Assembly (NCBI RefSeq): GCF_003351045.1
Contig: NZ_QQZY01000011.1
Span: forward strand, 1-56,861
Reading direction: 5' to 3'
DNA length: 56,861 nucleotides
Origin: Gaiella occulta
Lineage (GTDB): Bacteria > Actinomycetota > Thermoleophilia > Gaiellales > Gaiellaceae
The notes beneath the pieces are model-generated. The model made no database searches and had not been told where the DNA came from. It saw only the letters and a program-made list of their open reading frames with translations. Below are positions 1 to 56,861 of the stretch, one piece after another. Made by a program: the position numbers and the translations under genes. The first letter of the stretch is position 1, and each line of letters begins with the position of its first letter.

Positions 1-1325
1 GGGGGCGGCGGCACGGGCGGGGGCGGGAAGGGCACGTCGTAGCTTCCCGGCTGCAGATCGGCCGTCTGCGCGTACGCCGTCGTGCCGTCGGGGGAGACGA
101 GCGTGACGCTCACCGTCGAGGGGCGGACGAGCTTGTAGCGGAGCGACTGGCGGTCGCCGACGCCGTCACCGTCGGGGGACACGACCGACACGGCCGGCTG
201 CACGAAGACACCGGAGTAGAGGAACATCAGCGCCGTCGAGACAGGGCGCTCGGCGCCGCCGGACGGGCGGTTGAGCAGCGCCCCGTCGAACGCCATCGAG
301 GTGGAGCCGCCGCCGTCGAGCGCCATGCCGTTGACCGCCCCGAGGCGGACGAGCGTCTGCGCCAGCTCGAAGTTCGTCATCCCGACCGAGTAGCCGGGCT
401 GCCGGCCGTCGACGGCGACGAGCACGATGCGCCCGTCGGCGAGCTGGCCCACGCCCGTCCGCGCCGTACGCGGCCCGAGCTGGCTGGAGGTGAACGCCTC
501 GCCCGCCCGGAACACCGGCGCGCCGTCGCGCACGATCTGGGGGCCGCCGCCGATGGCGGAGACGACGCCGGGCCAGTCGGGCTTGAAGATGAGGCGCGCC
601 GTCACGGTCGAGCCGACCGCCGCCTCGGCCGTCAGCGCGGCGGCAGACGAGCCGCGCGCGACGAGCACGGCGCCGCCGGCGGGGATCGGCACGGCGCCTC
701 CGTCCGCCCGTGTCTCGACGACCGGTGCCTGCAGGTCGGCGTTCGGCACCGCGGCCGGGAAGGGGAACAGGATCACGGCGACCGATCCGGGCAGCGCCGG
801 CGTCTGCGGCCCCCACGCCTGCGTGTAGAGGGCGACGCCGCTTGCCGGCGGTGGCTCGTTGAGCGTCGCGAGCGCACGCTTGACACCGGTGCCCTGCCAG
901 GTGCCGAAGAACGAGATGCGGCGGATGTCGAGCGTTCCGTCCGTCGTCACCCCGGCGCTCGAGCGGGCCCCGTAGGGAGGGCTCGCCACCTGTCCGTCGC
1001 GCATGAACACACCGCTGGGGGCGCCTGTCGCGAACGAGAAGAAGTCGCCGTTGACGCCCGCCGTCGTGGCCGTGGACGCGAGCCGGCGCTGCATCGCGCT
1101 CAGCGTCTCGGTGCCGACGAGCGTGTCGTTCGAGAGCACGGGAGCGAGGGTCGTCGTGCCCCCCGGACGCGGCCCCGTGAGCACGTTGATCGCAACCGGG
1201 CCGTTGGGTGTGAACTGCACCCCCGTCTCGTAGGTGACGCCGGGCCACAGGGACCGCGGCTGCGCGGCCGCCGGCGCGGCGAGCAGGAGCGCGAAGAGCC
1301 CGGTGGCGAGGAGGCGGCGTCCCAT
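1..1325 (-). CDS. Secreted phosphodiester glycosidase (NAGPA domain), 3' end outside the window
   Basis: The minus-strand frame starts at ATG 1325 and stays open to the window edge, so about 441 residues are visible and the C-terminus is missing. The first 22 residues (MGRRLLATGLFALLLAAPAA) look like a Sec signal peptide. A hydrophilic exported region follows, and the NAGPA (phosphodiester N-acetylglucosaminidase) core carries the motifs VNGDFF, GGGPQIV, RTGVG and ALDGGGSTSMA. The last visible part (SPDGDGVGD, then a beta-rich stretch and prolines) resembles a FlgD/Ig-like module. Family members hydrolyse sugar phosphodiesters, often in cell-envelope polymers; the substrate here is unknown. 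A TACCCT box lies 11 bp before the ATG. The family call is firm; the true length and C-terminal domains cannot be seen. Confidence 0.82.
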   Translation of the reverse strand, partial: MGRRLLATGLFALLLAAPAAAQPRSLWPGVTYETGVQFTPNGPVAINVLTGPRPGGTTTLAPVLSNDTLVGTETLSAMQRRLASTATTAGVNGDFFSFATGAPSGVFMRDGQVASPPYGARSSAGVTTDGTLDIRRISFFGTWQGTGVKRALATLNEPPPASGVALYTQAWGPQTPALPGSVAVILFPFPAAVPNADLQAPVVETRADGGAVPIPAGGAVLVARGSSAAALTAEAAVGSTVTARLIFKPDWPGVVSAIGGGPQIVRDGAPVFRAGEAFTSSQLGPRTARTGVGQLADGRIVLVAVDGRQPGYSVGMTNFELAQTLVRLGAVNGMALDGGGSTSMAFDGALLNRPSGGAERPVSTALMFLYSGVFVQPAVSVVSPDGDGVGDRQSLRYKLVRPSTVSVTLVSPDGTTAYAQTADLQPGSYDVPFPPPPVPPP

Positions 1326-1430
1326 AGGCCTCTGCGAGGGTAGCCGAGGCGGGCGCGCAAGCCGGCGAGTCCTTACACGATCCACATGCCTCGACGCCCG
1401 CCCCGTACGACCGGCCCGGCGGGACGGCCG

Positions 1431-2537
1431 TCAGGCAAACACTCTGACCTCGCGGTACAGCGTGTCGCGCTGCACCGGGGTCTTGCCGAGCGAGCGGATG
1501 AGGTGCACGAGCTCGTCCGTCGAGGTGCGGTGCGTCGTCCCGGCGGCCGAGACGACGTTCTCCTCCATCATCACCGAGCCCATGTCGTCGGCGCCGAAGC
1601 CGAGCGCCACCTGGCCGATCTTGAGGCCCTGCGTCACCCACGACGACTGGATGTGCGGCACGTTGTCGAGGTAGATGCGCGACACCGCCTGCGTGAGCAG
1701 GTAGTCGAACGAGGTCGGCATGTCCTCGTCGCGCACGACCGTGTCGAGGCGGTTGCCGTCGCGCTGGAACGTCCACGAGATGAAGGCCCGGAAGCCGCCG
1801 GTCTCGTCCTGCACCTCGCGCACGCGGCGCATGTGCTCGACGCGCTCCTCCAGCGTCTCCACGTGGCCGTACATCATCGTCGCGGTCGTCGACATGCCGA
1901 GCCGGTGCGCGTGGCGCATCACGTCGAGCCATTCGTCCGAGCTCGTCTTCTTCGGCGCGATGATGTCGCGCACGCGGTCGACGAGGATCTCGCCGCCGCC
2001 GCCGGGCAGCGAGTCGAGCCCGGCGTCTCGCAGGCGGGAGAGCGTCTCCCACACGGTCAGCCGCGAGCGCCGGGAGATGTGCTGCACCTCCGGCGGCGAG
2101 AGGCAGTGCAGGTGGATGCGGTAGCGGCTCTTGATCGAGCCGAAGAGGTCCTCGTAGAACTCGATCCCGAGATCCGGGTGGTGGCCGCCCTGCATGAGCA
2201 CGCCGGTGCCGCCGATCGCGAGCGTCTCCTCGATCTTCTTGAAGATCACCGGCTTCGGCAGCAGGTAGCCCTCGCGCGTGTCGCCGGGTCGGCGGTAGAA
2301 GGCGCAGAAGTCGCAGTCGGTGACGCAGATGTTCGTGTAGTTGATGTTGCGGTCGACGATGAAGGTGACCGTGCCCGGGTCGTTCTTGCGGTTGCGGATC
2401 TCGTTCGCGACGCGGCCGACCGCGACGAGATCGCGCGAGCGCAGCAGCGTAATCGCATCGTCGTCGCTGATGCGCTCGCCGTCGAGCGCCTTCTCGAGCA
2501 CCTGCCGAACGGTGGACGTGTCGACCGTCGTGCTCAC
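1431..2537 (-). CDS. mqnC: Cyclic dehypoxanthinyl futalosine synthase (radical SAM)
   Basis: MqnC closes dehypoxanthinyl futalosine into the cyclic intermediate of the futalosine menaquinone pathway, using a 4Fe-4S cluster and SAM. The 368-residue product has the radical-SAM motif CVTDCDFC (Cys71, Cys75, Cys78). The segment GGTGVLMQGGHHPDL near residues 109-123 is typical of MqnC and separates it from the paralogue MqnE. The GTG start at 2537 overlaps the stop of mqnA (GTGA), so it is translationally coupled as the last gene of the operon. A longer open frame reaches back to 2864 but lies over mqnA, and the family alignment begins near this GTG. Confidence 0.93.
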   Translation of the reverse strand: MSTTVDTSTVRQVLEKALDGERISDDDAITLLRSRDLVAVGRVANEIRNRKNDPGTVTFIVDRNINYTNICVTDCDFCAFYRRPGDTREGYLLPKPVIFKKIEETLAIGGTGVLMQGGHHPDLGIEFYEDLFGSIKSRYRIHLHCLSPPEVQHISRRSRLTVWETLSRLRDAGLDSLPGGGGEILVDRVRDIIAPKKTSSDEWLDVMRHAHRLGMSTTATMMYGHVETLEERVEHMRRVREVQDETGGFRAFISWTFQRDGNRLDTVVRDEDMPTSFDYLLTQAVSRIYLDNVPHIQSSWVTQGLKIGQVALGFGADDMGSVMMEENVVSAAGTTHRTSTDELVHLIRSLGKTPVQRDTLYREVRVFA

Positions 2538-3298
2538 GAGAGCGGCACCCGGAGGTCGCGCGCGAAGCGCAGCTCCGGCACGTGGTGGAGCTCGCCGACG
2601 TCGCGGGCCATCTCGAGGAACGTGTACAGGCCGGCGCGCTCGCGCGGCCCGAAGCTGTAGCGCAGCTTCTCGAAGTAGCGGGCGAGGAAGCCCGCCGGGT
2701 AGCCGTAGCGGGCGCTCGCCTCGTAGGCGAGCTTCTCGGGCTCGGAGCGGGCGAGCCGCACGGACGCGACGAGCGCGTGCTCGAGATCGGAGAGCCCCTC
2801 GACGACGGGCTCGGGCGCGGCCCACACCGCGAACACCATCGGCAGGCCGGTGCGCTCGAGCCACAGGCGGCCGAGGTCGTGGTGCGGCGTCGGATCCTCG
2901 AACGCGCTCTTCAGCGCCGCGTCGCCGATGAGCAGCCTGGCATCGGCGTCCTGCTCGAACGGCCGGATCTCGGCGCCCGGCAGCAGCACCTTCGTGAGCA
3001 CGACCGAGGTCGCGCTCTCCGGCGTCACGGCGACCGATCGCACGCGGCCGAGCGGCAGGCGCGTGACGAGCTGAATCGAGTCGACCGCGCCCTCCGACGA
3101 GACGCAGAGGCGCGGCAGCAGGCGCAGGTGGTCGGCGTTGCGCGCGTACTCGATCGACGAGATCGGGGCGACGTCGATCTGCCCGTCGAGCAGCATCCGG
3201 TTCAGCGCGGTGGGGACGCCGGTGATCTCCTCCACGTCGTACTCGAGCCGGTGGAAGACCGGCGCCATGTTCACGTAGGAGATGCGGCCGAGGCGCAT
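2534..3298 (-). CDS. mqnA: Chorismate dehydratase
   Basis: MqnA converts chorismate to 3-[(1-carboxyvinyl)oxy]benzoate, the first committed step of the futalosine route. The 254-residue protein begins MRLGRISYVNMAPV and has the solute-binding-protein-like fold of the MqnA/MqnD family, with ALNRMLLDGQIDVAPISS near residues 32-49. It has no signal peptide, as expected of a cytoplasmic enzyme. The ATG at 3298 shares one base with the TGA of mqnE (TGATG), and its own stop overlaps the mqnC start. It therefore sits between the two radical-SAM enzymes of the same pathway, which supports MqnA over an ABC binding protein. Confidence 0.92.
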   Translation of the reverse strand: MRLGRISYVNMAPVFHRLEYDVEEITGVPTALNRMLLDGQIDVAPISSIEYARNADHLRLLPRLCVSSEGAVDSIQLVTRLPLGRVRSVAVTPESATSVVLTKVLLPGAEIRPFEQDADARLLIGDAALKSAFEDPTPHHDLGRLWLERTGLPMVFAVWAAPEPVVEGLSDLEHALVASVRLARSEPEKLAYEASARYGYPAGFLARYFEKLRYSFGPRERAGLYTFLEMARDVGELHHVPELRFARDLRVPLS

Positions 3299-4410
3299 CA
3301 CGGGTCCCAGCGCCGGATCTCGTTGTAGAGCGTGTCGCGCTGCACCGGCGTGCGACCCGCCTCTCTCACGTAGCGGACGAGCTGCTCGATCTTCTGCTCG
3401 GTCTCGGTGCGGGCGCCCGCGGCATGGAAGATCGCCTCGCGCATCACCGTGCCCTGCACGTCGTTCGCGCCGAAGTGCAGCGCGACGGCCGCGAGCGGCA
3501 TCCCCATCATGATCCAGTACGCCTTGATGTTCGGGATGTTGTCGAGCATGAGGCGGCTGAAGGCGAGCATCTTGAGGTCGTCGACGCCGGTCGTGTGGCG
3601 GAACCCGCGCCGCTCGAAGACGGTGTTCTCCGGGTGGAACGCGAGCGGGATGAACGCGAGGAATCCCCCGCTCGCGTCCTGCTGGGAGCGCAGGCGCAGG
3701 ATGTGGTCGACCCGCTCCTCGTAGGTCTCGACGTGCCCGTACAGCATCGTGCAGTGCGTGGGTATGCCCATGCGGTGCGCCGCGTCGTGCGTGGCGAACC
3801 AGAAGTCCGGGTGCTCCTTGCCGGGGGCGACGAGCTGGCGCACGCGGTCCGCGAAGATCTCGGCGCCGCCGCCGGGCAGCGAGCCGAGCCCCGCCGCCTT
3901 GAGCTCGCGCAGCACCTCCTCGTGGCTCAGGCCCGACAGCTTCGTCATATGGTGGATCTCCGACGCCGTGTACATCTTCAGGTGCACGTCCGGCAACGCC
4001 TCGTGCAGGGCGCGCACGGTGTCGACGTAGAACGCGAACGGCACGTGCGGGTTCTCGCCGTTGACCATGTGGATCTCCGTGAACCCGGTCAGCTCGCGCT
4101 GACGCACCGCGTCCTCGACGAGCTCCTCCGTCGAGATCGTGTACGCATGCGCCTGCTTCTGCGTCGCGGCGAAAGCGCAGAACTTGCACTTCACGCGGCA
4201 CACGTTCGTCTGGTTCAGATACAGGTTCTGGACGAAGAAGACGTCGTCCGTGCCGCCGCGCAGCCGCCGCGCACGGTCGGCGAGCTCGCCGAGGCCGAGG
4301 AGGTCGTCGGACTCGAGCAGCGTCAGCCCGTCCTCGAAGTCGAGGCGTTCGCCGGCGTCGATCTTCTCGCTGATCGGGTCGAGCGTGGAGGTTCGGTCGA
4401 GGAGTGCCAT
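3298..4410 (-). CDS. mqnE: Aminofutalosine synthase (radical SAM)
   Basis: MqnE joins the carboxyvinyloxybenzoate made by MqnA to the adenosyl radical of SAM, giving aminofutalosine. The 370-residue protein carries CRVKCKFC (Cys71, Cys75, Cys78) after a conserved N-terminal segment, and the stretch EIHMVNGENPHVPF matches the MqnE branch. It starts at ATG 4410, just 4 nt after the polyprenyl synthase stop, and couples to mqnA through TGATG. MqnB or another nucleosidase, needed to deal with the aminofutalosine product, is not in the window. Confidence 0.92.
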   Translation of the reverse strand: MALLDRTSTLDPISEKIDAGERLDFEDGLTLLESDDLLGLGELADRARRLRGGTDDVFFVQNLYLNQTNVCRVKCKFCAFAATQKQAHAYTISTEELVEDAVRQRELTGFTEIHMVNGENPHVPFAFYVDTVRALHEALPDVHLKMYTASEIHHMTKLSGLSHEEVLRELKAAGLGSLPGGGAEIFADRVRQLVAPGKEHPDFWFATHDAAHRMGIPTHCTMLYGHVETYEERVDHILRLRSQQDASGGFLAFIPLAFHPENTVFERRGFRHTTGVDDLKMLAFSRLMLDNIPNIKAYWIMMGMPLAAVALHFGANDVQGTVMREAIFHAAGARTETEQKIEQLVRYVREAGRTPVQRDTLYNEIRRWDP

Positions 4411-4414
4411 TGTC

Positions 4415-5320
4415 CTATCGGTTGCGGTCGACGACGGCGTCTGCGAGGGCCTCGAGCTCCACGCGGCGGGCCTCGCCGTCGAGGCTCCCGCGCGCCCTCC
4501 TAGCGTAGTCGAGGGCCACCTGCCGCGAGCGCTCCAACGCGCCGCAGGCGGCGACCCGCACGAGTGCTCCGTCGAGCGGCCCACCCGCGAGCGCCTGCCG
4601 CACGACCTCGTCCTCGCGGGCGGCGAGCAGCAGCGGCAGCGTGGGCGTGCCGTCGCGCAGGTCGGTGCCCGGGACCTTCCCGGTCTCGATCGTGTCGCCC
4701 GCGCAGTCGAGGATGTCGTCGACGATCTGGAAGGCGACGCCGAGCAGCCGCCCGTAGTCGCCGCTGCCGCCGCCGAGCGCGCACGCGGCCTCGAACAGCT
4801 TCCCGGTCTTGAGGGCGCAGCGCTCCAGGTAGCTCTCGACCGTCGTGTCGGGGTCGTGCCGCTGCCGGCGCTGCAGCGCCTCGCCGCGGGCGAGCGCGAG
4901 CGACGCCTCGGCCAGGATCGCGACACCCCGATCGTCGCCACGGCCGGCGAGCTCCGCGAACGCCCGTGCGAACAGGTAGTCGCCGGCTGCCCGCGCGGCC
5001 TCCGGCCCATGCTCCGTCCACGCGGCGGCGCGCCCTCGGCGCACGCGGGCACGGTCGATGAGGTCGTCGTGCACGAGCGTCGCCATGTGGACGAGCTCGA
5101 CCGCGACGCCTTCGGCGACCGGCCAGGGCGCGCCCGCGGGCGCCGACAGGAAGGCGAGCATCGGCCGCAGGCGCTTGCCGCCGGCGGCGAGCGCGTCCGC
5201 TCCCACCGCGGCGACGAGGCCGGGGTGTCCCGCGACCGCGGCGGAGAGCCGCTCCTCGACCGCCTCCAGGTACCCGGCGAGGCCCGGTGCGGCACGCACG
5301 CGCTCGAGCGTCGCGCTCAC
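4415..5320 (-). CDS. Long-chain polyprenyl diphosphate synthase
   Basis: Trans-isoprenyl diphosphate synthase, 301 residues. It has both aspartate-rich motifs, DDLID (85-89) and DDILD (201-205), and the GGKRLRP substrate-binding motif at 47-53. The residues just before the first motif are small, which fits a long-chain product, so it probably makes the menaquinone side chain. Chain length cannot be read reliably from sequence. The GTG start at 5320 overlaps the menG stop (GTGA), and mqnE follows 4 nt after its stop, placing it inside the menaquinone operon. Function as the quinone-tail synthase is inferred from this position. Confidence 0.88.
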   Translation of the reverse strand: MSATLERVRAAPGLAGYLEAVEERLSAAVAGHPGLVAAVGADALAAGGKRLRPMLAFLSAPAGAPWPVAEGVAVELVHMATLVHDDLIDRARVRRGRAAAWTEHGPEAARAAGDYLFARAFAELAGRGDDRGVAILAEASLALARGEALQRRQRHDPDTTVESYLERCALKTGKLFEAACALGGGSGDYGRLLGVAFQIVDDILDCAGDTIETGKVPGTDLRDGTPTLPLLLAAREDEVVRQALAGGPLDGALVRVAACGALERSRQVALDYARRARGSLDGEARRVELEALADAVVDRNR

Positions 5321-6000
5321 CGTGCCGTCGCCGTGTGCAGGGCCACGATCGTGCCGCCGAAGAGCCGGAAGCGCACGTCCTCGAACCCGGCCGCCTCGAT
5401 CAGCGCAGCGAGATCCTCGGCGCCCGGGAAGCGCCGCACGCTGGCGGGCAGGTACGTGTACGCCTGCCCGCCGGGGAGAACCCGCCCGAGCACCGGCACG
5501 ACACGGTCGAACCAGAGCGAGAAGAACGGTCGCAGCGGTCCGCGCGGCCGGGTGATCTCGAGGATCGCGAGCCTGCCGCCGGGCCGGAGCACGCGCCGCA
5601 GCTCGGCGAGGGCCGCGGGAAGGTCGGCGACGTTGCGCACGCCGAACCCGACGGTCGCGGCGTCGAACGCGCCGTCCGGGCACGGCAGCGCGAGCACGTC
5701 GCCCTGCACCCACTCGATCGTGTCGGACTTGCGGCGCGCGCGGGCCAGCATCTCGGCGGAGAAGTCGAGCCCCGTCACGATGCCGCCCTCGCGCTCGGCC
5801 TCGAGCGCGAGATCGCCGGTGCCGCAGCAGGCGTCCAGCACGCGCTCGCCGGGCTGCACGACCGCCGCCACCGTGTGCCGCCGCCAGCGCCGGTCGAGCC
5901 CCGCCGTCATGACGCGGTTCATGACGTCGTAGACGGGTGCGATGCGGTCGAACATGGCGCGGACGCCGTCGGGCGCGAGCGTGCCGGACTCGTGCGTCAT
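5317..6000 (-). CDS. menG: Demethylmenaquinone methyltransferase (UbiE/MenG)
   Basis: SAM-dependent C-methyltransferase that finishes menaquinone by methylating demethylmenaquinone. The 227-residue product has the class I motif VLDACCGTGDLAL (about 69-81), then TGLDFSAEML, and the UbiE/COQ5 signature around GFGVRNVADLP. The ATG at 6000 overlaps the ubiX stop (ATGA) and the gene couples onward to the polyprenyl synthase through GTGA. The full-length UbiE fold and the operon position agree. Confidence 0.93.
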   Translation of the reverse strand: MTHESGTLAPDGVRAMFDRIAPVYDVMNRVMTAGLDRRWRRHTVAAVVQPGERVLDACCGTGDLALEAEREGGIVTGLDFSAEMLARARRKSDTIEWVQGDVLALPCPDGAFDAATVGFGVRNVADLPAALAELRRVLRPGGRLAILEITRPRGPLRPFFSLWFDRVVPVLGRVLPGGQAYTYLPASVRRFPGAEDLAALIEAAGFEDVRFRLFGGTIVALHTATAR

Positions 6001-6587
6001 CGGGCGCCCCAGCGCGGGATGAGGTCGTTGTCGAGCCCCAGCTGGTCGAGACAGCGGGCGACGACGAAGTCGACGAGGTCGTCGACGGTCTCGGCGCCGT
6101 GGTAGAAGCCCGGCGCCGCGAACAGGATCACGGCGCCCGCGTCGTTCAGCGTGGCGAGCCCGCGCAGGTGGATGGACGAGAGCGGCGTCTCGCGCGGCAC
6201 GAGCACGAGCGTGCGGCGCTCCTTCAGCGCCACCGACGCCGCGCGGTGGATGAGGTTCGCCATCGCGCCGGCGGCGAGCGTGCCGACCGTGGACATCGAG
6301 CACGGGCAGACGACGTAGGCGTCGACGCGCGCCGAGCCGCTCGCGTAGGGGCTCTTGTAGTCGTCGATGCCGTACACGGTGACGTGGTCGCGCGCGTCGC
6401 CGACGAAGCGCTCGAGCACCTCCTCGCGCGGCAGCGCGGCGTCGCCGTAGAGCTCGGTCGCGATCACCTCGATCCCCGCCGCAGAGGCGACGAGGCCGAC
6501 CTCGCAGCCCGCGGCCGCGAGCGCCTGCAGCAGGCGGGCCGCGTAGGGGGCGCCGGAGGCGCCGGTGACACCGAGGAACACCCTCAT
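5997..6587 (-). CDS. ubiX: UbiX-type flavin prenyltransferase
   Basis: UbiX attaches a dimethylallyl group to FMN, making the prenyl-FMN cofactor of UbiD decarboxylases. The 196-residue protein starts MRVFLGVTGASGAPYA, the FMN-binding loop of the family, and has CPCSMSTVGTLAAG and LVPRETPLS further on. The start is ATG 6587, although an open frame extends 36 nt further upstream. A TACCCT -10 box at 6595-6600 ends 7 nt before this ATG, indicating a leaderless mRNA and the head of the operon through mqnC. A UbiD-type decarboxylase lies 2.6 kb away, so the pair probably acts in menaquinone synthesis (MqnL/MqnM-like role, inferred). Confidence 0.9.
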   Translation of the reverse strand: MRVFLGVTGASGAPYAARLLQALAAAGCEVGLVASAAGIEVIATELYGDAALPREEVLERFVGDARDHVTVYGIDDYKSPYASGSARVDAYVVCPCSMSTVGTLAAGAMANLIHRAASVALKERRTLVLVPRETPLSSIHLRGLATLNDAGAVILFAAPGFYHGAETVDDLVDFVVARCLDQLGLDNDLIPRWGAR

Positions 6588-6600
6588 CGCACGCAGGGTA
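6588..6600 (-). promoter_or_regulatory. Leaderless promoter -10 box of the menaquinone operon
   Basis: TACCCT on the minus strand (6600-6595) is followed by 7 nt and then the ATG of ubiX. This TANNNT-N7-start pattern recurs across the window. All six genes from ubiX to mqnC overlap or nearly touch, so this is the likely promoter for the whole menaquinone operon. No clear -35 box is visible. Confidence 0.55.
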
Positions 6601-6648
6601 GATGCTCGCCGGCGCCGCGGCACGCGGTCGCCCCGCGCGCCGAGGCGG

Positions 6649-7470
6649 CTACCCCTTCTTCGGGCCCTTGGAGGCGTCGAGGAAGGCGCCGAGATTGGCG
6701 AGGTTCTCCTGCCCGAGGAACGCGTACGAGCCCATCACGCGGTTCCCGTACTGGGCGGGGTTCGTCACGTAGGACTTGAAGAAGTCGGCGCCGCGGTTCT
6801 TCGCCCCCACGGCCGAGAGGTCGGGCGCCCCGAGGTTGCCGGCGCCGTTGCCGAGATAGACGTGGCAGTTGAGGCACCCGGACTGCGCGAACAGCTTCGC
6901 ACCGGCAACGGCCTTCGGGTTGCCCGCGAAGCCCTGCGCCTGGCTCCACGCGGGCACCTTCGCGGCGAGCTCGCTGCCGAGGGCCTCCTCGGCGGTGGCG
7001 CCCTTCCAGGTCAGCACGCCCATCGACACGACGACGAGGACCGCGGCGACGAGCGCGACCGGACGGCGCAGCAGGCGGCGCTCGCGGCGCCTGTCGAGGA
7101 ACGGGAGCCCGACCAGGAGGATGAGCAGCAGCGTCGGGATGCCGACGGTGCCGAGCACGACCGTCTCCGGCCACTTGAAGATGCGCAGGAGGTAGAAGAG
7201 GAAGTAGAAGAACCAGTCGGGGCGCGGCACGAAGTTCGTCGTGCCCGGGTCGGCCTTGTCGGTGTAGAGCGGGCCGAGCAGGCCCGGCTCGGTGCCGTCG
7301 GCGGTGACCTTCCACACCACGGCGAGGCCGATGATGACGGCGACGACGACGAGCGACATGATCGTGTCGTGGAAGACCGCGTACGGGAAGAAGGGCTTGC
7401 CCTCCTTCTGCACGTCCTCCTTGTAGCGCTTGAACTCGGCGCGCTGCTCCTGCTTCAGCTTGCTCGCCAC
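6649..7470 (-). CDS. qcrC: Menaquinol-cytochrome c reductase, cytochrome b C-terminal/cytochrome c fusion subunit
   Basis: The 273-residue membrane protein joins a subunit-IV-like half of cytochrome b to a C-terminal cytochrome c domain, as in Bacillus QcrC. Transmembrane segments lie near 37-54, 86-98, 104-122 and 138-152. The Qo-site motif is PDWFF (84-88) rather than PEWY. A single c-type haem site CLNCH is at 199-203, with a likely distal Met in the NRVMGSY segment. The start is GTG 7470, four nt after the qcrB stop. It should pass electrons from the Rieske centre to a soluble or oxidase-bound acceptor on the outer face of the membrane. Confidence 0.9.
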   Translation of the reverse strand: MASKLKQEQRAEFKRYKEDVQKEGKPFFPYAVFHDTIMSLVVVAVIIGLAVVWKVTADGTEPGLLGPLYTDKADPGTTNFVPRPDWFFYFLFYLLRIFKWPETVVLGTVGIPTLLLILLVGLPFLDRRRERRLLRRPVALVAAVLVVVSMGVLTWKGATAEEALGSELAAKVPAWSQAQGFAGNPKAVAGAKLFAQSGCLNCHVYLGNGAGNLGAPDLSAVGAKNRGADFFKSYVTNPAQYGNRVMGSYAFLGQENLANLGAFLDASKGPKKG

Positions 7471-7474
7471 GGGG

Positions 7475-8257
7475 CTAGCTCGCCTCCTCGGAGGCCGGCT
7501 CGCGGATGAGGCCCTCGCGCCCGCCACCGGGCGCGCCCTCGTGCCGCGGACGGCCCGCGGCCACCCTCGACCACGGCGGCGAGGTGACGCCGAGCCGGAC
7601 GACGAGGTACATGTGCAGGCCGATCAGCGCCATGATCCCACCCGGCAGCAGCAGCATGTGGATGGAGTAGAACTTCGACAGCGTGTCGCTCCCGATGTTC
7701 GCGCCTCCCTGCAGGAACTGCGCCAGGAAGGGCCCGGCGATCGGCGCCGTGGCGTTGAGGTTGATGCCGACGACCGTCGCCCAGTACGCCGTCTGGTCCC
7801 ACGGCAGCAGGTAGCCGGTGAAGCCCTCGGCCATGCCGGTGACGAGCAGGAGCACGCCGAGGATCCAGTTCAGCTCGCGCGGGTACTTGTAGGCGCCGAA
7901 CAGGAACGTCCGCGCCATGTGCAGGAACATGAGGATGATGAACAGGCTGGCGCCCCACTTGTGCATGCCGCGCACGAGCCACCCGAGCGTGACGTCGTTC
8001 GTGATGTGCTGGATCGACTCGTAGGCCCGGTCCGGGTCGGGCTTGTAGTACATCGCGAGGAAGACGCCCGTCGTCGCCTGCACGAGGAAGGCGGTCAGCG
8101 TCGCCGACCCGAGGGTCTGCATCCAGTTGACGTCGCGCGGGACGTTGCGGAAGAGGAGGTACTTGACCCCGCCGACGAGGCCGGTGCGCTCCTCCACCCA
8201 GTCGAGCGGGGCGAGGGCGGCCGCTTCGAGCTGCGCCCTGCGTGCGGACCTGGCCAT
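7475..8257 (-). CDS. qcrB: Menaquinol-cytochrome c reductase, cytochrome b (b6-type)
   Basis: The 260-residue polytopic protein matches cytochrome b6. Haem ligand pairs are His99/His113 and His200/His215, with the b6-like spacings of 14 and 15. Conserved helix motifs include YLLPWDQTAYWA (149-160). It lies 2 nt after qcrA and 4 nt before qcrC. The cysteine that anchors the extra haem ci in b6 and Bacillus QcrB (in FYCLGG / VYCFGG) aligns with Thr48 here (WMQTLG). The start is ATG 8257. Confidence 0.92.
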   Translation of the reverse strand: MARSARRAQLEAAALAPLDWVEERTGLVGGVKYLLFRNVPRDVNWMQTLGSATLTAFLVQATTGVFLAMYYKPDPDRAYESIQHITNDVTLGWLVRGMHKWGASLFIILMFLHMARTFLFGAYKYPRELNWILGVLLLVTGMAEGFTGYLLPWDQTAYWATVVGINLNATAPIAGPFLAQFLQGGANIGSDTLSKFYSIHMLLLPGGIMALIGLHMYLVVRLGVTSPPWSRVAAGRPRHEGAPGGGREGLIREPASEEAS

Positions 8258-8259
8258 GA

Positions 8260-9174
8260 TCAGGACCCCGGCACCGGTATGGGGTAGAGCCAGCGCTCGA
8301 TCCCGTCGACGTGCACACCGGGATACGCCCTGCGGTACTTCGCGATCCTCGCGCCGGCGCCGGCGCCTTCGACGGTGCCCACGCTGAACGGCCTACCGAT
8401 GATCAGGTTGCCGTTGACGATCGAGAACTCGAAGCGGTCGAGCGACCGCACCGGCGGCCCCGCCGTGCGGTTGCCCTCGCCGTCGTACTGGCCGCCGTGG
8501 CACGGGCAGCCGAAGCTGGCCGCCAGCACCGGCTGCAGCTCGACGGCGGGCCCGCCGGGCGGCGTGTACTCCTTCCTGTCCTGCTCCTGGATGGGGCCGT
8601 TCGGCTGGACGGGGCAGCCGAGGTGGACGCAGCGCGAGAAGAGGATCGTGAAGCTGGGCTGCTTGTCCCTTGTGAGGCCGTTGTTGCGCACGTAGGCGGT
8701 GCGGCGGCTGACCTCGCCGAGCCCGGGATCCTCCATGAAGGTGGCGATCACGAACGTCCCCTCGGGGAAGTTCGTGATCGGCCCGAGGTCGACGTCCTTC
8801 GTCTTCACCGTCTCGCCCGCGAACGAGGGCAGCACGGCGAAGCCGAGCGACGGGAGCGCGACGCCCGCGCCGATGACGCCGCCGAGGCCGACGGTGGCGA
8901 GCGAGAGGAAGCCGGCGCGGCCGTAGGTCTCGCGGTGCTCCTCCTCGACGGCGGCCGGCTCCGCGGCGGGCGCGGCTGCGGCTGCGGGAGCATGCGCGGA
9001 GGCGATGTCGCGGACCCAGAGCGCGCCGAAGACGAGCGCGAGCGCGGCGCCGACGACCGTCGCGGGCCAGCTCACGACGAGGCCGACGAGCACGCTCGCG
9101 ACGCCGACGGCGAAGCCGATCGGCCAGAGGCTCGGCGCCGGGACGTGCGGCTTGTCGTCTGTGCTGTCGCTCAC
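8260..9174 (-). CDS. qcrA: Menaquinol-cytochrome c reductase, Rieske iron-sulfur subunit
   Basis: The 304-residue protein has two N-terminal hydrophobic segments, a third near residues 100-120, and a Rieske domain with the 2Fe-2S ligand boxes CVHLGC and CPCHGGQYD. It takes electrons from menaquinol at the Qo site and passes them to cytochrome c. An ATG at 9195 is in frame, but a promoter -10 box lies over it. GTG 9174 has a GGGGAG Shine-Dalgarno 6 nt upstream and is preferred. It is first gene of qcrABC. The extra N-terminal membrane helices are typical of actinobacterial Rieske proteins. Confidence 0.9.
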   Translation of the reverse strand: MSDSTDDKPHVPAPSLWPIGFAVGVASVLVGLVVSWPATVVGAALALVFGALWVRDIASAHAPAAAAAPAAEPAAVEEEHRETYGRAGFLSLATVGLGGVIGAGVALPSLGFAVLPSFAGETVKTKDVDLGPITNFPEGTFVIATFMEDPGLGEVSRRTAYVRNNGLTRDKQPSFTILFSRCVHLGCPVQPNGPIQEQDRKEYTPPGGPAVELQPVLAASFGCPCHGGQYDGEGNRTAGPPVRSLDRFEFSIVNGNLIIGRPFSVGTVEGAGAGARIAKYRRAYPGVHVDGIERWLYPIPVPGS

Positions 9175-9193
9175 GCTGTGCTCCCCGTCAGGC

Positions 9194-9223
9194 ATTCAAC
9201 CCACCCGCGCTCATCCCTGTCAA
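9194..9223 (-). promoter_or_regulatory. Promoter of qcrABC overlapping the ubiD stop
   Basis: On the minus strand TTGACA (9223-9218), an 18-bp spacer and TTGAAT (9199-9194) form a near-consensus sigma70-type promoter. The -35 box covers the TGA of ubiD (9222-9220), and the -10 box covers the in-frame ATG at 9195. The transcript should begin near 9187, which excludes that ATG and points to GTG 9174. Confidence 0.65.
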
Positions 9224-10734
9224 CGACGTAACAGCTGTGTCAACGTGCGAGCGCGCGCCTCATTCTGCACTGTGGCGCCGGCGCGCGCGTCGGGTATCCC
9301 CAACTCCGCCCAGCGCGCGTCGACGCGGGCCCGCACATCCGCGCTCATCTCGATCTCGGCGGGCCACGCGCGCGCACCCTCGGCCGGCCCCTTCGCGGTC
9401 GCGTCGACACCGATCTTGCCGCCGAACGCCTGCAGGGTCGTGGCATGGTCGAGCTGGTCGATCGGCCCCTCCGTGAGCAGGATGTCGCGCTTCGGGTCGA
9501 CGTTCGCGCAGGCGTAGAAGAACACCTGCTCGTAGTCGTGCACGTCCACGTGCTCGTCCACGACGACGACCGCCTTGGTCAGGCTCATCAACCCGAGCCC
9601 CCAGACGGCGTGCATGACCTTGCGGGCGTGGCCGGGGAAGCGCTTGCGGATCGAGACGATGACGCAGTTGTGGAACGCGCCGGCCGTGGGCAGGTCGTAG
9701 TCGACGATCTCCGGCACGCTCATGCGGATCGCCGGCAGGAAGATGCGCTCCGTCGCCTTGGCGAGCCACTCGTCCTCGGCCGGCGGCTTGCCGACGACGA
9801 TCGACGGGTAGATCGCCCCGCGGCGCATCGTCATCGCCGAGATGCGGAAGATCGGGAACTCCTCGGGCGGGGTGTAGAAGCCGGTGTGGTCGCCGAACGG
9901 GCCCTCGACGCCGACGTCGTCGCGGTCGACCCAGCCCTCGAGCACGATCTCCGCGTTGGCGGGCACCTCGAGGTCGACCGTCTTGCACTTGACGAGCTGC
10001 ACGGCCGATCCCTTGAGGAAGCCGGCGACCATGAGCTCGCCGATGTGCTTCGGCAACGGCGCGCTCGCGGAGTAGGCGGTGACGGGATCGAGCCCGAGCG
10101 CAACGGCGACCGGGATCCTGCCGTCGGGCGCGGCCAGCAGGTCGGCGCGGCCGTCCTTGTGGATCTGCCAGTGCATGAAGGTCGAGCGGCGATCGATCTT
10201 CTGCATGCGGTACATGCCGACGTTGCGCACGCCCGTCGCCCGGTCCTTCGTGATCACGGCCGGCAGCGTGATGAACGGAGCGGGATCGAGCGGCCAGCAG
10301 CGCTGGATCGGCAGCACGTCGAGGTCGACCTCGTCGCCAGTGAGCACGATCTCCTGGCAGGGCGCCTTCGAGACCTCCTTCGGCATCGAGTCGGCGATCG
10401 ACTTCAGCTTGCCGAGCGAGCGCACCTTGTCGACGAGGCCCTGCGGCGGTTGCAGCTCGAGGATCTCGCCGAGCATCTGCGCCAGATCGTCGAGCCGCTC
10501 GACGCCGAACGCCAGGCACATGCGCCTCTCGCTGCCGAACTGGTTGATCAGCAGCGGGTGGCGCGCGCCCCTCGGGTTCTCGAACAGGAGCGCCGGGCCG
10601 CCTGATTTCACCACGCGGTCGGCGATCTCGGTGATCTCGAGGTCGGGGTCGATCTCGGCGGCGACGCGGACGAGCTCGCCCTCCTTCTCGAGGAGGGCGA
10701 TCCATTCGCGCAGGTCGGAGGCGGGGGAGCGCAC
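9220..10734 (-). CDS. ubiD: UbiD-family prenyl-FMN-dependent decarboxylase
   Basis: Full-length UbiD (504 residues) starting DLREWIALLEKEGELVRV after a short leader. It carries the family prenyl-FMN/Mn region (VGMYRMQKIDRRSTFMHWQ) and EGPFGDHTGFYTP. These enzymes decarboxylate aromatic or alpha,beta-unsaturated acids with the cofactor made by UbiX. Next to qcrABC, and with mqnACE and ubiX nearby, the likely substrate is the prenylated dihydroxynaphthoate of menaquinone synthesis; this is inferred. The start is GTG 10734, 8 nt after a TAGACT -10 box. No UbiA/MqnP-type prenyltransferase is present in the window. Confidence 0.88.
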   Translation of the reverse strand: MRSPASDLREWIALLEKEGELVRVAAEIDPDLEITEIADRVVKSGGPALLFENPRGARHPLLINQFGSERRMCLAFGVERLDDLAQMLGEILELQPPQGLVDKVRSLGKLKSIADSMPKEVSKAPCQEIVLTGDEVDLDVLPIQRCWPLDPAPFITLPAVITKDRATGVRNVGMYRMQKIDRRSTFMHWQIHKDGRADLLAAPDGRIPVAVALGLDPVTAYSASAPLPKHIGELMVAGFLKGSAVQLVKCKTVDLEVPANAEIVLEGWVDRDDVGVEGPFGDHTGFYTPPEEFPIFRISAMTMRRGAIYPSIVVGKPPAEDEWLAKATERIFLPAIRMSVPEIVDYDLPTAGAFHNCVIVSIRKRFPGHARKVMHAVWGLGLMSLTKAVVVVDEHVDVHDYEQVFFYACANVDPKRDILLTEGPIDQLDHATTLQAFGGKIGVDATAKGPAEGARAWPAEIEMSADVRARVDARWAELGIPDARAGATVQNEARARTLTQLLRR

Positions 10735-10875
10735 GCACGCCCAGTCTAGGGACGCGTGCAGCGGCAGGCGCTGTCCAGGGTCCGCTCTTCGCAGGAGGAC
10801 GTGTTCTCCGACAGACCGTGGACGTCCGCGATCGCACGCCGCGAGGGCTTCCTCGCCGGCGTCGGAGCCCCGCTG

Positions 10876-11043
10876 CTAGAGGATGCGGCCGGGCTTCGAC
10901 GCCCTGCGCTTCGCAGCCACGTAGTGCGTCAGCTCGCCGAGCGCGATCACGGCGACGAAGATGAGGCCGACGACGAGCATCGAGAGCACGACCTTGCGAC
11001 CCTCCTCGGCGGCGTCGGCGAGAAACCACAGCGAAGCAAGCAT
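10876..11043 (-). CDS. Small membrane protein of unknown function, 55 residues
   Basis: The sequence begins MLASLWFLADAAEEGRKVV, followed by one transmembrane helix (about 19-36) and a basic tail (AAKRRASKPGRIL). It is not recognised. The ATG at 11043 is 7 nt after a TAGCAT -10 box, the leaderless pattern seen at known genes nearby, which supports its being expressed. It lies between ubiD and a gene following hemL, all on the minus strand. The 141 bp between it and ubiD hold the ubiD promoter and nothing else recognised. Confidence 0.6.
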   Translation of the reverse strand: MLASLWFLADAAEEGRKVVLSMLVVGLIFVAVIALGELTHYVAAKRRASKPGRIL

Positions 11044-11053
11044 CGCCGCGATG

Positions 11054-11593
11054 CTACCCCACGCGCAGGCCGTGCGCGGCATAGGAGCGCTCGACCGCCT
11101 CGTCGCCGGCGGCGGCGCGCGCGACCGCGTCGAGACCGGATGGATCACGCTCGTCGCGCAGCGCCGCGCGCGCGCCGTCGAGGCCGCCCTCGCCGAGGCG
11201 CGCGGCGGTCGCCGCCCACGCCTCCGCCTCGCCGGGCCCGCCCTCGGCGCGCGCCTGGGCGCAGAGCGAGATCAGCTCCGCCAGGTCGTGCACCGCCTCG
11301 ACGCTGCCGGTCGCCGCGATGCGAACGAGCCCGTGTGCGTAGAGGTAGTCGCCGAGCAGCAGCGCGGTGTCGTCGTCGGCGGGAGCGAACAGGCGCGAGC
11401 GGCCGTAGTGCAGCAGGTAGCCCTCGTAGATCGTCTCCACGCCGAGCGCGAACGCCGGGTCGCAGAGCGGCGAGAACACGAGCGCGCGCTCCCGTCCCGG
11501 CCCGGGGCGCAGCGACTCGGCCCACAGCGCGCTCTCCGCCGCCGCCTCCGCGGCGAGCGTCTCCCAGAGATCAGTGGCCGAAGAAGCCGCCAA
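11054..11593 (-). CDS. Conserved hypothetical protein downstream of hemL
   Basis: 179 residues, acidic and alanine-rich, probably all-helical and cytoplasmic. It is not recognised. The segment DDDTALLLGDYLYAHGLVRIA (about 93-113) faintly resembles the helix of polyprenyl synthases that contains GDYLFA, but no DDxxD pair is present, so no enzyme function is assigned. The only upstream start available is TTG 11593, which overlaps the hemL end by 23 nt; a later GTG is possible. Tight linkage to hemL and hemB suggests co-expression with haem synthesis genes. Confidence 0.6.
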   Translation of the reverse strand: MAASSATDLWETLAAEAAAESALWAESLRPGPGRERALVFSPLCDPAFALGVETIYEGYLLHYGRSRLFAPADDDTALLLGDYLYAHGLVRIAATGSVEAVHDLAELISLCAQARAEGGPGEAEAWAATAARLGEGGLDGARAALRDERDPSGLDAVARAAAGDEAVERSYAAHGLRVG

Positions 11594-12830
11594 CGGCCTC
11601 GATCGTGCGGTCGATCTCCTCGTCGCCGTGGGCGAGCGAGACGAACATGCACTCGAACTGCGACGGCGCCAGGTAGACGCCGCGCGCGAGCACGTGCCGG
11701 AACAGCGCCCCGTAGCGCTCGGTGTCGGAGCGGGCGGCGTCGGCGTCGTCGCGGACGGGCCCGTCCTGGCAGAACAGCGTCATCATCGCGCCGACCCGCT
11801 GCACGCAGCCGAACGGGGCGAGCCCGGCCTCGAGCCGCGCGCCGCGCGCCTCGAGCGCCTCGTAGACGGCGGGGTCGCGCAGCCGCCGCAGCACGGACGT
11901 GCCCGCCGCCACGGCGAGCGGGTTGCCGGAGAGCGTCCCGGCCTGGTAGACGTCCCCGACCGGCGCCAGCCGCTCCATCAGCTCGGCACGGCCGCCGAAC
12001 GCGGCCGCGGGCAGGCCGCCGCCGACGATCTTCCCGAGCACGGTGATGTCGGGCCTGACGCCGAACCGCTCCTGTGCCCCTCCGCGCGCGACGCGGAAGC
12101 CGGTGATCACCTCGTCGAAGACGAGCAGCGCGCCGCAGGCGTCGCAGAGCGTGCGCAGCGCCTCGAGGAACCCGGGTTCGGGCGGGACGACGCCCATGTT
12201 GCCCGCCACCGGCTCGACGATGATCGCGGCGAGCCCCTCGCCGTAGCGCGCGACCGCAGCCGCGACGGCGTCGACGTCGTTGTACGGGAGCACGATCGTC
12301 TCGCCCGCGACGCCGCGCGGCACGCCCGGCGTCGACGGGATGCCGAGAGTCATCAGCCCCGACCCGGCGCTCGCGAGCAGCGCGTCGACGTGGCCGTGGT
12401 AGTTGCCGGCGAACTTGATCAGCCGGTCGCGGCCCGTGGCCGCACGGGCGAGCCGCACGGCGCTCATCGCCGCCTCCGTCCCGGACGAGGTCATCCGCAC
12501 CATCTCGATCGACGGCACGGCGTCGACGATCTCCTGGGCGAGCTCGACCTCGCCCTCGGTCGGCGCGCCGAACGTCGTCCCGCGCCGCAGCGCCTCCTCG
12601 ACGGCGGCGAGCGTGGCCGCGTCGGCGTGCCCGAAGAGCAGCGGCCCCCACGAGAGCACCCAGTCGACGTAGCGGTTGCCGTTCACGTCCTCGATCAGCG
12701 CGCCGGCGCCGCTGCGCATGAACAGCGGCTCGTCGAGACCGACGGCGCGCATCGCCCGCACGGGCGAGTTGACGCCGCCCGGGATCAGCCTCCGCGCGCG
12801 CTGGTAGAGGTCGGAGCGCGTCACAGCCAT
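11571..12830 (-). CDS. hemL: Glutamate-1-semialdehyde 2,1-aminomutase
   Basis: PLP enzyme making 5-aminolevulinate in the C5 haem pathway; 419 residues, usual length. It starts [26 protein letters not shown]. It has the SSGTEA phosphate-binding segment (115-120), DEVITGFR (239-246) and the PLP lysine Lys267 in [10 protein letters not shown]. The ATG at 12830 overlaps the hemB end by 10 nt, so the two form an operon with consecutive pathway steps. hemA, hemC and hemD are not in the window. Confidence 0.96.
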
Positions 12831-13777
12831 CGCGCGAGATCCTTCGCCCAGTAGGTGAAGATCAGGTCGGCGCCCGCGCGGCGGATCGCGACGAGCGACT
12901 CGAGCGCCGCCGCCCGCTCGTCGAGGTGTCCCGCCGCCGCGGCCGCCTTCACCATCGCGTACTCGCCCGAGACGTTGTAGGCGGCGACCGGGCAGTCGAA
13001 GCGCTCGCGCACGGCGCGGATGACGTCGAGGTAGGGGAGCGCGGGCTTCACCATCAGCGCGTCCGCTCCCTCCTCGAGGTCGAGCGCGCACTCGCGCAGC
13101 GCCTCGCGCACGTTGGGCGGATCCATCTGGTAGCCGCGCCGGTCGCCGAACGCGGGCGCCGACTCGGCGACTTCCCGAAACGGCCCGTAGAAGGCGGAGG
13201 CGTACTTGGCCGCGTAGGCGATGAGCGGCGTCTGCGGCAGCGCCTCGCGGATCGCGCCGACGCGCCCGTCCATCATGTCGCTCGGAGCCACGACGTCGGC
13301 GCCGGCCTCGACGTGGCTCGCGGCCGTGCGCGCGAGGAGCTCGACGGTCTCGTCGTTGGCGACCTCGCCGTCGCGGACGATGCCGCAGTGGCCGTGGCTC
13401 GTGTACTCGCACAGGCACACGTCGGTCACGAGCGTGAGCCCGGGCACCTCGGCGCGGACGGCGCGAAGGGCGCGCTGCACGATGCCGTTCGCGTCCCATG
13501 CCCCCGACCCGAGCTCGTCCTTCTCCTCGGGGATGCCGAACAGCAGGACGGCGCGGACGCCGAGTGCGGCGAGCTCGCCGCACTCGCGCACGAGCTCGTC
13601 GATCGATCGCTGCGCGATCCCGTCGAGCCCCGCCAGCGGGCGCACGACGCCCTCGCCCGGGCAGGCGAACAGCGGCATCACCACGTCGTCGAGCGACAGC
13701 CGCGTCTCGCGCACGAGCGCGCGCAGCGTCTCGGTGCGCCGCAGGCGGCGCAGGCGGGTGACCGGGAAGGCCGTCAC
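12821..13777 (-). CDS. hemB: Delta-aminolevulinic acid dehydratase (porphobilinogen synthase)
   Basis: Condenses two 5-aminolevulinates to porphobilinogen. 318 residues, with the zinc-type cysteine cluster Cys121, Cys123, Cys131 ([13 protein letters not shown]) and the Schiff-base lysines Lys191 ([13 protein letters not shown]) and Lys244 ([10 protein letters not shown]). This is the zinc-dependent rather than magnesium-only form. The start is GTG 13777, 7 nt after TACGCT, a leaderless start that heads the hemB-hemL unit. Confidence 0.95.
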
Positions 13778-13826
13778 GGCCCGAAGCGTACGTCAGACCC
13801 GGTCCGCGACCGCGCCTCGTCGGCGC

Positions 13827-15011
13827 CTACGCCCCGCCGCCGGCCGCGCGCGGGGGCTCGATCCCGGCCTCGACCGGCACGACGGGGTCGCGCTCGTCCC
13901 AGCGCTCGAGCCGCACGCGCTCACCGAAGAACTCCCAGACGGCGCGGGTCGCCGCCATCGTCGGCAGCGCCAGCAGCACGCCGGCGACGCCGTACAGCTC
14001 CCCACCCGCGAGCAGGCCGAAGATGACGAGCAGTGGGTGCAGCCGCAGGGCGCTCGCCATCACGTTGGGGACGACCACGTGCCCCTCGACCTGGTAGATG
14101 AAGACGAACAGCCCCGCGACCCACAGCGCCGACACCGGATGGGCGACGAGCGCATAGATCACGGGCGGTACGGCGGACAGCCACGGGCCGATGTACGGGA
14201 TCACCTCGATCACGCCGGTCCAGACGCCGAACAGCAGCGCATAGCGGTCGGCGCCCGGCACGAGCTCCGTCGTGCCGAGCACCCACATGCCGACGCCCGC
14301 GCTGAGGCCGATCACCGTCGACAGGATCAGCTGGCCGCGCACGTAGCCGGCGAGCGCGTGCTCGATGCGCAGCGTCAGCGGCAGGCCCTGCCCGGGTGGG
14401 AAGCGCCGGTCGATCGCTCCCTCCAACCGCGGCATGTCGAGCAGCATGTAGATCGCGATGACGACGATGAGAACGAGGTTGAAGAGCGTCACCACGATCG
14501 AGAACGCCGCGCCCTGGGCGAACGAGATCGCGTCCTGCGTGTACTTCGAGATCTCGCCCGCGCCGAGGTTGTCGACCCAGTTCGTCGCCTGCTTCTGGAT
14601 CTGGACGCGCTCGAGGCCGTGGGAGTCGAGCCACGTCTGCAGCCGGCCGATGTCGTGCTCGGCTCCCGTCTTGCCGCTCGCGTCGCTCACCGTCACGTAC
14701 TCGTCGACGCGCTCGGCGGCCGAGCGCGTCTGGTCGACGACGACGGAGCCGAGCGCGAGCGCGACGAAGGTCGCGCCGGCCGCGAACACGAGCAGGACGA
14801 GCGCGACGGAGAGGCCGCGGGGCAGCCGCACCCGCTGCAGGTCGCGGACGAGCGGATTGAGCAGGAACGCGACCAGCGACGAGGTCAGGAACAGGAACAG
14901 CACGTGCCCGAGCGTCCCCGCGAGCAGCCACGCCAGCACGAGGACGACCGGGAGCCCGGCGAGCTGGATCCAGCGCGGCACCCTGATCGTCGGGCCTCGT
15001 GGCGCGGGCAT
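13827..15011 (-). CDS. AI-2E family transporter
   Basis: A 394-residue polytopic membrane protein with about eight hydrophobic helices, a soluble loop (about 85-150), and the family block GVIEVIPYIGPWLSAVPP with the later PNVMASALRLHPL. The AI-2E/PerM family exports small molecules or acts as sodium/proton antiporters; the substrate here is unknown. ATG 15011 is preferred over upstream in-frame starts because a TACGAT -10 box (15024-15019) ends 7 nt before it and the upstream residues are low-complexity and charged. Confidence 0.85.
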   Translation of the reverse strand: MPAPRGPTIRVPRWIQLAGLPVVLVLAWLLAGTLGHVLFLFLTSSLVAFLLNPLVRDLQRVRLPRGLSVALVLLVFAAGATFVALALGSVVVDQTRSAAERVDEYVTVSDASGKTGAEHDIGRLQTWLDSHGLERVQIQKQATNWVDNLGAGEISKYTQDAISFAQGAAFSIVVTLFNLVLIVVIAIYMLLDMPRLEGAIDRRFPPGQGLPLTLRIEHALAGYVRGQLILSTVIGLSAGVGMWVLGTTELVPGADRYALLFGVWTGVIEVIPYIGPWLSAVPPVIYALVAHPVSALWVAGLFVFIYQVEGHVVVPNVMASALRLHPLLVIFGLLAGGELYGVAGVLLALPTMAATRAVWEFFGERVRLERWDERDPVVPVEAGIEPPRAAGGGA

Positions 15012-15130
15012 GCGCGGGATCGTAGCTCGCCCCCGCGGCGGCGCGAGCGCCCGCGCGGACGGCGTCTCGGGCTCTGCTCGCGGGCGGTTGCGGTTGAGAG
15101 GGGCCGGAGCGTCCGCTACGGTGGCCTGCG

Positions 15131-15910
15131 ATGGCCACGCCGCGCTCCCGGCAAGCGGCCCGTCTCCGCGCACGCCGTCGGCGCGCCCAGCAACGGGCGC
15201 GACGGCTCGCCGTGATCGGGATCGTCGCCGCTCTCGCCCTCGTCACGCTGCTCCTCACCGCATTCGGCTCCGGCGGGCCCGACGGGCCGCTCACGGCCGC
15301 GCAGACCGTGACGGCAGTGCCCGCCGTGGCGGCCAGCGACGCTCCCCCCGACCCGGAGGTGCTCGCGACGGTGAGCAACCTGTCGATCCGGCTGCCCGTC
15401 GCCGCCGCGGCGGTGACCGCGGTCGGGTTCCACGGCAGCGCCGGCGACGCGATCGAGCTCCAGCCCGTCGGGCACCAGGCGAACGAGGGCCTGCTCGCAC
15501 GCCTGTGGCGCAGGATCGCGGGCGCGGGCGCGGGCGGCCCGGTCTGGTACCAGCTGGACGGGGCGCCCGGCACGGACGTCCTCGATGTCGGCGCCGCTCC
15601 GGGCACCGACGTCTACTCCCCGGTCGACGGCACCATCGTCGCGATCTCCGACGAGATCATCGACGCCCGCGCCTACGGATCGCGGATCGACGTCCGCCCG
15701 AGCGCGGCGCCTGCCGTCGTCGTCTCGCTCTCGCACCTTCGGGCCGATCCGTCGCTCGCCGTCGGCTCCTCCGTCCTCGCGGGCACGACCAAGCTCGGCG
15801 CCGTCGTCGACATGGCGGCGGTCGAGCAGCAGGCGCTCGCCGCGGTCGCGCGCGACCGCGGCAACAACGTGGCGATCGAGGTCCACCCCGCCGCGGGCTC
15901 GCTCCCCTAG
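15131..15910 (+). CDS. Membrane-anchored M23-fold protein lacking peptidase residues
   Basis: 259 residues: a strongly basic N-terminus (about 1-25), one transmembrane helix (27-45), an exported linker, then a lysostaphin-type M23 fold from about 135. The fold is recognisable in GTDVYSPVDGTIVAI, YGSRIDVRP, SLSHLRADPSLAVGS and GTTKLGAVVD. The zinc ligands are not present: the usual C-terminal HxH is replaced in NNVAIEVHP. It therefore looks like a non-catalytic envelope protein. ATG 15131 follows TACGGT by 8 nt, indicating a leaderless mRNA. Its TAG shares one base with the ymdB start. Confidence 0.7.
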   Translation: MATPRSRQAARLRARRRRAQQRARRLAVIGIVAALALVTLLLTAFGSGGPDGPLTAAQTVTAVPAVAASDAPPDPEVLATVSNLSIRLPVAAAAVTAVGFHGSAGDAIELQPVGHQANEGLLARLWRRIAGAGAGGPVWYQLDGAPGTDVLDVGAAPGTDVYSPVDGTIVAISDEIIDARAYGSRIDVRPSAAPAVVVSLSHLRADPSLAVGSSVLAGTTKLGAVVDMAAVEQQALAAVARDRGNNVAIEVHPAAGSLP

Positions 15911-16692
15911 TGAACGTCCTCTTCGTCGGCGACGTCGTCGGCCGGCCTGGTCGCGAGGTGCTGGAGCGGCGACTCGCGGATCTGCGGCGCGAGCTCGCCG
16001 TCGACGTCTGCATCGTCAACGGCGAGAACGTCGCCGACGGCGCCGGGATCACCCCGAAGCTCGCCGAGCGCCTGCTCGCCGTCGGAGCCGACGCGATCAC
16101 GCTCGGCAACCACACGTGGCGGCGCCCGGAGATCGCGTCCTACCTGGCAGGCTCGCAGCGCGTCGCACGCCCCGCCAACCTCGCCGCCGGCGCCGCAGGC
16201 GGCGGCCTCGTCGTCGTGGAGGCGGCGAACGGCACCGCGGTCGCGATCGTCAACGTGATGGGCTCGCTCTCGCTCGAGCCCGCACGCAGCATGTGGGAGG
16301 TGATCGACGGCCTCGTCGACGAGGCGCGCTCCCGGGCAGCCGTCGTCATCGTCGACGTGCACGCGGAGGCGACGAGCGAGAAGGTCGCGCTCGCGCGCTG
16401 GCTCGACGGCCGCGTGACGGCGGTGATCGGCACCCACACCCACGTGCAGACGTCGGACGCGCGCGTGCAGCCCGGAGGCACGGCGGCGATCACCGACGCG
16501 GGCATGACCGGCCCGCACGACTCCGTCATCGGCGTCAAGGCGGAGCTCGCGACGCAGCGGATGCGCACCGGCATGCCGGTGCGCTTCGAGGTCGCCGACG
16601 GGGGCGTGCGGATCGAGGGCGTGCTCGTCGAGTGCGATGCCGCTACGGGGAGGGCGACGGCGATCCGGCCGCTTCGCGTTCCCTGGCCCTGA
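15910..16692 (+). CDS. ymdB: YmdB-family metallophosphoesterase
   Basis: 260 residues with the full di-metal phosphoesterase set: GDVVGRPGRE, NGENVADGAGIT, LGNHTWRRPE, DVHAEATSEK and GTHTHVQTSD. YmdB (TIGR00282) hydrolyses 2',3'-cyclic nucleotides and in Bacillus affects biofilm and motility choices. The start is GTG 15910, overlapping the previous TAG by one base. Its last 50 nt overlap the 3' end of the convergent glycosyltransferase gene. The RNase Y gene that often neighbours ymdB is not in the window. Confidence 0.92.
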   Translation: MNVLFVGDVVGRPGREVLERRLADLRRELAVDVCIVNGENVADGAGITPKLAERLLAVGADAITLGNHTWRRPEIASYLAGSQRVARPANLAAGAAGGGLVVVEAANGTAVAIVNVMGSLSLEPARSMWEVIDGLVDEARSRAAVVIVDVHAEATSEKVALARWLDGRVTAVIGTHTHVQTSDARVQPGGTAAITDAGMTGPHDSVIGVKAELATQRMRTGMPVRFEVADGGVRIEGVLVECDAATGRATAIRPLRVPWP

Positions 16693-17860
16693 CGAGCACG
16701 ACGAACAGCGCCACCAGCACGAGGTCGCGCACGAGCACGAGCGACGACGGCGCCGGGTCGAACTCCTTCACGAGCGCCCAGTAGTCGCTCGGGAACCAGA
16801 GCCGCGTGAGGAGGCAGGCTGCGAGCACGAGCGACGATGCGGCAAGGCGGCGTCGGCGGTCGCCGACGAGCGCCACGAGCGGCAACAGCCAGACGAGGAA
16901 CTGCGGCGAGAGCACCTTGCTGAACGCCACGAAGCCGACCACCGCGGCTGCGGCATGGCGCGCGAAGCGCTCCGGCCCGACGTCGCCGCGCGCGAAGCGC
17001 AGCCACACGAGCAGGAGCGCCGCGACGAGAGCGGCCGTCGAGAGCGCGGAGGCGGCGCCGGCGACGGCGCCGGTGAGGTTCTGCGACCCGTGTCCCGACG
17101 CCCACGCGAGTCCCATCCCGAAGGCGTGATGCAGCGCGAGCAGCACGGCGGCGCCGAGGCTCTCGATCTGCAGCGGCCGCCCGAGCTGCTGCCAGACGCT
17201 GCGGGCGACGCCCTCGGGAGCGACGACGAGGAACGGCAGGTACACCACGAGCGCCGCCGCGACGGCGAGCCCGACCTGGCGCGCCGCCTCGATCTTCCCT
17301 CTCTCCTTGCAGGCCCTCGCGCCCACGAGAGGCAGCAGCACCAGGGGATAGATCTTCGTCGCGATCGCGAGACCGAGCAGCACCGGGCCGAGCCGGTCGC
17401 GCCGGTGCAGGAGCGCCGCCAGCGCGGCCGCCGTGACGGCCGCCGCGAACAGGTCGAAGCGGGTGAGCAGGAACGGCCCGAGCAGCAGGAAGCCGCCGAC
17501 GAGGACGCCTACGGCTGCGCCGGCGCGCCCGCGACCGGCGCCGAGGGCGTCGAGCGCGAGCGCGACGAGCGCGGCCGTGGCCGCGAGAGCCACGGTCATC
17601 AGCGCCGCGAAGACGGCCACGTACGAGCGGTAGCTGTCGCTGACGAGCGAGGGCAGCACGAACGGCACGAGCGCACCCGGCGGGTACTCGACACGGAAGT
17701 CCCGGTAGGGCACGTCGCCCGCGGCGATCCGCTCGCCGTAGCGCGCATAGACCGATATATCGGAGATACCGGGGTCGCCCTCGACGCCGAGGGCGACGAC
17801 CGCCCCGGCCGTCCAGGCTGCCACGGCTGCGGCGAGCGCGATCCGGGCCGGCGGTCTCAC
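16643..17860 (-). CDS. GT87-like polytopic glycosyltransferase
   Basis: 405 residues with about ten membrane helices. A conserved extracytoplasmic loop after helix 1 carries the DISVYARYGERI and DFRVEYPP motifs, typical of GT-C transferases that use polyprenyl-phosphate sugars (GT87/DUF2029). ATKIYPLVLLPLV and KVLSPQFLVWLLPL later in the protein also fit. The donor and acceptor are unknown. GTG 17860 overlaps the upstream gene's stop. Its stop at 16643 lies inside convergent ymdB. Together with the next gene and GtrA it forms a three-gene unit, probably for envelope glycan or lipid modification. Confidence 0.78.
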   Translation of the reverse strand: MRPPARIALAAAVAAWTAGAVVALGVEGDPGISDISVYARYGERIAAGDVPYRDFRVEYPPGALVPFVLPSLVSDSYRSYVAVFAALMTVALAATAALVALALDALGAGRGRAGAAVGVLVGGFLLLGPFLLTRFDLFAAAVTAAALAALLHRRDRLGPVLLGLAIATKIYPLVLLPLVGARACKERGKIEAARQVGLAVAAALVVYLPFLVVAPEGVARSVWQQLGRPLQIESLGAAVLLALHHAFGMGLAWASGHGSQNLTGAVAGAASALSTAALVAALLLVWLRFARGDVGPERFARHAAAAVVGFVAFSKVLSPQFLVWLLPLVALVGDRRRRLAASSLVLAACLLTRLWFPSDYWALVKEFDPAPSSLVLVRDLVLVALFVVLVRAREREAAGSPSPSP

Positions 17861-19578
17861 GCCGGCCGCCGCGGCAGGAACAGCGCGAGCACGACGAAGG
17901 GCAGGAACCACGGGATGTAGAGATAGAACCAGTGCGTGAGACCGAGCTCGAAGCCGACCAGGATCGCGGCCGTGAGCGCGGCGAGCTCGAGCGGGCCCTT
18001 GCGGCGCGGCAGCACGGCGGCGACGCCGGCGAGCGCGAGCACCGCGATCTGCACGAGCCGCTGCAGCAGCTTCAGGTCGGGGACGCCGGCCGCGTGGTAC
18101 TGGCCCCAGTCCCACGGCGAGAACGGCGAGTGGCGGCCGAGCTGGAAGCCGAGCGTGCGGTCGAGGAACGTGCGCAGCGCGCCGGCGAGCGACGGCTCGA
18201 GCAGAAGCAGCGAGAAGGCCGCCAGGGACACCCCGGCGAATGCGGCTGCGAAGCGCGCCGCTGACCGCGGCCGCAGGCCGTCCGGGTACGTCAGCCACAG
18301 CGGCGCGACGAGGAGCGCCGCGAACTTGGTCCACGCGGCGGCGGCGACGGCGGCACCGCGCGCCCAGGGCGAGGTGCACAGCCAGAAGCCCCACACGAGC
18401 GCCGCCGGCATGATCGCGTCGTTGCTGTTGGCGTTGAGCGTGTAGGCGGTGAACGGGTTCGCGAGCCAGGCGAAGGCGAGGAGCGCCGCGAGCCGGCTGC
18501 CGCCGAGGCGGCGCCCGACGAGCACGAGCCCGAGCACGACGAGCGCGTCGAACACGATCGCCGTGGCGTGCGCGGCGGGCAGCGAGTCCCAGCGGCCGGA
18601 CCAGCCGAGCGCGAGCACGGCGGGCACGTACGCGAGGTACGCAACCGGGCCGTAGGTGTCTCCGCGCTCGTTCGACGACTCGCAGCGCCCGTTCTGCTGG
18701 ATGCGGTCACGGATCTCGCCGTCGGCGTCCGCGGGGCCGCACGGAGTGCGGCCGTCCTGCACCGGCATGTGGCCGTACGGCGCCCGGCCGTCGAGGATGC
18801 GGTCGGCGCCGATCACCCCGGCGTAGCCGACGTCGATGACGCCGCGCGGCGACTCGAGGTTGAGGCCGACCCGGAAGCCGGCCAGGAACACGCAGGCGGC
18901 GGCCAGCGCCCACACGGGCCAGGAGATCCCCGGCGCCGGGCCCCGGCCGCGGAAGCCGATCCATGCCGTGCGCACGAGCAGGTAGAGAAGCGGAGGCGCC
19001 GCGAGCGGCGCGCTCCGGAACACCTCGCCGCGGTTGAAGAACCACAGCGAGAGGCCGAACGAGAGCAGCACGAGAAGGTCGAGCGTGTGCAGCGAGAGCA
19101 GTCGGCGGCGGTCGGCGAGCCCGACGAGGAAGAGCGCGCTGAGAGGGATCCACACCCACCATGCGTTCAGCACCTTGCCGCCGAACGCGCCGTCGCGGCC
19201 GCGCGCCATCTTCCAGGCGACCTGCGGCCCGACCCACGACTCGACCACGCGCCCGTCCCCGTCCTCGACCTTGCCGAGCGCGATCTGCCCGGCTCGACCC
19301 GACCAGACCTTGACCGTCCACCGCCGCGTCGCCTCGTCGAAGGTCGCGTCGGTGGCCGGCCGCGGTGGATAGCGGTCGAGCCAGCGCGCGACCTTCGCTG
19401 TGGCGAGGAAGCGCTCGAGGGCCTGGGCGCGCGTGAGCCGCGGGGCGGTGTCCGGCGCGAACGGCGCACCGGCGAGATGTCCGCGCGTCCCGCCGGCGGG
19501 GCCGGTCACGGGGGCCGCGGCGGAGGCGGCCGGGACGAGCACGAGCGCCAGCAGCGCGACGCATGCCGCGCGAGTCAC
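17857..19578 (-). CDS. Membrane glycosyltransferase-like protein with signal peptide and PepSY-like N-terminus
   Basis: 573 residues. A signal peptide (about 1-20, ends near SAAAP) precedes an exported segment of about 100 residues (TRRWTVKVWSGRAGQIALGK) that resembles a PepSY-type beta domain. About ten membrane helices then follow, with a GT-C-like core: RILDGRAPYGHMP, ERGDTYGPVAYLAYVP, ANPFTAYTLNANSNDAIMP and AAWTKFAALLVAPL. The NSND and K/F motifs resemble the GT87 neighbour. GTG 19578 overlaps the GtrA gene stop. The substrate is unknown. Confidence 0.7.
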   Translation of the reverse strand: MTRAACVALLALVLVPAASAAAPVTGPAGGTRGHLAGAPFAPDTAPRLTRAQALERFLATAKVARWLDRYPPRPATDATFDEATRRWTVKVWSGRAGQIALGKVEDGDGRVVESWVGPQVAWKMARGRDGAFGGKVLNAWWVWIPLSALFLVGLADRRRLLSLHTLDLLVLLSFGLSLWFFNRGEVFRSAPLAAPPLLYLLVRTAWIGFRGRGPAPGISWPVWALAAACVFLAGFRVGLNLESPRGVIDVGYAGVIGADRILDGRAPYGHMPVQDGRTPCGPADADGEIRDRIQQNGRCESSNERGDTYGPVAYLAYVPAVLALGWSGRWDSLPAAHATAIVFDALVVLGLVLVGRRLGGSRLAALLAFAWLANPFTAYTLNANSNDAIMPAALVWGFWLCTSPWARGAAVAAAAWTKFAALLVAPLWLTYPDGLRPRSAARFAAAFAGVSLAAFSLLLLEPSLAGALRTFLDRTLGFQLGRHSPFSPWDWGQYHAAGVPDLKLLQRLVQIAVLALAGVAAVLPRRKGPLELAALTAAILVGFELGLTHWFYLYIPWFLPFVVLALFLPRRPA

Positions 19579-20024
19579 TGCCGGCGCCGGAACGACCAGA
19601 GCTTGTTGCCGACGAAGTTGAGGGGCGTCACGAGCACGATCGCGATCGCCTGCCCCACGATCTCGCCCAGCCCCGCTCGCACGAGCACGTGCAGCACGAG
19701 CAGGTTGGCGGCGAGGGAGGCGGTGGAGACGGCGAGGAAACGCAGCCCCTGCGCGCCGACGTGGCCGCGCTCGCCGCGGAACGTCCAGTGCCGGTTGAGC
19801 GTGTAGTTGTTGGCGACGGCGGCGAGGAACGAGCCGACCGCGGCGGGAATGTAGTGCAGCCCGACCCGGTCGAGCAGCGTGGAGTAGACGGCGAGGTTGA
19901 CGACGTACCCGGTCGCCCCGACCGCGCAGAACTTGCCGAGCTGCTCCCAGTTGCTGCGGCGGCCGAGCGCGTCGCCGACCCGCCGCACGGCGCCGGCAGC
20001 GGGAGTGGTGGAGGTCGGCTCCAT
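19575..20024 (-). CDS. GtrA-family membrane protein
   Basis: 149 residues with four transmembrane helices and the family motifs GKFCAVGATGYVVNLAVY, NNYTLNRHWTF and TPLNFVGNKLWSF. GtrA-like proteins work with membrane glycosyltransferases, probably moving polyprenyl-phosphate sugars across the membrane. It is first in an operon with two GT-C-like proteins, linked by GTGA overlaps, which fits that role. Confidence 0.9.
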   Translation of the reverse strand: MEPTSTTPAAGAVRRVGDALGRRSNWEQLGKFCAVGATGYVVNLAVYSTLLDRVGLHYIPAAVGSFLAAVANNYTLNRHWTFRGERGHVGAQGLRFLAVSTASLAANLLVLHVLVRAGLGEIVGQAIAIVLVTPLNFVGNKLWSFRRRQ

Positions 20025-20068
20025 GACGTTGCGCGAGCGTAGCTGACCGGTCGACGAGCCCCGGCGGG

Positions 20069-21415
20069 TCAGGCTGCGCGCCCGAGGACGTACGCGGGAG
20101 CCTCGATGCCGAAATGCCGCAGCACGGTGGGAGCGACCTCGACGATGCTGCGGGGATCACCGTCGACGCCGACGGTGAGCAGCGGCACCTCGGAGTCGCC
20201 CGCGACGAGCGAGCCGTGCGAGCCGCCGCCGAGATGGTGTCCTCCTCCGAGGTCGGCGAACTCCCACCCTGCGGTCGCGGACACGAGCACATCGCCCGCG
20301 TTCGGGTTCGCGAGCGCGGCCCAGGCGCGTGCCGGCGCGTCCGGATGGGCGAGCAGGGACGCGTCCCCGGCAACGTGGAAGCCGCCCTGCGGACGCGGCG
20401 CGAAGCGGAGCTCCTCCCCTTCGCGCCGGGCGACCGCCTCCGCGCCCTCGCGGAACAACGCCAGCTCGACCGACGGCTCCGCGTCGAGCCGGGCGGCGAG
20501 CTGTCGCGGGTCGAGCGCACAGGCGTCGAGGGCGTAGACGTGGGCGGCGCGGTTCGAGGCGCAGACGAGCGCGCCGGCCACGTCGACGTAGTGCCTCTGC
20601 AGCGATGCGACGTGCCGCACCGGGGTCTGCCCGTGATCCGAGAGCACGACGAGGGCGTAGCGCTCGAGCAGCTCGTCGATGCCGCCGGCCGCGTCCGCGA
20701 GCGCTCCGACCGCCGCGTCGCAGCGGCCGAGCACGTCGTGTGCACGGTCGGGGCCGAGCTCGTGCGAGGCGTAGTCGTAGTCGGAGAGGTAGAACACGAA
20801 CAGGTCGAAGCCGTCGCGGGTGACGAGCCAGCGGCCGACGGCCGTCGCGTACGCGTCGATCGTGCCTGCCGAGCGGTTGCGGAACGAGAGGGGCGCTCCC
20901 GTGCGCTCGGACTGGAACAGGTTGTAGAAGTAGAAGCGCTCGGGCCCGAGCACGTTTCCGAGGAACGGGAGCGACGAGCGGTGGACGGTGCGCCCGCGGT
21001 AGGCGGTGAAGTTGACGGCGGCGCTGCGCAGGCCGGCGTCGGCAAGCGTCTCGAACAGGGTCACGGCACCCACGCCGAGATGCTCGGCGTTCATGTTGAC
21101 GAGCGTGTCGCGGAGCGTCTTCCCGATGCCTGCGGCGCGCGCCGCGCCGAAGGAGCTGCCGTACTCGACGAGCCGCCCGTCGCGCCGGTGGTACCAGACG
21201 AGGTGCGGGATCTCGTGCACGTCGCCGTGCGCCCCGGTGGCGATCGACGACAGGCACACGGGCGTCAGCGACGGGAACACGGACGTCGCGCGACGGTACG
21301 TCCCGTGCTCGGCGAGACGCGCGAGCGTCGGCGCGCCGCCCGAGGCGATCGCTCCCTCGAGCATCGCGGGCGTGAGCCCGTCGATGACGACGAGGATGAC
21401 GGGCTTCGGCCTCAC
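20069..21415 (-). CDS. Type I phosphodiesterase / alkaline phosphatase superfamily protein
   Basis: 448 residues with the metal ligands and nucleophile of the nucleotide pyrophosphatase/phosphodiesterase family: VVIDGLTPAML (first Asp), SVFPSLTPVCLSSIATG (Thr nucleophile region), SDYDYASHELGP, LSDHGQTPV and GGSHGSLVAG. There is no signal peptide, so it probably acts in the cytoplasm. It could hydrolyse a nucleotide sugar or a lipid head-group ester. GTG 21415 overlaps the stop of the preceding membrane protein gene. Confidence 0.85.
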   Translation of the reverse strand: MRPKPVILVVIDGLTPAMLEGAIASGGAPTLARLAEHGTYRRATSVFPSLTPVCLSSIATGAHGDVHEIPHLVWYHRRDGRLVEYGSSFGAARAAGIGKTLRDTLVNMNAEHLGVGAVTLFETLADAGLRSAAVNFTAYRGRTVHRSSLPFLGNVLGPERFYFYNLFQSERTGAPLSFRNRSAGTIDAYATAVGRWLVTRDGFDLFVFYLSDYDYASHELGPDRAHDVLGRCDAAVGALADAAGGIDELLERYALVVLSDHGQTPVRHVASLQRHYVDVAGALVCASNRAAHVYALDACALDPRQLAARLDAEPSVELALFREGAEAVARREGEELRFAPRPQGGFHVAGDASLLAHPDAPARAWAALANPNAGDVLVSATAGWEFADLGGGHHLGGGSHGSLVAGDSEVPLLTVGVDGDPRSIVEVAPTVLRHFGIEAPAYVLGRAA

Positions 21416-21828
21416 TTGGCGAGCGAGCGCAGCCCCGCGTACTTCTCGGGCGCCCCACGCGCGCGGCGCGCGGCGAGGGCGGGCACGACGACGGCCTCGA
21501 GATAGCCGAGCACGGGGACGAGCGCGAGCGTCGCGACGGCGACCGCGGCGCCGCCGAGCAGGAACGCCGTGCCGCCGACCGTGGCGCCGCGGCGCGAGGC
21601 GCCACGGACGATCGGCGCGGCCGAGGCGGCGCCGATCACCGCGCCCGCCGCGCCGGCGCCCGCGCCGGGCCATCCCGCGACGAGGAAGCCTGCGGCCGCC
21701 GCGACCCCGACGGCCCCCGGCAGCGTTCCCGCCAGGCCGGCGCGCAGCCCGGCGAGGAACCCCGCGAACAGGATCCCCGCGCCCAGGCCGATGCCGACCG
21801 TGACACCGATCTCGTACCAGCCGCCCAC
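21412..21828 (-). CDS. Glycine/alanine-rich membrane protein of unknown function
   Basis: 138 residues, nearly all hydrophobic, with about four helices rich in glycine (GIGLGAGILFAGFLAG, GAGAGAAGAVIGA). No family is recognised. GTG 21828 follows TACAAT by 6 nt, a leaderless start. It is coupled by GTGA to the phosphodiesterase gene, so the two probably work together at the membrane. An ATG at 21836 is out of frame. Confidence 0.7.
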   Translation of the reverse strand: MGGWYEIGVTVGIGLGAGILFAGFLAGLRAGLAGTLPGAVGVAAAAGFLVAGWPGAGAGAAGAVIGAASAAPIVRGASRRGATVGGTAFLLGGAAVAVATLALVPVLGYLEAVVVPALAARRARGAPEKYAGLRSLAK

Positions 21829-21858
21829 GCGGCCATTGTAGGGACGGCGGCCCCGCCG

Positions 21859-22959
21859 TCAGCTTCTGCTGCGGCCCTGCCCCTCCAGCCTCGCGATCAC
21901 GTCGAGGCAGAACCCCGCCGCCTGCACGCCGTCGACGACGCGGTGGTCGAAGGTGACGGACACGTTGCCCATCTCGCGCACGACGATCGCCCCGTCCCGT
22001 GCGACCGGGCGCGACGCGATCCGGTGGAGCCCGAGGATCGCCACCTCGGGATGGTTGATCAGCGGCGTCATCAGCAGGCCGCCCAGCTTGCCGGCGCTCG
22101 TGACCGTGAACGTCGAGTCGCGGACATCCTCGGGGTGGAGCGCTCCCGCTCGGGCGGCCTCGGCGAGGCGACGGATCTCCGTGTCGATCTCCTCCACCGT
22201 GCGCGTGTCGCACGCGCGCACGACCGGGACGACGAGGCCCGCGGCGGTGTGGACGGCGACACCGATGTCGTAGCGGTCGAGCAGCACGATCTCGTCCTCC
22301 TCGAAGCGCGCGTTCAGCTCGGGGAACGCGCGCAGCGCTCCGGCTGCCGCCTTCAGCGCACCCGCGACGAGCCGGCTGCGGTCGACGCCCGTGAAGTCGC
22401 ATTCCTCGACGAAGGTGACCGCAGGGATCTCGCGGTGCGTCCGCTCGACCTGCTCGGCGACGGCCCGGCGGATCCCGCGCACCGGCACGCGCCGCCCCTC
22501 GCTCGCGGCCTCTGCGGCGGCGCGGACGTCCCCCTCGGTGATGCGGCCGGCGGGCCCGCTGCCGCGCAGCGAGAGCAGCTCGATTCCGAGCTGCCGCGCC
22601 AGGTCGCGCACCGCGGGGGTGGCGCGCGCGGCCGCGAGCGGCTCGCTGCCGACGACGCTGACGATGGGGCCGGCAGGCTCCGGCTCGGGGGGCGCCTCGA
22701 CCGACCGCAGCAGCTGCTCGCCCTCGGCGCCGATCACCGCCAGGGTCGTCCCCACCTTCACGATCGCTCCTTCGCGCGCGAGGATCTTGAGGAGGGTGCC
22801 GGCATGCGGCGACGGGATCTCGACCGTCGCCTTGTCGGTCTGCACCTCGACCACCGCGTCGTTCTCGGCGACGACGTCGCCCTCGGCGACGAGCCAGCGT
22901 GAGACCTCGCCCTCGTCGAGGCCCTCTCCGAGATCGGGTAGCCGGAGCTCGTGCGCCAC
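21859..22959 (-). CDS. Lipoyl-domain 2-oxoacid dehydrogenase E2 acyltransferase
   Basis: 366 residues in the usual E2 order: lipoyl domain (about 1-76, lipoyl Lys in QTDKATVEIPS), a linker, a peripheral subunit-binding domain (about 110-148, TPAVRDLARQLGIEL), and a catalytic domain with FDHRVVDGVQAAGF near the C-terminus. E2s transfer acyl groups to CoA in pyruvate, oxoglutarate or branched-chain oxoacid complexes; the acyl preference cannot be told here. It is unusual that no E1 or E3 gene lies beside it. The GTG start follows a TACCCT box by 6 nt. Confidence 0.9.
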   Translation of the reverse strand: MAHELRLPDLGEGLDEGEVSRWLVAEGDVVAENDAVVEVQTDKATVEIPSPHAGTLLKILAREGAIVKVGTTLAVIGAEGEQLLRSVEAPPEPEPAGPIVSVVGSEPLAAARATPAVRDLARQLGIELLSLRGSGPAGRITEGDVRAAAEAASEGRRVPVRGIRRAVAEQVERTHREIPAVTFVEECDFTGVDRSRLVAGALKAAAGALRAFPELNARFEEDEIVLLDRYDIGVAVHTAAGLVVPVVRACDTRTVEEIDTEIRRLAEAARAGALHPEDVRDSTFTVTSAGKLGGLLMTPLINHPEVAILGLHRIASRPVARDGAIVVREMGNVSVTFDHRVVDGVQAAGFCLDVIARLEGQGRSRS

Positions 22960-23024
22960 GCGGGCAGGGTAGAAGGTCGGCGCGCGCTCTGCGAGGAGGT
23001 TCGGGAGGATGGAGATGTCCGGCC

Positions 23025-23894
23025 CTACACGAGCACGGTGAGCACATCGCGCTCGGCCTCGAGCACCACCTCCGTCACGTCGCCGAGATCCTCACCGTCG
23101 GCCTGCAACGGCATCGGCCCGTCGCAGCGGATGACGACGCGGCCGAGGTCCTGTCCGTAGAGCACGCCCTTCCGCGCCGGCCGGCCGCGCACGGCGCTGA
23201 GGCCGAGCGCCGGCAGCGCGCGGGCCCGCAGCGCCACGGGGGCGACGACGTCGAGGCCTCCTTCGAAGCGGGCGCCGGGGGCGAGGCGGAGCCCGAGCGG
23301 GCCGGCGTACGTGTAGGGCGAGCAGTTGGCGACGAGGGCGAAGGCCGCCCGCCCGAGCCCCTCGACCTCGAGCGCCGGGTCGAAGCGCAGGCCGTGGTCG
23401 ACGAGCGTGCGCACCACCGTCCACGCGAACGCGACGTCTCCCGGCCGCCTTCCGTCGGAGCGCCGGCCGCGCGCGTCGACACGGCGGACGAGCTCGGCGT
23501 CGAAGCCGACACCGGCGTTGAACGCGAACCTGCGCCCGTTCGCGCGGCCGAGGGAGATGCGCCGCTGCCGTCCCCGCGCGATCTGCTCCGCGGCGCGCAC
23601 CGGGTCGCGCGGCAGCCCGAGCGCGCGCGGGAGCACGCTCGTGCCGCCGCCCGGGACGAAGCCGACGGGCACGTCGGCTTCGAGGCCGTTGACGACCTCG
23701 TTGTAGGTTCCGTCCCCCGAGAACACGTAGATCGCGTCCGCTGTCGGGCTCCACGCGCGCGCGATCTCGGTGGCATCGCCGCGCGCCTGCGTGAGGATCG
23801 TCTCCGTGCCGGCGGGCAGCATGGCCTGGACGTGCGCGAGCCGGCGCTCGCTGACGCCGCTCGCGAACGGGTTGACGATGAGGACGCGGCCCAC
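23025..23894 (-). CDS. Diacylglycerol/sphingosine kinase-family lipid kinase
   Basis: 289 residues with the DAGK catalytic fold: VLIVNPFASG at the start, FSGDGTYNEVVNGL (a GGDGT-type nucleotide loop with Ser for the first Gly) and FVPGGGTSVLPRALGLP. The YegS/LCB3 C-terminal half contains the substrate region. It probably phosphorylates a lipid or polyprenol. GTG 23894 is preferred because the conserved core begins directly there; a longer frame to 23954 adds only charged residues. Confidence 0.85.
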   Translation of the reverse strand: MGRVLIVNPFASGVSERRLAHVQAMLPAGTETILTQARGDATEIARAWSPTADAIYVFSGDGTYNEVVNGLEADVPVGFVPGGGTSVLPRALGLPRDPVRAAEQIARGRQRRISLGRANGRRFAFNAGVGFDAELVRRVDARGRRSDGRRPGDVAFAWTVVRTLVDHGLRFDPALEVEGLGRAAFALVANCSPYTYAGPLGLRLAPGARFEGGLDVVAPVALRARALPALGLSAVRGRPARKGVLYGQDLGRVVIRCDGPMPLQADGEDLGDVTEVVLEAERDVLTVLV

Positions 23895-23907
23895 GGTCGC
23901 CCATCTT

Positions 23908-24516
23908 CTACGCGCGCGGGACTCCGCGCCAGACGGCGACCGTCTCCGAGCCACGCGGGATCTCCGTCAGGCCCCCGTCCCGCACGACCGCGGCCCCCGA
24001 GCCGGCGAGCGCGTCCCAGCCCACACCGGAGGTCCCGGCCACGCGCGTCGCGAGGTCCTCGAGCGGGTCGACCATGAGCGCGCCGTGCGCGATCTGCGCG
24101 ATCGCCTTGCCGGCGCTCATCGGCAGACCGGTGTTGACGACGAGCAGGAGCTCGCCCGGCGCGGGCGCGGCGGGCGGCTCCAGCCCCGCGACCTCGCCCG
24201 CGAGCGCCTGCATGCGCACGAGCACGCGCTCGCGCTGCGAGCGGCGGCGCGGCGGCAAGCAGGCGACGTCCCCGACGCGCTCGTGGTCGAGCGCCCGTAC
24301 CTCCTCCCACTCGCGCGGCTCGGCGCGCAGGCAGATCTTGCGGAAGGAGGAGCGCCACCACTCCTCGAACGAGGCACGCCAGCGGTCGTCGTCGAGGTAG
24401 CGGCGCGCACAGCGCCGGGCGGCGAGCGCCCCCGCGGCCGCGAGTTCGGGGAAGGGGCGCGCCGTGCGCCGGCGGACGACGATCGCCATCGCCAGCGGGT
24501 CGTCGTCCGGCTCCAT
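23908..24516 (-). CDS. Peptidyl-tRNA hydrolase II-like protein
   Basis: 202 residues. The C-terminal part (about 120-200) has PTH2 hallmarks: LVVNTGLPMSAGKAIAQIAHGAL and VRDGGLTEIPRGSETVAVW. The segment between them is shorter than in archaeal or eukaryotic PTH2. The first 115 residues (DPLAMAIVVRR, then WRASFEEWWRSSFRKICLRA) resemble the N-terminal half of actinobacterial PTH2-like proteins. Activity on peptidyl-tRNA is plausible but not certain. ATG 24516 follows TACGCT by 6 nt. The gene is divergent from the selenoprotein candidate. Confidence 0.65.
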   Translation of the reverse strand: MEPDDDPLAMAIVVRRRTARPFPELAAAGALAARRCARRYLDDDRWRASFEEWWRSSFRKICLRAEPREWEEVRALDHERVGDVACLPPRRRSQRERVLVRMQALAGEVAGLEPPAAPAPGELLLVVNTGLPMSAGKAIAQIAHGALMVDPLEDLATRVAGTSGVGWDALAGSGAAVVRDGGLTEIPRGSETVAVWRGVPRA

Positions 24517-24558
24517 ACGCCAAGCGTAGAGGCGGCGCGGCCAGGTAGCCTCGGCAGC
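24517..24558. promoter_or_regulatory. Divergent leaderless promoters (PTH2-like gene / SelW-like gene)
   Basis: On the minus strand TACGCT (24528-24523) ends 6 nt before ATG 24516. On the plus strand TAGCCT (24546-24551) ends 7 nt before ATG 24559. Both fit leaderless transcription. The plus-strand box is direct evidence that a short gene, otherwise hidden by its UGA codon, begins at 24559. Confidence 0.5.
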
Positions 24559-24777
24559 ATGTCCGTCGAGATCTTCTACTGCCCCGTCTGAGCCGGCTAC
24601 GACCGCGAGGCCGCGCGTGTCGCGGCCGAGTTGCAGGCGGAGCGGGGGATCGAGGCCGCGGTGCTCGCGGGCGCGAGGTCCCAGTTCGACGTGGTCGCCG
24701 ACGGGGTGACGGTGTTCTCGAAGCAGCGGCTCGGACGCTTCCCCGAGCCGGGCGAGGTCGGGCGCCTGCTGCCGTGA
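24559..24777 (+). CDS. SelW/Rdx-family selenoprotein with in-frame UGA (probable selenocysteine)
   Basis: Reading the UGA at 24589-24591 as selenocysteine gives a 72-residue protein, ending at UGA 24775-24777. It has the Rdx/SelW plan: beta strand SVEIFYCPV, redox motif CPVU (Cys8, Sec11), helix DREAARVAAELQAERG, strands QFDVVADGVTVFS, and the family ending KQRLGRFPEPGEV. Family members have CxxU or CxxC at this place and are thought to be thiol oxidoreductases. Codons after the UGA keep the G/C-ending bias of real genes here. A strong stem-loop follows the UGA, and a TAGCCT box precedes the ATG by 7 nt. Read conventionally, only a 10-residue peptide would be made. Confidence 0.8.
24589..24627 (+). 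promoter_or_regulatory. UGA codon and candidate bacterial SECIS hairpin
   Basis: A perfect 7-bp stem (GGCCGCG 24609-24615, CGCGGCC 24621-24627) closes a 5-nt loop CGTGT (24616-24620). The loop starts 24 nt after the UGA, within the 16-37 nt range used by bacterial SECIS elements, and has a G at its second position as SelB recognition normally needs. It lies wholly in the coding frame, as bacterial SECIS elements do. Confidence 0.68.
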
Positions 24778-24799
24778 CGCGGGCCCGCCGCGCGGAGGC

Positions 24800-25768
24800 T
24801 CAGCGCAGCAGGAAGCCCTCGCCGAGCGGGTCGTCCGGATCGAGCACGAACACCGCCTCGCCGGTGCGGTAGGCGCGGCCCTCGACCTCGGTGACGACGG
24901 CGGGCCTGCCCGCGACCTCGGTGCCGCCGACGACCCGGCCGCTGAACGACGACCCCACGATCGACAGGTGGCGGAGCTCCTCCCCTCGCGGCAGCCGCGC
25001 CGACGCGTCGAGCAGGGCCAGCCGCGCCGAGGTGCCCGACCCGCAGGGAGAGCGGTCGACCTCGCCGTCGGCGAACACCGTCACGTTGCGCTGCGTGAGG
25101 GGCCGCTCCGCCTCCTCCTGCCAGAAGATCACGCCGTAGACGTCGCGCAGCTCGGGCTCGACGGGATGGACGACATCGTGCTCGGCCTCGATCGCCCGCT
25201 TGATCGCGCGGCCGAGCTCGATCAGCCGCGGCAGCTCGGCCCGCTCGACACGCTCCCGCAGCGACGCGTAGAAGGCGCCGCCGAAGGCGACGTCGACGGT
25301 GAACGGCCCTGCCTCGAGGCCGGTCGCCCACACGAACGACGGCACGTTGCGGAACCGCACCGAGCGCACCCTTCCGCCCTCGACGGCGGCCCAGGTCTCG
25401 ATCCTGCCGCAGGGCACGTCGACGACGACGCGGTTCTCGCCCTCGCGCCGCTCGACCACGCCCTCGTCCAGGGCCCAGGTGACGAGGGCGATCGTGCCGT
25501 GGCCGCACGCCGTGGAGTAGCCGGCGTTGTGGAAGAACACGACGCCGAGATCGGCGCCTTCGTCGTTTGCGGGGACGACGTGGCAGCCGTACATGTCGGC
25601 GTGCCCGCGCGGCTCGAACACGAGCAGCCGCCGCACGTGGTCGAGCCGCTCGCGCGCGTCGCGACGGCGCTCGAGGACCGTCCTGCCGCGAAGCGGCTCG
25701 GTGCCGCCGGTGACGATGCGAAACGGCTCGCCCCCTGTGTGGTAGTCGACGACGCGGATCGTGCTCAT
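24800..25768 (-). CDS. Proline racemase / 4-hydroxyproline 2-epimerase family protein
   Basis: 322 residues. Both catalytic cysteines are present: the first in YSTACGHGTIAL and the second in DRSPCGSGTSARLA. Having two cysteines fits racemases and 4-hydroxyproline 2-epimerases and argues against trans-3-hydroxyproline dehydratase, in which the second is Thr. The N-terminal DYHTGGEPFRIV is typical. The exact substrate is not settled: no hydroxyproline catabolic genes lie beside it. The ATG start is at 25768. It is convergent with the selenoprotein gene, 22 bp away. Confidence 0.85.
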   Translation of the reverse strand: MSTIRVVDYHTGGEPFRIVTGGTEPLRGRTVLERRRDARERLDHVRRLLVFEPRGHADMYGCHVVPANDEGADLGVVFFHNAGYSTACGHGTIALVTWALDEGVVERREGENRVVVDVPCGRIETWAAVEGGRVRSVRFRNVPSFVWATGLEAGPFTVDVAFGGAFYASLRERVERAELPRLIELGRAIKRAIEAEHDVVHPVEPELRDVYGVIFWQEEAERPLTQRNVTVFADGEVDRSPCGSGTSARLALLDASARLPRGEELRHLSIVGSSFSGRVVGGTEVAGRPAVVTEVEGRAYRTGEAVFVLDPDDPLGEGFLLR

Positions 25769-25784
25769 CGCGCCCGCGCGCGCA

Positions 25785-26555
25785 TCATGCGCCGGAGAAT
25801 CTCGCCGCGCGCTTCTCCAGAAAGGCCGCCACTCCTTCGGCGAAGTCGGCGGTCTCGACGGCCGACTGCTGCAGCTCCGCCTCGAGCGCGAGCTGCTCCT
25901 CGAGCCCCGCGGCGTGCGCATGCTCGAGCAGCCGCTTCGTCATCCCGACCGCGCGCGTCGGCAGCGACGCCCAGCCCGCGGCGATCTCGCCGAGGCGCTC
26001 GCCGAACACGCCGGCCGGCACGACCTCCGACACGAGCCCCCATGCGAGCGCCTCGCCGGCCGTCAAGCGCCGGTTCGAGCTCATCCACTCGAAGGCGCGC
26101 GCGAACCCGAGCAGGCGGTGGATGAACCAGCTTCCGCCGGAGTCGGGCACGAGCCCGATGCCGGCGAAGCCGGGCACGAAGCTCGCCGCATCCGACGCGA
26201 TGCGCACGTCGCACGCGCAGGCGAGCGAGAGCCCCGCCCCCGCGACCGGGCCGTTGACGGCGGCGATCACCGGCTTCTCGAGCGAGCGGATGCGGCGGAT
26301 GTTGGGGTGGTAGGTCTGCTCGAGCTCGTCGCGCAGCGAGCCGGACATGGAGGAGAGCTCGCGCAGATCCTGCCCGGCGCAGAAGCCGCGGCCCGCCCCG
26401 GTGATGACGACGGCGCGGACGGCGGGGTCGGCGGCGTCCTCGAGCGCCGAGCGGAGCGCGGCGTGGAGCGCACGGTCGAACGCGTTGAAGACGTCCGGTC
26501 GATTGAGGGTGATCGTCAGAACCGCGCCCTGGCGGGCGGTCAGCACCTCGCTCAT
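25785..26555 (-). CDS. Enoyl-CoA hydratase/isomerase family protein (PaaG-like)
   Basis: 256 residues of the crotonase fold: ITLNRPDVFNAFD, AVVITGAGRGFCAGQDL (first oxyanion-hole segment) and KPVIAAVNGPVAGAGLSLA (second). AFVPGFAGIGLVPDSGGSW and the FxxG(x)D pattern resemble PaaG-type epoxyphenylacetyl-CoA isomerase, which uses an Asp in this region. No phenylacetate operon is present, so a general CoA-ester role is equally possible. ATG 26555 follows TAGGCT by 6 nt. Confidence 0.82.
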   Translation of the reverse strand: MSEVLTARQGAVLTITLNRPDVFNAFDRALHAALRSALEDAADPAVRAVVITGAGRGFCAGQDLRELSSMSGSLRDELEQTYHPNIRRIRSLEKPVIAAVNGPVAGAGLSLACACDVRIASDAASFVPGFAGIGLVPDSGGSWFIHRLLGFARAFEWMSSNRRLTAGEALAWGLVSEVVPAGVFGERLGEIAAGWASLPTRAVGMTKRLLEHAHAAGLEEQLALEAELQQSAVETADFAEGVAAFLEKRAARFSGA

Positions 26556-26564
26556 CAGCCGAGC

Positions 26565-27017
26565 CTACCGCTGCGCCGGAGCGGGCGCGAACGGGTCGAG
26601 CACCTTGATCCCGGCGAACTTGAAGTAGTCGCGATCGCGTGTCCAGATGCTCTCGACGCCGTTCGCGCGCATCAGGGCGACGATGTGCGCATCCGGGAAG
26701 AGGTTGCCGCGCGGGGAGGCCTCGTCCGCGACGACCCGGAAGCCCGCCCAGAAGTCCGCATCCTCGCCGGGGCTTCGCACATGAGGCAGTCCGAGCAGGG
26801 CGGTGAGATTCGCCACGGCCTCACGGGATGACAGCGGGCTGGCAAAGATCGACGGATGCGTCGCGATGCGCAGATACGCCATCGCCGTGGGCCAGAAGAG
26901 GTAGACGAGCTCCCGCCCTGCTGCGATGCGCTCGACGAAGGCGAGCGCCGCGCCGTGAAACGGGCTCGACGTGTCCGACGCATACAGCAGCGGATTGACG
27001 TCGATTGCGGCGCTCAC
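26565..27017 (-). CDS. vapC: VapC-type PIN-domain toxin
   Basis: 150 residues of the PIN fold. The acidic residues expected for Mg-dependent RNase activity are visible: Asp in AAIDVNPLLYASD, Asp in LFPDAHIVALM and Asp in WTRDRDYFKF. VapC toxins cleave tRNA or rRNA. GTG 27017 overlaps the stop of the small upstream antitoxin gene (GTGA), the usual VapBC arrangement. Confidence 0.85.
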   Translation of the reverse strand: MSAAIDVNPLLYASDTSSPFHGAALAFVERIAAGRELVYLFWPTAMAYLRIATHPSIFASPLSSREAVANLTALLGLPHVRSPGEDADFWAGFRVVADEASPRGNLFPDAHIVALMRANGVESIWTRDRDYFKFAGIKVLDPFAPAPAQR

Positions 27018-27241
27018 GAAGCGTCGAGAAGCGCGTGGACCGCATCCTTGTCGTCGAGATCGACGGATGCCGACATCGCTTTCGTCGTCCAGGCAAACGG
27101 CGGCGGGGGCGCCTGCGATGCAGCGAGGGCGACCGCCAGCAGCTCCGAGACGAGCGCGCCGATGGTCTTGCCTTCGGCCGCCTGCCGGCGCCTCAGCTCG
27201 CGCATCACGGTCGCATCGATGTCGAGCGTCGTCCGCGCCAC
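27014..27241 (-). CDS. vapB: VapB-type antitoxin
   Basis: 75 residues. The N-terminal ARTTLDIDATVMRELRRRQA is a ribbon-helix-helix-like DNA-binding segment, and the C-terminal half (PPPPFAWTTKAMSASVDLDD) is a flexible toxin-binding tail. It should neutralise VapC and repress the operon. The start GTG 27241 lies 7 nt after a TAGCAT -10 box that is embedded in two palindromic repeats. Confidence 0.8.
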   Translation of the reverse strand: MARTTLDIDATVMRELRRRQAAEGKTIGALVSELLAVALAASQAPPPPFAWTTKAMSASVDLDDKDAVHALLDAS

Positions 27242-27274
27242 GCATCTGATGCTATCAGGTCGCGCATCAGATGT
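27242..27274 (-). promoter_or_regulatory. vapBC operator: two GCATC-N-GATG palindromes over the promoter
   Basis: GCATCTGATGC (27242-27252) and GCATCAGATGT (27264-27274) are two copies of a short palindrome with centres 22 bp apart, two helical turns. They also form one larger inverted repeat (CATCTGATG / CATCAGATG). The -10 box TAGCAT (27254-27249, minus) overlaps the first copy. This is a plausible VapB autorepression site. Confidence 0.68.
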
Positions 27275-27322
27275 CGAGCAATGAGCGTCTCCCGGCGCCG
27301 GCCAACGTATAGCGTCACCCGC

Positions 27323-27769
27323 ATGGGCTCGACCGGAGTTGCAGCCTCGTTCGCGTTCGCCGCCGGGCTGGGCGGGGCGGTTCAGATCGCCGTGCAGGGA
27401 CGGCTCGGCGACCGCATCGGCAGCGTCGAAGCGCTCGCCTGCGCCGTCGTCGTGGGCGCCGCGACCGCGCTCGTCGTCGTGCTCGTCGCGCGCCGCAGCC
27501 TCGACGGCCTCCGGGCGGGTTTCGCAGGGCCGAAGTGGTTGCTGCTCGGCGGCCTCATGAGCGCCCTGATCGTGCTCTCGATCACCGTCGCCGGACCGCG
27601 GATCGGCATCGTCGCCACGACGGCACTCCTGATCGTGGGCCAGTTCTCGCTCGCAACGGCGATCGACCGCTTCGGCTGGTTCGGCGTCCAGCAGGTGCCG
27701 CTCGCCTGGCCGCGCCTGCTCGGCCTCGCTCTGCTCGCCGCGGGTGCCGCGCTGACGCTGAAGCGGTGA
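27323..27769 (+). CDS. YdcZ/DUF606-type DMT transporter
   Basis: 148 residues with five hydrophobic helices, a half-size DMT-family protein. SFAFAAGLGGAVQIAVQGRLG and LIVGQFSLATAIDRFGWFG are typical of DUF606/YdcZ. ATG 27323 follows TAGCGT by 7 nt. Its stop overlaps the next transporter start (GTGA), so the two are co-expressed. The substrate is unknown. Confidence 0.82.
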   Translation: MGSTGVAASFAFAAGLGGAVQIAVQGRLGDRIGSVEALACAVVVGAATALVVVLVARRSLDGLRAGFAGPKWLLLGGLMSALIVLSITVAGPRIGIVATTALLIVGQFSLATAIDRFGWFGVQQVPLAWPRLLGLALLAAGAALTLKR

Positions 27770-28659
27770 GCGCGCGCGCGTGGCTCGCGCTCTGGGCCGT
27801 CTACGTGATCTGGGGCTCGACCTATCTCGGCATCGAGCTCGCCGGAGAGACGATCCCGCCCGTGTTCGCCGCGGGCGTGCGCTTCCTCCTCGCCGGCGCG
27901 CTGATGGGCGGGTGGGTCGCGGTACGGCGCGGACGGGCGCCCTTCCGGGTCGGCCGCAGCGAGCTCGCGTCGGCGATGCTCGTGGGCGTGCTCCTGCTCG
28001 GTGCGAACGCGATGCTGTTCGTCGCCGAACGGCGCGTCCCGATCGGACTGGCCTCGCTGCTGATCGCATCGGTGCCGCTCTGGATCGTGCTGCTCCGCAC
28101 CGTCAGCGGCGACCGGCCGAGGCGCGTCGCACTTGTCGGGGTCGTCACGGGTTTCGCGGGTATCGCGCTGCTCGTCCGGCCGGGAGGAGGGGCGAGCTCC
28201 GGCGGGATCCTGCTCGTCCTCGGCTCGGCCTCGATCTGGGCCACCGGATCGTTCCTCTCCTCCCGCTTGCCGTTGCCACCCGACGCGTTCGTCGCGACGG
28301 CGATCGAGATGCTCGCCGGAGGAGCGATGCTGCTCCCGCTCGGCCTCGTCCTCGCGGGCGACGAGTCGCTCGGCCCCGCGTCGTGGTCAGGAAGGTCGCT
28401 CGCAGGCCTCGCCTACCTCGTCCTGATCGGCTCCCTCGTCGGCTATACGGCCTATGTCTGGCTGCTCGCGCACATCCCGATCGGGACGGTCGCGACCTAC
28501 GCCTACGTGAACCCGGTGGTGGCGATCCTGCTCGGCGTGATCGTCCTCGACGAGGGGGTCACGTGGCAGATCGCCGCCGGCGCCACGGTCGTGCTCGCGT
28601 CGGTTGCGCTCGTGATCCGCAACGAGGCGGCCCAGGTCGTCGAGCCGTTCGCGGAATGA
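27766..28659 (+). CDS. EamA-family DMT exporter
   Basis: 297 residues with ten predicted membrane helices in two EamA repeats. Family blocks include AVYVIWGSTYLGIELAGETIPP in the first repeat and AHIPIGTVATYAYVNPVVAILLG in the second. It resembles RhaT/YdcZ-type metabolite exporters. The GTG start overlaps the preceding DMT gene, and a strong hairpin follows its stop. It flanks the purine island but nothing proves a purine substrate. Confidence 0.87.
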   Translation: MSARAWLALWAVYVIWGSTYLGIELAGETIPPVFAAGVRFLLAGALMGGWVAVRRGRAPFRVGRSELASAMLVGVLLLGANAMLFVAERRVPIGLASLLIASVPLWIVLLRTVSGDRPRRVALVGVVTGFAGIALLVRPGGGASSGGILLVLGSASIWATGSFLSSRLPLPPDAFVATAIEMLAGGAMLLPLGLVLAGDESLGPASWSGRSLAGLAYLVLIGSLVGYTAYVWLLAHIPIGTVATYAYVNPVVAILLGVIVLDEGVTWQIAAGATVVLASVALVIRNEAAQVVEPFAE

Positions 28660-28668
28660 GCGAACACC

Positions 28669-28690
28669 GGGCGACGCGCGGGCGTCGCCC
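28669..28690. terminator. Bidirectional hairpin between convergent EamA and xdhA genes
   Basis: GGGCGACG (28669-28676), a 6-nt loop and CGTCGCCC (28683-28690) form a perfect 8-bp stem that ends exactly at the xdhA stop codon and 9 bp after the EamA stop. There is no U-tract, as is common in GC-rich actinobacteria. It could end both converging transcripts. Confidence 0.6.
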
Positions 28691-30916
28691 CTACGAGAGC
28701 GCGAGCCCCACGATCTCGTCGGGCCGGACCGGCACGCGGCGGAGCGGCTTGCCGGTCGCAGCGCGCAGCGCCGCCGCCACCGCCGCGGTGGAGACGACGG
28801 TGGGCGGCTCGCCGACGCCCTTGGCGCCGTAGGGCGCGGCGGGCTCGGGCACCTCGACCAGCACGGACTCGACCGGCGGCATGTCGAGCGCCGTCGGGAT
28901 GAGGTAGTCGGTGAAGCTCGCGTTCGTGATCCTGCCGTCCCGCGTCTGGATCTCCTCCATCAACGCCAGCCCGATGCCCTGGGCGGTGCCCCCCTCGATC
29001 TGGCCCTCGAGCGCGATCGGGTTGATCGCGCGGCCGACGTCCTGGGCCGTGCCGACCCAGACGACGCGCGTGAGGCCGAGCTCGACGTCCACCTCCGCGA
29101 CGACGCGCATCGCCGCACAGGCGAACGCGACGTGCGCACGCTCGCCTGTCACCTGGCCGCTCTCCGGGTCGAGCGGCGTCGTGCGGGGGTGCCGGTGCAC
29201 GCGCTCGACGTCGACCTCGCCGCCGCCCGAGCGCTCGCGCTGCTCGAGCGCGGCCCGGCACGCGTCGCGCACGGCGCCGGCCGCCATCCATGTCATGCGC
29301 GAGGCCGACGCGGAGCCGGCGGAGCCGACCGTCGACGTCGTGTGGGGCATCAGCGTGACCGCGTCCGTTCCGAGCTCGGTGCGCGCCACCTGCAGGATGA
29401 CGCCGGTCACGCCCTGCCCCACCTCCGCCGCCGCGCAGTGGACCTCGGCGCTGCCGTCGGCCCGCAACACCACGCGGGCGGCGCACGAGTCGTCGAACCC
29501 CTCCGAGTAGCAGATGTTCTTGAACCCCACGGCGAAGCCGACGCCGCGGCGGACGCCCTCGCCGCGGGTCGTGTTGCCGGCGCCGCCGGGGAGGCGGATC
29601 GGGTCGCGCGGAAGCTCCTCCGCGGGGGGCACGGGGATCGCGGCCGCCGCCCGGATCGTCTCGGCGACGGGGCACGAGCCCTCGACCACCTGCCCTGTCG
29701 GCAGCACGTCGCCGGGCGCGAGGGCGTTGAGGAGGCGGAGATCGACCGGGTCGATGCCGAGCTCGGCCGCCAGCAGGTCCATCTGGGCCTCGGCGGCAAA
29801 GCAGGTCTGCACCGCCCCGAAGCCGCGCATGGCACCGCACGGCGGGTTGTTCGTGTACACGGCGGTCGCCTCGATGAGCGCGTTGTCGACGCGGTACGGG
29901 CCGACGGCGAACGAGGCGGCGTTCGAGGCGACGGCCGTCGAGCTCGAGGCGTAGGCGCCGCCGTCGAGCAGGATCCGCATGCGGACGTTGACGAGGCGCC
30001 CGTCGCGCGTCGCCCGGTGCTCGCACCACATGCGCGCCGGGTGCCGGTGGATGTGCCCGACGAACGACTCCTCGCGGTTGTAGACGATCTTCACCGGCCG
30101 GCTCGTGTGCAGCGCGAGCAGCGCGCCGTGGATCTGCATCGACAGGTCCTCGCGGCCGCCGAAGGCACCGCCGACGCCGGCGAGGTGGATCCGCACCTGC
30201 TCGGGGTCGAGCCCGAGGCACGGCGCCACCTGGTCGCGGTCGACGTGCAGCCACTGGGTGGCGACGTAGATGTCGACGCCGCCCTCGCCGTCCGGCACCG
30301 CGAGCCCGCTCTCGGGGCCGAGGAAGGCCTGGTCCTGGATGCCGACCTCGTACACGCCCGTGACCGACACGTCCCCCTGCGCGTCCGGGTCGCCGTGCCG
30401 GATCACCATGTGGCGGACGACGTTCGGCCGCGGGTCGTCGCGGTACCCGTGCCCCATCGTCGGCCGCTCCGGGTGCAGGGGCTCCATCTCGGTGGCCCGC
30501 TCCATGTCGGAGACGACCGGCAGCTCCTCGTAGACGACGCGGATCGCCTCGGCGGCCCGGCGTGCCTGCTCCGGATGCTCGGCCGCGACGAGGGCGACGG
30601 CCTCGCCGAAGTAGCGGACGCGATCGTGCGCGAGCACGGGCTGGTCGGCGAACTCGAGCCCGTAGGTCTTCTGCCCCGGGACGTCGTCGTGGGTCAGCAC
30701 CGCGTGCACGCCGGACATGGTGAGCGCGGCGGAGACGTCGATCTCGACGATGCGCGCGTGCGGATGCGGGCTGCGGAGAGTGTGGCCCCACAGCATCCCG
30801 GCCGCCTGGAGATCGCTCGCATAGGCGAACTCTCCTTTCACCTTCGGCGGGCCGTCGAGCCGGGGCACGCTGTCTCCGACCCGACCGACGCCCGGGGTGG
30901 TCGCGGTCGCGCTCAC
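28691..30916 (-). CDS. xdhA: Xanthine dehydrogenase, molybdenum-binding subunit
   Basis: 741 residues of the xanthine oxidase large-subunit family. GVGGAFGGREDLSMQIHGAL is the Mo-pterin loop, GQGVTGVILQVARTELG a second cofactor contact, and the catalytic Glu is Glu703 in GAKGVGEPP. No CoxL-type active-site loop is seen, so hypoxanthine/xanthine hydroxylation is favoured, matching the surrounding purine genes. GTG 30916 overlaps the stop of the 2Fe-2S subunit gene. It is last in a long minus-strand operon beginning with allantoinase. No XdhC-type maturation factor is in the window. Confidence 0.88.
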   Translation of the reverse strand: MSATATTPGVGRVGDSVPRLDGPPKVKGEFAYASDLQAAGMLWGHTLRSPHPHARIVEIDVSAALTMSGVHAVLTHDDVPGQKTYGLEFADQPVLAHDRVRYFGEAVALVAAEHPEQARRAAEAIRVVYEELPVVSDMERATEMEPLHPERPTMGHGYRDDPRPNVVRHMVIRHGDPDAQGDVSVTGVYEVGIQDQAFLGPESGLAVPDGEGGVDIYVATQWLHVDRDQVAPCLGLDPEQVRIHLAGVGGAFGGREDLSMQIHGALLALHTSRPVKIVYNREESFVGHIHRHPARMWCEHRATRDGRLVNVRMRILLDGGAYASSSTAVASNAASFAVGPYRVDNALIEATAVYTNNPPCGAMRGFGAVQTCFAAEAQMDLLAAELGIDPVDLRLLNALAPGDVLPTGQVVEGSCPVAETIRAAAAIPVPPAEELPRDPIRLPGGAGNTTRGEGVRRGVGFAVGFKNICYSEGFDDSCAARVVLRADGSAEVHCAAAEVGQGVTGVILQVARTELGTDAVTLMPHTTSTVGSAGSASASRMTWMAAGAVRDACRAALEQRERSGGGEVDVERVHRHPRTTPLDPESGQVTGERAHVAFACAAMRVVAEVDVELGLTRVVWVGTAQDVGRAINPIALEGQIEGGTAQGIGLALMEEIQTRDGRITNASFTDYLIPTALDMPPVESVLVEVPEPAAPYGAKGVGEPPTVVSTAAVAAALRAATGKPLRRVPVRPDEIVGLALS

Positions 30917-31368
30917 GACATTGCCGCCCGGTGCACCGCATCGAAGATCTTCGCGTAGCCCGTGCAACGGCAGAGGTTCCCCGAGAGCGCTTCACGGATC
31001 TCGTCGTCGCTCGGTGAGGGATTCGACTCGAGCAGGTCGACGGTGGCGACGACGAGCCCCGGAGTGCAGAACCCGCATTGCACCGCACCGGCCTGGACGT
31101 ATGCCTCCTGCACGCGGTGGAGCCGGTCGCCGTCCGCGAGGCCCTCCACCGTCGTCACCACATGCCCGTCCGCCTGCGCGCCCAGCACGAGGCAGGCGCA
31201 GACGAGCACGCCGTCGAGCAGCACCGAGCACGACCCGCATTCCCCCTGCTCGCACGCGTTCTTCGAGCCGAGCAGGCCGAGCCGCTCCCGCAGGACGTAG
31301 AGGAGGCTCTCGCCGCCCCACGCCTCCGTCTCCCGGCACTCGCCGTTGACCGTCAACGCGATCTTCAT
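30913..31368 (-). CDS. xdhC: Xanthine dehydrogenase, 2Fe-2S subunit
   Basis: 151 residues. The plant-ferredoxin-like N-terminal domain binds one 2Fe-2S cluster (CEQGECGSCSVLLDG, then CAC). The helical C-terminal domain binds the second (CGFCTPG and CRCTGY). It passes electrons from the molybdenum centre to FAD. It lies between the FAD and molybdenum subunit genes and overlaps the latter by four bases. The symbol follows the E. coli subunit naming. Confidence 0.9.
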   Translation of the reverse strand: MKIALTVNGECRETEAWGGESLLYVLRERLGLLGSKNACEQGECGSCSVLLDGVLVCACLVLGAQADGHVVTTVEGLADGDRLHRVQEAYVQAGAVQCGFCTPGLVVATVDLLESNPSPSDDEIREALSGNLCRCTGYAKIFDAVHRAAMS

Positions 31369-31387
31369 CCGCACCCCCTCCACAGGC

Positions 31388-32179
31388 TCATGCCAGGCAC
31401 CTCTCGAGCGCGCGGCCCGCGAGCACGCGAAGCGCGTGACGCCGGTACGCCGCCGTCCCGCGGACGTCGTCGATCGGGCTGGCCGCCCCGGCGACGAGGT
31501 CGGGAAAGCTTTCCCTGGCGTCGAGCGGGGCGGACACGAGGCGTACGGTCGGCGCCGCCGATCCGAACGCGGCGCGCAGCTCGCCGCGCGCGAGGTCGGC
31601 GTGCAGCGCGAGCGAGCACACCGAGATCACCATCGCGTTGCGAGGCCCCACCTTCATGAACGTCTGCGGCGCGCGGCTCGGCTCGACGCGGACGGACACG
31701 ATGATCTCGTCGGGCTCGAGCACGTTGCGCTTCACCCCGACGAGGAACGCATCGAGCGGTATGCGGCGCTCGCCGCGGACGCTTGCGACGAGGACGACCG
31801 CCCCCTCCGCGAGCAGCGGCGGCAGCGCGTCGCCGGCCGGGGAGGCCGTGCCGAGGTTGCCGCCGATCGTTCCGCGGTTGCGGATCTGCGGCGATCCGAC
31901 GGTCCGCGACGCTTCCGCGAGCGCCGGCATCTCGTCCGCGAGCGCACCGCGCATCGCCTCGGCGTAGGTGAGGCCGGCGCCGAGCAGGAGGGCGCCGTTC
32001 TCGCGCGACCAGCCTCGCAGCTCCGCCACCTCGTTGAGGTTGACGAGCGCCGGAGGGCGCGAGCGGTCGAAGTTGAGCTCGACGAGCACGTCCGTGCCCC
32101 CCTGCAGGAAGCGCGCCTGCGGCAGCTCCGCCTTGAGGCACAGGGCTTCGTCGAGGGTGCGGGGGGTGACGACGTCCAT
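31388..32179 (-). CDS. xdhB: Xanthine dehydrogenase, FAD-binding subunit
   Basis: 263 residues of the CoxM/XdhB fold. FLQGGTDVLVELNF is the first FAD loop and TIGGNLGTASPAGDALP the second, and the C-terminal CO-dehydrogenase-flavoprotein domain begins near residue 160. It passes electrons on to NAD or another acceptor. It starts 5 nt after the ABC permease stop, showing that transporter and dehydrogenase are made together. Confidence 0.9.
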   Translation of the reverse strand: MDVVTPRTLDEALCLKAELPQARFLQGGTDVLVELNFDRSRPPALVNLNEVAELRGWSRENGALLLGAGLTYAEAMRGALADEMPALAEASRTVGSPQIRNRGTIGGNLGTASPAGDALPPLLAEGAVVLVASVRGERRIPLDAFLVGVKRNVLEPDEIIVSVRVEPSRAPQTFMKVGPRNAMVISVCSLALHADLARGELRAAFGSAAPTVRLVSAPLDARESFPDLVAGAASPIDDVRGTAAYRRHALRVLAGRALERCLA

Positions 32180-32184
32180 CGTGG

Positions 32185-33144
32185 CTAGCGCTCCTCACGC
32201 ACGTACGGAATGCCAAGGCTACCCGGGGCACCGAGCCGCCGTTTGCCGATCCCGGAGGAGACGAGCACGAGCACGACGATCGTCATCACGTACGGCAGCG
32301 CCTGGAAGAGCTGCGGCGTGATCGTGACGCCGCGCGCCTGCAGCGTGAACGGCAGCGCCGAGAAGGCGCCGAACACGTACGCGCCGACGAGGCAGAGATC
32401 GGCGCGCCAGAACGCGAAGATGACGAGCGCGATCGCGATCCAGCCGGCGCCGGCGGTCAGCCCGTCCACCCACTGGGGCGTCAGCGCGAGGCTGAAGCAG
32501 GCGCCCCCGACGCCCGCGAACGCACCCCCGGCGAGCGTGTGCAGGTACCGGTACTTCGTGACCGCGATACCCATCGCGTCGGCGGCGGCCGGCGACTCGC
32601 CGACGGCGCGGACGTTGAGACCCGGCCGCGTACGGGCGAGGTAGAAGCCGACGGCGACGACGCAGAGCCACGAGGCGTACACGAGCCACGACTGCCCGAA
32701 GACGACCGGGCCGAGCACCGGCAGGTCCTGGAGCCCGAACAGGTTGACGGGCCCGAACGAGTAGCGGGCGGGGTTGTCGGCGAGGTTGAAGTCGTTGCCG
32801 ATGTACGACGAGAGCCCGGCGGCGCCCGCGAAGATGGTCAGCGCGAGACCCGAGACGATCTGGTTCGCGCGCAGCGTGATGACGAGGAAGGCCAGGATCA
32901 GCGCGGCCGCCGCGCCCGCGAGCGCCGCGACCCCGATCGCGACGGGAAGCACGAGGCCGGCGGGCCCGCCGACCCGCTGCACGGCGAGGAAGCCCATCAC
33001 CGCGCCGACGAGCATCATCCCCTCGACGCCGAGGTTGAGGACGCCGGAGCGCTCGGCCAGCAGCTCTCCGAGCGCCGCGTAGAGCAGCGGCGTGCCGTAC
33101 GCGACGGCCGACGCCAGCACGACGACGACGATGCTGTTGTTCAT
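32185..33144 (-). CDS. BMP-type ABC transporter permease (second)
   Basis: 319 residues with 8-9 membrane helices. LLYAALGELLAERSGVLNLGVEGMM is the family block with the N-terminal E-R-x-G-V-x-N motif, and the cytoplasmic loop GLNVRAVGESPAAADAMGI contacts the ATPase. It resembles NupQ of the Bacillus guanosine importer. It is paired with the next permease by an ATGA overlap. In this operon it most likely imports purine nucleosides or bases. Confidence 0.88.
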   Translation of the reverse strand: MNNSIVVVVLASAVAYGTPLLYAALGELLAERSGVLNLGVEGMMLVGAVMGFLAVQRVGGPAGLVLPVAIGVAALAGAAAALILAFLVITLRANQIVSGLALTIFAGAAGLSSYIGNDFNLADNPARYSFGPVNLFGLQDLPVLGPVVFGQSWLVYASWLCVVAVGFYLARTRPGLNVRAVGESPAAADAMGIAVTKYRYLHTLAGGAFAGVGGACFSLALTPQWVDGLTAGAGWIAIALVIFAFWRADLCLVGAYVFGAFSALPFTLQARGVTITPQLFQALPYVMTIVVLVLVSSGIGKRRLGAPGSLGIPYVREER

Positions 33145-34268
33145 CCGGCCACCTCGGCGGCGGGCTGACCCCGCCGGCCGCCGCGCGCGACGCTGATGCG
33201 GTAGTGGACGAGCAGCTCACCGCCGAGCATCGCGAACAGGATCATCCCCTGCATGACCCCGACGAGGCCGGAGGGGAACTCGGCGCTCTGCAAGGTGAAC
33301 CCGGCGTTCTGCAGCCCGCCGAGGAGGAACGCGACGAGGACGACGGCGAACGGGTTGTAGCGCGCGAGCGCCGCCACGACGATGCCGGTGTAGCCGTAGT
33401 TCGCCTGTTGCAGGCCGCGCGCGTCGAGCAGGTGGCGGAAGTCGCCCATCTGGCTCGCTCCGCCGATCCCGGCGATCCCCCCGGACAGGCACATGATCGC
33501 CACGATCTTGCGACGGGTGCGCATGCCGGCGTAGCGCGCGGCGCGCGGGGAGTCGCCGATCACCTGCGCCTCGAAGCCGAACCGCGTGCGCGCGTACAGC
33601 ACCCAGATCACGACCGCGGCGGCGATCGCGAGCGGGAAGCCGAAGGGGACAGCGACCGACCCGATCGTCGAGACGGGCCAGGACGCCGCGTCCGGCAGCA
33701 TCTTCCCCTGCGGGAACACCTGTCCCGTCGCGGACGTGTCGCGCCAGTACGAGAGGCTGTCGAAGATGAGGTAGTTGAGGACGAGCGCGGCGACGTAGTT
33801 GAGCATCAGCGAGGTGATGATCTCGTTCGTGCGCAGGAACGCCCGCAGCAGCCCCGGGATCGCGCCCCAGGCGGCACCGAGGGCCGCGCCGGCGGCCACC
33901 ATCGCCACGATGATCACGGGCGTCGACCGCCCTGCGAGCAGCAGCGCGACGCCCGCGGCGCCGATCGCGCCGAAGTAGAGCTGCCCCTCGGCACCGATGT
34001 TGAAGAGGCGCATGCGGAAGGCCACGGCGGCGGCGAGCCCCGTGAAGGCGAGCGGAGTGGCAGCGATCAGGGTGCTGGCGAGCGCGCCGTCGGCGAGGTA
34101 TGCGGCGTCGAAGAGCCTGCGAAACGTGGTCAGCGGCGGGTGCCCGGTGGCGGCGAGCAGGATCGCGATCGCGATGTGGGCGACGACGAGCGAGCCGAGC
34201 GGGACCCCCACCATCAGCCAGCGCCGCTGCCTCAGCCGCTTCTCGATCCGCAGCCGGGGCACGGTCAC
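33141..34268 (-). CDS. BMP-type ABC transporter permease (first)
   Basis: 375 residues, polytopic. It has a basic cytoplasmic N-terminus and the family block GLAAAVAFRMRLFNIGAEGQL. The ATPase-coupling loop is FEAQVIGDSPRAARYAGM. It resembles NupP of the nucleoside importer. The GTG start overlaps the ATPase gene stop by four bases, and the gene overlaps the second permease the same way. Confidence 0.88.
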   Translation of the reverse strand: MTVPRLRIEKRLRQRRWLMVGVPLGSLVVAHIAIAILLAATGHPPLTTFRRLFDAAYLADGALASTLIAATPLAFTGLAAAVAFRMRLFNIGAEGQLYFGAIGAAGVALLLAGRSTPVIIVAMVAAGAALGAAWGAIPGLLRAFLRTNEIITSLMLNYVAALVLNYLIFDSLSYWRDTSATGQVFPQGKMLPDAASWPVSTIGSVAVPFGFPLAIAAAVVIWVLYARTRFGFEAQVIGDSPRAARYAGMRTRRKIVAIMCLSGGIAGIGGASQMGDFRHLLDARGLQQANYGYTGIVVAALARYNPFAVVLVAFLLGGLQNAGFTLQSAEFPSGLVGVMQGMILFAMLGGELLVHYRISVARGGRRGQPAAEVAG

Positions 34269-35833
34269 GTGACGCTCCGAACGCCCGCCATCAGCAGGCC
34301 GATCTCCTCGACGGTCGCGCTGCGCGCATCGACCTCGCCGACGATCTCTCCCTCGTACATGACGGCGACGCGGTCGGACAGCGTCAGCACCTCGTCGAGA
34401 TCCTCGCTGATCAGCAGCACCGCGACCCCGCCGGCGGCCGCCTCGCGCAGGTATGCGTGCACGGTCTCGATCGCGCCCACGTCGAGGCCGCGCGTGGGGG
34501 CGGCCGCGACGAGCACCCGGGGCTGCCCCGAGAACTCGCGCGCCAGCACGACCTTCTGCAGGTTGCCGCCGGAGAGCTGCCGCGCGGGCGTCCCGGGGCC
34601 CGGTGCCTTCACGTCGTAGCGCTGGATCATGTCCAGCGCCCGATCGCGGATCCTGCGCAGCCGCAGGAACGGGCCGCGCGAGTCGCTGCCGGCCCGGTAC
34701 GACTTGAGCACGACGTTCGCGGCGATGCTGAGGCTCGGCGCGACACCCGTGTTCAGCCTGTCCTCGGGAACATGGGCGATGCCGGCGCGGATCGCCTGTC
34801 GCGGGTCGCCCGGGCGCAAGGCGCCGCCGTCGACGCGCACCGTGCCCGCGACGAGCGGCCGCATCCCGGTGACGGCCTCCGCGAGCTCACGCTGGCCGTT
34901 GCCGGCGACGCCCGCGACAGCGACGACCTCCCCGGCGCGCACCGACAGCGAGACGCTCTTCAGCGCCTCGACGCCGCGGTCGCCGAGAGCGGTCAGCCCG
35001 TCGAGCTCGAGCACGACGGCGCCGATCGATCCGTCGCCCTCGCGCCGTCGCGCGACCTCGACCTCGCGCCCGACCATCAGCGACGCGAGCGACTGCGACG
35101 TCGCCTCCGCCGTCTCGACGGTGCCGATCGAGCGGCCGCCGCGGAGCACGGTGACGCGGTCCGCGACCGCCGTCACCTCGTGCAGCTTGTGCGAGATGAA
35201 GATCACCGTCCTGCCCTCGGCCGCCATCGCCCGCAGCGTCACGAAGAGCGCGTCGGCCTCCTGCGGCGTCAACACGGCGGTCGGCTCGTCGAGGATCAGG
35301 ACGCGCGCCTCGCGGTACAGCGCCTTCAGCACCTCGATGCGCTGCTGCTCGCCGACCGAGAGCTGCCAGACGCGCGCGCGCGGATCGACGGCCAGCCCGT
35401 AGCGCGCGCCGAGCTCGGCGACGCGCTGCTCGATCAGCCTGGGACGGATGAGGAAGGAGCGGCCGACGTCGCGGTGGTCGCCGAGGACGACGTTCTCGGC
35501 GACGGTGAAGGGCTCGACGAGGCGGAAGTGCTGATGCACCATCCCGACGCCCGCGTCGAGCGCGTCGCGCGGCGAGTGGAACTCGACCGGGCGGCCGTAC
35601 AGCTCGAGCTCGCCCTCGTCGGCGCGGTAGAGGCCGGTGAGGATGTTGGAGAGCGTGCTCTTGCCGGCGCCGTTCTCGCCGAGGAGCGCATGCACCTCGC
35701 CGACACGGGCCTCGAAGTCGACGGCGTCGTTGGCTACCACGCCCGGGAAGCGCTTCGTGATCGCGCGCATCGTCACGGCGGGCTCGCCGGCGGCGGGCAG
35801 GTCGAGCGTCGAGGGCTGTGCGGGAGGGCTCAT
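34265..35833 (-). CDS. BMP-type ABC transporter ATPase (two fused cassettes)
   Basis: 522 residues with two ABC domains, the NupO/RbsA plan. Cassette 1 has Walker A GENGAGKST, signature LSVGEQQR and Walker B VLILDEPTAVL. Cassette 2 has a degenerate Walker A (AGVAGNGQRE), signature LSGGNLQK and APTRGLDVGA with Ala where many homologues have Gln, so hydrolysis is probably asymmetric. It lies after the binding-protein gene, separated by a long hairpin. Confidence 0.9.
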   Translation of the reverse strand: MSPPAQPSTLDLPAAGEPAVTMRAITKRFPGVVANDAVDFEARVGEVHALLGENGAGKSTLSNILTGLYRADEGELELYGRPVEFHSPRDALDAGVGMVHQHFRLVEPFTVAENVVLGDHRDVGRSFLIRPRLIEQRVAELGARYGLAVDPRARVWQLSVGEQQRIEVLKALYREARVLILDEPTAVLTPQEADALFVTLRAMAAEGRTVIFISHKLHEVTAVADRVTVLRGGRSIGTVETAEATSQSLASLMVGREVEVARRREGDGSIGAVVLELDGLTALGDRGVEALKSVSLSVRAGEVVAVAGVAGNGQRELAEAVTGMRPLVAGTVRVDGGALRPGDPRQAIRAGIAHVPEDRLNTGVAPSLSIAANVVLKSYRAGSDSRGPFLRLRRIRDRALDMIQRYDVKAPGPGTPARQLSGGNLQKVVLAREFSGQPRVLVAAAPTRGLDVGAIETVHAYLREAAAGGVAVLLISEDLDEVLTLSDRVAVMYEGEIVGEVDARSATVEEIGLLMAGVRSVT

Positions 35834-35864
35834 CGGTGCCGATTGCGGGGTGGGAGCCAGGGGG

Positions 35865-35908
35865 GAGTCGAGGGGGCGCCGGCGATGCCGGCGCCCCCGT
35901 GGCGACTC
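35865..35908 (-). terminator. Strong hairpin between binding-protein and ATPase genes
   Basis: The core is a perfect 12-bp stem (35872-35883 with 35887-35898) around a GAT loop, extended by GAGTCG (35865-35870) pairing with CGACTC (35903-35908). In the direction of transcription it comes 21 nt after the bmp stop and about 30 nt before the ATPase start. Such hairpins often protect the binding-protein mRNA or end part of the transcripts, giving more binding protein than membrane components. Confidence 0.7.
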
Positions 35909-35929
35909 GAGCTCGCGGGAGACGATCCG

Positions 35930-37033
35930 TCAGCCCTTCGGGCTCCCTTCGATGCCCTTGACGAGCCAGTTCATGGACAGGATCTGCGGGAGCGTCATCC
36001 GCTTTCCCTTGGGGACGCGCAGCTTCCCGCTCTGGTCGTAGAGCGGCCCCTGGAACTCGTAGAACGTGCCGGAGACGATCTCGGCCTTCTTCTTCGCGAT
36101 CAGGGCCTTCGTCTTCGCGGACACCTTCGGCCCGTACGGTGCCAGGCCCGTGAAGCCGTCGGCCATGTTGCCGTAGTAGCTCCCGGTCTTCCACGTGCCG
36201 TTCGCGGCCGCCTTGACGCGCTTCAGGTAGTACGGACCCCAGTCGTAGACGGCTGCGGTCAGCCACGACGTCGGCGCGAACTTGCGCGCGTTGTTGTCGT
36301 ACCCGACCCACGGAATCCCCTTCGACTGCGCGTACTGCCCTGCGGCCGGGCTGTCGACGTTCTGTCCGATCACGTCGGCGCCTGCGGCGACGAGACTCTC
36401 GGCGGCCTTCTTCTCCTTTGCGGGATCGAACCACGACTTCGTCCACACCAGCTTGATCTTCGCTCCCGGGCGCGTGAGCTGAGCCCCGAGCGCGAAGGCG
36501 TTGGCGTGCCGGATCACCTCGGGGATCGGGAACGGGACGACGTAGCCGATCACGCCGTTCTTGGTGGCGGCGCCGGCGGCAATGCCCGAGAGGTAGATCG
36601 AGTCCTCGCCGGCGCCGAAGTACTCGGCCAGGTTCTTGCTCGTCTTGAAGCCGGTCGCCTGCTCGAAGTAGACGTCCGGGTACTTCTTCGCCGCCGCCGC
36701 CATCGCGTCCTGGAACCCGAACGACGTGGCGAAGATGATCTTGTTGCCGTCCCGCACGAGGCTGTCGATCACCTGCGCCACCTGCGGGCCCTCGGGCACG
36801 TTCTCCTTGAACGTCGTGATCACGTTCGCGCCGAGCTTCTTCTGCACGTACAGGCGGCCCCTGTCGTGCGCCTGCGACCAGCCGCCGTCGTTGTGCGGCC
36901 CGACGTAGATCCACGCCGCCTTGATGGGTGCCGTCTTGGCCTGACGTGCCGCCGAGCTCGTCGCCACGATGGCGAGCGCCGCCAGCGCCAGCACGACGAA
37001 GGCGATACCGGGCCCCAGCCTGCGTCTACTCAT
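35930..37033 (-). CDS. BMP-family ABC transporter substrate-binding protein
   Basis: 367 residues. The N-terminus MSRRRLGPGIAFVVLALAAL is a signal sequence without a lipobox cysteine, which is unusual because most BMP/PnrA proteins are lipoproteins; it may stay anchored by its signal helix. The mature part has the PnrA fold (WIYVGPHNDGGWSQAHDRGR, FATSFGFQDAM, VPFPIPEVIRHANAF, DVIGQNVDSPAAGQYA). PnrA-like proteins bind purine nucleosides. An excellent Shine-Dalgarno (GAGGAGGAG) precedes the ATG, which overlaps the allantoinase stop. Confidence 0.88.
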   Translation of the reverse strand: MSRRRLGPGIAFVVLALAALAIVATSSAARQAKTAPIKAAWIYVGPHNDGGWSQAHDRGRLYVQKKLGANVITTFKENVPEGPQVAQVIDSLVRDGNKIIFATSFGFQDAMAAAAKKYPDVYFEQATGFKTSKNLAEYFGAGEDSIYLSGIAAGAATKNGVIGYVVPFPIPEVIRHANAFALGAQLTRPGAKIKLVWTKSWFDPAKEKKAAESLVAAGADVIGQNVDSPAAGQYAQSKGIPWVGYDNNARKFAPTSWLTAAVYDWGPYYLKRVKAAANGTWKTGSYYGNMADGFTGLAPYGPKVSAKTKALIAKKKAEIVSGTFYEFQGPLYDQSGKLRVPKGKRMTLPQILSMNWLVKGIEGSPKG

Positions 37034-38496
37034 CTGATCTCCTCCTCGTCTCGGGCGAGCCGCGGCGCGACCTGCCCCTGTCCTGTCTCTACCATGGCCA
37101 TCCTGTCGGGCCGGAGGGCTGCTGGCAAACCGTGACCCGGTGCCGGCCTCCGCTCCGGGCGGACGAGCCGCCCGCGGGGCGCGCCGACCGCCCTTCCCTC
37201 CGCCGCCGCCGTCTGCCCGCGCAGGATCGTGCGCACGACACGGCCGCGCAGCCGCCGGCCGACGAACGGGCTGTGCGGGTGCCGGTACAGCAGCTCGCCG
37301 GCGCCGAGCGCCGCCTCGTATGCGACGTCGACGAGGGCGAGGTCGGCGTCGCGTCCGACCGCGACCACGCCCTTGCCCGCGATGCCGAAGCGCTCGGCCG
37401 CCGACGCGGCGGTGAGCGAGGCGACCCGCGGCAGCGTCAGCCCGCGCGCCTCCGACTCCGCGAGCACGACGCGCAGCGTGGTCTGGCAGCCGGAGATGCC
37501 GCCCCAGACGGAGAATGCGTCCTCTCCCCGCTTCAGCGCGGGCGGCGCCGGCGAATGGTCCGAGGCGACGATGGCGACGTCGCCGTCGAGCACCCGTCGC
37601 CAGAGCGCCTCCTGCTCCGTCGCGGGACGCAGGGGCGGAGCGCACTTCGCGACGGCGCCGAGCCGCTCGGCGTCCTCGGCGGTCAGCGCGAGGTAGTGGG
37701 GGCACGTCTCACACGTCACGTCGACGCCCCGTGCCCTGGCCTCCGCCACGACGGCGGCCGCCGCGCCCGTGCTCACGTGCACGATGTGCAGGGAGCAGCC
37801 CGCTTCCCCGGCGAGCGCGACCGCCCGGGCGACGGCCTCGATCTCGGCCACGGCAGGCCGCGAGCCGAGGTAGTCGGCGACCGCGGTGCGGCCGGCCGCG
37901 ACCGCGCGCGCGGCCAGACCGCGCGTGATCGCGTCGTTCTCGGCGTGCACCGCAACCGGCAGCCCGAGCGCTGCCGCGCGCCGCATGCCCTCGAGCAGGG
38001 TGAGGTCGTCGGCGGCCTCGAAGTCGTCGATCCCGCTCGCGCACATGAACGCCTTGAACCCGACCGCCCCTCGCTCGGCGAGGTCGTCGAGGCGGTCGAG
38101 GTCTCCGGGCACGAGCCCGCCCCAGAGGCAGAAATCGACGTGCGCGGCCCCGGCCGCCGCCTCGAGCTTGCGGTCGAACGACGCGCCGTCGAGCGTCGGA
38201 GGGTGCGCGTTGAGGGGCATGTCGAACAGGCAGGTGCCGCCGCCCACCGCGAATGCCGCCGTCCCGGAGGCGAACCCTTCCCAGTCGCGGCGGCCGGGGT
38301 CGTTGAGGTGCACGTGCGGGTCGACGAGCCCGGGGAGCACGTGGAGGCCCGCCGCGTCGACCTCTTCGCCGGCCGTACCGGGGAGCTCGGGCCCGATCTC
38401 CACCACGATGCCGTCGAGCACGGCGACGTCGACCCGCGCGACTCCGGTCGCCGTGACGACGTGGCCGCCGCGCACGAGGAGGTCGAAAGCGCTCAT
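37030..38496 (-). CDS. allB: Allantoinase
   Basis: Hydrolyses allantoin to allantoate. 488 residues of the cyclic amidohydrolase fold with metal ligands His61 and His63 (DPHVHLNDPG), the carbamylated Lys148 (GFKAFMCASG), HAEND, HIVHVS and the catalytic SDHSP. The conserved body ends near residue 440. A further 45 residues rich in Arg and Pro form a tail ending in DEEEIR, which runs into the start of the binding-protein gene (ATGA). First gene of the long minus-strand operon, driven by a promoter at about 38570-38595. Confidence 0.9.
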   Translation of the reverse strand: MSAFDLLVRGGHVVTATGVARVDVAVLDGIVVEIGPELPGTAGEEVDAAGLHVLPGLVDPHVHLNDPGRRDWEGFASGTAAFAVGGGTCLFDMPLNAHPPTLDGASFDRKLEAAAGAAHVDFCLWGGLVPGDLDRLDDLAERGAVGFKAFMCASGIDDFEAADDLTLLEGMRRAAALGLPVAVHAENDAITRGLAARAVAAGRTAVADYLGSRPAVAEIEAVARAVALAGEAGCSLHIVHVSTGAAAAVVAEARARGVDVTCETCPHYLALTAEDAERLGAVAKCAPPLRPATEQEALWRRVLDGDVAIVASDHSPAPPALKRGEDAFSVWGGISGCQTTLRVVLAESEARGLTLPRVASLTAASAAERFGIAGKGVVAVGRDADLALVDVAYEAALGAGELLYRHPHSPFVGRRLRGRVVRTILRGQTAAAEGRAVGAPRGRLVRPERRPAPGHGLPAALRPDRMAMVETGQGQVAPRLARDEEEIR

Positions 38497-38565
38497 CGAA
38501 GGCTGAGACGGCCTCGGCGGACGAACGTCCGTTGCGCCGCTCGCTGGGGCATCGTCACGGCGCCG

Positions 38566-38618
38566 CTTATAGGACACCGCCCGGGTGTATGTCAACAACA
38601 CGCTTCCGCGATACGGAA
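38566..38618 (-). promoter_or_regulatory. Purine regulon promoter 1 with TTCCG-N5-CGGAA operator (allantoinase operon)
   Basis: Reading the minus strand: the perfect inverted repeat TTCCG-N5-CGGAA (38618-38604), 8 bp, TTGACA (38595-38590), an 18-bp spacer and TATAAG (38571-38566). Transcription should begin near 38559, about 60 nt before the allantoinase ATG. The same layout, with the same 8-bp and 18-bp distances, recurs at 40530 and 48592. The site also lies upstream of the divergent iclR gene and could regulate it. Confidence 0.75.
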
Positions 38619-38688
38619 TCGAGCGCCGGAGCGCCCCGCGCGACCACCGGCTGGAAACGCCTTCCCGCGATGTGATATATGCCCAGCC

Positions 38689-39477
38689 GTGCGGCGAGCC
38701 GGAACAGCGAAGACACTGGTGCAGTCGGTCGCACGCAGCTTCGACCTGCTCGAGGCGCTCGCCGGACCGGGCGAGCTCGGCCTCGTCGAGCTCGCCGGGC
38801 GCGCCGGGCTGCAGCCGAGCACCGCGCATCGCCTGCTCGCGACGCTCACCGAACGCGGCTACACCCTTCAGAGCGCGGAGAGCGGGCGCTACCTGCTCGG
38901 CTACAAGCTGCTCGAGCTCGCGAGCTTCGTCAACGCCCGCACGACCTACCTGCGCGCGCTCGCGCGACCCTATCTGGCGAGCGTGCAGCGCATCACGGGC
39001 GAGACGGCGACCCTCTCGGTGCTCGAGCTGCCGAACGTCGTCTTCCTCGACCAGGTGGAGGGCACGCGCAGCGTCCGCATGTTCACGCAGGTCGGCCTCG
39101 GCGTCCCCGCCCACACGAGCGCGTCGGGCAAGGCCATCCTGGCGTTCCAGCAGCCCGCGGCACTCGACGCGATCTGCGACGGCGGCCTCGCGCGCATCAC
39201 CGCCCGGACGATCGCCACGCGAGCCGAGCTCGAGGCGGAGCTCGCCCGCATCCGGCGCCGCGGCTACGCGATCGACAACGAGGAGCACGAGGAGGGCGTC
39301 AGCTGCGTCGCCGCGCCGATCTTCGGCTTCGAGGGAGACGTCCGCGCGGCGATCAGCGTGTCGGCACCGACGCAACGCGTGCACAGCGCCGACACGGCCG
39401 AGCTGGGCGAGCTCCTCGCCGGACGGGCCGCCGAGATCTCCCGCGCGCTCGGGCACAAGCCGGACGGCGGCGGCTAG
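38689..39477 (+). CDS. IclR-family transcriptional regulator (AllR-like)
   Basis: 262 residues. The N-terminal winged helix-turn-helix (about 12-70) has LVELAGRAGLQPSTAHRLLATL. The C-terminal IclR effector domain has SGKAILAF and DNEEHEEGVSCVAAPIFG. Regulators of this type (AllR, glyoxylate-responsive in E. coli) control allantoin and glyoxylate genes, and this one sits between the allantoinase operon and the glyoxylate-to-glycerate genes. GTG 38689 is 7 nt after an AT-rich TATATG box, suggesting a leaderless mRNA. Its effector is inferred, not shown. It overlaps the convergent glycerate kinase gene by 4 bp. Confidence 0.9.
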   Translation: MRRAGTAKTLVQSVARSFDLLEALAGPGELGLVELAGRAGLQPSTAHRLLATLTERGYTLQSAESGRYLLGYKLLELASFVNARTTYLRALARPYLASVQRITGETATLSVLELPNVVFLDQVEGTRSVRMFTQVGLGVPAHTSASGKAILAFQQPAALDAICDGGLARITARTIATRAELEAELARIRRRGYAIDNEEHEEGVSCVAAPIFGFEGDVRAAISVSAPTQRVHSADTAELGELLAGRAAEISRALGHKPDGGG

Positions 39478-40496
39478 CAGCCCCGGCCGATGCGGGCGGC
39501 GGCTGCCCGCACGAGCTCCGCCGCGTTGCGGAACGCTTCGTCGACCGACGCGGCGACCCGGGTCAGCGCGATCACGGGCGGGGCGCCCGGCAGCGGCCCG
39601 AGCCCGTCGGCGACGGCGCCGACGATGACACCTGCCCGCGTTTCCGTCTCGGCGGCCGCCGTCAGCACGCGTCCGACGACCTTGCCGGCGAGACTCGTGC
39701 GGTCGAGGCGCCCTTCGCCCGTCAGCACGAGCGTCGCGGCGGCGAGGTGCTCGTGGAAGCGGCATGCCTCTGCGACGACGTCGAAGCCGGGCCGCAGCCG
39801 CGCGCCGAACGCGGCGAGCCCGCCGGCGATGCCCCCCGCGGCACCCGCGCCGGCGAGCGCCCGTACGTCGATCCCGGTCTGGCGGCGATAGCGCAGCGCG
39901 AGATCGTGCAAGCGGCGCTTCAGGAAGGCGACCTCGTCCGCGGTCGCGCCCTTCTGCGGCGCGAACACCTCTGCCGCCTCGACGAAGCCCGTCTCGACGT
40001 CGCACGCGACCGTGACGGGAACGGGGAGCGTCCAGCCGAGCGCCTCGAGCGCGCCGAGGCCGCCGTCGACCGTGGCCGAGCCGCCGATGCCGAGCACGAC
40101 GCGGGCCGCACCCGCGCGCGCGGCCGCCGCGATGAGCTCGCCCGTCCCACGCGTCGTCGCCGTGACGGGATCGTTGGCCCCCTCGACGAGCGCGAGCCCG
40201 CTCGCCTGCGCCAGCTCGACGACGGCGGTGCCGTCCTCGAGCAGACCCCACGCGGCGGCGACCTCCCCGCCGTCGGGGCCGGTCACGGTCGTCTCCCTGC
40301 GCTCGCCACCGCAGGCCGCAAGGAGCGCCTCGAGCGTGCCCTCGCCACCGTCCGCGAGCGGTAGCTCGACGGGCTCGAACCCCGCATCGCGGAGGCCGGA
40401 GGCCATTGCCGCTGCGGCCGCCGCCGCGGTCAGGCTGCCGCGCAGCTTGTCCGGCGCGCAGAGCGCCACGGGGAGGGTGGCGGACACGAAGCGCAC
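39474..40496 (-). CDS. glxK: Glycerate kinase (type 2)
   Basis: 340 residues of the GlxK/GarK family. Motifs are ALCAPDKLRGSLTA at the start, LPLADGGEGTLEAL, TTRGTGELIAAA, LGIGGSATVDGG and TGEGRLDRTSLAGK. It phosphorylates D-glycerate, usually to 2-phosphoglycerate, the last step of this glyoxylate route. The start is uncertain: GTG 40496 or GTG 40487 fits the family best, whereas ATG 40550 adds 18 residues that lie over the hyi operator. A TAGCGT box on the minus strand (40578-40573) may drive it divergently from hyi. Confidence 0.9.
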   Translation of the reverse strand: MRFVSATLPVALCAPDKLRGSLTAAAAAAAMASGLRDAGFEPVELPLADGGEGTLEALLAACGGERRETTVTGPDGGEVAAAWGLLEDGTAVVELAQASGLALVEGANDPVTATTRGTGELIAAAARAGAARVVLGIGGSATVDGGLGALEALGWTLPVPVTVACDVETGFVEAAEVFAPQKGATADEVAFLKRRLHDLALRYRRQTGIDVRALAGAGAAGGIAGGLAAFGARLRPGFDVVAEACRFHEHLAAATLVLTGEGRLDRTSLAGKVVGRVLTAAAETETRAGVIVGAVADGLGPLPGAPPVIALTRVAASVDEAFRNAAELVRAAAARIGRGC

Positions 40497-40529
40497 TGTG
40501 CCAGACGTCGCCGCCGCCTCGAGCGTCAC

Positions 40530-40582
40530 TTCCACGATACGGAACAGCATTGTTGACATGAGCAACGGGCCGACGCTAGCGT
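40530..40582 (+). promoter_or_regulatory. Purine regulon promoter 2 with TTCCA-N5-CGGAA operator (hyi-glxR-gcl)
   Basis: Inverted repeat TTCCA-N5-CGGAA (40530-40544, one mismatch), 8 bp, TTGACA (40553-40558), an 18-bp spacer and TAGCGT (40577-40582). Transcription should start near 40589, about 17 nt before a GGAGGAGG Shine-Dalgarno. The -10 lies in the palindrome ACGCTAGCGT (40573-40582), which offers a -10 in both directions, so it may also serve glxK. Confidence 0.75.
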
Positions 40583-40619
40583 CGCCGACCATCGCACGGC
40601 AACCCGGAGGAGGTCCGCT

Positions 40620-41426
40620 CTGCGCTTCTCGGCCAACATCTCGCTGCTCTTCGCCGACGCCCCGTTCCTCGACCGCTTCGCGCGGGCCGCCGCATGCGGG
40701 TTCGACGCGGTCGAGTTCTGGTGGCCCGCAAGCGACTCGCTCGCGGGCGTCGAGGACGCCGTCCGCGACGCCGGGGTCGAGGTCGCGCTGCTCAACTTCG
40801 ACGCCGGCGACATGCCCGCGGGCGACCGCGGCCTCCTCAACGACCCCGCCCGTCGACAGGAGTTCCGCGACAACGTCCCCGTCGCTCTCGAGCTGGCACG
40901 GCGCATCGGCTGTACGCGGCTCAACGCCCTCGTCGGCGTCGAGGTGCCCGATCTCGGGCGCGCCGAGCAGCTCGAGCTCGCGCGCGAGAACGTCGCCTGG
41001 GCGGCCGACCAGGCCGCCGCGATCGGCGCCGACGTCCTGATCGAAGCGATCAACACGATCGAGAACGGGCCGTACCTGCTCTCGCGCACCGACGCCGCGG
41101 CGGACTTCGCGCGCTCGGTCGGGCGCGCGAACGTCCGGCTGCTCTACGACGTCTACCACATGCAGCGCATGGAAGGGAACCTCGCGGCGACCATCGCCGA
41201 GCACCTTCCCGACATCGCCCACATCCAGATCGCCGACTCGCCGGGTCGCGGCGAGCCGGGCACGGGTGAGATCGACTTCGGCTTCCTCCTCGCGAGGATC
41301 GAGGAGCTCGGCTACGACGGCTGGGTCGGCCTCGAGTACCGGCCGTCCCACGGCTCGACCGAGGAGAGCCTCGACTGGCTCCCGCTCGAGGGGCGCGGCG
41401 CGGCGCGAGCGGACGGCCGGCCGTGA
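40620..41426 (+). CDS. hyi: Hydroxypyruvate isomerase, probable CTG start
   Basis: TIM-barrel isomerase interconverting hydroxypyruvate and tartronate semialdehyde. The conserved N-terminus (RFSANISLLFADAPFLDRFA) begins directly after CTG 40620. No ATG, GTG or TTG occurs in this frame between an upstream TGA and ATG 40812, which would remove 64 conserved residues. GGAGGAGG (40606-40613) lies 6 nt before the CTG. Later motifs are EAINTIENGPYLL, LLYDVYHMQRMEGNL, HIQIADSPGRGEPGTGEI and GLEYRPS. Length 268, near the family norm. The stop overlaps glxR (GTGA). Confidence 0.88.
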   Translation: MRFSANISLLFADAPFLDRFARAAACGFDAVEFWWPASDSLAGVEDAVRDAGVEVALLNFDAGDMPAGDRGLLNDPARRQEFRDNVPVALELARRIGCTRLNALVGVEVPDLGRAEQLELARENVAWAADQAAAIGADVLIEAINTIENGPYLLSRTDAAADFARSVGRANVRLLYDVYHMQRMEGNLAATIAEHLPDIAHIQIADSPGRGEPGTGEIDFGFLLARIEELGYDGWVGLEYRPSHGSTEESLDWLPLEGRGAARADGRP

Positions 41427-42325
41427 GCGAGCGCATCGGCTTCGTCGGGCTCGGCGTGATGGGAAGACCGATGGCCATGAACCTGCTGCGGGCAGGGCGC
41501 ACCGTCGTCGCCCACACGCGCGACGCGGTCGCGCTCGCCGAGGTCGGGGCCGCCGGCGCCGAGGTCGCGGGCGACCCGCGCGACGCGGCCGCGCGAAGCG
41601 ACGTCGTCGTGACGATGCTGCCGAACGGCGAGATCGTGGAGGACGTCGTCGCGGGCCCCCGCGGCATCCTCGCCGGAACGCGCCCGGGGCAGCTCGTGAT
41701 CGACATGAGCACGATCGACCCCGGCGTGTCGCGGCGGCTCGCGACGCTCGCCGCGAAGCGGGACGTGCGGATGCTCGACGCGCCCGTCTCGGGCGGCGAC
41801 GTCGGCGCGCAGCAGGGCACCCTCTCGATCATGGTGGGCGGCGACGCCGCCGACGTCGAGCGGGCGCGGCCGATCTTCGAGATCCTCGGCAAGACGGTCG
41901 TCCACGTCGGGCCGCACGGCGCCGGCCAGGTCGTGAAGGCGTGCAACCAGGTCGTCGTCGGGATCACGTTCGCCGCCGTCGCCGAGGCGCTCGTGCTCGG
42001 GTCGAAGTCGGGCGTCGCGCCGGAGCTGATCCTCGACGTGCTCTCGGGCGGCCTCGCCGCGAACCGCGTCATGGAGGTGCGCAGGCGCAACTTCCTCGAG
42101 CACGACTTCACTCCCGGCTTCAGGGTCGACCTGCACCACAAGGACCTGGGCATCGCCCTTCGCGCCGGCGGCGCGGAGGGCGTGTCGATGCCGCTCACCG
42201 CGCTCGTGCAGCAGCAGCTCAACGCGCTGCGGGCAGGCGGTGGCGGCGACCTCGACCACTCCTCTCTGCTGACCGTGGTCGAGACCCTGTCGAGCCATCG
42301 CATCGGCCCGAAGGGCGGTGTCTGA
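41423..42325 (+). CDS. glxR: 2-hydroxy-3-oxopropionate (tartronate semialdehyde) reductase
   Basis: 300-residue beta-hydroxyacid dehydrogenase that reduces tartronate semialdehyde to D-glycerate. It has the Rossmann motif GFVGLGVMGRPMAMNL, substrate motif DAPVSGGDVGAQQGTLSIM and catalytic lysine in GAGQVVKACNQVVVG. The late motif is FRVDLHHKDLGIAL. It lies between hyi and gcl in one operon, coupled to hyi by GTGA, giving the complete glycerate pathway order. Confidence 0.94.
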   Translation: MSERIGFVGLGVMGRPMAMNLLRAGRTVVAHTRDAVALAEVGAAGAEVAGDPRDAAARSDVVVTMLPNGEIVEDVVAGPRGILAGTRPGQLVIDMSTIDPGVSRRLATLAAKRDVRMLDAPVSGGDVGAQQGTLSIMVGGDAADVERARPIFEILGKTVVHVGPHGAGQVVKACNQVVVGITFAAVAEALVLGSKSGVAPELILDVLSGGLAANRVMEVRRRNFLEHDFTPGFRVDLHHKDLGIALRAGGAEGVSMPLTALVQQQLNALRAGGGGDLDHSSLLTVVETLSSHRIGPKGGV

Positions 42326-42326
42326 G

Positions 42327-44114
42327 ATGCCGCGGATGAACGCGATGGACGCCGTCGTCAGGGTGCTCGAGGACGAGGGCGTGCGATACGCCTTCGGCAT
42401 CCCGGGCGCCGCGATCCTGCCCCTCTACCAGGCGCTGAGCACGTCGCAGCGGATCGAGCACATCGTCGTACGTCACGAGGAGGGCGGCACGCACGCCGCC
42501 GACGGCTGGGCGCGCATCACCGGCGAGCCGGGCATCTGCATCGGCACGTCGGGGCCCGCCGGCACGAACATGATCACGGGCCTGTACACGGCGCTCGCCG
42601 ACTCGATCCCGATCATCTGCATCACGGGGCAGGCAGCGACGGGCGTGCTGCACAGGGAGTCGTTCCAGGCAGTCGACATCGTCGAGATCGCGCGGCCCGT
42701 GACCAAGTGGGCCGTGCAGGTGAGGGAGACGGCGCAGCTGCCCTGGGTGTTCCGGCAGGCGTTCCGCGTCGCGCGCCAGGGCCGGCCCGGCCCCGTGCTG
42801 ATCGACCTCCCGATCGACGTCCAGCAGGGCCCCGAGATCGAGTACGACCCGCTCGTGGACGGCAGGCTGCCGTTCGACCGCCCGGCGCCGAACGGGGAGG
42901 CCGTCGCGGCGGCGGTCGCGATGCTGCTGTCGGCGGAGCGGCCGCTGATCCTCGCCGGCGGCGGCGTCGTGATCGCCGACGCGGCCGAGCAGCTGCGCGA
43001 GCTGGCCGAGTACGCGCAGGTGCCGGTGACGCCGACGCTGATGGGCAAGGGGGCGATCCCGGAGGATCACCCGCTGTACGCCGGCATGGTCGGGATCCAG
43101 ACCACGCATCGCTTCGCGAACCAGCTCTTCCTGGAGAGCGACGTCGTGCTCGCGATCGGCGCGCGCTTCGGCGACCGGCACACCGGCGAGCTCCACACCT
43201 ATCGCGGCGACCGGAAGTTCATCCACATCGACGTCGATCCGCTGCAGATCGGCCGCGTCTTCGCGCCCGACCTCGGCATCGTCGCGGACGCGAAGCTGGC
43301 GCTCGCGGCGCTCGCGCAGCGGGCACGGCGGGTGACGCCGCCGCGCGATGCGGGAGACTGGGTCGAGCGCGTCGGGCGGCTGCGCGCCACGATGACGCGC
43401 CGCACCGACTTCGACGACGTGCCGATCAAGCCGCCGCGCGTGTACCGGGAGCTGAACGCATTCTTCGGCCCGGACACGATCTTCGTGACGGCGATCGGGC
43501 TCTACCAGATCTGGAGCGGCCAGTTCCAGACGACGCAGCGGCCGCGCCACTACCTCTGCTGCGGCCAGGCGGGGCCGCTCGGCTGGGAGGTGCCCGCCTG
43601 CATCGGCGCGAAGCTCGCGCGCCCAGAGCAGACGGTCGTCGGCGTCGTCGGGGACTACAGCTTCCAGTTCCTGATGGAGGAGGTCGCGGTCGCGGTGCAG
43701 CACCGGCTGCCGTTCGTGCTCGTGATGGTCAACAACGCCTACCTGGGCCTGATCCGGCAGGCGCAGATCGCCTACGAGATGAACTTCGAGGTCGACATCG
43801 AGTACGAGGGTCGCGGCGGACACCCCGGCGTCGACCATGTCGCGGTGATGGAGGCGATGGGTGCGGTGGGCCGGCGGGTGACGCACCCCGGCGAGATCGC
43901 CGGCGCGCTCGCATGGGCCGTCGAGACGAGCGAGAGACGCAGGGTGCCGGCGCTCGTCGAGATCATGGTCGAGCGCGAGGCGAACGCCGCGATGGGACCT
44001 GCGCTCGACCGCATCCGTGAATGGGAGCCGCTCGACGACGAGCCCGTCTCGGCGGGCGGGTCACGCGGCGGGCAGATCGCTTCTCCGCCCCACGCGCTCG
44101 CATCTTCCACCTGA
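42327..44114 (+). CDS. gcl: Glyoxylate carboligase (tartronate-semialdehyde synthase)
   Basis: ThDP enzyme joining two glyoxylates to tartronate semialdehyde and CO2; 595 residues, close to the E. coli enzyme (593). It begins MPRMNAMDAVVRVLEDEGV, has GTSGPAGTNMITGLYTA, CGQAGPLGWEVPA and the ThDP motif GDYSFQFL...NNAYLGLIRQ. Notably, residue 51 is Glu (RHEEGG), whereas E. coli Gcl has Val at this position. ATG 42327 is chosen because it aligns with the E. coli start; GTG 42318 is also in frame and overlaps glxR. Confidence 0.92.
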   Translation: MPRMNAMDAVVRVLEDEGVRYAFGIPGAAILPLYQALSTSQRIEHIVVRHEEGGTHAADGWARITGEPGICIGTSGPAGTNMITGLYTALADSIPIICITGQAATGVLHRESFQAVDIVEIARPVTKWAVQVRETAQLPWVFRQAFRVARQGRPGPVLIDLPIDVQQGPEIEYDPLVDGRLPFDRPAPNGEAVAAAVAMLLSAERPLILAGGGVVIADAAEQLRELAEYAQVPVTPTLMGKGAIPEDHPLYAGMVGIQTTHRFANQLFLESDVVLAIGARFGDRHTGELHTYRGDRKFIHIDVDPLQIGRVFAPDLGIVADAKLALAALAQRARRVTPPRDAGDWVERVGRLRATMTRRTDFDDVPIKPPRVYRELNAFFGPDTIFVTAIGLYQIWSGQFQTTQRPRHYLCCGQAGPLGWEVPACIGAKLARPEQTVVGVVGDYSFQFLMEEVAVAVQHRLPFVLVMVNNAYLGLIRQAQIAYEMNFEVDIEYEGRGGHPGVDHVAVMEAMGAVGRRVTHPGEIAGALAWAVETSERRRVPALVEIMVEREANAAMGPALDRIREWEPLDDEPVSAGGSRGGQIASPPHALASST

Positions 44115-44131
44115 CGCGCGTCGGTGCCCGC

Positions 44132-45370
44132 TCAGCCTGGACGCGCGGCGACCCGATGAAGGAAGCGGTCGAGCACCTCGATCGCGACGGCGACGTCCGC
44201 TTCCGTCACCTCCTCCGCCGGGCTGTGGCTGACGCCGCCGGCACAGCGGACGAAGAGCATGCAGGCGGGCGTGACCGCGGCCATCACCGCCGCGTCGTGG
44301 CCGGCGCCGCTGACGAGCCTGCGCACCGGCAGCCCGCCGCTCTCGATCGCCGTCTCGAGCAGCGTCGTGAGGGGCTGCGAGGTGGGGACGGCGCCGGTCT
44401 CCTGGAGCACGTCCCAGCCGAGCTCGAGGCCGCGCGCGGCGGCGATGCCCGCCGCGGATGCGCGGATCGAGGCGACGGCCGCGACGCGCGCCTCGTCGCT
44501 CGCGTGGCGCACGTCGAGGCTGAGCAGCGCCCGTCCGGGGACGACGTTGCCGGCGCCGGGAAGGACGGCCAGCTCGCCGACGGTGGCGACGAGGCCGCCC
44601 GTCTCCCGTCCGACACGCTCGACCTCGAGCACGAGCGCCGCCGCACCGGCGAGCGCGTCGTGCCGCAGCCCCATCGGGACGGTGCCGGCGTGCCCGGCCT
44701 CGCCGTCGAGGGTGACGCGGGCGCGCGTCTGGCCGGCGATCGCCGTCACCACCCCGACGGGGAGGCCCTCGGCCTCGAGCACCGGGCCCTGCTCCATGTG
44801 CACCTCGCAGTAGCCGAGCAGGCTCCCGGCCGCACGGGCGCAGCCGGCGATGCCGTCGGGGTCGCCCCCGGCCGCGCGGATCGCGTCGGCCATCGAGATG
44901 CCGTCCTCGTCGAGGAGCCCGAGGTAGGCGGGGTCGAAGCTGCCGGCGAGCGCCTTGCTGCCGAGGTAGGCGGTGCCGTAGCGGACGCCCTCCTCGTCGG
45001 CGAAGCCGGCGACCTCGATCGCGAACGGCAGCCGCTCGCCGCGTGCGGCCAGGCGCTCGACGGCGGCGACGCCCAGGACAACCCCCAGCATGCCGTCGAA
45101 GCGGCCGGCGTCCCGGACCGTGTCGAGGTGCGAGCCGATCAGGAGCGCCGCAGCGCCCGGCGCGGATCCCTCGTAGCGGCCGACGACGTTCCCGATCGCG
45201 TCGAGCCGGGCGGCCATGCCGGCGGCCTCCATCCACCCCGCGACCGCCTCCGCGGCCTCGCGCAGAGCGGGCGTCGCGAAGCGCCGCGTCAACCTGTCCG
45301 GCTCCTCGCTGATCGCGGCCAGGGTGTCGATACGCTCGCTCACGCGCCGCGCCCGAGCGCTCGCTTCCAT
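44132..45370 (-). CDS. allC: Allantoate amidohydrolase (M20 family)
   Basis: 412 residues with metal ligands in IGSHLDTV, FADEEGVRYG and EVHMEQGPVLE, and the dimerisation-domain segment AGHAGTVPMGLRHDAL. AllC/HyuC-type enzymes hydrolyse allantoate to ureidoglycine or ureidoglycolate; N-carbamoyl amino acid hydrolysis is the alternative, but the setting favours allantoate. It is convergent with gcl, 17 bp away. A perfect-looking Shine-Dalgarno GAGGAGGGAG directly precedes ATG 45370. Confidence 0.86.
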   Translation of the reverse strand: MEASARARRVSERIDTLAAISEEPDRLTRRFATPALREAAEAVAGWMEAAGMAARLDAIGNVVGRYEGSAPGAAALLIGSHLDTVRDAGRFDGMLGVVLGVAAVERLAARGERLPFAIEVAGFADEEGVRYGTAYLGSKALAGSFDPAYLGLLDEDGISMADAIRAAGGDPDGIAGCARAAGSLLGYCEVHMEQGPVLEAEGLPVGVVTAIAGQTRARVTLDGEAGHAGTVPMGLRHDALAGAAALVLEVERVGRETGGLVATVGELAVLPGAGNVVPGRALLSLDVRHASDEARVAAVASIRASAAGIAAARGLELGWDVLQETGAVPTSQPLTTLLETAIESGGLPVRRLVSGAGHDAAVMAAVTPACMLFVRCAGGVSHSPAEEVTEADVAVAIEVLDRFLHRVAARPG

Positions 45371-45401
45371 CTCCCTCCTCGTCGAACGACAGCCGCCGCG
45401 C

Positions 45402-45465
45402 CATGTAAGCCGTCGCGTGCCGGCTTGTCAACCGCCGCGCACGACGGCCGCGGCGCCGATATCGT
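45402..45465. promoter_or_regulatory. Divergent promoters of allC and ade
   Basis: Minus strand: TTGACA (45431-45426), an 18-bp spacer and TACATG (45407-45402) give a leadered promoter for allC. Plus strand: TATCGT (45460-45465) ends 7 nt before ATG 45473 of ade, a leaderless start. The TTCCG-N5-CGGAA operator of the other purine promoters is not present here. Confidence 0.55.
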
Positions 45466-45472
45466 CAGCGCG

Positions 45473-47173
45473 ATGTCGCACCTGGCCCGGAGGCTGGCGG
45501 TAGCCCGCGGCGACGCGCCCGCGGATCTCGTCGTCCGCGGCGGCCGCGTCTTCTCCGTCTTCACACGCGAGTGGCTCGACGTCGACATCGCCGTCGTCGA
45601 CGGCGTCGTCGCCGGGCTCGGCGCCTACGAAGGGGACGAGACCCTGGACGCGGACGGCCGCTTCGTCGTGCCCGGGTTCGTCGACGCCCACATGCACCTC
45701 GAGTCGGTGAAGCTGCTCGTCGACGAGTTCGCGCGCCTCGTGCTCCCGTTCGGCACGACCGCGGTCGTCGCCGACCCGCACGAGATCGCAAACGTGCTCG
45801 GGGTCGACGGAGTGCACTGGCTGCTCGACGCGTCGTCGGGGCTGCAGCTCGAGGTGTTCTTCATGGCGCCGTCGTGCGTGCCGGCGTCTCCGTTCGAGTC
45901 GCCGCGGCGGCCGCTCGGCCCCGGCGACCTCGAGGCGCTGATGCGGCGTCGGCGCGTGCTCGGGCTCGCGGAGATGATGAACTTCCCCGGTGTCGTCGGC
46001 GGGTCGGCCGCGGAGCTCTCGAAGCTCGCGCTCGAGGGCGCCGCCCACGTCGACGGGCACGCGCCCGGACTGCGCGGCAAGGAGCTGCAGGCCTACGCGG
46101 CGGCCGGCATCGCCTCGGATCACGAGGCGCTCACCGTCGAGGAAGGGCGCGAGCGCCTGCGCGCCGGCATGTGGCTGCTGATCCGGGAGGCGTCGATGGC
46201 ACGCAACCTGCGGGCGCTGCTGCCGCTCGTGCTCGAGTACGGGCCGGGCCGCATCGCGTTCTGCACCGACGACCGCGACCCCGAGGACATCGCCGACGGC
46301 GGGCACATCAACGGCATGGTGCGCGACGCGGTCGCCCAGGGAGTGACGCCGGAGGACGCGCTGCTGATGGCGTCTCTCCACCCGGCGCAATGGCACGGGC
46401 TCGGCCATCTCGGCGCGATCGCGCCCGGCTACCAGGCCGACCTGCTCCTCCTGCCCGACCTCGAGCGCTTCGTGCCCGACATCGTGCTCAAGCGCGGACG
46501 GCCGCTCCGGGACGCCGTCTCCGCGCCCGTCCCGGATTGGGTACGGCAGACCGTCCGCATCCGGCCCGTCACCGCCGCCGACTTCGCGATCCCGTGGGCG
46601 GGCGGCGCGGCGCGCACGATCGGGCTGATCGAGGATCAGGTCGTGACGGAGTCGCTCGCGCGCGAGCCCGCGCTGCGGGACGGGCACGCGGTCGCCGACG
46701 CCGGCCGCGACCTCGCCAAGATCGCGGTCGTCGAGCGCCATCTCGCGTCCGGCAGGATCGGGCTCGGCTTCGTCGCCGGCTCCGGCCTGCAGCGCGGCGC
46801 CCTCGCCTCGACCGTCGCCCACGACGCCCACAACCTCGTCGTCGTCGGGATGAGCGACGAGGAGATGGCGTTCGCGGTCGAGCACCTGGCGCGGATCGGC
46901 GGGGGCGTCGTCGCCGTCGCGGACGGGAGGGTGGTCGCCGACTGCCCGCTTCCCGTCGCGGGGCTGCTCTCCGACGCGCCGCTCGCCGAGGTGATCGCAG
47001 AGAGCCGCGCCTGCAACCAGGCTGCCGCGGAGCTCGGGTGGTCGGGGGCGACGCCGTTCCTGACGCTCGCGTTCCTCGCGCTCTCCGTGATTCCGGCCCT
47101 GAAGATCACCGACCGGGGACTCGTCGACGTCGACCGCTTCGCGCTCGTCCCGCTCGACGCGACGCGCTCATGA
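45473..47173 (+). CDS. ade: Adenine deaminase
   Basis: Converts adenine to hypoxanthine, the substrate of xanthine dehydrogenase. 566 residues of the Ade family: GFVDAHMHLESVKL (metal ligands), TTAVVADPHEIANVLG, GLAEMMNFPGVV, GHAPGLRGKELQAY, CTDDRDPEDIADGGHI and the C-terminal adenine deaminase domain with HDAHNLVVVG. ATG 45473 follows TATCGT by 7 nt. Its stop overlaps the guaB1 start (ATGA), giving a purine base/nucleotide interconversion operon. Confidence 0.93.
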   Translation: MSHLARRLAVARGDAPADLVVRGGRVFSVFTREWLDVDIAVVDGVVAGLGAYEGDETLDADGRFVVPGFVDAHMHLESVKLLVDEFARLVLPFGTTAVVADPHEIANVLGVDGVHWLLDASSGLQLEVFFMAPSCVPASPFESPRRPLGPGDLEALMRRRRVLGLAEMMNFPGVVGGSAAELSKLALEGAAHVDGHAPGLRGKELQAYAAAGIASDHEALTVEEGRERLRAGMWLLIREASMARNLRALLPLVLEYGPGRIAFCTDDRDPEDIADGGHINGMVRDAVAQGVTPEDALLMASLHPAQWHGLGHLGAIAPGYQADLLLLPDLERFVPDIVLKRGRPLRDAVSAPVPDWVRQTVRIRPVTAADFAIPWAGGAARTIGLIEDQVVTESLAREPALRDGHAVADAGRDLAKIAVVERHLASGRIGLGFVAGSGLQRGALASTVAHDAHNLVVVGMSDEEMAFAVEHLARIGGGVVAVADGRVVADCPLPVAGLLSDAPLAEVIAESRACNQAAAELGWSGATPFLTLAFLALSVIPALKITDRGLVDVDRFALVPLDATRS

Positions 47174-48591
47174 GCGAGATCGCCCTCGGCCTCACCTACG
47201 ACGACGTGCTGCTCGTGCCGCGCCGGTCGCGCGTGCGCTCGCGCCGGGACGTCTGCACGCGCTCGCGCTTCACGTCGGCGATCGAGCTCGAGGTGCCGAT
47301 CGTGTCCGCCAACATGGATACGGTCACGACCGCGTCGATGGCGGTGGCGATGGCGCAGCTCGGCGGCATCGGGGTCGTCCACCGCTTCCTCTCGATCGAC
47401 GAGGAGGTGAACGAGGTGCGTCGCGTCAAGCGCTACCTCACCCACGTCGTCGCCGAGCCGTACGGGGTGGCGCCGCAGCTCACGCTGGCGCAGGCGCGCG
47501 CCGAGGCCGCCCGCCTCGACGTCACCGGGTTCCTCGTCGTCGATCCCGGGCAACGGCTGCTCGGCCTCCTCACCGCTCGTGACATGCTCGCCGGCGACGA
47601 CGGCGACCGCGTCGAGACGCTGATGACGCCGTTCGAACGGCTCGTCACGGCCGCGCCCGGCATCGGTCTCGACGAGGCGCGGCGCGTGCTGACCGCGAGC
47701 CGGATCGAGAAGCTCCCGCTCGTCGACGCGCAGGGGCGCGTGCGCGGGCTGATCACGCTCCGCGATCTCGCGGCAGCCGAGCGCTACCCGCTCGCGACGC
47801 GCGACGGCCTCGGGCGCCTGCGGGTGGCGGCGGCGGTCGGCATTCGCGGCGACTACCTCGAGCGCGCCGAGGCGCTCGTCGCCGCCGAGGCCGACGCGCT
47901 CGTGCTCGACATCGCGCACGGGCACGCCGACGGGGCGATCGAGGCGGTGGCGGAGCTGAAGCGCAGGTGGCCGGAGATGGAGGTCGTGGCGGGCAACGTC
48001 GCGACCGGCGACGGTGTGCGAGATCTCGCCGGCGCAGGCGCCGACGCCGTCAAGGTCGGGATCGGCCCCGGCTTCGCGTGCACGACGCGGCTCGTCGCCG
48101 GCGTCGGCGTGCCGCAGTTCTCGGCCGTGCTCGACTGCGCGGCCGCGGCGCGCGAGGTCGGGGTGCCCTTGATCGCCGACGGCGGCATCCGGCGCGCCGG
48201 GCACGTGGCGACGGCGGTGGGGGCGGGCGCGAGCACGGTGATGGTGGGGAGCCTGTTCGCGGGGCGCGACGAGAGCCCGGGGGACGTGGTGCGCCGCCGG
48301 GGGCAGCAGTTCAAGGTGTACCGCGGCATGGCCTCGCGGTCGGCGGCGGCCGCGCGGCTCGCGCTCGAAGGGCGCGGCGACTCGCTCGACCAGTACGTCG
48401 CCGAGGGCGAGGAGATGGAGTTCCCGCTCCGCGGCCCCGTGGCGGCGATCGTCGACGAGCTCGTGGGCGGCCTGCGCAGCGGCATGAGCTACGTCGACGC
48501 CGCCTCAATCGACGAGTTCTGGGAGAAGGCGCGGTTCGTCCGCCAGACGGAGGCGGGCGCGCGCGAATCCCACCCCGGCTCCCCGGACTGA
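47170..48591 (+). CDS. guaB1: GuaB1-type IMPDH/GMP reductase family protein with CBS domains
   Basis: 473 residues: TIM barrel with an inserted pair of CBS domains (about 95-205). The catalytic loop is [11 protein letters not shown] (Cys304), where canonical IMPDH has GSICTTR. Other motifs are [24 protein letters not shown] and YRGMAS. A mycobacterial GuaB1 of this architecture has been shown to be a GMP reductase, so GMP to IMP conversion is the best guess and fits purine breakdown; IMP dehydrogenase activity cannot be excluded. A purine regulon operator begins immediately after its stop. Confidence 0.85.
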
Positions 48592-48644
48592 TTCCGCACC
48601 GCGGAACGGCATTGTTGACTCGTGGAGCGGAGCCGGGGTTGAAT
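48592..48644 (+). promoter_or_regulatory. Purine regulon promoter 3 with TTCCG-N5-CGGAA operator (urate operon)
   Basis: Perfect inverted repeat TTCCG-N5-CGGAA (48592-48606), then CGGCATTG (8 bp), TTGACT (48615-48620), an 18-bp spacer and TTGAAT (48639-48644). Transcription should begin near 48651, giving an essentially leaderless mRNA starting at GTG 48653. The repeat begins one base after the guaB1 stop. Confidence 0.75.
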
Positions 48645-48652
48645 CCGTGGCA

Positions 48653-50002
48653 GTGACCCCGGCAAGCGACACCGTGCTGTACGCGAACGGCGTCGTCGTG
48701 ACGATGGACGACGACTCCAGCGAACACGCCCCGGGGTGGGTCATGACCGACGGCGCGACGATCGCCGCCGTCGGCGCTGGACCCGAGCCGGACGCGGCGA
48801 CGCGCGTCGACCTGCACGGCGCCGTCGTCACGCCGGGTCTCGTCAACACCCACCATCACCTCTACCAGACGCTGACGCGCACGCGGGCCCAGCAGGCCGA
48901 CCTGTTCACGTGGCTGCGCGAGCTCTACCCGGTGTGGTCGCGGATCGACGCCGAGGCGGAGTACGCGGCGGCGCGCGCCGGCCTCGCCGAGCTCGCGCTC
49001 TCCGGCTGCACGACGGTGTTCGACCACCACTACGTCTTCCCGCGCGGCCGCGGCGGGCTCATCGAGGCGGAGGTGCAGGCCGCGCGCGAGCTCGGGGTGC
49101 GCATCGTCGCCTCGCGCGGCTCGATGGACCTGGGCGTCTCCGACGGCGGCCTGCCGCCCGACGAGCTCGTCGAGGACCTCGACGCCGTGCTCGCCGAGAC
49201 GGAGCGCCTCGCCGCCGCCCTGCACGAGCCGGGAGCGGGGGCGCACGTCCAGATCGCGGTCGCCCCCTGCTCGCCGTTCTCGGTCACGGGCCGGCTGATG
49301 GAGGAGTCGGCTGCGCTCGCCAGGCGGCTCGGGCTGCCGCTCCACACGCACCTGGCCGAGACGCTGGAGGAGGAGGCGTACTGCGTCGAGCTGTACGGCT
49401 GCCGCCCCGTGGAGTACCTCGAGCGGCTCGGCTGGCTGGCCGGCGACGTCTGGTGCGCGCACTGCGTCCACCTGTCCGCGCGCGACATCGAGCAGTTCGC
49501 GCGCACCGGCACCGGTGTCGCCCACTGCCCGACGTCGAACCTGCGGCTGGGCGCGGGCGTGGCGCCGGTGCGGGAGATGCTCGACGCCGGCGTGCGCGTC
49601 GGTCTCGGCGTCGACGGCTCCGCTTCGAACGAGCGTGGCGACCTGTTCCTCGAGGTGAAGCAGGCGCTGCTCGTCGCGCGCGGGCGAGGCGGCGGCGGCG
49701 CGATGACGGCGCGTGACGCGATCCGGCTCGGCACGCGGGGCGGCGCGGCCGTGCTCGGCCGCGACGACATCGGCTCGCTCGAGCCCGGCAGGTGCGCCGA
49801 CTTCGCCGTCTGGCGCAGCGACGGCCTCGAGCTCGGCGGCGCCGACGACCCGGTGGCGGGGATCGTCTTCGCCGGCCCGCAGCGCGTCGACCGGCTCGTC
49901 GTCGGAGGCCGGGAGATCGTCCGCGACGGTGCGCTCGTCCACGCCGACGAGGCGGAGATCGCGCAGGCACATCGTTTCCAGGCGCGAAGATTCGCCCGGT
50001 GA
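48653..50002 (+). CDS. 8-oxoguanine deaminase
   Basis: Amidohydrolase of 449 residues with NTHHHLYQTLTR (metal ligands), DHHYVFPRG, HTHLAETLEEE and GVDGSASNERGD. These match the Pseudomonas 8-oxoguanine deaminase group, which makes uric acid from 8-oxoguanine; related enzymes act on guanine or triazines. Position ahead of uraH, uraD and puuD fits urate formation. GTG 48653 is preferred to GTG 48647 because the promoter -10 ends at 48644, leaving the first GTG at or before the transcript start. Confidence 0.85.
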   Translation: MTPASDTVLYANGVVVTMDDDSSEHAPGWVMTDGATIAAVGAGPEPDAATRVDLHGAVVTPGLVNTHHHLYQTLTRTRAQQADLFTWLRELYPVWSRIDAEAEYAAARAGLAELALSGCTTVFDHHYVFPRGRGGLIEAEVQAARELGVRIVASRGSMDLGVSDGGLPPDELVEDLDAVLAETERLAAALHEPGAGAHVQIAVAPCSPFSVTGRLMEESAALARRLGLPLHTHLAETLEEEAYCVELYGCRPVEYLERLGWLAGDVWCAHCVHLSARDIEQFARTGTGVAHCPTSNLRLGAGVAPVREMLDAGVRVGLGVDGSASNERGDLFLEVKQALLVARGRGGGGAMTARDAIRLGTRGGAAVLGRDDIGSLEPGRCADFAVWRSDGLELGGADDPVAGIVFAGPQRVDRLVVGGREIVRDGALVHADEAEIAQAHRFQARRFAR

Positions 50003-50289
50003 GCGCCTCCCTCTCCACGCACGTGCTCGACACCGCGGCCGGGGCCCCGGCCGCCGGCGTCACGGTCGAGCTGCTGCGCGGAGGCGATCCCGTCGCGCAC
50101 GCGCGCACCGACGCAGACGGCCGCGCCCGTCTCGCCGAGAGCCTCGAGCCCGGCCTCTACCGCCTCGTCTTCCATCCTCCCTCCACGTTCTTCCACCGCG
50201 TCGAGCTCGAGATCGAGCTCGTGGACGGCCACTACCACGTCCCGCTCCTCGTCTCCCCCTTCTCGTGCGCGAGCTACCGCGGCAGCTGA
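49999..50289 (+). CDS. uraH: 5-hydroxyisourate hydrolase (transthyretin-like)
   Basis: 96 residues, slightly short for the family. LSTHVLDTAAGAPAAGV at the start and the C-terminal SYRGS are the two family signatures, providing the active-site His and the conserved tail; the middle contains YRLVFHPPSTFF and HYHVPLLVSPF. It hydrolyses the PuuD product 5-hydroxyisourate to OHCU. GTG 49999 overlaps the deaminase stop (GTGA). Confidence 0.93.
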   Translation: MSASLSTHVLDTAAGAPAAGVTVELLRGGDPVAHARTDADGRARLAESLEPGLYRLVFHPPSTFFHRVELEIELVDGHYHVPLLVSPFSCASYRGS

Positions 50290-50705
50290 GCGTCGACGAG
50301 CTCGCCGGGCTCTTCGAGGGGCGGACGCGGTTCCTCGAGCGCCTTTCCAGGCGGGAGGACCCGCTCGGAACGGCGCTCGACGTGATCGAGCAGCTCTCGC
50401 TCGAGGAGAAGAGGGAGGTGCTCGACGCGCACCCCGCCATCGGGCAGCGCGCTGGGCTGTCGGCGCGCTCGGCGGCCGAGCAGGGCACGGATGACGACCC
50501 GGCCGTGCTCGCGGAGCTCGCCCGCCTCAACGCCGACTACGAGTCCCGCCACGGCTTCCGCTTCGTCGTCTTCGTCAACCGCCGGCCGAAGGCCGAGATC
50601 CTCGAGGTGCTGAAGGCTCGCATCGGCAACCCCACCGACGTCGAGCTCGAGACGGCGCTCGCCGAGCTCGTCGCGATCGCCGTCGACCGCTGGAGGCGCG
50701 GATGA
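50265..50705 (+). CDS. uraD: OHCU decarboxylase
   Basis: 146 residues, all-helical. The active-site segment LDAHPAIGQRAGLSARSAAEQG and LNADYESRHGFRFVVFVNRR are typical of 2-oxo-4-hydroxy-4-carboxy-5-ureidoimidazoline decarboxylase, which yields S-allantoin. GTG 50265 overlaps the uraH end by 25 nt and is the best available start, since the conserved core begins about 20 residues later. The stop overlaps the puuD start (ATGA). Confidence 0.9.
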   Translation: MRELPRQLSVDELAGLFEGRTRFLERLSRREDPLGTALDVIEQLSLEEKREVLDAHPAIGQRAGLSARSAAEQGTDDDPAVLAELARLNADYESRHGFRFVVFVNRRPKAEILEVLKARIGNPTDVELETALAELVAIAVDRWRRG

Positions 50706-51922
50706 GCACCCTGGCGACGTTCCTCGACCCGTACCTGACCGACTGGCTCAACCTGCTGCTCCGCTGGCTGCACGTGATCGCGGCGATGGCATGGATCGGG
50801 GCCTCCTTCTACTTCGTGCTGCTCGACCAGTCGCTCGAGGCGCCGAAGACGATCGACGACATCCGCGACGGCGTCGGCGGCGAGCTGTGGGAGGTGCACG
50901 GCGGCGGCTTCTACCACGTCAAGAAGTACAGGGTCGCGCCGCCGCTGCTGCCCGAGCATCTCGCCTGGTTCAAGTGGGAGGCGTACACGACGTGGCTGTC
51001 GGGGTTCGGCCTCATGGTCGTCCTCTACTACTTCAACGCGAGCGCGTACCTGATCGACCCGCAGGTGGCCGACCTCAGCTCGTGGCAGGCGGTCGGCATC
51101 AGCGTCGGGCTGCTCGCCGCCGCCTGGGTCGTCTACGACGTGCTCTGCCGCGGGCTGGTCGGCAGCGACGTCGTGGTCTGGCTGCTGATCGTCGCCTTCA
51201 CGGCCGCCGCCGCGTGGGGCTCCACGCAGCTGTTCCAGCCGCGGGCGGCGTTCCTCCAGGTGGGCGCGATGCTCGGGACGATCATGGCCGGCAACGTGTT
51301 CTTCAACATCATTCCGGCGCACTGGGAGCTGATCCGCGCCAAGCGAGCCGGCCGCGACCCCGACCCGACGCCGGGAATCGTGGCCAAGCAGCGCTCCGTG
51401 CACAACAACTACTTCACGCTGCCGGTGCTGTTCACGATGATCGCCGGGCACGTCTCGTTCACCTACGGTGCCCGCCACGCCTGGCTCGTGCTGCTCGTGA
51501 TCATGTTCCTCGGCGCGTGGGCACGTCTGTTCTTCAACCTGCGCCACCAGGGGCGCACGATCTGGACGATGCCCGCGATCGGCGCCGTGATCGTCCTCGC
51601 GCTCGCGCTCGCGCTACGGCCCGGCGGCGGCGGCGGCGAGGGCGCGACGGCCGCCGCCGCGGTGACGTTCGCGCAGGTGCAGCCCGTGATCCAGCAGCGC
51701 TGCGCCGGCTGCCACTCCCTCGCCCCGACGCAGCCGGGTTTCGCGAGCCCGCCCGCGGGTCTCGTGCTGACGACGCCGGCGCAGATCGCCGCGCGCGCCG
51801 CCGACATCCGGCGGCTCGTCGCCTCGAAGGCGATGCCGCTCGGGAACGTCACCGGCATGACGAGCGACGAGCGCGCCCTCGTCATCGGCTGGGTCGAGCA
51901 GGGCGCGCCGACGGGAGGGTAG
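50702..51922 (+). CDS. puuD: Membrane urate hydroxylase PuuD with cytochrome c domain
   Basis: 406 residues: about eight transmembrane helices (LLLRWLHVIAAMAWIGASFYFV at the start), then a C-terminal cytochrome c module with CAGCH near residues 334-338 and a distal-Met region around VASKAMPLGN. PuuD-type enzymes oxidise urate to 5-hydroxyisourate and send electrons to the respiratory chain instead of making hydrogen peroxide. Conserved motifs include HGGGFYHVKKY and NVFFNIIPAHWELIRA. It is the last enzyme gene of the operon with uraH and uraD. Confidence 0.93.
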   Translation: MSTLATFLDPYLTDWLNLLLRWLHVIAAMAWIGASFYFVLLDQSLEAPKTIDDIRDGVGGELWEVHGGGFYHVKKYRVAPPLLPEHLAWFKWEAYTTWLSGFGLMVVLYYFNASAYLIDPQVADLSSWQAVGISVGLLAAAWVVYDVLCRGLVGSDVVVWLLIVAFTAAAAWGSTQLFQPRAAFLQVGAMLGTIMAGNVFFNIIPAHWELIRAKRAGRDPDPTPGIVAKQRSVHNNYFTLPVLFTMIAGHVSFTYGARHAWLVLLVIMFLGAWARLFFNLRHQGRTIWTMPAIGAVIVLALALALRPGGGGGEGATAAAAVTFAQVQPVIQQRCAGCHSLAPTQPGFASPPAGLVLTTPAQIAARAADIRRLVASKAMPLGNVTGMTSDERALVIGWVEQGAPTGG

Positions 51923-51931
51923 GGTCGCGGC

Positions 51932-52342
51932 ATGATCGAGATCACGGCAGGGGGCTTCTCGTTCGTCGCGCGCCTCGAGGAGGAGGCCGCGCCGCAGACG
52001 GTGGCGGCGTTCCGGCGGCTGCTGCCGCTCGAGTCGCGCATCATCCACGTGCGCTGGAGCGGCGAGGCGGGCTGGATCCCGTTCGGCGACCTCGACCTCG
52101 GCCTCGGCCCCGAGAACGCGACGTGCTACCCGCACCCGGGCGAGATCGTGCTCTACCCGGGCGGCGTCTCCGAGACGGAGATCCTGCTCGCCTACGGCTA
52201 CGTCAACTTCGCCTCGAAGGCCGGCCAGCTCGCGGGCAACCACTTCGCGACGATCGTCGAGGGAAACGAAAGCCTCTACACGCTCGGGCGCAAGTTCCTC
52301 TGGGAGGGCGCCCAGGAGATCGTCTTCCGCGAGGCTCCCTGA
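51932..52342 (+). CDS. DUF3830 family protein
   Basis: 136 residues, probably the cyclophilin-like barrel of DUF3830. Motifs are FVARLEEEAAPQTVAAFRRLLPL, HVRWSGEAGWIPFGDL, ENATCYPHPGEIVLYPGG and YGYVNFASKAGQLAGNHFATI. The biochemical role is unknown; family members often sit beside amidohydrolases and nucleobase or hydantoin catabolism genes. It follows puuD by 9 nt, and TAGGGT ends 6 nt before its ATG, suggesting an extra leaderless promoter. Convergent with the thiolase gene. Confidence 0.85.
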   Translation: MIEITAGGFSFVARLEEEAAPQTVAAFRRLLPLESRIIHVRWSGEAGWIPFGDLDLGLGPENATCYPHPGEIVLYPGGVSETEILLAYGYVNFASKAGQLAGNHFATIVEGNESLYTLGRKFLWEGAQEIVFREAP

Positions 52343-52343
52343 G

Positions 52344-53516
52344 TCAGGGGCGCTCGAACAGCGCCGCCTGTCCCTGCCCGACGCCGACGCAGAGCGTCGC
52401 GAGCCCGTAGCGCCCGCCCCGTCTCGCGAGCTCGTGCAGCAGCGACACGACGAGGCGCGCGCCGCTCATCCCCAGCGGGTGCCCGAGCGCGATCGCGCCG
52501 CCGTTCACGTTCACCTTCTCCTCGTCGAGACCCAGCTCGCGGATGACGGCAAGGCTCTGGGAGGCGAAGGCCTCGTTCAGCTCGACGAGGTCGAGATCGT
52601 CGAGCGCGAGCCCGGCGCGCTCGAGCAGCCGTCGCACCGCCGGGACGGGGCCGATGCCCATGACGCGCGGGTCGACGCCGGCGACGGCCGAGCCGCGGAA
52701 GACCCCGAGCGGCTCGACGCCGAGCTCCACCGCCTTCCTCTCGCTCGCGATCACGAGCGCGGCGGCGCCGTCGCTGATGCCGCTCGCGTTGCCGGCCGTC
52801 ACGGTTCCACCTTCGCGGAAGGCCGGTTGCAGCGCGGCGAGCCGCGCGGCGCTCGTCTCGGGCCGCGGATGCTCGTCGCGGACGACGTCGCCGACGGCGA
52901 CGATCTCCTCGTCGAAGCGTCCCGCTTCGCGCGCGGCGGCCCAGCGCTGCTGCGAGCGGAGCGCGAACGCGTCCTGCTCGGCACGTGTGATGCCCCAGCG
53001 CTCGGCGACGTTCTCGCCCGTCTCCCCCATCGACTCGAGCGGGAAGCGCTGCGCCAGGCGGGGGTTGGGGAAGCGCCAGCCGAGCGTGGTGTCCCACAGC
53101 GTGCGGTCGCCGCGCGGGAAGGCCGTGTCGGGCTTGGCCGTCACGAGCGGGGCGCGGCTCATCGATTCCACGCCGCCCGCGACGAGCAGATCGCCGTCTC
53201 CCGCGACGATCGTGTGGCAGGACGACACGACGGCGGCGAGCCCGGAGGCGCACAGCCGGTTGACGGTCAGGCCGGCGACGGAGTCGGGCAGTCCGGCGAG
53301 CAGGGCCGCCATGCGCGCGACGTTGCGGTTGTCCTCGCCCGCCTGGTTGGCACAGCCGAAGTGGACGTCCTCGATCTGGGCCGGGTCGACTCCCGCCCGC
53401 TCGACGGCGGCCGCTATCGCGACGGCGGCGAGGTCGTCGGGCCGGACGCCGGAGAGCACACCGGCGTAGCGGCCGATCGGCGTCCTCACCGCGGCGAGGA
53501 CGACCGCGCGCCTCAT
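52344..53516 (-). CDS. Acetyl-CoA acyltransferase (beta-ketoadipyl-CoA-thiolase-like)
   Basis: 390 residues with the acyl-accepting Cys89 ([10 protein letters not shown]), [13 protein letters not shown] and the C-terminal CVGVGQG carrying the second catalytic Cys. [18 protein letters not shown] (54-71) is common in PcaF/PaaJ-type thiolases. No beta-ketoadipate genes lie nearby, so general fatty-acid or aromatic CoA thiolysis remains possible. Its stop is 1 bp from the convergent DUF3830 gene stop. Confidence 0.9.
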
Positions 53517-53576
53517 CTACGGGACCTGCCGGAAGCCATCGGCGCGAACCGTAGCGACGACACGGCGGGGGCGCGG

Positions 53577-54398
53577 CTACGCGACGAAGTCGATCGAGAC
53601 GGGGCGGGGGAACGCCCCGATCGCCTCGCCCCGCCGCAGCAGCTCGGACACGGCCATGCGGCCCTCGTCGCCGTAGTCCTCGGTGAGGTCGTTCACGTAC
53701 ATCTCGATGAAGCGGTCGGCGACCGCCTCGTCGATGCCGCGGCCGAACCGGAGCGCGTACTCGAGGGCCTCGTCGCGGTGCTCGAGACCGCACCTGATCG
53801 CCTCGCCCAGCACGGCGGAGAGATCCGGGAGCCGCTCGACGTCCCGCCGTGCCACGTTGACCCCGAGCGGCAGCGGCAGCCCGGTCTCGAGCAGCCACCA
53901 CTCTCCCAGGTCGAGCACCTTGTGCAGGCCGAGGTCGGAGAACGTGAGCTGGCCCTCGTGGATGAGCAGGCCGTAGTCGGCACGCCCGGAGGCGACCTCG
54001 TCGGGGATCTGCTCGAACGGCAGCTCGCGGTGGGGCACGTCGCCGAGGACGAGCCGCAGCGTCAGGAACGCCGTCGTCATGACGCCGGGGACGACGATCT
54101 CCTTGCCGCGCAGGTCGTCCACCGAGGCGGGCTCGCGCGCGACGACGATCGGGCCGTAGCCCGTGCCGATGCTCGCGCCGTGCGGGAGCAGCGCGTAGTC
54201 GTCCTGCACGAACGGGTACGCGGCGAGGGAGATCGCCGTCACCTCGAGCCTGCCGGCGCGCGCCCACTGGTTGAGCGTCTGGATGTCGGCGAGCACCTGC
54301 TGGAAGACGAAGCCCCGCGTGGCGACGAGGTCGGTCGTGAGCGCCCAGTACATGAACGCATCGTCGGGATCGGGGCTATGGCCGACTCGAATCTCCAC
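53577..54398 (-). CDS. mqnD: 1,4-dihydroxy-6-naphthoate synthase (MqnD)
   Basis: 273 residues of COG2107, the MqnD branch of the MqnA/MqnD fold. It begins RVGHSPDPDDAFMYWAL, with ITGVMTTAFLTLRL-like PGVMTTAFLTLRLVLGD, DYGLLIHEGQLTF and GLPLPLGVNVARRD later. MqnD turns cyclic dehypoxanthinyl futalosine into 1,4-dihydroxy-6-naphthoate. There is no signal peptide, against an ABC binding protein. It lies about 50 kb from mqnACE, so the pathway genes are split. GTG 54398 follows TACCGT by 9 nt. Confidence 0.88.
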   Translation of the reverse strand: MEIRVGHSPDPDDAFMYWALTTDLVATRGFVFQQVLADIQTLNQWARAGRLEVTAISLAAYPFVQDDYALLPHGASIGTGYGPIVVAREPASVDDLRGKEIVVPGVMTTAFLTLRLVLGDVPHRELPFEQIPDEVASGRADYGLLIHEGQLTFSDLGLHKVLDLGEWWLLETGLPLPLGVNVARRDVERLPDLSAVLGEAIRCGLEHRDEALEYALRFGRGIDEAVADRFIEMYVNDLTEDYGDEGRMAVSELLRRGEAIGAFPRPVSIDFVA

Positions 54399-54465
54399 GG
54401 CGCGCCGACGGTAGCAGGGCGCCCCGTGCGCGGGCGGCACCATGCGACCGCCGTACACTCCGGCG

Positions 54466-54903
54466 ATGGCGCGCGCGACGCTCTCCGACGCGATTCAGGA
54501 CTACCTGCGCGAGATCTACAAGCTCTCCGGCACGGCCGAGCGCGTGTCGACGACGGCGCTCGCCCGCGGCATGGGCGTCTCCGCCGCGTCGGCGAGCGCG
54601 ATGGTGAAGAAGCTCGCCGTGCTCGGGCTCGTCGAGCACGCGCCCTACCGGGGCGTGACGCTGACCGGCGACGGCGAGCGCGTCGCGCTCGAGGTGACGC
54701 GCCACCACCGGCTGCTCGAGCTGTACCTCGCGCAGACGCTGGGCATCGCGGTGGACGAGGTGCACGCGGAGGCCGACCGCCTCGAGCACGTGCTCTCCGA
54801 CGAGCTCGAGGCACGCATCGACGAGGCGCTCGGCTTCCCGACCCACGACCCGCACGGCGACCCGATCCCCGACGCCAATCTCGAGTGGCCGGACGGTTCG
54901 TAG
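54466..54903 (+). CDS. DtxR/MntR-family metal-dependent regulator
   Basis: 145 residues. The winged-helix domain (AIQDYLREIYKLSG, then ALARGMGVSAASASAMVKKL) is followed by the metal-binding dimerisation domain with HHRLLELYLAQTLG, EADRLEHVLSDELEARIDE and HDPHGDPIP. The SH3-like third domain is missing, as in MntR. The metal (Mn or Fe) cannot be assigned. ATG 54466 lies 6 nt after a TACACT box; the earlier ATG 54442 would precede that box. Divergent from mqnD. Confidence 0.88.
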   Translation: MARATLSDAIQDYLREIYKLSGTAERVSTTALARGMGVSAASASAMVKKLAVLGLVEHAPYRGVTLTGDGERVALEVTRHHRLLELYLAQTLGIAVDEVHAEADRLEHVLSDELEARIDEALGFPTHDPHGDPIPDANLEWPDGS

Positions 54904-54981
54904 GGCGCGACGGAGCGCGCGGGATGCCGGGGCGAGAACGGGATGGCCGCAGGCACGCGGGTTCGCGATACAATCGCTGCC

Positions 54982-55224
54982 ATGGCTCTCAAGGACCTGT
55001 TCTCGTTCCTCTTCGCGCGGTCGACGCAGGAGGAACGGGTCGCGCAGTACGTCATCCGCGAGCACGACCGCGGCCGCACGCTGAACGAGATCCTCGAGGA
55101 CAAGTACGTCGTCAACCGCCTCCAGTCGCCGCAGCAGCGCTCCCGCCTGCTCGACCGGCCCGAGATCCTGCAGGCCGTGGGCGGCGACATGGTCGAGGCC
55201 GCGAAGGCCTCCATCGGCTCGTAG
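54982..55224 (+). CDS. Small conserved-looking protein of unknown function, 80 residues
   Basis: Starts MALKDLFSFLFARSTQEERV and is mainly helical and charged, with YVIREHDRGRTLNEILEDKY in the middle. The N-terminal ten residues could bind a membrane surface. No family is recognised. Support for its being real: good G/C third-position bias and a near-consensus -10 box TACAAT (54969-54974) ending 7 nt before ATG 54982. The ORF could begin at 54943, but that lies upstream of the promoter. It precedes a tRNA gene. Confidence 0.72.
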   Translation: MALKDLFSFLFARSTQEERVAQYVIREHDRGRTLNEILEDKYVVNRLQSPQQRSRLLDRPEILQAVGGDMVEAAKASIGS

Positions 55225-55254
55225 CGCAGAAGCGCTCTCGACGCCGGCGCGCCT

Positions 55255-55271
55255 CCCTCGCCGGGCGAGGG
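55255..55271 (+). terminator. Hairpin after the small protein gene
   Basis: CCCTCG (55255-55260), CCGGG loop and CGAGGG (55266-55271) make a GC-only stem, 30 nt after the stop codon, with no U-tract. It lies before the tRNA promoter-like TAGACT box at 55284-55289. Confidence 0.4.
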
Positions 55272-55300
55272 CGGAATCGCCGCTAGACTAGGCCGTCCCC

Positions 55301-55373
55301 GCGCCCGTAGCTCAGGGGATAGAGCGCTGCCCTGCGGAGGCAGAGGTCGCAAGTTCGAATCTTGCCGGGCGCA
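55301..55373 (+). tRNA. tRNA-Arg (anticodon GCG)
   Basis: A full cloverleaf can be drawn: acceptor GCGCCCG / CGGGCGC, D stem GCTC / GAGC, anticodon stem CTGCC / GGCAG with loop CTGCGGA, T stem GCAAG / CTTGC with loop TTCGAAT, discriminator A. The anticodon at 55334-55336 is GCG, which reads the arginine codon CGC. The body is very close to E. coli tRNA-Arg(CCG), differing at position 34. CCA is not encoded. A TAGACT box lies 11 bp upstream. The minus strand of this gene is also the end of the ygfZ frame. Confidence 0.95.
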
Positions 55374-56154
55374 CTGCACGGTGCCCGAGACGCAGGTGAG
55401 CGTCTGCGGGCACCTCGCGGCGGACGTACGCGAGCGCGAGCACGCGGTCGCCGTCCGCGACCGCGCTCGTGACCCGGCCGACGACCCTGTCGTCGAACGT
55501 GAGCGGCGCGTCGTAGGCCGGTAGCTCGGCGCCCTCGATCTCGAGCACGCGCAGCCCCCGGTTCGGGTGGCCGCGATAGTGGAGCCGCGCGACCGGCTCC
55601 TGGCCCGGATAGCAGCCCTTCGAGAAGCTGATCGCGCGCTCCTCGAGGCCCGCCTCGGCGGGCAGCACGCGCTCGTCGAGCTCGCGGCCGAAGCGTGGCG
55701 AGGCGGCCAGGATGCGCAGCCGCTCGAGCTCGTCGGCGGAGATGCTCTCGGCGCCGTCCGGCGGGTCGGCGTCGAGCAGCTCGCGGGCGGGAACGCCGTA
55801 GTCGTGGTTCGGCACGCCGCCCTCGACCTCCCCGAGGACGAGCGTCGAGACATGCTCCTCCGGCTCGATCGTGCACTTCGAGGCGAAGCGGAAGCGCGCA
55901 AGCTCGGCGCGCAGTCGCTCGCCGAGCTCCGGCTCGGTCAGCAGCAGGAAGTCGTCCTGCCCGCGGCGCAGCACTATCAGCGGCGCGACGAGTCGGGCCT
56001 TCGCCGTGAGCAGCAGCGCCTCGCACGCCTCGCCGGGAGCGAGCGCCTCGACGTCGTTGGACACCATGCGCTGCAGGTAGGAGGCGGCATCCGGTCCGGC
56101 GACGGCGACGAACGCCCGCGGCCGCGGGGCCGACCGTAACGCGTGAGCGGTCAC
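55312..56154 (-). CDS. ygfZ: YgfZ/GcvT-domain folate-binding protein
   Basis: 280 residues. The signature KGCYPGQEPVARLHYRG is the YgfZ motif K-G-C-Y-x-G-Q-E. YgfZ helps maintain iron-sulfur enzymes using a folate. The N-terminal AFVAVAGPDAASYLQRMVSNDV and the C-terminal barrel (RLRVLEIEGAE-like segment, VVGRVTSAVADGDRVLALAYV) fit. GTG 56154 follows TACACT by 7 nt. The frame has no stop until 55312, so its last 20 or so residues are encoded antisense to tRNA-Arg; the conserved fold ends before this tail. Confidence 0.87.
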   Translation of the reverse strand: MTAHALRSAPRPRAFVAVAGPDAASYLQRMVSNDVEALAPGEACEALLLTAKARLVAPLIVLRRGQDDFLLLTEPELGERLRAELARFRFASKCTIEPEEHVSTLVLGEVEGGVPNHDYGVPARELLDADPPDGAESISADELERLRILAASPRFGRELDERVLPAEAGLEERAISFSKGCYPGQEPVARLHYRGHPNRGLRVLEIEGAELPAYDAPLTFDDRVVGRVTSAVADGDRVLALAYVRREVPADAHLRLGHRAVRPARFELATSASAGQRSIP

Positions 56155-56172
56155 GCGAACTAGTGTAGGTGC
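56155..56172. promoter_or_regulatory. Face-to-face leaderless -10 boxes between ygfZ and the YuiH-like gene
   Basis: The 7-bp TAGTGTA (56161-56167) reads TAGTGT on the plus strand, 6 nt before ATG 56173, and TACACT on the minus strand, 7 nt before GTG 56154. One short element thus seems to serve two divergent leaderless genes, so the two promoters should compete. No -35 boxes are evident. Confidence 0.5.
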
Positions 56173-56784
56173 ATGTTCAGGAGCAAGGCCGAGAAGAAGG
56201 TGCTGGAGGCGGGCTACGAGCCGTCGCGGCTGCCGCCCGGGCAGTACCTGACCGACAAGTGGCCGGTGCTGCACGCGGGCTCCGTCGCCACCTACCCCGC
56301 CGACCTCGCCGGCTGGGACTTCAGGGTGTGGGGAGAGGTCGAGTCGCCGATCGCGCTCACGTGGGCGCAGCTGAACGAGCTGCCGACGGTCGAGGTGACG
56401 CAGGACATCCACTGCGTCACGCGCTGGAGCCGCTTCGACGTGACGTTCGCCGGCGTGCCGTGGTCGGCGATCCGCGAGCTCGTCGGCCAGAGGCCGAGCG
56501 CGCGCTTCGCGATCGCCCACGCGGAGGCCGGCTTCACCGCGAATGTCCCGGCGGAGGCCCTCGAGCAGGAGGGCGCGCTGCTCGCGACCCATGCCGACGG
56601 GGAGCCGCTGACGGCGGAGCACGGCCGGCCGCTGCGCCTCGTCGTTCCGGGCAGGTACTTCTGGAAGAGCGCCAAGTGGCTGCGCGGCATCGAGCTGCGC
56701 GGCGACGACCAGCCCGGCTTCTGGGAGCGTCTCGGCTACCACAACGACGCCGACCCGTTCGCCGAGCAGCGCTACGCCTTCTGA
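56173..56784 (+). CDS. Sulfite-oxidase-like molybdopterin oxidoreductase (YuiH type)
   Basis: 203 residues of the sulfite oxidase Mo-cofactor fold without a dimerisation domain. The molybdenum Cys is in QDIHCVTRWSRFDVTFAGV, with VVPGRYFWKSAKWLRGIEL and GFWERLGYHNDADPF near the end. No Tat or Sec signal is present, so it is probably cytoplasmic, unlike MsrP. The substrate is unknown. Xanthine dehydrogenase elsewhere in the window also needs molybdopterin, so the host must make that cofactor. Confidence 0.88.
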   Translation: MFRSKAEKKVLEAGYEPSRLPPGQYLTDKWPVLHAGSVATYPADLAGWDFRVWGEVESPIALTWAQLNELPTVEVTQDIHCVTRWSRFDVTFAGVPWSAIRELVGQRPSARFAIAHAEAGFTANVPAEALEQEGALLATHADGEPLTAEHGRPLRLVVPGRYFWKSAKWLRGIELRGDDQPGFWERLGYHNDADPFAEQRYAF

Positions 56785-56787
56785 GGA

Positions 56788-56803
56788 TCCCTCGAACGAG
56801 GGA
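56788..56803 (+). terminator. Hairpin after the YuiH-like gene
   Basis: TCCCTCG-AA-CGAGGGA is a near-perfect inverted repeat starting 3 nt after the stop. It overlaps a second possible stem, GGGACG (56800-56805) with CGTCCC (56814-56819). There is no U-tract. The remaining bases to the window end show nothing recognisable. Confidence 0.45.
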
Positions 56804-56861
56804 CGAAGGAATCCGTCCCGGCGCCGATCACTAGGGCATCCCACCCCACCCCCAGCTTCAC

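Follow-up and report, generated by a model that had tools for sequence, protein, structure and literature searches.

A predicted SelW/Rdx-family selenoprotein gene with a conserved SECIS hairpin in Gaiella occulta and its relatives

Introduction

Within a stretch of 56,861 nt from Gaiella occulta (referred to as the window), a short reading frame raises the question whether an in-frame TGA terminates translation or codes for selenocysteine (Sec). Starting from ATG 24559, the frame encodes the ten residues MSVEIFYCPV and then meets TGA as codon 11. A second TGA (24775-24777, codon 73) is the stop codon, and 61 residues are encoded between the two TGAs. Under the normal stop codon rule, the gene is cut after ten residues, and most annotations of a large actinobacterial group thus probably lack it. 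The first-pass annotation had expected standard gene callers to miss the gene, which is a reasonable inference.

We consider it very likely (probability about 0.96) that this region encodes a selenoprotein of the SelW/Rdx family, with the UGA being decoded as Sec. This interpretation is based on the frame, the protein family, the predicted fold, the machinery encoded in the host genome, and the conservation of the UGA and of the SECIS hairpin, all of which were obtained computationally. From these, we infer that Sec is inserted in the cell. The features of the locus are listed in Table 1.

Table 1. Features of the predicted selenoprotein locus (window coordinates).
Feature	Position	Strand	Basis
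TAGCCT, -10-like box (TANNNT), probable leaderless promoter	24546-24551	+	sequence; upstream regions of relatives
SelW/Rdx-family selenoprotein gene (predicted), 72 aa plus stop	24559-24777	+	read-through translation, Pfam, AlphaFold2, Foldseek
CPVU redox motif (Cys8, Pro9, Val10, Sec11)	24580-24591	+	translation; Cys8 and residue 11 invariant in 41 aligned sequences
In-frame TGA, predicted Sec codon	24589-24591	+	TGA at the aligned site in 70 non-redundant sequences (three Cys homologues apart)
bSECIS hairpin, 7-bp stem (24609-24615/24621-24627), loop CGUGU (24616-24620)	24609-24627	+	fold, pair conservation, covariation

Results and Discussion

The read-through product belongs to the SelW/Rdx family

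Translation bears out the frame proposed in the first-pass annotation, which had placed the UGA at the second redox residue of a CxxU/CxxC motif and had it followed by 61 further residues. The motif occupies residues 8-11. The G+C contents of the three codon positions (0.76/0.48/0.95) represent a signal which fits coding DNA. When the whole genome was searched for the Rdx family, a single place was matched, which is this gene with its one internal TGA.

The proposed membership in the SelW/Rdx family holds as well. The read-through product matches the Pfam family Rdx (PF10262) with 40.1 bits (cut-off 22.6) over profile positions 2-71 of 74. The best NCBIfam matches to the whole protein are NF041051 (SelTWH_Campy, 55.8 bits) and TIGR02174 (CXXU_selWTH, 32.2 bits), but neither reaches its curated cut-off (88 and 34.2, respectively), so that the gene would not be named from these models alone.

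The structure of the 72-residue product was predicted with AlphaFold2, using 41 window and locus sequences. The model (pLDDT 97.6, pTM 0.85) has the order beta-alpha-beta-beta-beta, followed by short C-terminal helices. The best Foldseek matches are all SelW-related chains, with TM-scores mostly in the range 0.78-0.87 (crystal structures 2obk, 2p0g, and 2fa8). The predicted fold is thus the thioredoxin-like Rdx fold.

The UGA is conserved among relatives

Within the same family, an Rdx match was obtained in 64 of 103 genomes, with a single TGA in each of the full-length matches. The sole match devoid of a TGA is a fragment of 29 residues located where a contig ends, and a Cys form of Rdx was not found in any of the 103 genomes. 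At the class level (354 genomes which are at least 80% complete), 51 genomes carry the TGA form and three carry a Cys form. The search for Cys-containing orthologues suggested by the first-pass annotation thus returned three homologues, all from one distant genus, which have CTQC at the same site.

In the alignment of the 70 non-redundant TGA sequences, that from the window included, the TGA always falls on the same residue. Several motif types occur among them: CPxU (the type of the window gene), CVPU, and a few cases of CVRU, CSSU, CGIU, CATU, and CAVU. Some genomes (G036, G046, and G101) have two Rdx copies. Genes of the CVPU type (loci L030-L034, L037, L040, L063, L066, L069, and L073) have a different SECIS stem with a mostly GGUCU-like loop, and no paa match was found beside them in the flanks that were inspected.

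An in-frame stop codon is the usual mark of a broken gene, and a hairpin seen in a single sequence is weak evidence in such G+C-rich DNA. The TGA might therefore be a true stop in a former CxxC Rdx gene which has become a pseudogene or is affected by a sequencing error. However, 70 sequences spanning many genera share the TGA at this site, with the frames intact on both sides, and the disrupted frames which the first-pass annotation had named as contrary evidence were not encountered among the relatives. In addition, the third-position bias persists past the TGA. In close relatives (57 pairs, on which this test rests), substitutions after the TGA concentrate at third positions (0.338 vs. 0.168 and 0.133). 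When the window gene is compared with all relatives, the third-position excess is weak (0.34/0.36/0.40) because distant pairs are saturated, so that only close pairs are informative. Furthermore, the hairpin is kept beyond the needs of the protein (see below). We consider a pseudogene or a sequencing error extremely unlikely.

The distribution of selA parallels that of the TGA form. In the class-wide set, selA is present in 43 of the 51 genomes with TGA-type Rdx vs. 149 of the 303 others (Fisher p 1.6e-6), and the class-wide selA list has no match for the three genomes with Cys-type Rdx. The eight genomes with TGA-type Rdx in which selA was not found are all drafts of 80-91% completeness, most with hundreds of contigs, and the gap looks like missing sequence. 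At the family level, the co-occurrence of Rdx and selA is significant (51/13/18/21, p 0.001) but leaky, as expected from incomplete assemblies, and serves here as supporting evidence only.

The SECIS hairpin is conserved beyond protein constraint

The TGA is followed by a hairpin which consists of a perfect 7-bp stem (GGCCGCG/CGCGGCC) and the 5-nt loop CGUGU. The first-pass annotation correctly described the stem and the loop length, but its distance of 24 nt from the UGA applies to the start of the loop; the stem starts at 17 nt. According to the bSECIS model, an apical loop of 3-9 nt, an upper stem of 4-16 bp, a G as the first or second loop base, a distance of 16-37 nt from the UGA to the apical loop, and a minimum free energy of -7.5 kcal/mol or lower are expected (PMC13188914). 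The hairpin agrees with this model in loop size, stem length, and spacing. The second loop base is a G, followed by U, and the G is kept in 70 of 70 sequences. The folding energy (-15.7 kcal/mol for the 27 nt from 24605 to 24631) is well below the limit.

The fold of the single sequence is only slightly better than that of shuffled sequences (z -2.1, 7 of 200 shuffles, for the 27 nt; z -0.3 for 49 nt). Because the DNA is so G+C-rich, the hairpin alone would prove little, and single-sequence folding was dropped as stand-alone evidence. It is the comparison with relatives that lifts the hairpin above chance and substantiates the earlier SECIS assignment. Across 61 aligned sequences, the stem pairs are standard in 98.2% of the cells, compared to only 26-54% in slid registers. 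Two-sided changes were found in 27 cells vs. 4.4 in shuffles and affect four of eight pairs, but the relatives are not independent, so that these covariation counts overstate the number of events.

The clearest evidence for the hairpin comes from silent positions. The pair at 24/30 nt after the UGA joins two third codon positions beside the loop; 60 of the 70 sequences have GC here and the remaining 10 have CG, without exception. The third-position base in the loop is T in 68 of 70 sequences, although T accounts for only 2.9% of the third positions in six genes from the window, where AGT is used once and AGC 35 times as a serine codon. As judged from the aligned sequences, this signal is not explained by protein constraint. 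Most CPxU relatives have GGGCCGCGAGUCUCGCGGCCGAG after the TGA, nearly unchanged across genera. The loop of the window gene is CGUGU instead of the usual AGUCU or GGUCU, and CGUGU was found in one relative (L100; L024 denotes the same place).

The host genome encodes the Sec machinery and a second selenoprotein candidate

The host genome is 97.9% complete. The search for the Sec machinery genes advised by the first-pass annotation retrieved all of them, as expected for the host of a bacterial selenoprotein gene: a family search gave one strong match for selA (C1:307019); selB follows directly (C1:308379); the gene for tRNA-Sec (selC, anticodon TCA, i.e. UCA) is found about 3 kb beyond selB (C1:311646); and selD is located at C1:188930. 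Their absence, which would have spoken against Sec decoding, was thus not observed. SelD itself (L011) was dropped as a further selenoprotein candidate; in the host genome it appears to be a Cys form (GGCAAK).

Because bacterial SECIS elements vary from gene to gene, a protein family search was used to test for FdhA as a further selenoprotein. A formate dehydrogenase of the FdhA type (G000:C3:72533-74401, L106) has an in-frame TGA after NSCNRT. This TGA is followed by a strong hairpin (CGUCGUC-GGUCU-GGCGACG) with a spacing in the same range as that of the Rdx gene. Its loop is the one seen in many CVPU-type Rdx relatives. The fdhA and Rdx genes have in common the in-frame TGA, the downstream hairpin with a small G-containing loop, and the machinery, but they belong to unrelated protein families and differ in the loop (GGUCU vs. 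CGUGU). Based on the sel genes and on the TGA and hairpin of FdhA, the host very probably decodes UGA as Sec in at least two genes, Rdx and FdhA.

The UGA might instead be decoded by a suppressor or near-cognate tRNA which inserts Trp or Cys; nothing was found that speaks for this, except that the identity of the inserted residue is inferred. Such decoding is very unlikely given the complete Sec machinery in the genome, the location of the UGA at a known Sec/Cys redox position, and a hairpin which fits the bSECIS model and resembles the design found in FdhA of the same genome.

Probable leaderless start and proposed mechanism

The first-pass annotation had noted a -10 box suited to a leaderless transcript. 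The box ends 7 nt upstream of the ATG, and its conservation supports the earlier assignment: a TANNNT box is present in 60 of 70 upstream regions, compared to 15.9 expected by shuffling. It is most often found 42-43 nt before the TGA and ends about 7 nt before the start codon in most relatives. The conserved box suggests that the mRNA probably starts at or beside the ATG.

We propose that translation of such a leaderless transcript would bring the ribosome to the UGA at codon 11, where SelB, attached to the hairpin located 18-36 nt further on, would deliver Sec-tRNA(Sec). The latter would be made by SelA with selenophosphate from SelD. Translation would then continue past the UGA to codon 72. 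The product would be a small thioredoxin-like protein in which Cys8 and Sec11 may form a selenenylsulfide and act in thiol redox reactions; such redox activity and the partners of the protein are proposed by analogy to its family.

Genome neighborhood

Downstream of the Rdx gene, the minus strand encodes a protein of the proline racemase family (24800-25921) and an enoyl-CoA hydratase (25785-26555). A long minus-strand ORF (24597-25508) overlaps the Rdx region, so that the conserved stretch might represent an antisense gene or an unrelated RNA element, with the protein reading being incidental. This is exceedingly improbable: the family match is on the plus strand, codon periodicity is seen, the C-terminus is conserved outside of the hairpin, and the protein model has a pLDDT of 97.6. 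Long antisense ORFs are common when the G+C content is so high, and further downstream the proline racemase family gene already occupies a different frame of the antisense strand. We thus retain the interpretation as a selenoprotein gene.

Rdx genes of the CPxU type often have PaaC-PaaD just upstream and/or a PaaG-like enoyl-CoA hydratase or proline racemase family gene facing them. Such a neighborhood recurs at loci L022, L029, L039, L044, L045, L046, L057, and L058. The recurrence supports common descent of the CPxU locus and weakly hints at a link to phenylacetate breakdown. That SelW of this lineage works with phenylacetate breakdown, where it might serve the oxygen-using phenylacetyl-CoA epoxidase step as redox partner or protectant, is a speculative and rather unlikely extension.

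Upstream, the minus strand encodes a 202-residue protein (23908-24516) with a match to PTH2 (peptidyl-tRNA hydrolase) over only 26 residues (profile positions 3-28 of 115). Either this assignment is a partial one, or the end of the reading frame may be incorrect.

Comparison with known SelW-like proteins

Bacterial SelW-like selenoproteins have been known since at least 2005, and the family itself is not new. Among the selenoprotein families of the Sargasso Sea set, they ranked first in abundance, with 48 genes (PMC1088965). A list from 2006 has ten SelW-like proteins in bacterial genomes, one of them in Symbiobacterium, which was there placed in Actinobacteria; the same paper remarks that Cys forms of SelW-like proteins are few or lacking among Sec users (PMC1794560). 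A review from 2026 lists SELENOW-like proteins as PF10262 with CxxU (PMC13188914, Table 1). No paper on the group reported here was found when the literature was searched for SelW or selenocysteine in Gaiellales/Thermoleophilia. What is new, as far as these searches reach, is a SelW group which is both large and conserved and occurs in Gaiellales-like Actinomycetota. It points to selenium use beyond formate dehydrogenase in these organisms, and its nearly frozen SECIS, with synonymous third-position support, represents a clean test case for SelB recognition in Actinomycetota.

With respect to structure, the model shares its fold with the Rdx/SelW-related structures 2p0g, 2obk, 2fa8, 2oka, and 3dex, and the sequence profile matches as well. 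The window protein has about 72 residues, whereas the chains in these structures have 103-107. It may also differ from them by the predicted Sec at the second CxxC residue.

With the known bacterial SELENOW-like proteins (PMC1088965; PMC1794560; PMC13188914), the window gene shares the small Rdx protein with CxxU near the N-terminus and the in-frame UGA with a bacterial SECIS behind it, still within the coding region. The group differs from these by its Thermoleophilia/Gaiellales-like affiliation, a near-invariant SECIS (GGCCGCGAGUCUCGCGGCC in most members), and a probable leaderless-type promoter.

What the first reader, a model, noticed from the sequence alone, without database searches (positions are those of the whole stretch)
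55301..55373. tRNA-Arg with anticodon GCG on a tRNA-Arg(CCG)-like body
Seen: the cloverleaf is clean and the anticodon is GCG; the rest is very close to E. coli tRNA-Arg(CCG). Known: bacteria normally read CGC with tRNA-Arg(ACG), deaminated to inosine by TadA. Inferred: this lineage may read CGC by G34, perhaps by recruitment of a CCG isoacceptor, and may have altered need for TadA. CGC is a heavily used codon here.
Basis: partly seen in the sequence, partly recalled or inferred. Interest (0 to 1): 0.6.

Follow-up and report, generated by a model that had tools for sequence, protein, structure and literature searches.

The report
Inosine-free arginine decoding in Gaiella
Gaiella occulta and its relatives appear to have given up the usual inosine-modified transfer RNA for arginine, and the enzyme that makes it, and read the same codons with an unmodified replacement; this arrangement was known from other bacteria but here its history can be partly reconstructed.

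Summary
The window is contig C11 of a genome whose size, contig number and N50 equal those published for Gaiella occulta F2-233T. ARAGORN and Rfam both find tRNA-Arg(GCG) at 55301-55374. The genome's 46 tRNAs include Arg GCG, TCG, CCG, TCT and CCT, with no ACG and no other A34 anticodon. It has no tadA: the two deaminase hits are a yeast-type cytosine deaminase and RibD. Across 249 genomes of the class, strong TadA matches occur in 0 of 78 of its own order and 148 of 171 outside. GCG by pattern occurs in 63 of 78 and 4 of 171. TCG was found in 23 of 24 order members and 0 of 39 outside. So {ICG, CCG} became {GCG, UCG, CCG} order-wide. The GCG body resembles tRNA-Arg(CCG), not ACG. Three outside genomes carry GCG with ACG and a TadA match but no detected UCG. 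The same end state is published for the Candidate Phyla Radiation and, without CCG, for some mycoplasmas. This is a new member of a known kind.

The parts
55301..55374 (+). tRNA-Arg(GCG) gene; no encoded CCA
   Evidence: ARAGORN; Rfam RF00005 70.7 bits; sequence
55334..55336 (+). anticodon GCG (G34 C35 G36)
54982..55224 (+). 80-aa ORF upstream of the tRNA, no Pfam family at E 0.01; flanking gene
55312..56844 (-). convergent YgfZ/CAF17-like ORF (Pfam GCV_T); neighbours tRNA-Arg(GCG) in many members of the order; flanking gene whose 3' end runs antisense into the tRNA

Best explanation
The gene is a working tRNA-Arg(GCG) that has replaced the inosine-bearing tRNA-Arg(ICG). G34 reads CGC by Watson-Crick pairing and CGU by G-U wobble; tRNA-Arg(UCG) reads CGA (and CGG); tRNA-Arg(CCG) reads CGG. 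No tRNA of the genome has A34, so the deaminase TadA has no tRNA substrate, and tadA is gone. The state was fixed in or before the common ancestor of Gaiella's order. The GCG gene most likely arose by duplication of a tRNA-Arg(CCG) gene and a C34-to-G34 change. Shown: gene content, absence of ACG and tadA, order-wide pattern. Supported: CCG-type ancestry. Inferred: the decoding itself, charging with arginine, absence of inosine.
For: 46 tRNAs, all read by ARAGORN; Arg = GCG, TCG, CCG, TCT, CCT; no A34 anticodon. PF14437 finds only two places in the genome: L045 is closest to yeast cytosine deaminase (1e-40 against 1.5e-15 for the best TadA chain; NF008113 59 bits against cut-off 150) and L046 is RibD. 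With an HMM of 34 TadA sequences from loci of the class, eight of those sequences score 250-280 bits, L045 70, L046 43. Class sample of 249: best NF008113 match E <= 1e-33 in 148 of 171 outside the order and in 0 of 78 inside, where the best is 5e-21; this includes G003 (one contig) and G079 (5 contigs). GCG 63 of 78 inside, 4 of 171 outside; in all 129 order genomes held, 96 by pattern, plus G239, G197 and G247 by BLAST and ARAGORN, covering all four families. TCG 23 of 24 inside, 0 of 39 outside; ACG 0 of 24 inside, 36 of 39 outside (hand tally). Origin: GCG tRNAs of the order average 0.81-0.88 identity to outgroup CCG and 0.71-0.77 to outgroup ACG, with the 3-nt D-loop segment usual in CCG; GCG+ACG as one clade rejected, p-AU 0.011; GCG+CCG not rejected, 0.129.
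Against: No RNA data: transcription, charging and absence of inosine are untested. The genome is a 34-contig draft (97.9% complete). 30 of 129 order genomes still lack a complete detected GCG gene (only 15 of the 33 pattern misses were re-examined by BLAST), among them G138 (97% complete), G015 (95%) and G219, which has only a 3' part. One order genome, G150, has an ACG tRNA, on contig C160, with a matched stretch identical to that of families f10/f12; I read it as a binning contaminant but did not prove it. Pattern searches miss variants: the strict GCG pattern found 37 of 249 where the relaxed one found 67. 23 of 171 outgroup genomes also lack a strong TadA match.
Confidence: 0.92

Rival explanations
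1. The GCG tRNA is redundant: ACG and tadA exist but lie in unassembled gaps.
For: The genome is a draft at 97.9% completeness. G103, G118 and G055, outside the order, really do carry GCG beside ACG and a TadA match.
Against: Independent gaps at both genes in 78 genomes are not credible: TadA strong in 0 of 78, ACG pattern in 1 of 78 (G150); neither was found in the one-contig genome G003.
Confidence: 0.03
2. The GCG tRNA arose from tRNA-Arg(ACG) by a single A34-to-G34 transition, the route proposed for mycoplasmas.
For: It is the simplest mutation and is the published route in Mollicutes (PMC3711424, passages).
Against: Body, D-loop length and anticodon stem resemble CCG; AU test rejects GCG+ACG, p 0.011. 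Caveat: 52 columns, 20 of 33 inner branches open, and G009's GCG falls outside the main GCG group.
Confidence: 0.08
3. The yeast-type cytosine deaminase (L045) has taken over tRNA deamination.
For: Same deaminase superfamily (Pfam dCMP_cyt_deam_1 and MafB19-deam).
Against: There is no A34 tRNA to act on, and the protein is closest to free-base cytosine deaminases.
Confidence: 0.02
4. The GCG tRNA is a pseudogene or mobile-element remnant.
For: In G219 only a 3' part is left, and in G239 part copies lie near the full gene.
Against: 70.7-bit intact cloverleaf; sequence kept nearly constant over the order next to the same ygfZ-like gene in many genomes; without it CGC, the main Arg codon, has no dedicated reader.
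Confidence: 0.01

Closest known systems
Inosine-free CGN decoding with GCG + UCG + CCG in the Candidate Phyla Radiation and some deep-branching bacteria (PMC8629427, passages; it cites Rafels-Ybern et al. 2019, not read)
   Same: Same three CGN anticodons and no tRNA-Arg(ACG).
   Different: In this class it looks secondary: other families keep ACG and TadA, so loss within the class can be read. Host is a GC-rich (72%) 3 Mb actinomycetote, not a reduced genome.
Mollicutes of the Pneumoniae group (PMC3711424, passages)
   Same: tadA lost; tRNA-Arg(GCG) and tRNA-Arg(UCG) present.
   Different: Mollicutes lost CCG and are said to have made GCG from ACG; Gaiella keeps CCG and its GCG has a CCG-like body.
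tRNA-Arg(GCG) genes of Spirochaetes, Campylobacterota, Chloroflexota, SAR324, Elusimicrobia, Armatimonadota and others
   Same: Same anticodon. In the 43 non-Gaiellales genomes of the 45 searched, TadA over cut-off 0 of 43, ACG by pattern 0 of 43, TCG by pattern 26 of 43.
   Different: Distant lineages; three Chloroflexota genomes have intermediate TadA scores (E 3e-31 to 1e-24) that I did not resolve.
Bacillus subtilis yaaJ (tadA) deletion (PMC10454642, passages)
   Same: Shows a bacterium can live without I34.
   Different: There A34 itself reads the codons; here A34 has been replaced altogether.

Membership tests
Inosine-free GCG/UCG/CCG decoding of CGN codons | tRNA-Arg(GCG) present | tested here: met
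   order-wide
Inosine-free GCG/UCG/CCG decoding of CGN codons | tRNA-Arg(ACG) absent | tested here: met
   (46 tRNAs); 0 of 24; 1 of 78 (G150, probable contaminant)
Inosine-free GCG/UCG/CCG decoding of CGN codons | tadA absent | tested here: met
Inosine-free GCG/UCG/CCG decoding of CGN codons | tRNA-Arg(UCG) and tRNA-Arg(CCG) present | tested here: met
   L014 tcg and L017 ccg; TCG 23 of 24 and CCG 21 of 24
Inosine-free GCG/UCG/CCG decoding of CGN codons | no inosine at position 34 in vivo | not testable with these tools
   Needs RNA
Mollicute-type route (PMC3711424) | tRNA-Arg(CCG) lost | tested here: not met
   CCG present, L017
Mollicute-type route (PMC3711424) | GCG derived from ACG by A34-to-G34 | tested here: not met
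   (p-AU 0.011; weak, 52 columns)
TadA (candidate L045) | scores like TadA, HAE...PCxxC motif | tested here: not met
   59 bits against cut-off 150; 70 against 250-280 bits; the ORF has HGE and SPCDMC; nearest solved structures are cytosine deaminases

The most novel reading that the evidence does not exclude
A stepwise escape from an almost universal bacterial tRNA modification. A CCG tRNA gave rise to a GCG tRNA in an early ancestor within the class. Three genomes outside the order (G103, G118 of f11; G055 of f5) would still show the redundant middle state: GCG with ACG and TadA, and no detected UCG, so that I34 is still needed for CGA. When the Gaiella lineage also gained UCG, I34 became dispensable, and ACG and tadA were lost, perhaps in one deletion between the neighbouring tRNA-Ser(GCU) and tRNA-Ser(CGA) genes where family f9 still keeps them.
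Probability: 0.3. Interest if true: 0.55.

Novelty: new member of a known kind. Interest (0 to 1): 0.42.

Why it matters
TadA is often called essential and wobble inosine near universal in bacteria. A whole order of free-living, GC-rich actinomycetotes that has dropped both, with near relatives in a possible redundant middle state, lets the order of events in the loss of a near-essential RNA modification be tested. It also predicts that these bacteria lack TadA-type A-to-I mRNA editing.

Tried and rejected
Strict tRNA pattern: at first it seemed to confine GCG to one family; the relaxed pattern and BLAST showed GCG in all four families of the order and in four genomes outside it. I report the relaxed counts.

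Codon-usage signature: no clear shift. CGA/CGN is 6-9% in four members of the order and 2.5-8% in six outgroup genomes. Losing I34 has not purged CGA.

Remnants of tadA or ACG at the tRNA-Ser(GCU)/Ser(CGA) site: none. Best tblastn E 0.056; the only DNA hits are 20-22 nt matches in the 3' part of the tRNA. Protein synteny around that site: only two proteins had any match, neither beside the site. So the one-deletion story rests on tRNA order alone.

General rule 'GCG excludes TadA': in the class it fails for G103, G118, G055 and G074, so I do not claim it. The NF008113 cut-off is passed by only 5 of 14 control genomes (12 match at all), so 'over cut-off 0 of 43' in distant phyla is weak evidence.

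None of the titles or abstract starts listed reports tadA loss in Gaiella or its order. The library lacks most subscription journals, so this is no claim of priority. Diwan and Agashe 2018 and Rafels-Ybern et al. 2019 were seen only as references.

Full report
What is there. ARAGORN finds one tRNA in the window, tRNA-Arg with anticodon GCG at 55301-55374; Rfam gives 70.7 bits with a complete cloverleaf. The body is 90.4% identical to an E. coli tRNA-Arg that ARAGORN reads as CCG. A20, C35, G36 and A73, which I recall as arginine identity elements, are present in the sequence.

Which genome. The window is contig C11 of a genome with 3,028,529 bases in 34 contigs, one contig being 401,372 bases. 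The published Gaiella occulta F2-233T assembly has 3,028,529 bp, 34 contigs, N50 401,372, 520-fold coverage and 97.84% completeness (PMC6741124, passages). I take them to be the same. NCBI places Gaiellales in Thermoleophilia. One outgroup, G198, has the length published for Conexibacter woesei, 6,359,369 bp (PMC3035278, passages).

The tRNA set. The genome has 46 tRNA matches over cut-off, all read by ARAGORN (ARAGORN added two further calls, an Ala in L007 and a Glu in L009, that Rfam did not list). Arg anticodons are GCG, TCG, CCG, TCT and CCT. There is no ACG and no anticodon that begins with A.

No TadA. Pfam MafB19-deam matches two places. L045 is a 147-aa protein closest to yeast cytosine deaminase (1e-40) and far from TadA (1.5e-15), and below the TadA model's cut-off, 59 against 150 bits. 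L046 is RibD, 267 bits against a cut-off of 156. An HMM from 34 TadA sequences of class loci separates both from TadA: 70 and 43 bits against 250-280 for the eight TadA sequences scored, which are members of the training set.

How far it extends. In the same 249 genomes of the class: the TadA model's cut-off is passed by 143, all outside the order. Counting E <= 1e-33, 148 of 171 outside and 0 of 78 inside; the best inside is 5e-21. The strict ACG pattern hits 103 of 171 outside and 1 of 78 inside, G150, whose matched stretch on contig C160 equals that of families f10 and f12. The relaxed GCG pattern hits 63 of 78 inside and 4 of 171 outside. In all 129 genomes held of the order, 96 have GCG by pattern. 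BLAST of the 15 misses, with ARAGORN on loci of the best hits (30 loci, not every hit), adds G239, G197 and G247, two of them from family f4, so all four families have GCG. G219 has only a 3' part. The other 18 of the 33 misses were not re-examined. Some misses stay unexplained, among them G138 (97% complete) and G015 (95%).

The box was rebuilt. A pattern for all four CGN anticodons was run on 63 chosen genomes: 24 of the order, 39 outside, the four GCG-bearing outsiders included on purpose. My hand tally: inside, TCG 23 of 24, GCG 19, CCG 21, ACG 0; outside, TCG 0 of 39, ACG 36, GCG 4. So ICG + CCG became GCG + UCG + CCG. This makes sense by wobble rules (recalled): I34 reads U, C and A; G34 reads C and U only; CGA then needs UCG.

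Where the GCG gene came from. Against ten outgroup ACG and eleven outgroup CCG sequences, position 34 left out, the eight order GCG sequences compared average 0.71-0.77 identity to ACG and 0.81-0.88 to CCG. Gaiella's best match is a CCG at 0.962 (G226). All have the 3-nt D-loop segment found in 17 of 19 CCG rows and 1 of 10 ACG rows. In a tree of 36 rows and 52 columns, 8 of 9 GCG rows group with CCG rows (98/91); a GCG+ACG clade is rejected (p-AU 0.011) and GCG+CCG is not (0.129); 20 of 33 inner branches are unresolved. Identity is dominated by a few stems, so this is support, not proof. The gene sits beside a ygfZ/CAF17-like gene in many genomes of the order, families f1 and f2 included.

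Possible middle state. G103 and G118 (family f11) carry GCG, ACG and tadA within about 13 kb. G055 carries GCG and ACG with a TadA match of 147.6 bits, just under cut-off. G074 carries GCG near a TadA match, ACG not found. None shows TCG by pattern. The first three look like the redundant state that would precede loss. The GCG genes of G055 and G103 fall with those of the order in the tree (branch 96/91), which allows one early gain, but transfer or convergence is not excluded.

Possible site of loss. In family f9, tRNA-Ser(GCT), tRNA-Arg(ACG), tadA and tRNA-Ser(CGA) lie in that order in L079, L080, L081, L082, L084 and L314 (tRNAs; tadA positions). Of 30 TadA loci L085-L114, 17 have tRNA-Ser(CGA) within the fetched flanks, mostly close to tadA. 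In the order, 15 tRNA-Ser(CGA) loci were read; 7 have tRNA-Ser(GCT) next to it with 32-217 bp between and no tRNA in the gap, one of them with GCT inverted (L321); 8 have no GCT within the flanks; two further loci, L326 and L327, gave no tRNA-Ser and were dropped. Gaiella's gap is 217 bp. No remnant of tadA or ACG was found. One deletion is a fair guess, no more.

Known elsewhere. I searched 45 of these genomes, picked by hand for variety. Two are in Gaiella's order: L167 equals G114 where they overlap, and G338 has the same contig number, position and sequence as G296. In the other 43, TadA over cut-off 0, ACG by pattern 0, TCG by pattern 26 (the last two read by eye). The same scheme is stated for the Candidate Phyla Radiation (PMC8629427, passages); a version without CCG is described for mycoplasmas (PMC3711424, passages). 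So the kind is known. What is added is a clear case in a free-living, GC-rich order, with a CCG-type origin and relatives in a possible middle state.

Codon use. CGC makes up 54% of Arg codons in Gaiella; CGA is 6.3% of CGN, inside the range of six outgroup genomes (2.5-7.8%). The swap left no strong codon signature.

Noticed in passing
window 55312-55374: The convergent ygfZ-like ORF (minus strand) runs 63 nt antisense into the tRNA, and its stop codon is formed by tRNA bases TCA in the D arm. Antisense reading through this tRNA also shows in several relatives.
   Followed up: partly
L283 (G239) and L299 (G219): G239 has a 5' half, a full copy (with two N) and a 3' part of tRNA-Arg(GCG) close together; G219 has only a 3' part. 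The GCG gene may serve as an attachment site for mobile elements.
   Followed up: partly
L079, L080, L081, L082, L084, L314: In family f9 tadA lies beside its substrate gene tRNA-Arg(ACG), between tRNA-Ser(GCT) and tRNA-Ser(CGA).
   Followed up: partly
whole genome G000: No tRNA-Pro(CGG) was found although the genome has 72% G+C; Pro anticodons are TGG and GGG.
   Followed up: no
L045 1501-1944: A yeast-type (Fcy1-like) cytosine deaminase gene follows what looks, by my reading of the translation, like an ABC transporter permease.
   Followed up: no
G087:C3:377743-378611: Two neighbouring TadA-like matches, 146 and 184 bits, in one genome.
   Followed up: no
G122:C2:497794-498401: A second ACG + CCG pair of tRNA-Arg genes on another contig of the same genome, perhaps on a plasmid or other mobile element.
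   Followed up: no
G150:C160:736-788: An ACG tRNA-Arg in a member of the order, matched stretch identical to families f10/f12: probable contaminant contig, not proven.
   Followed up: partly
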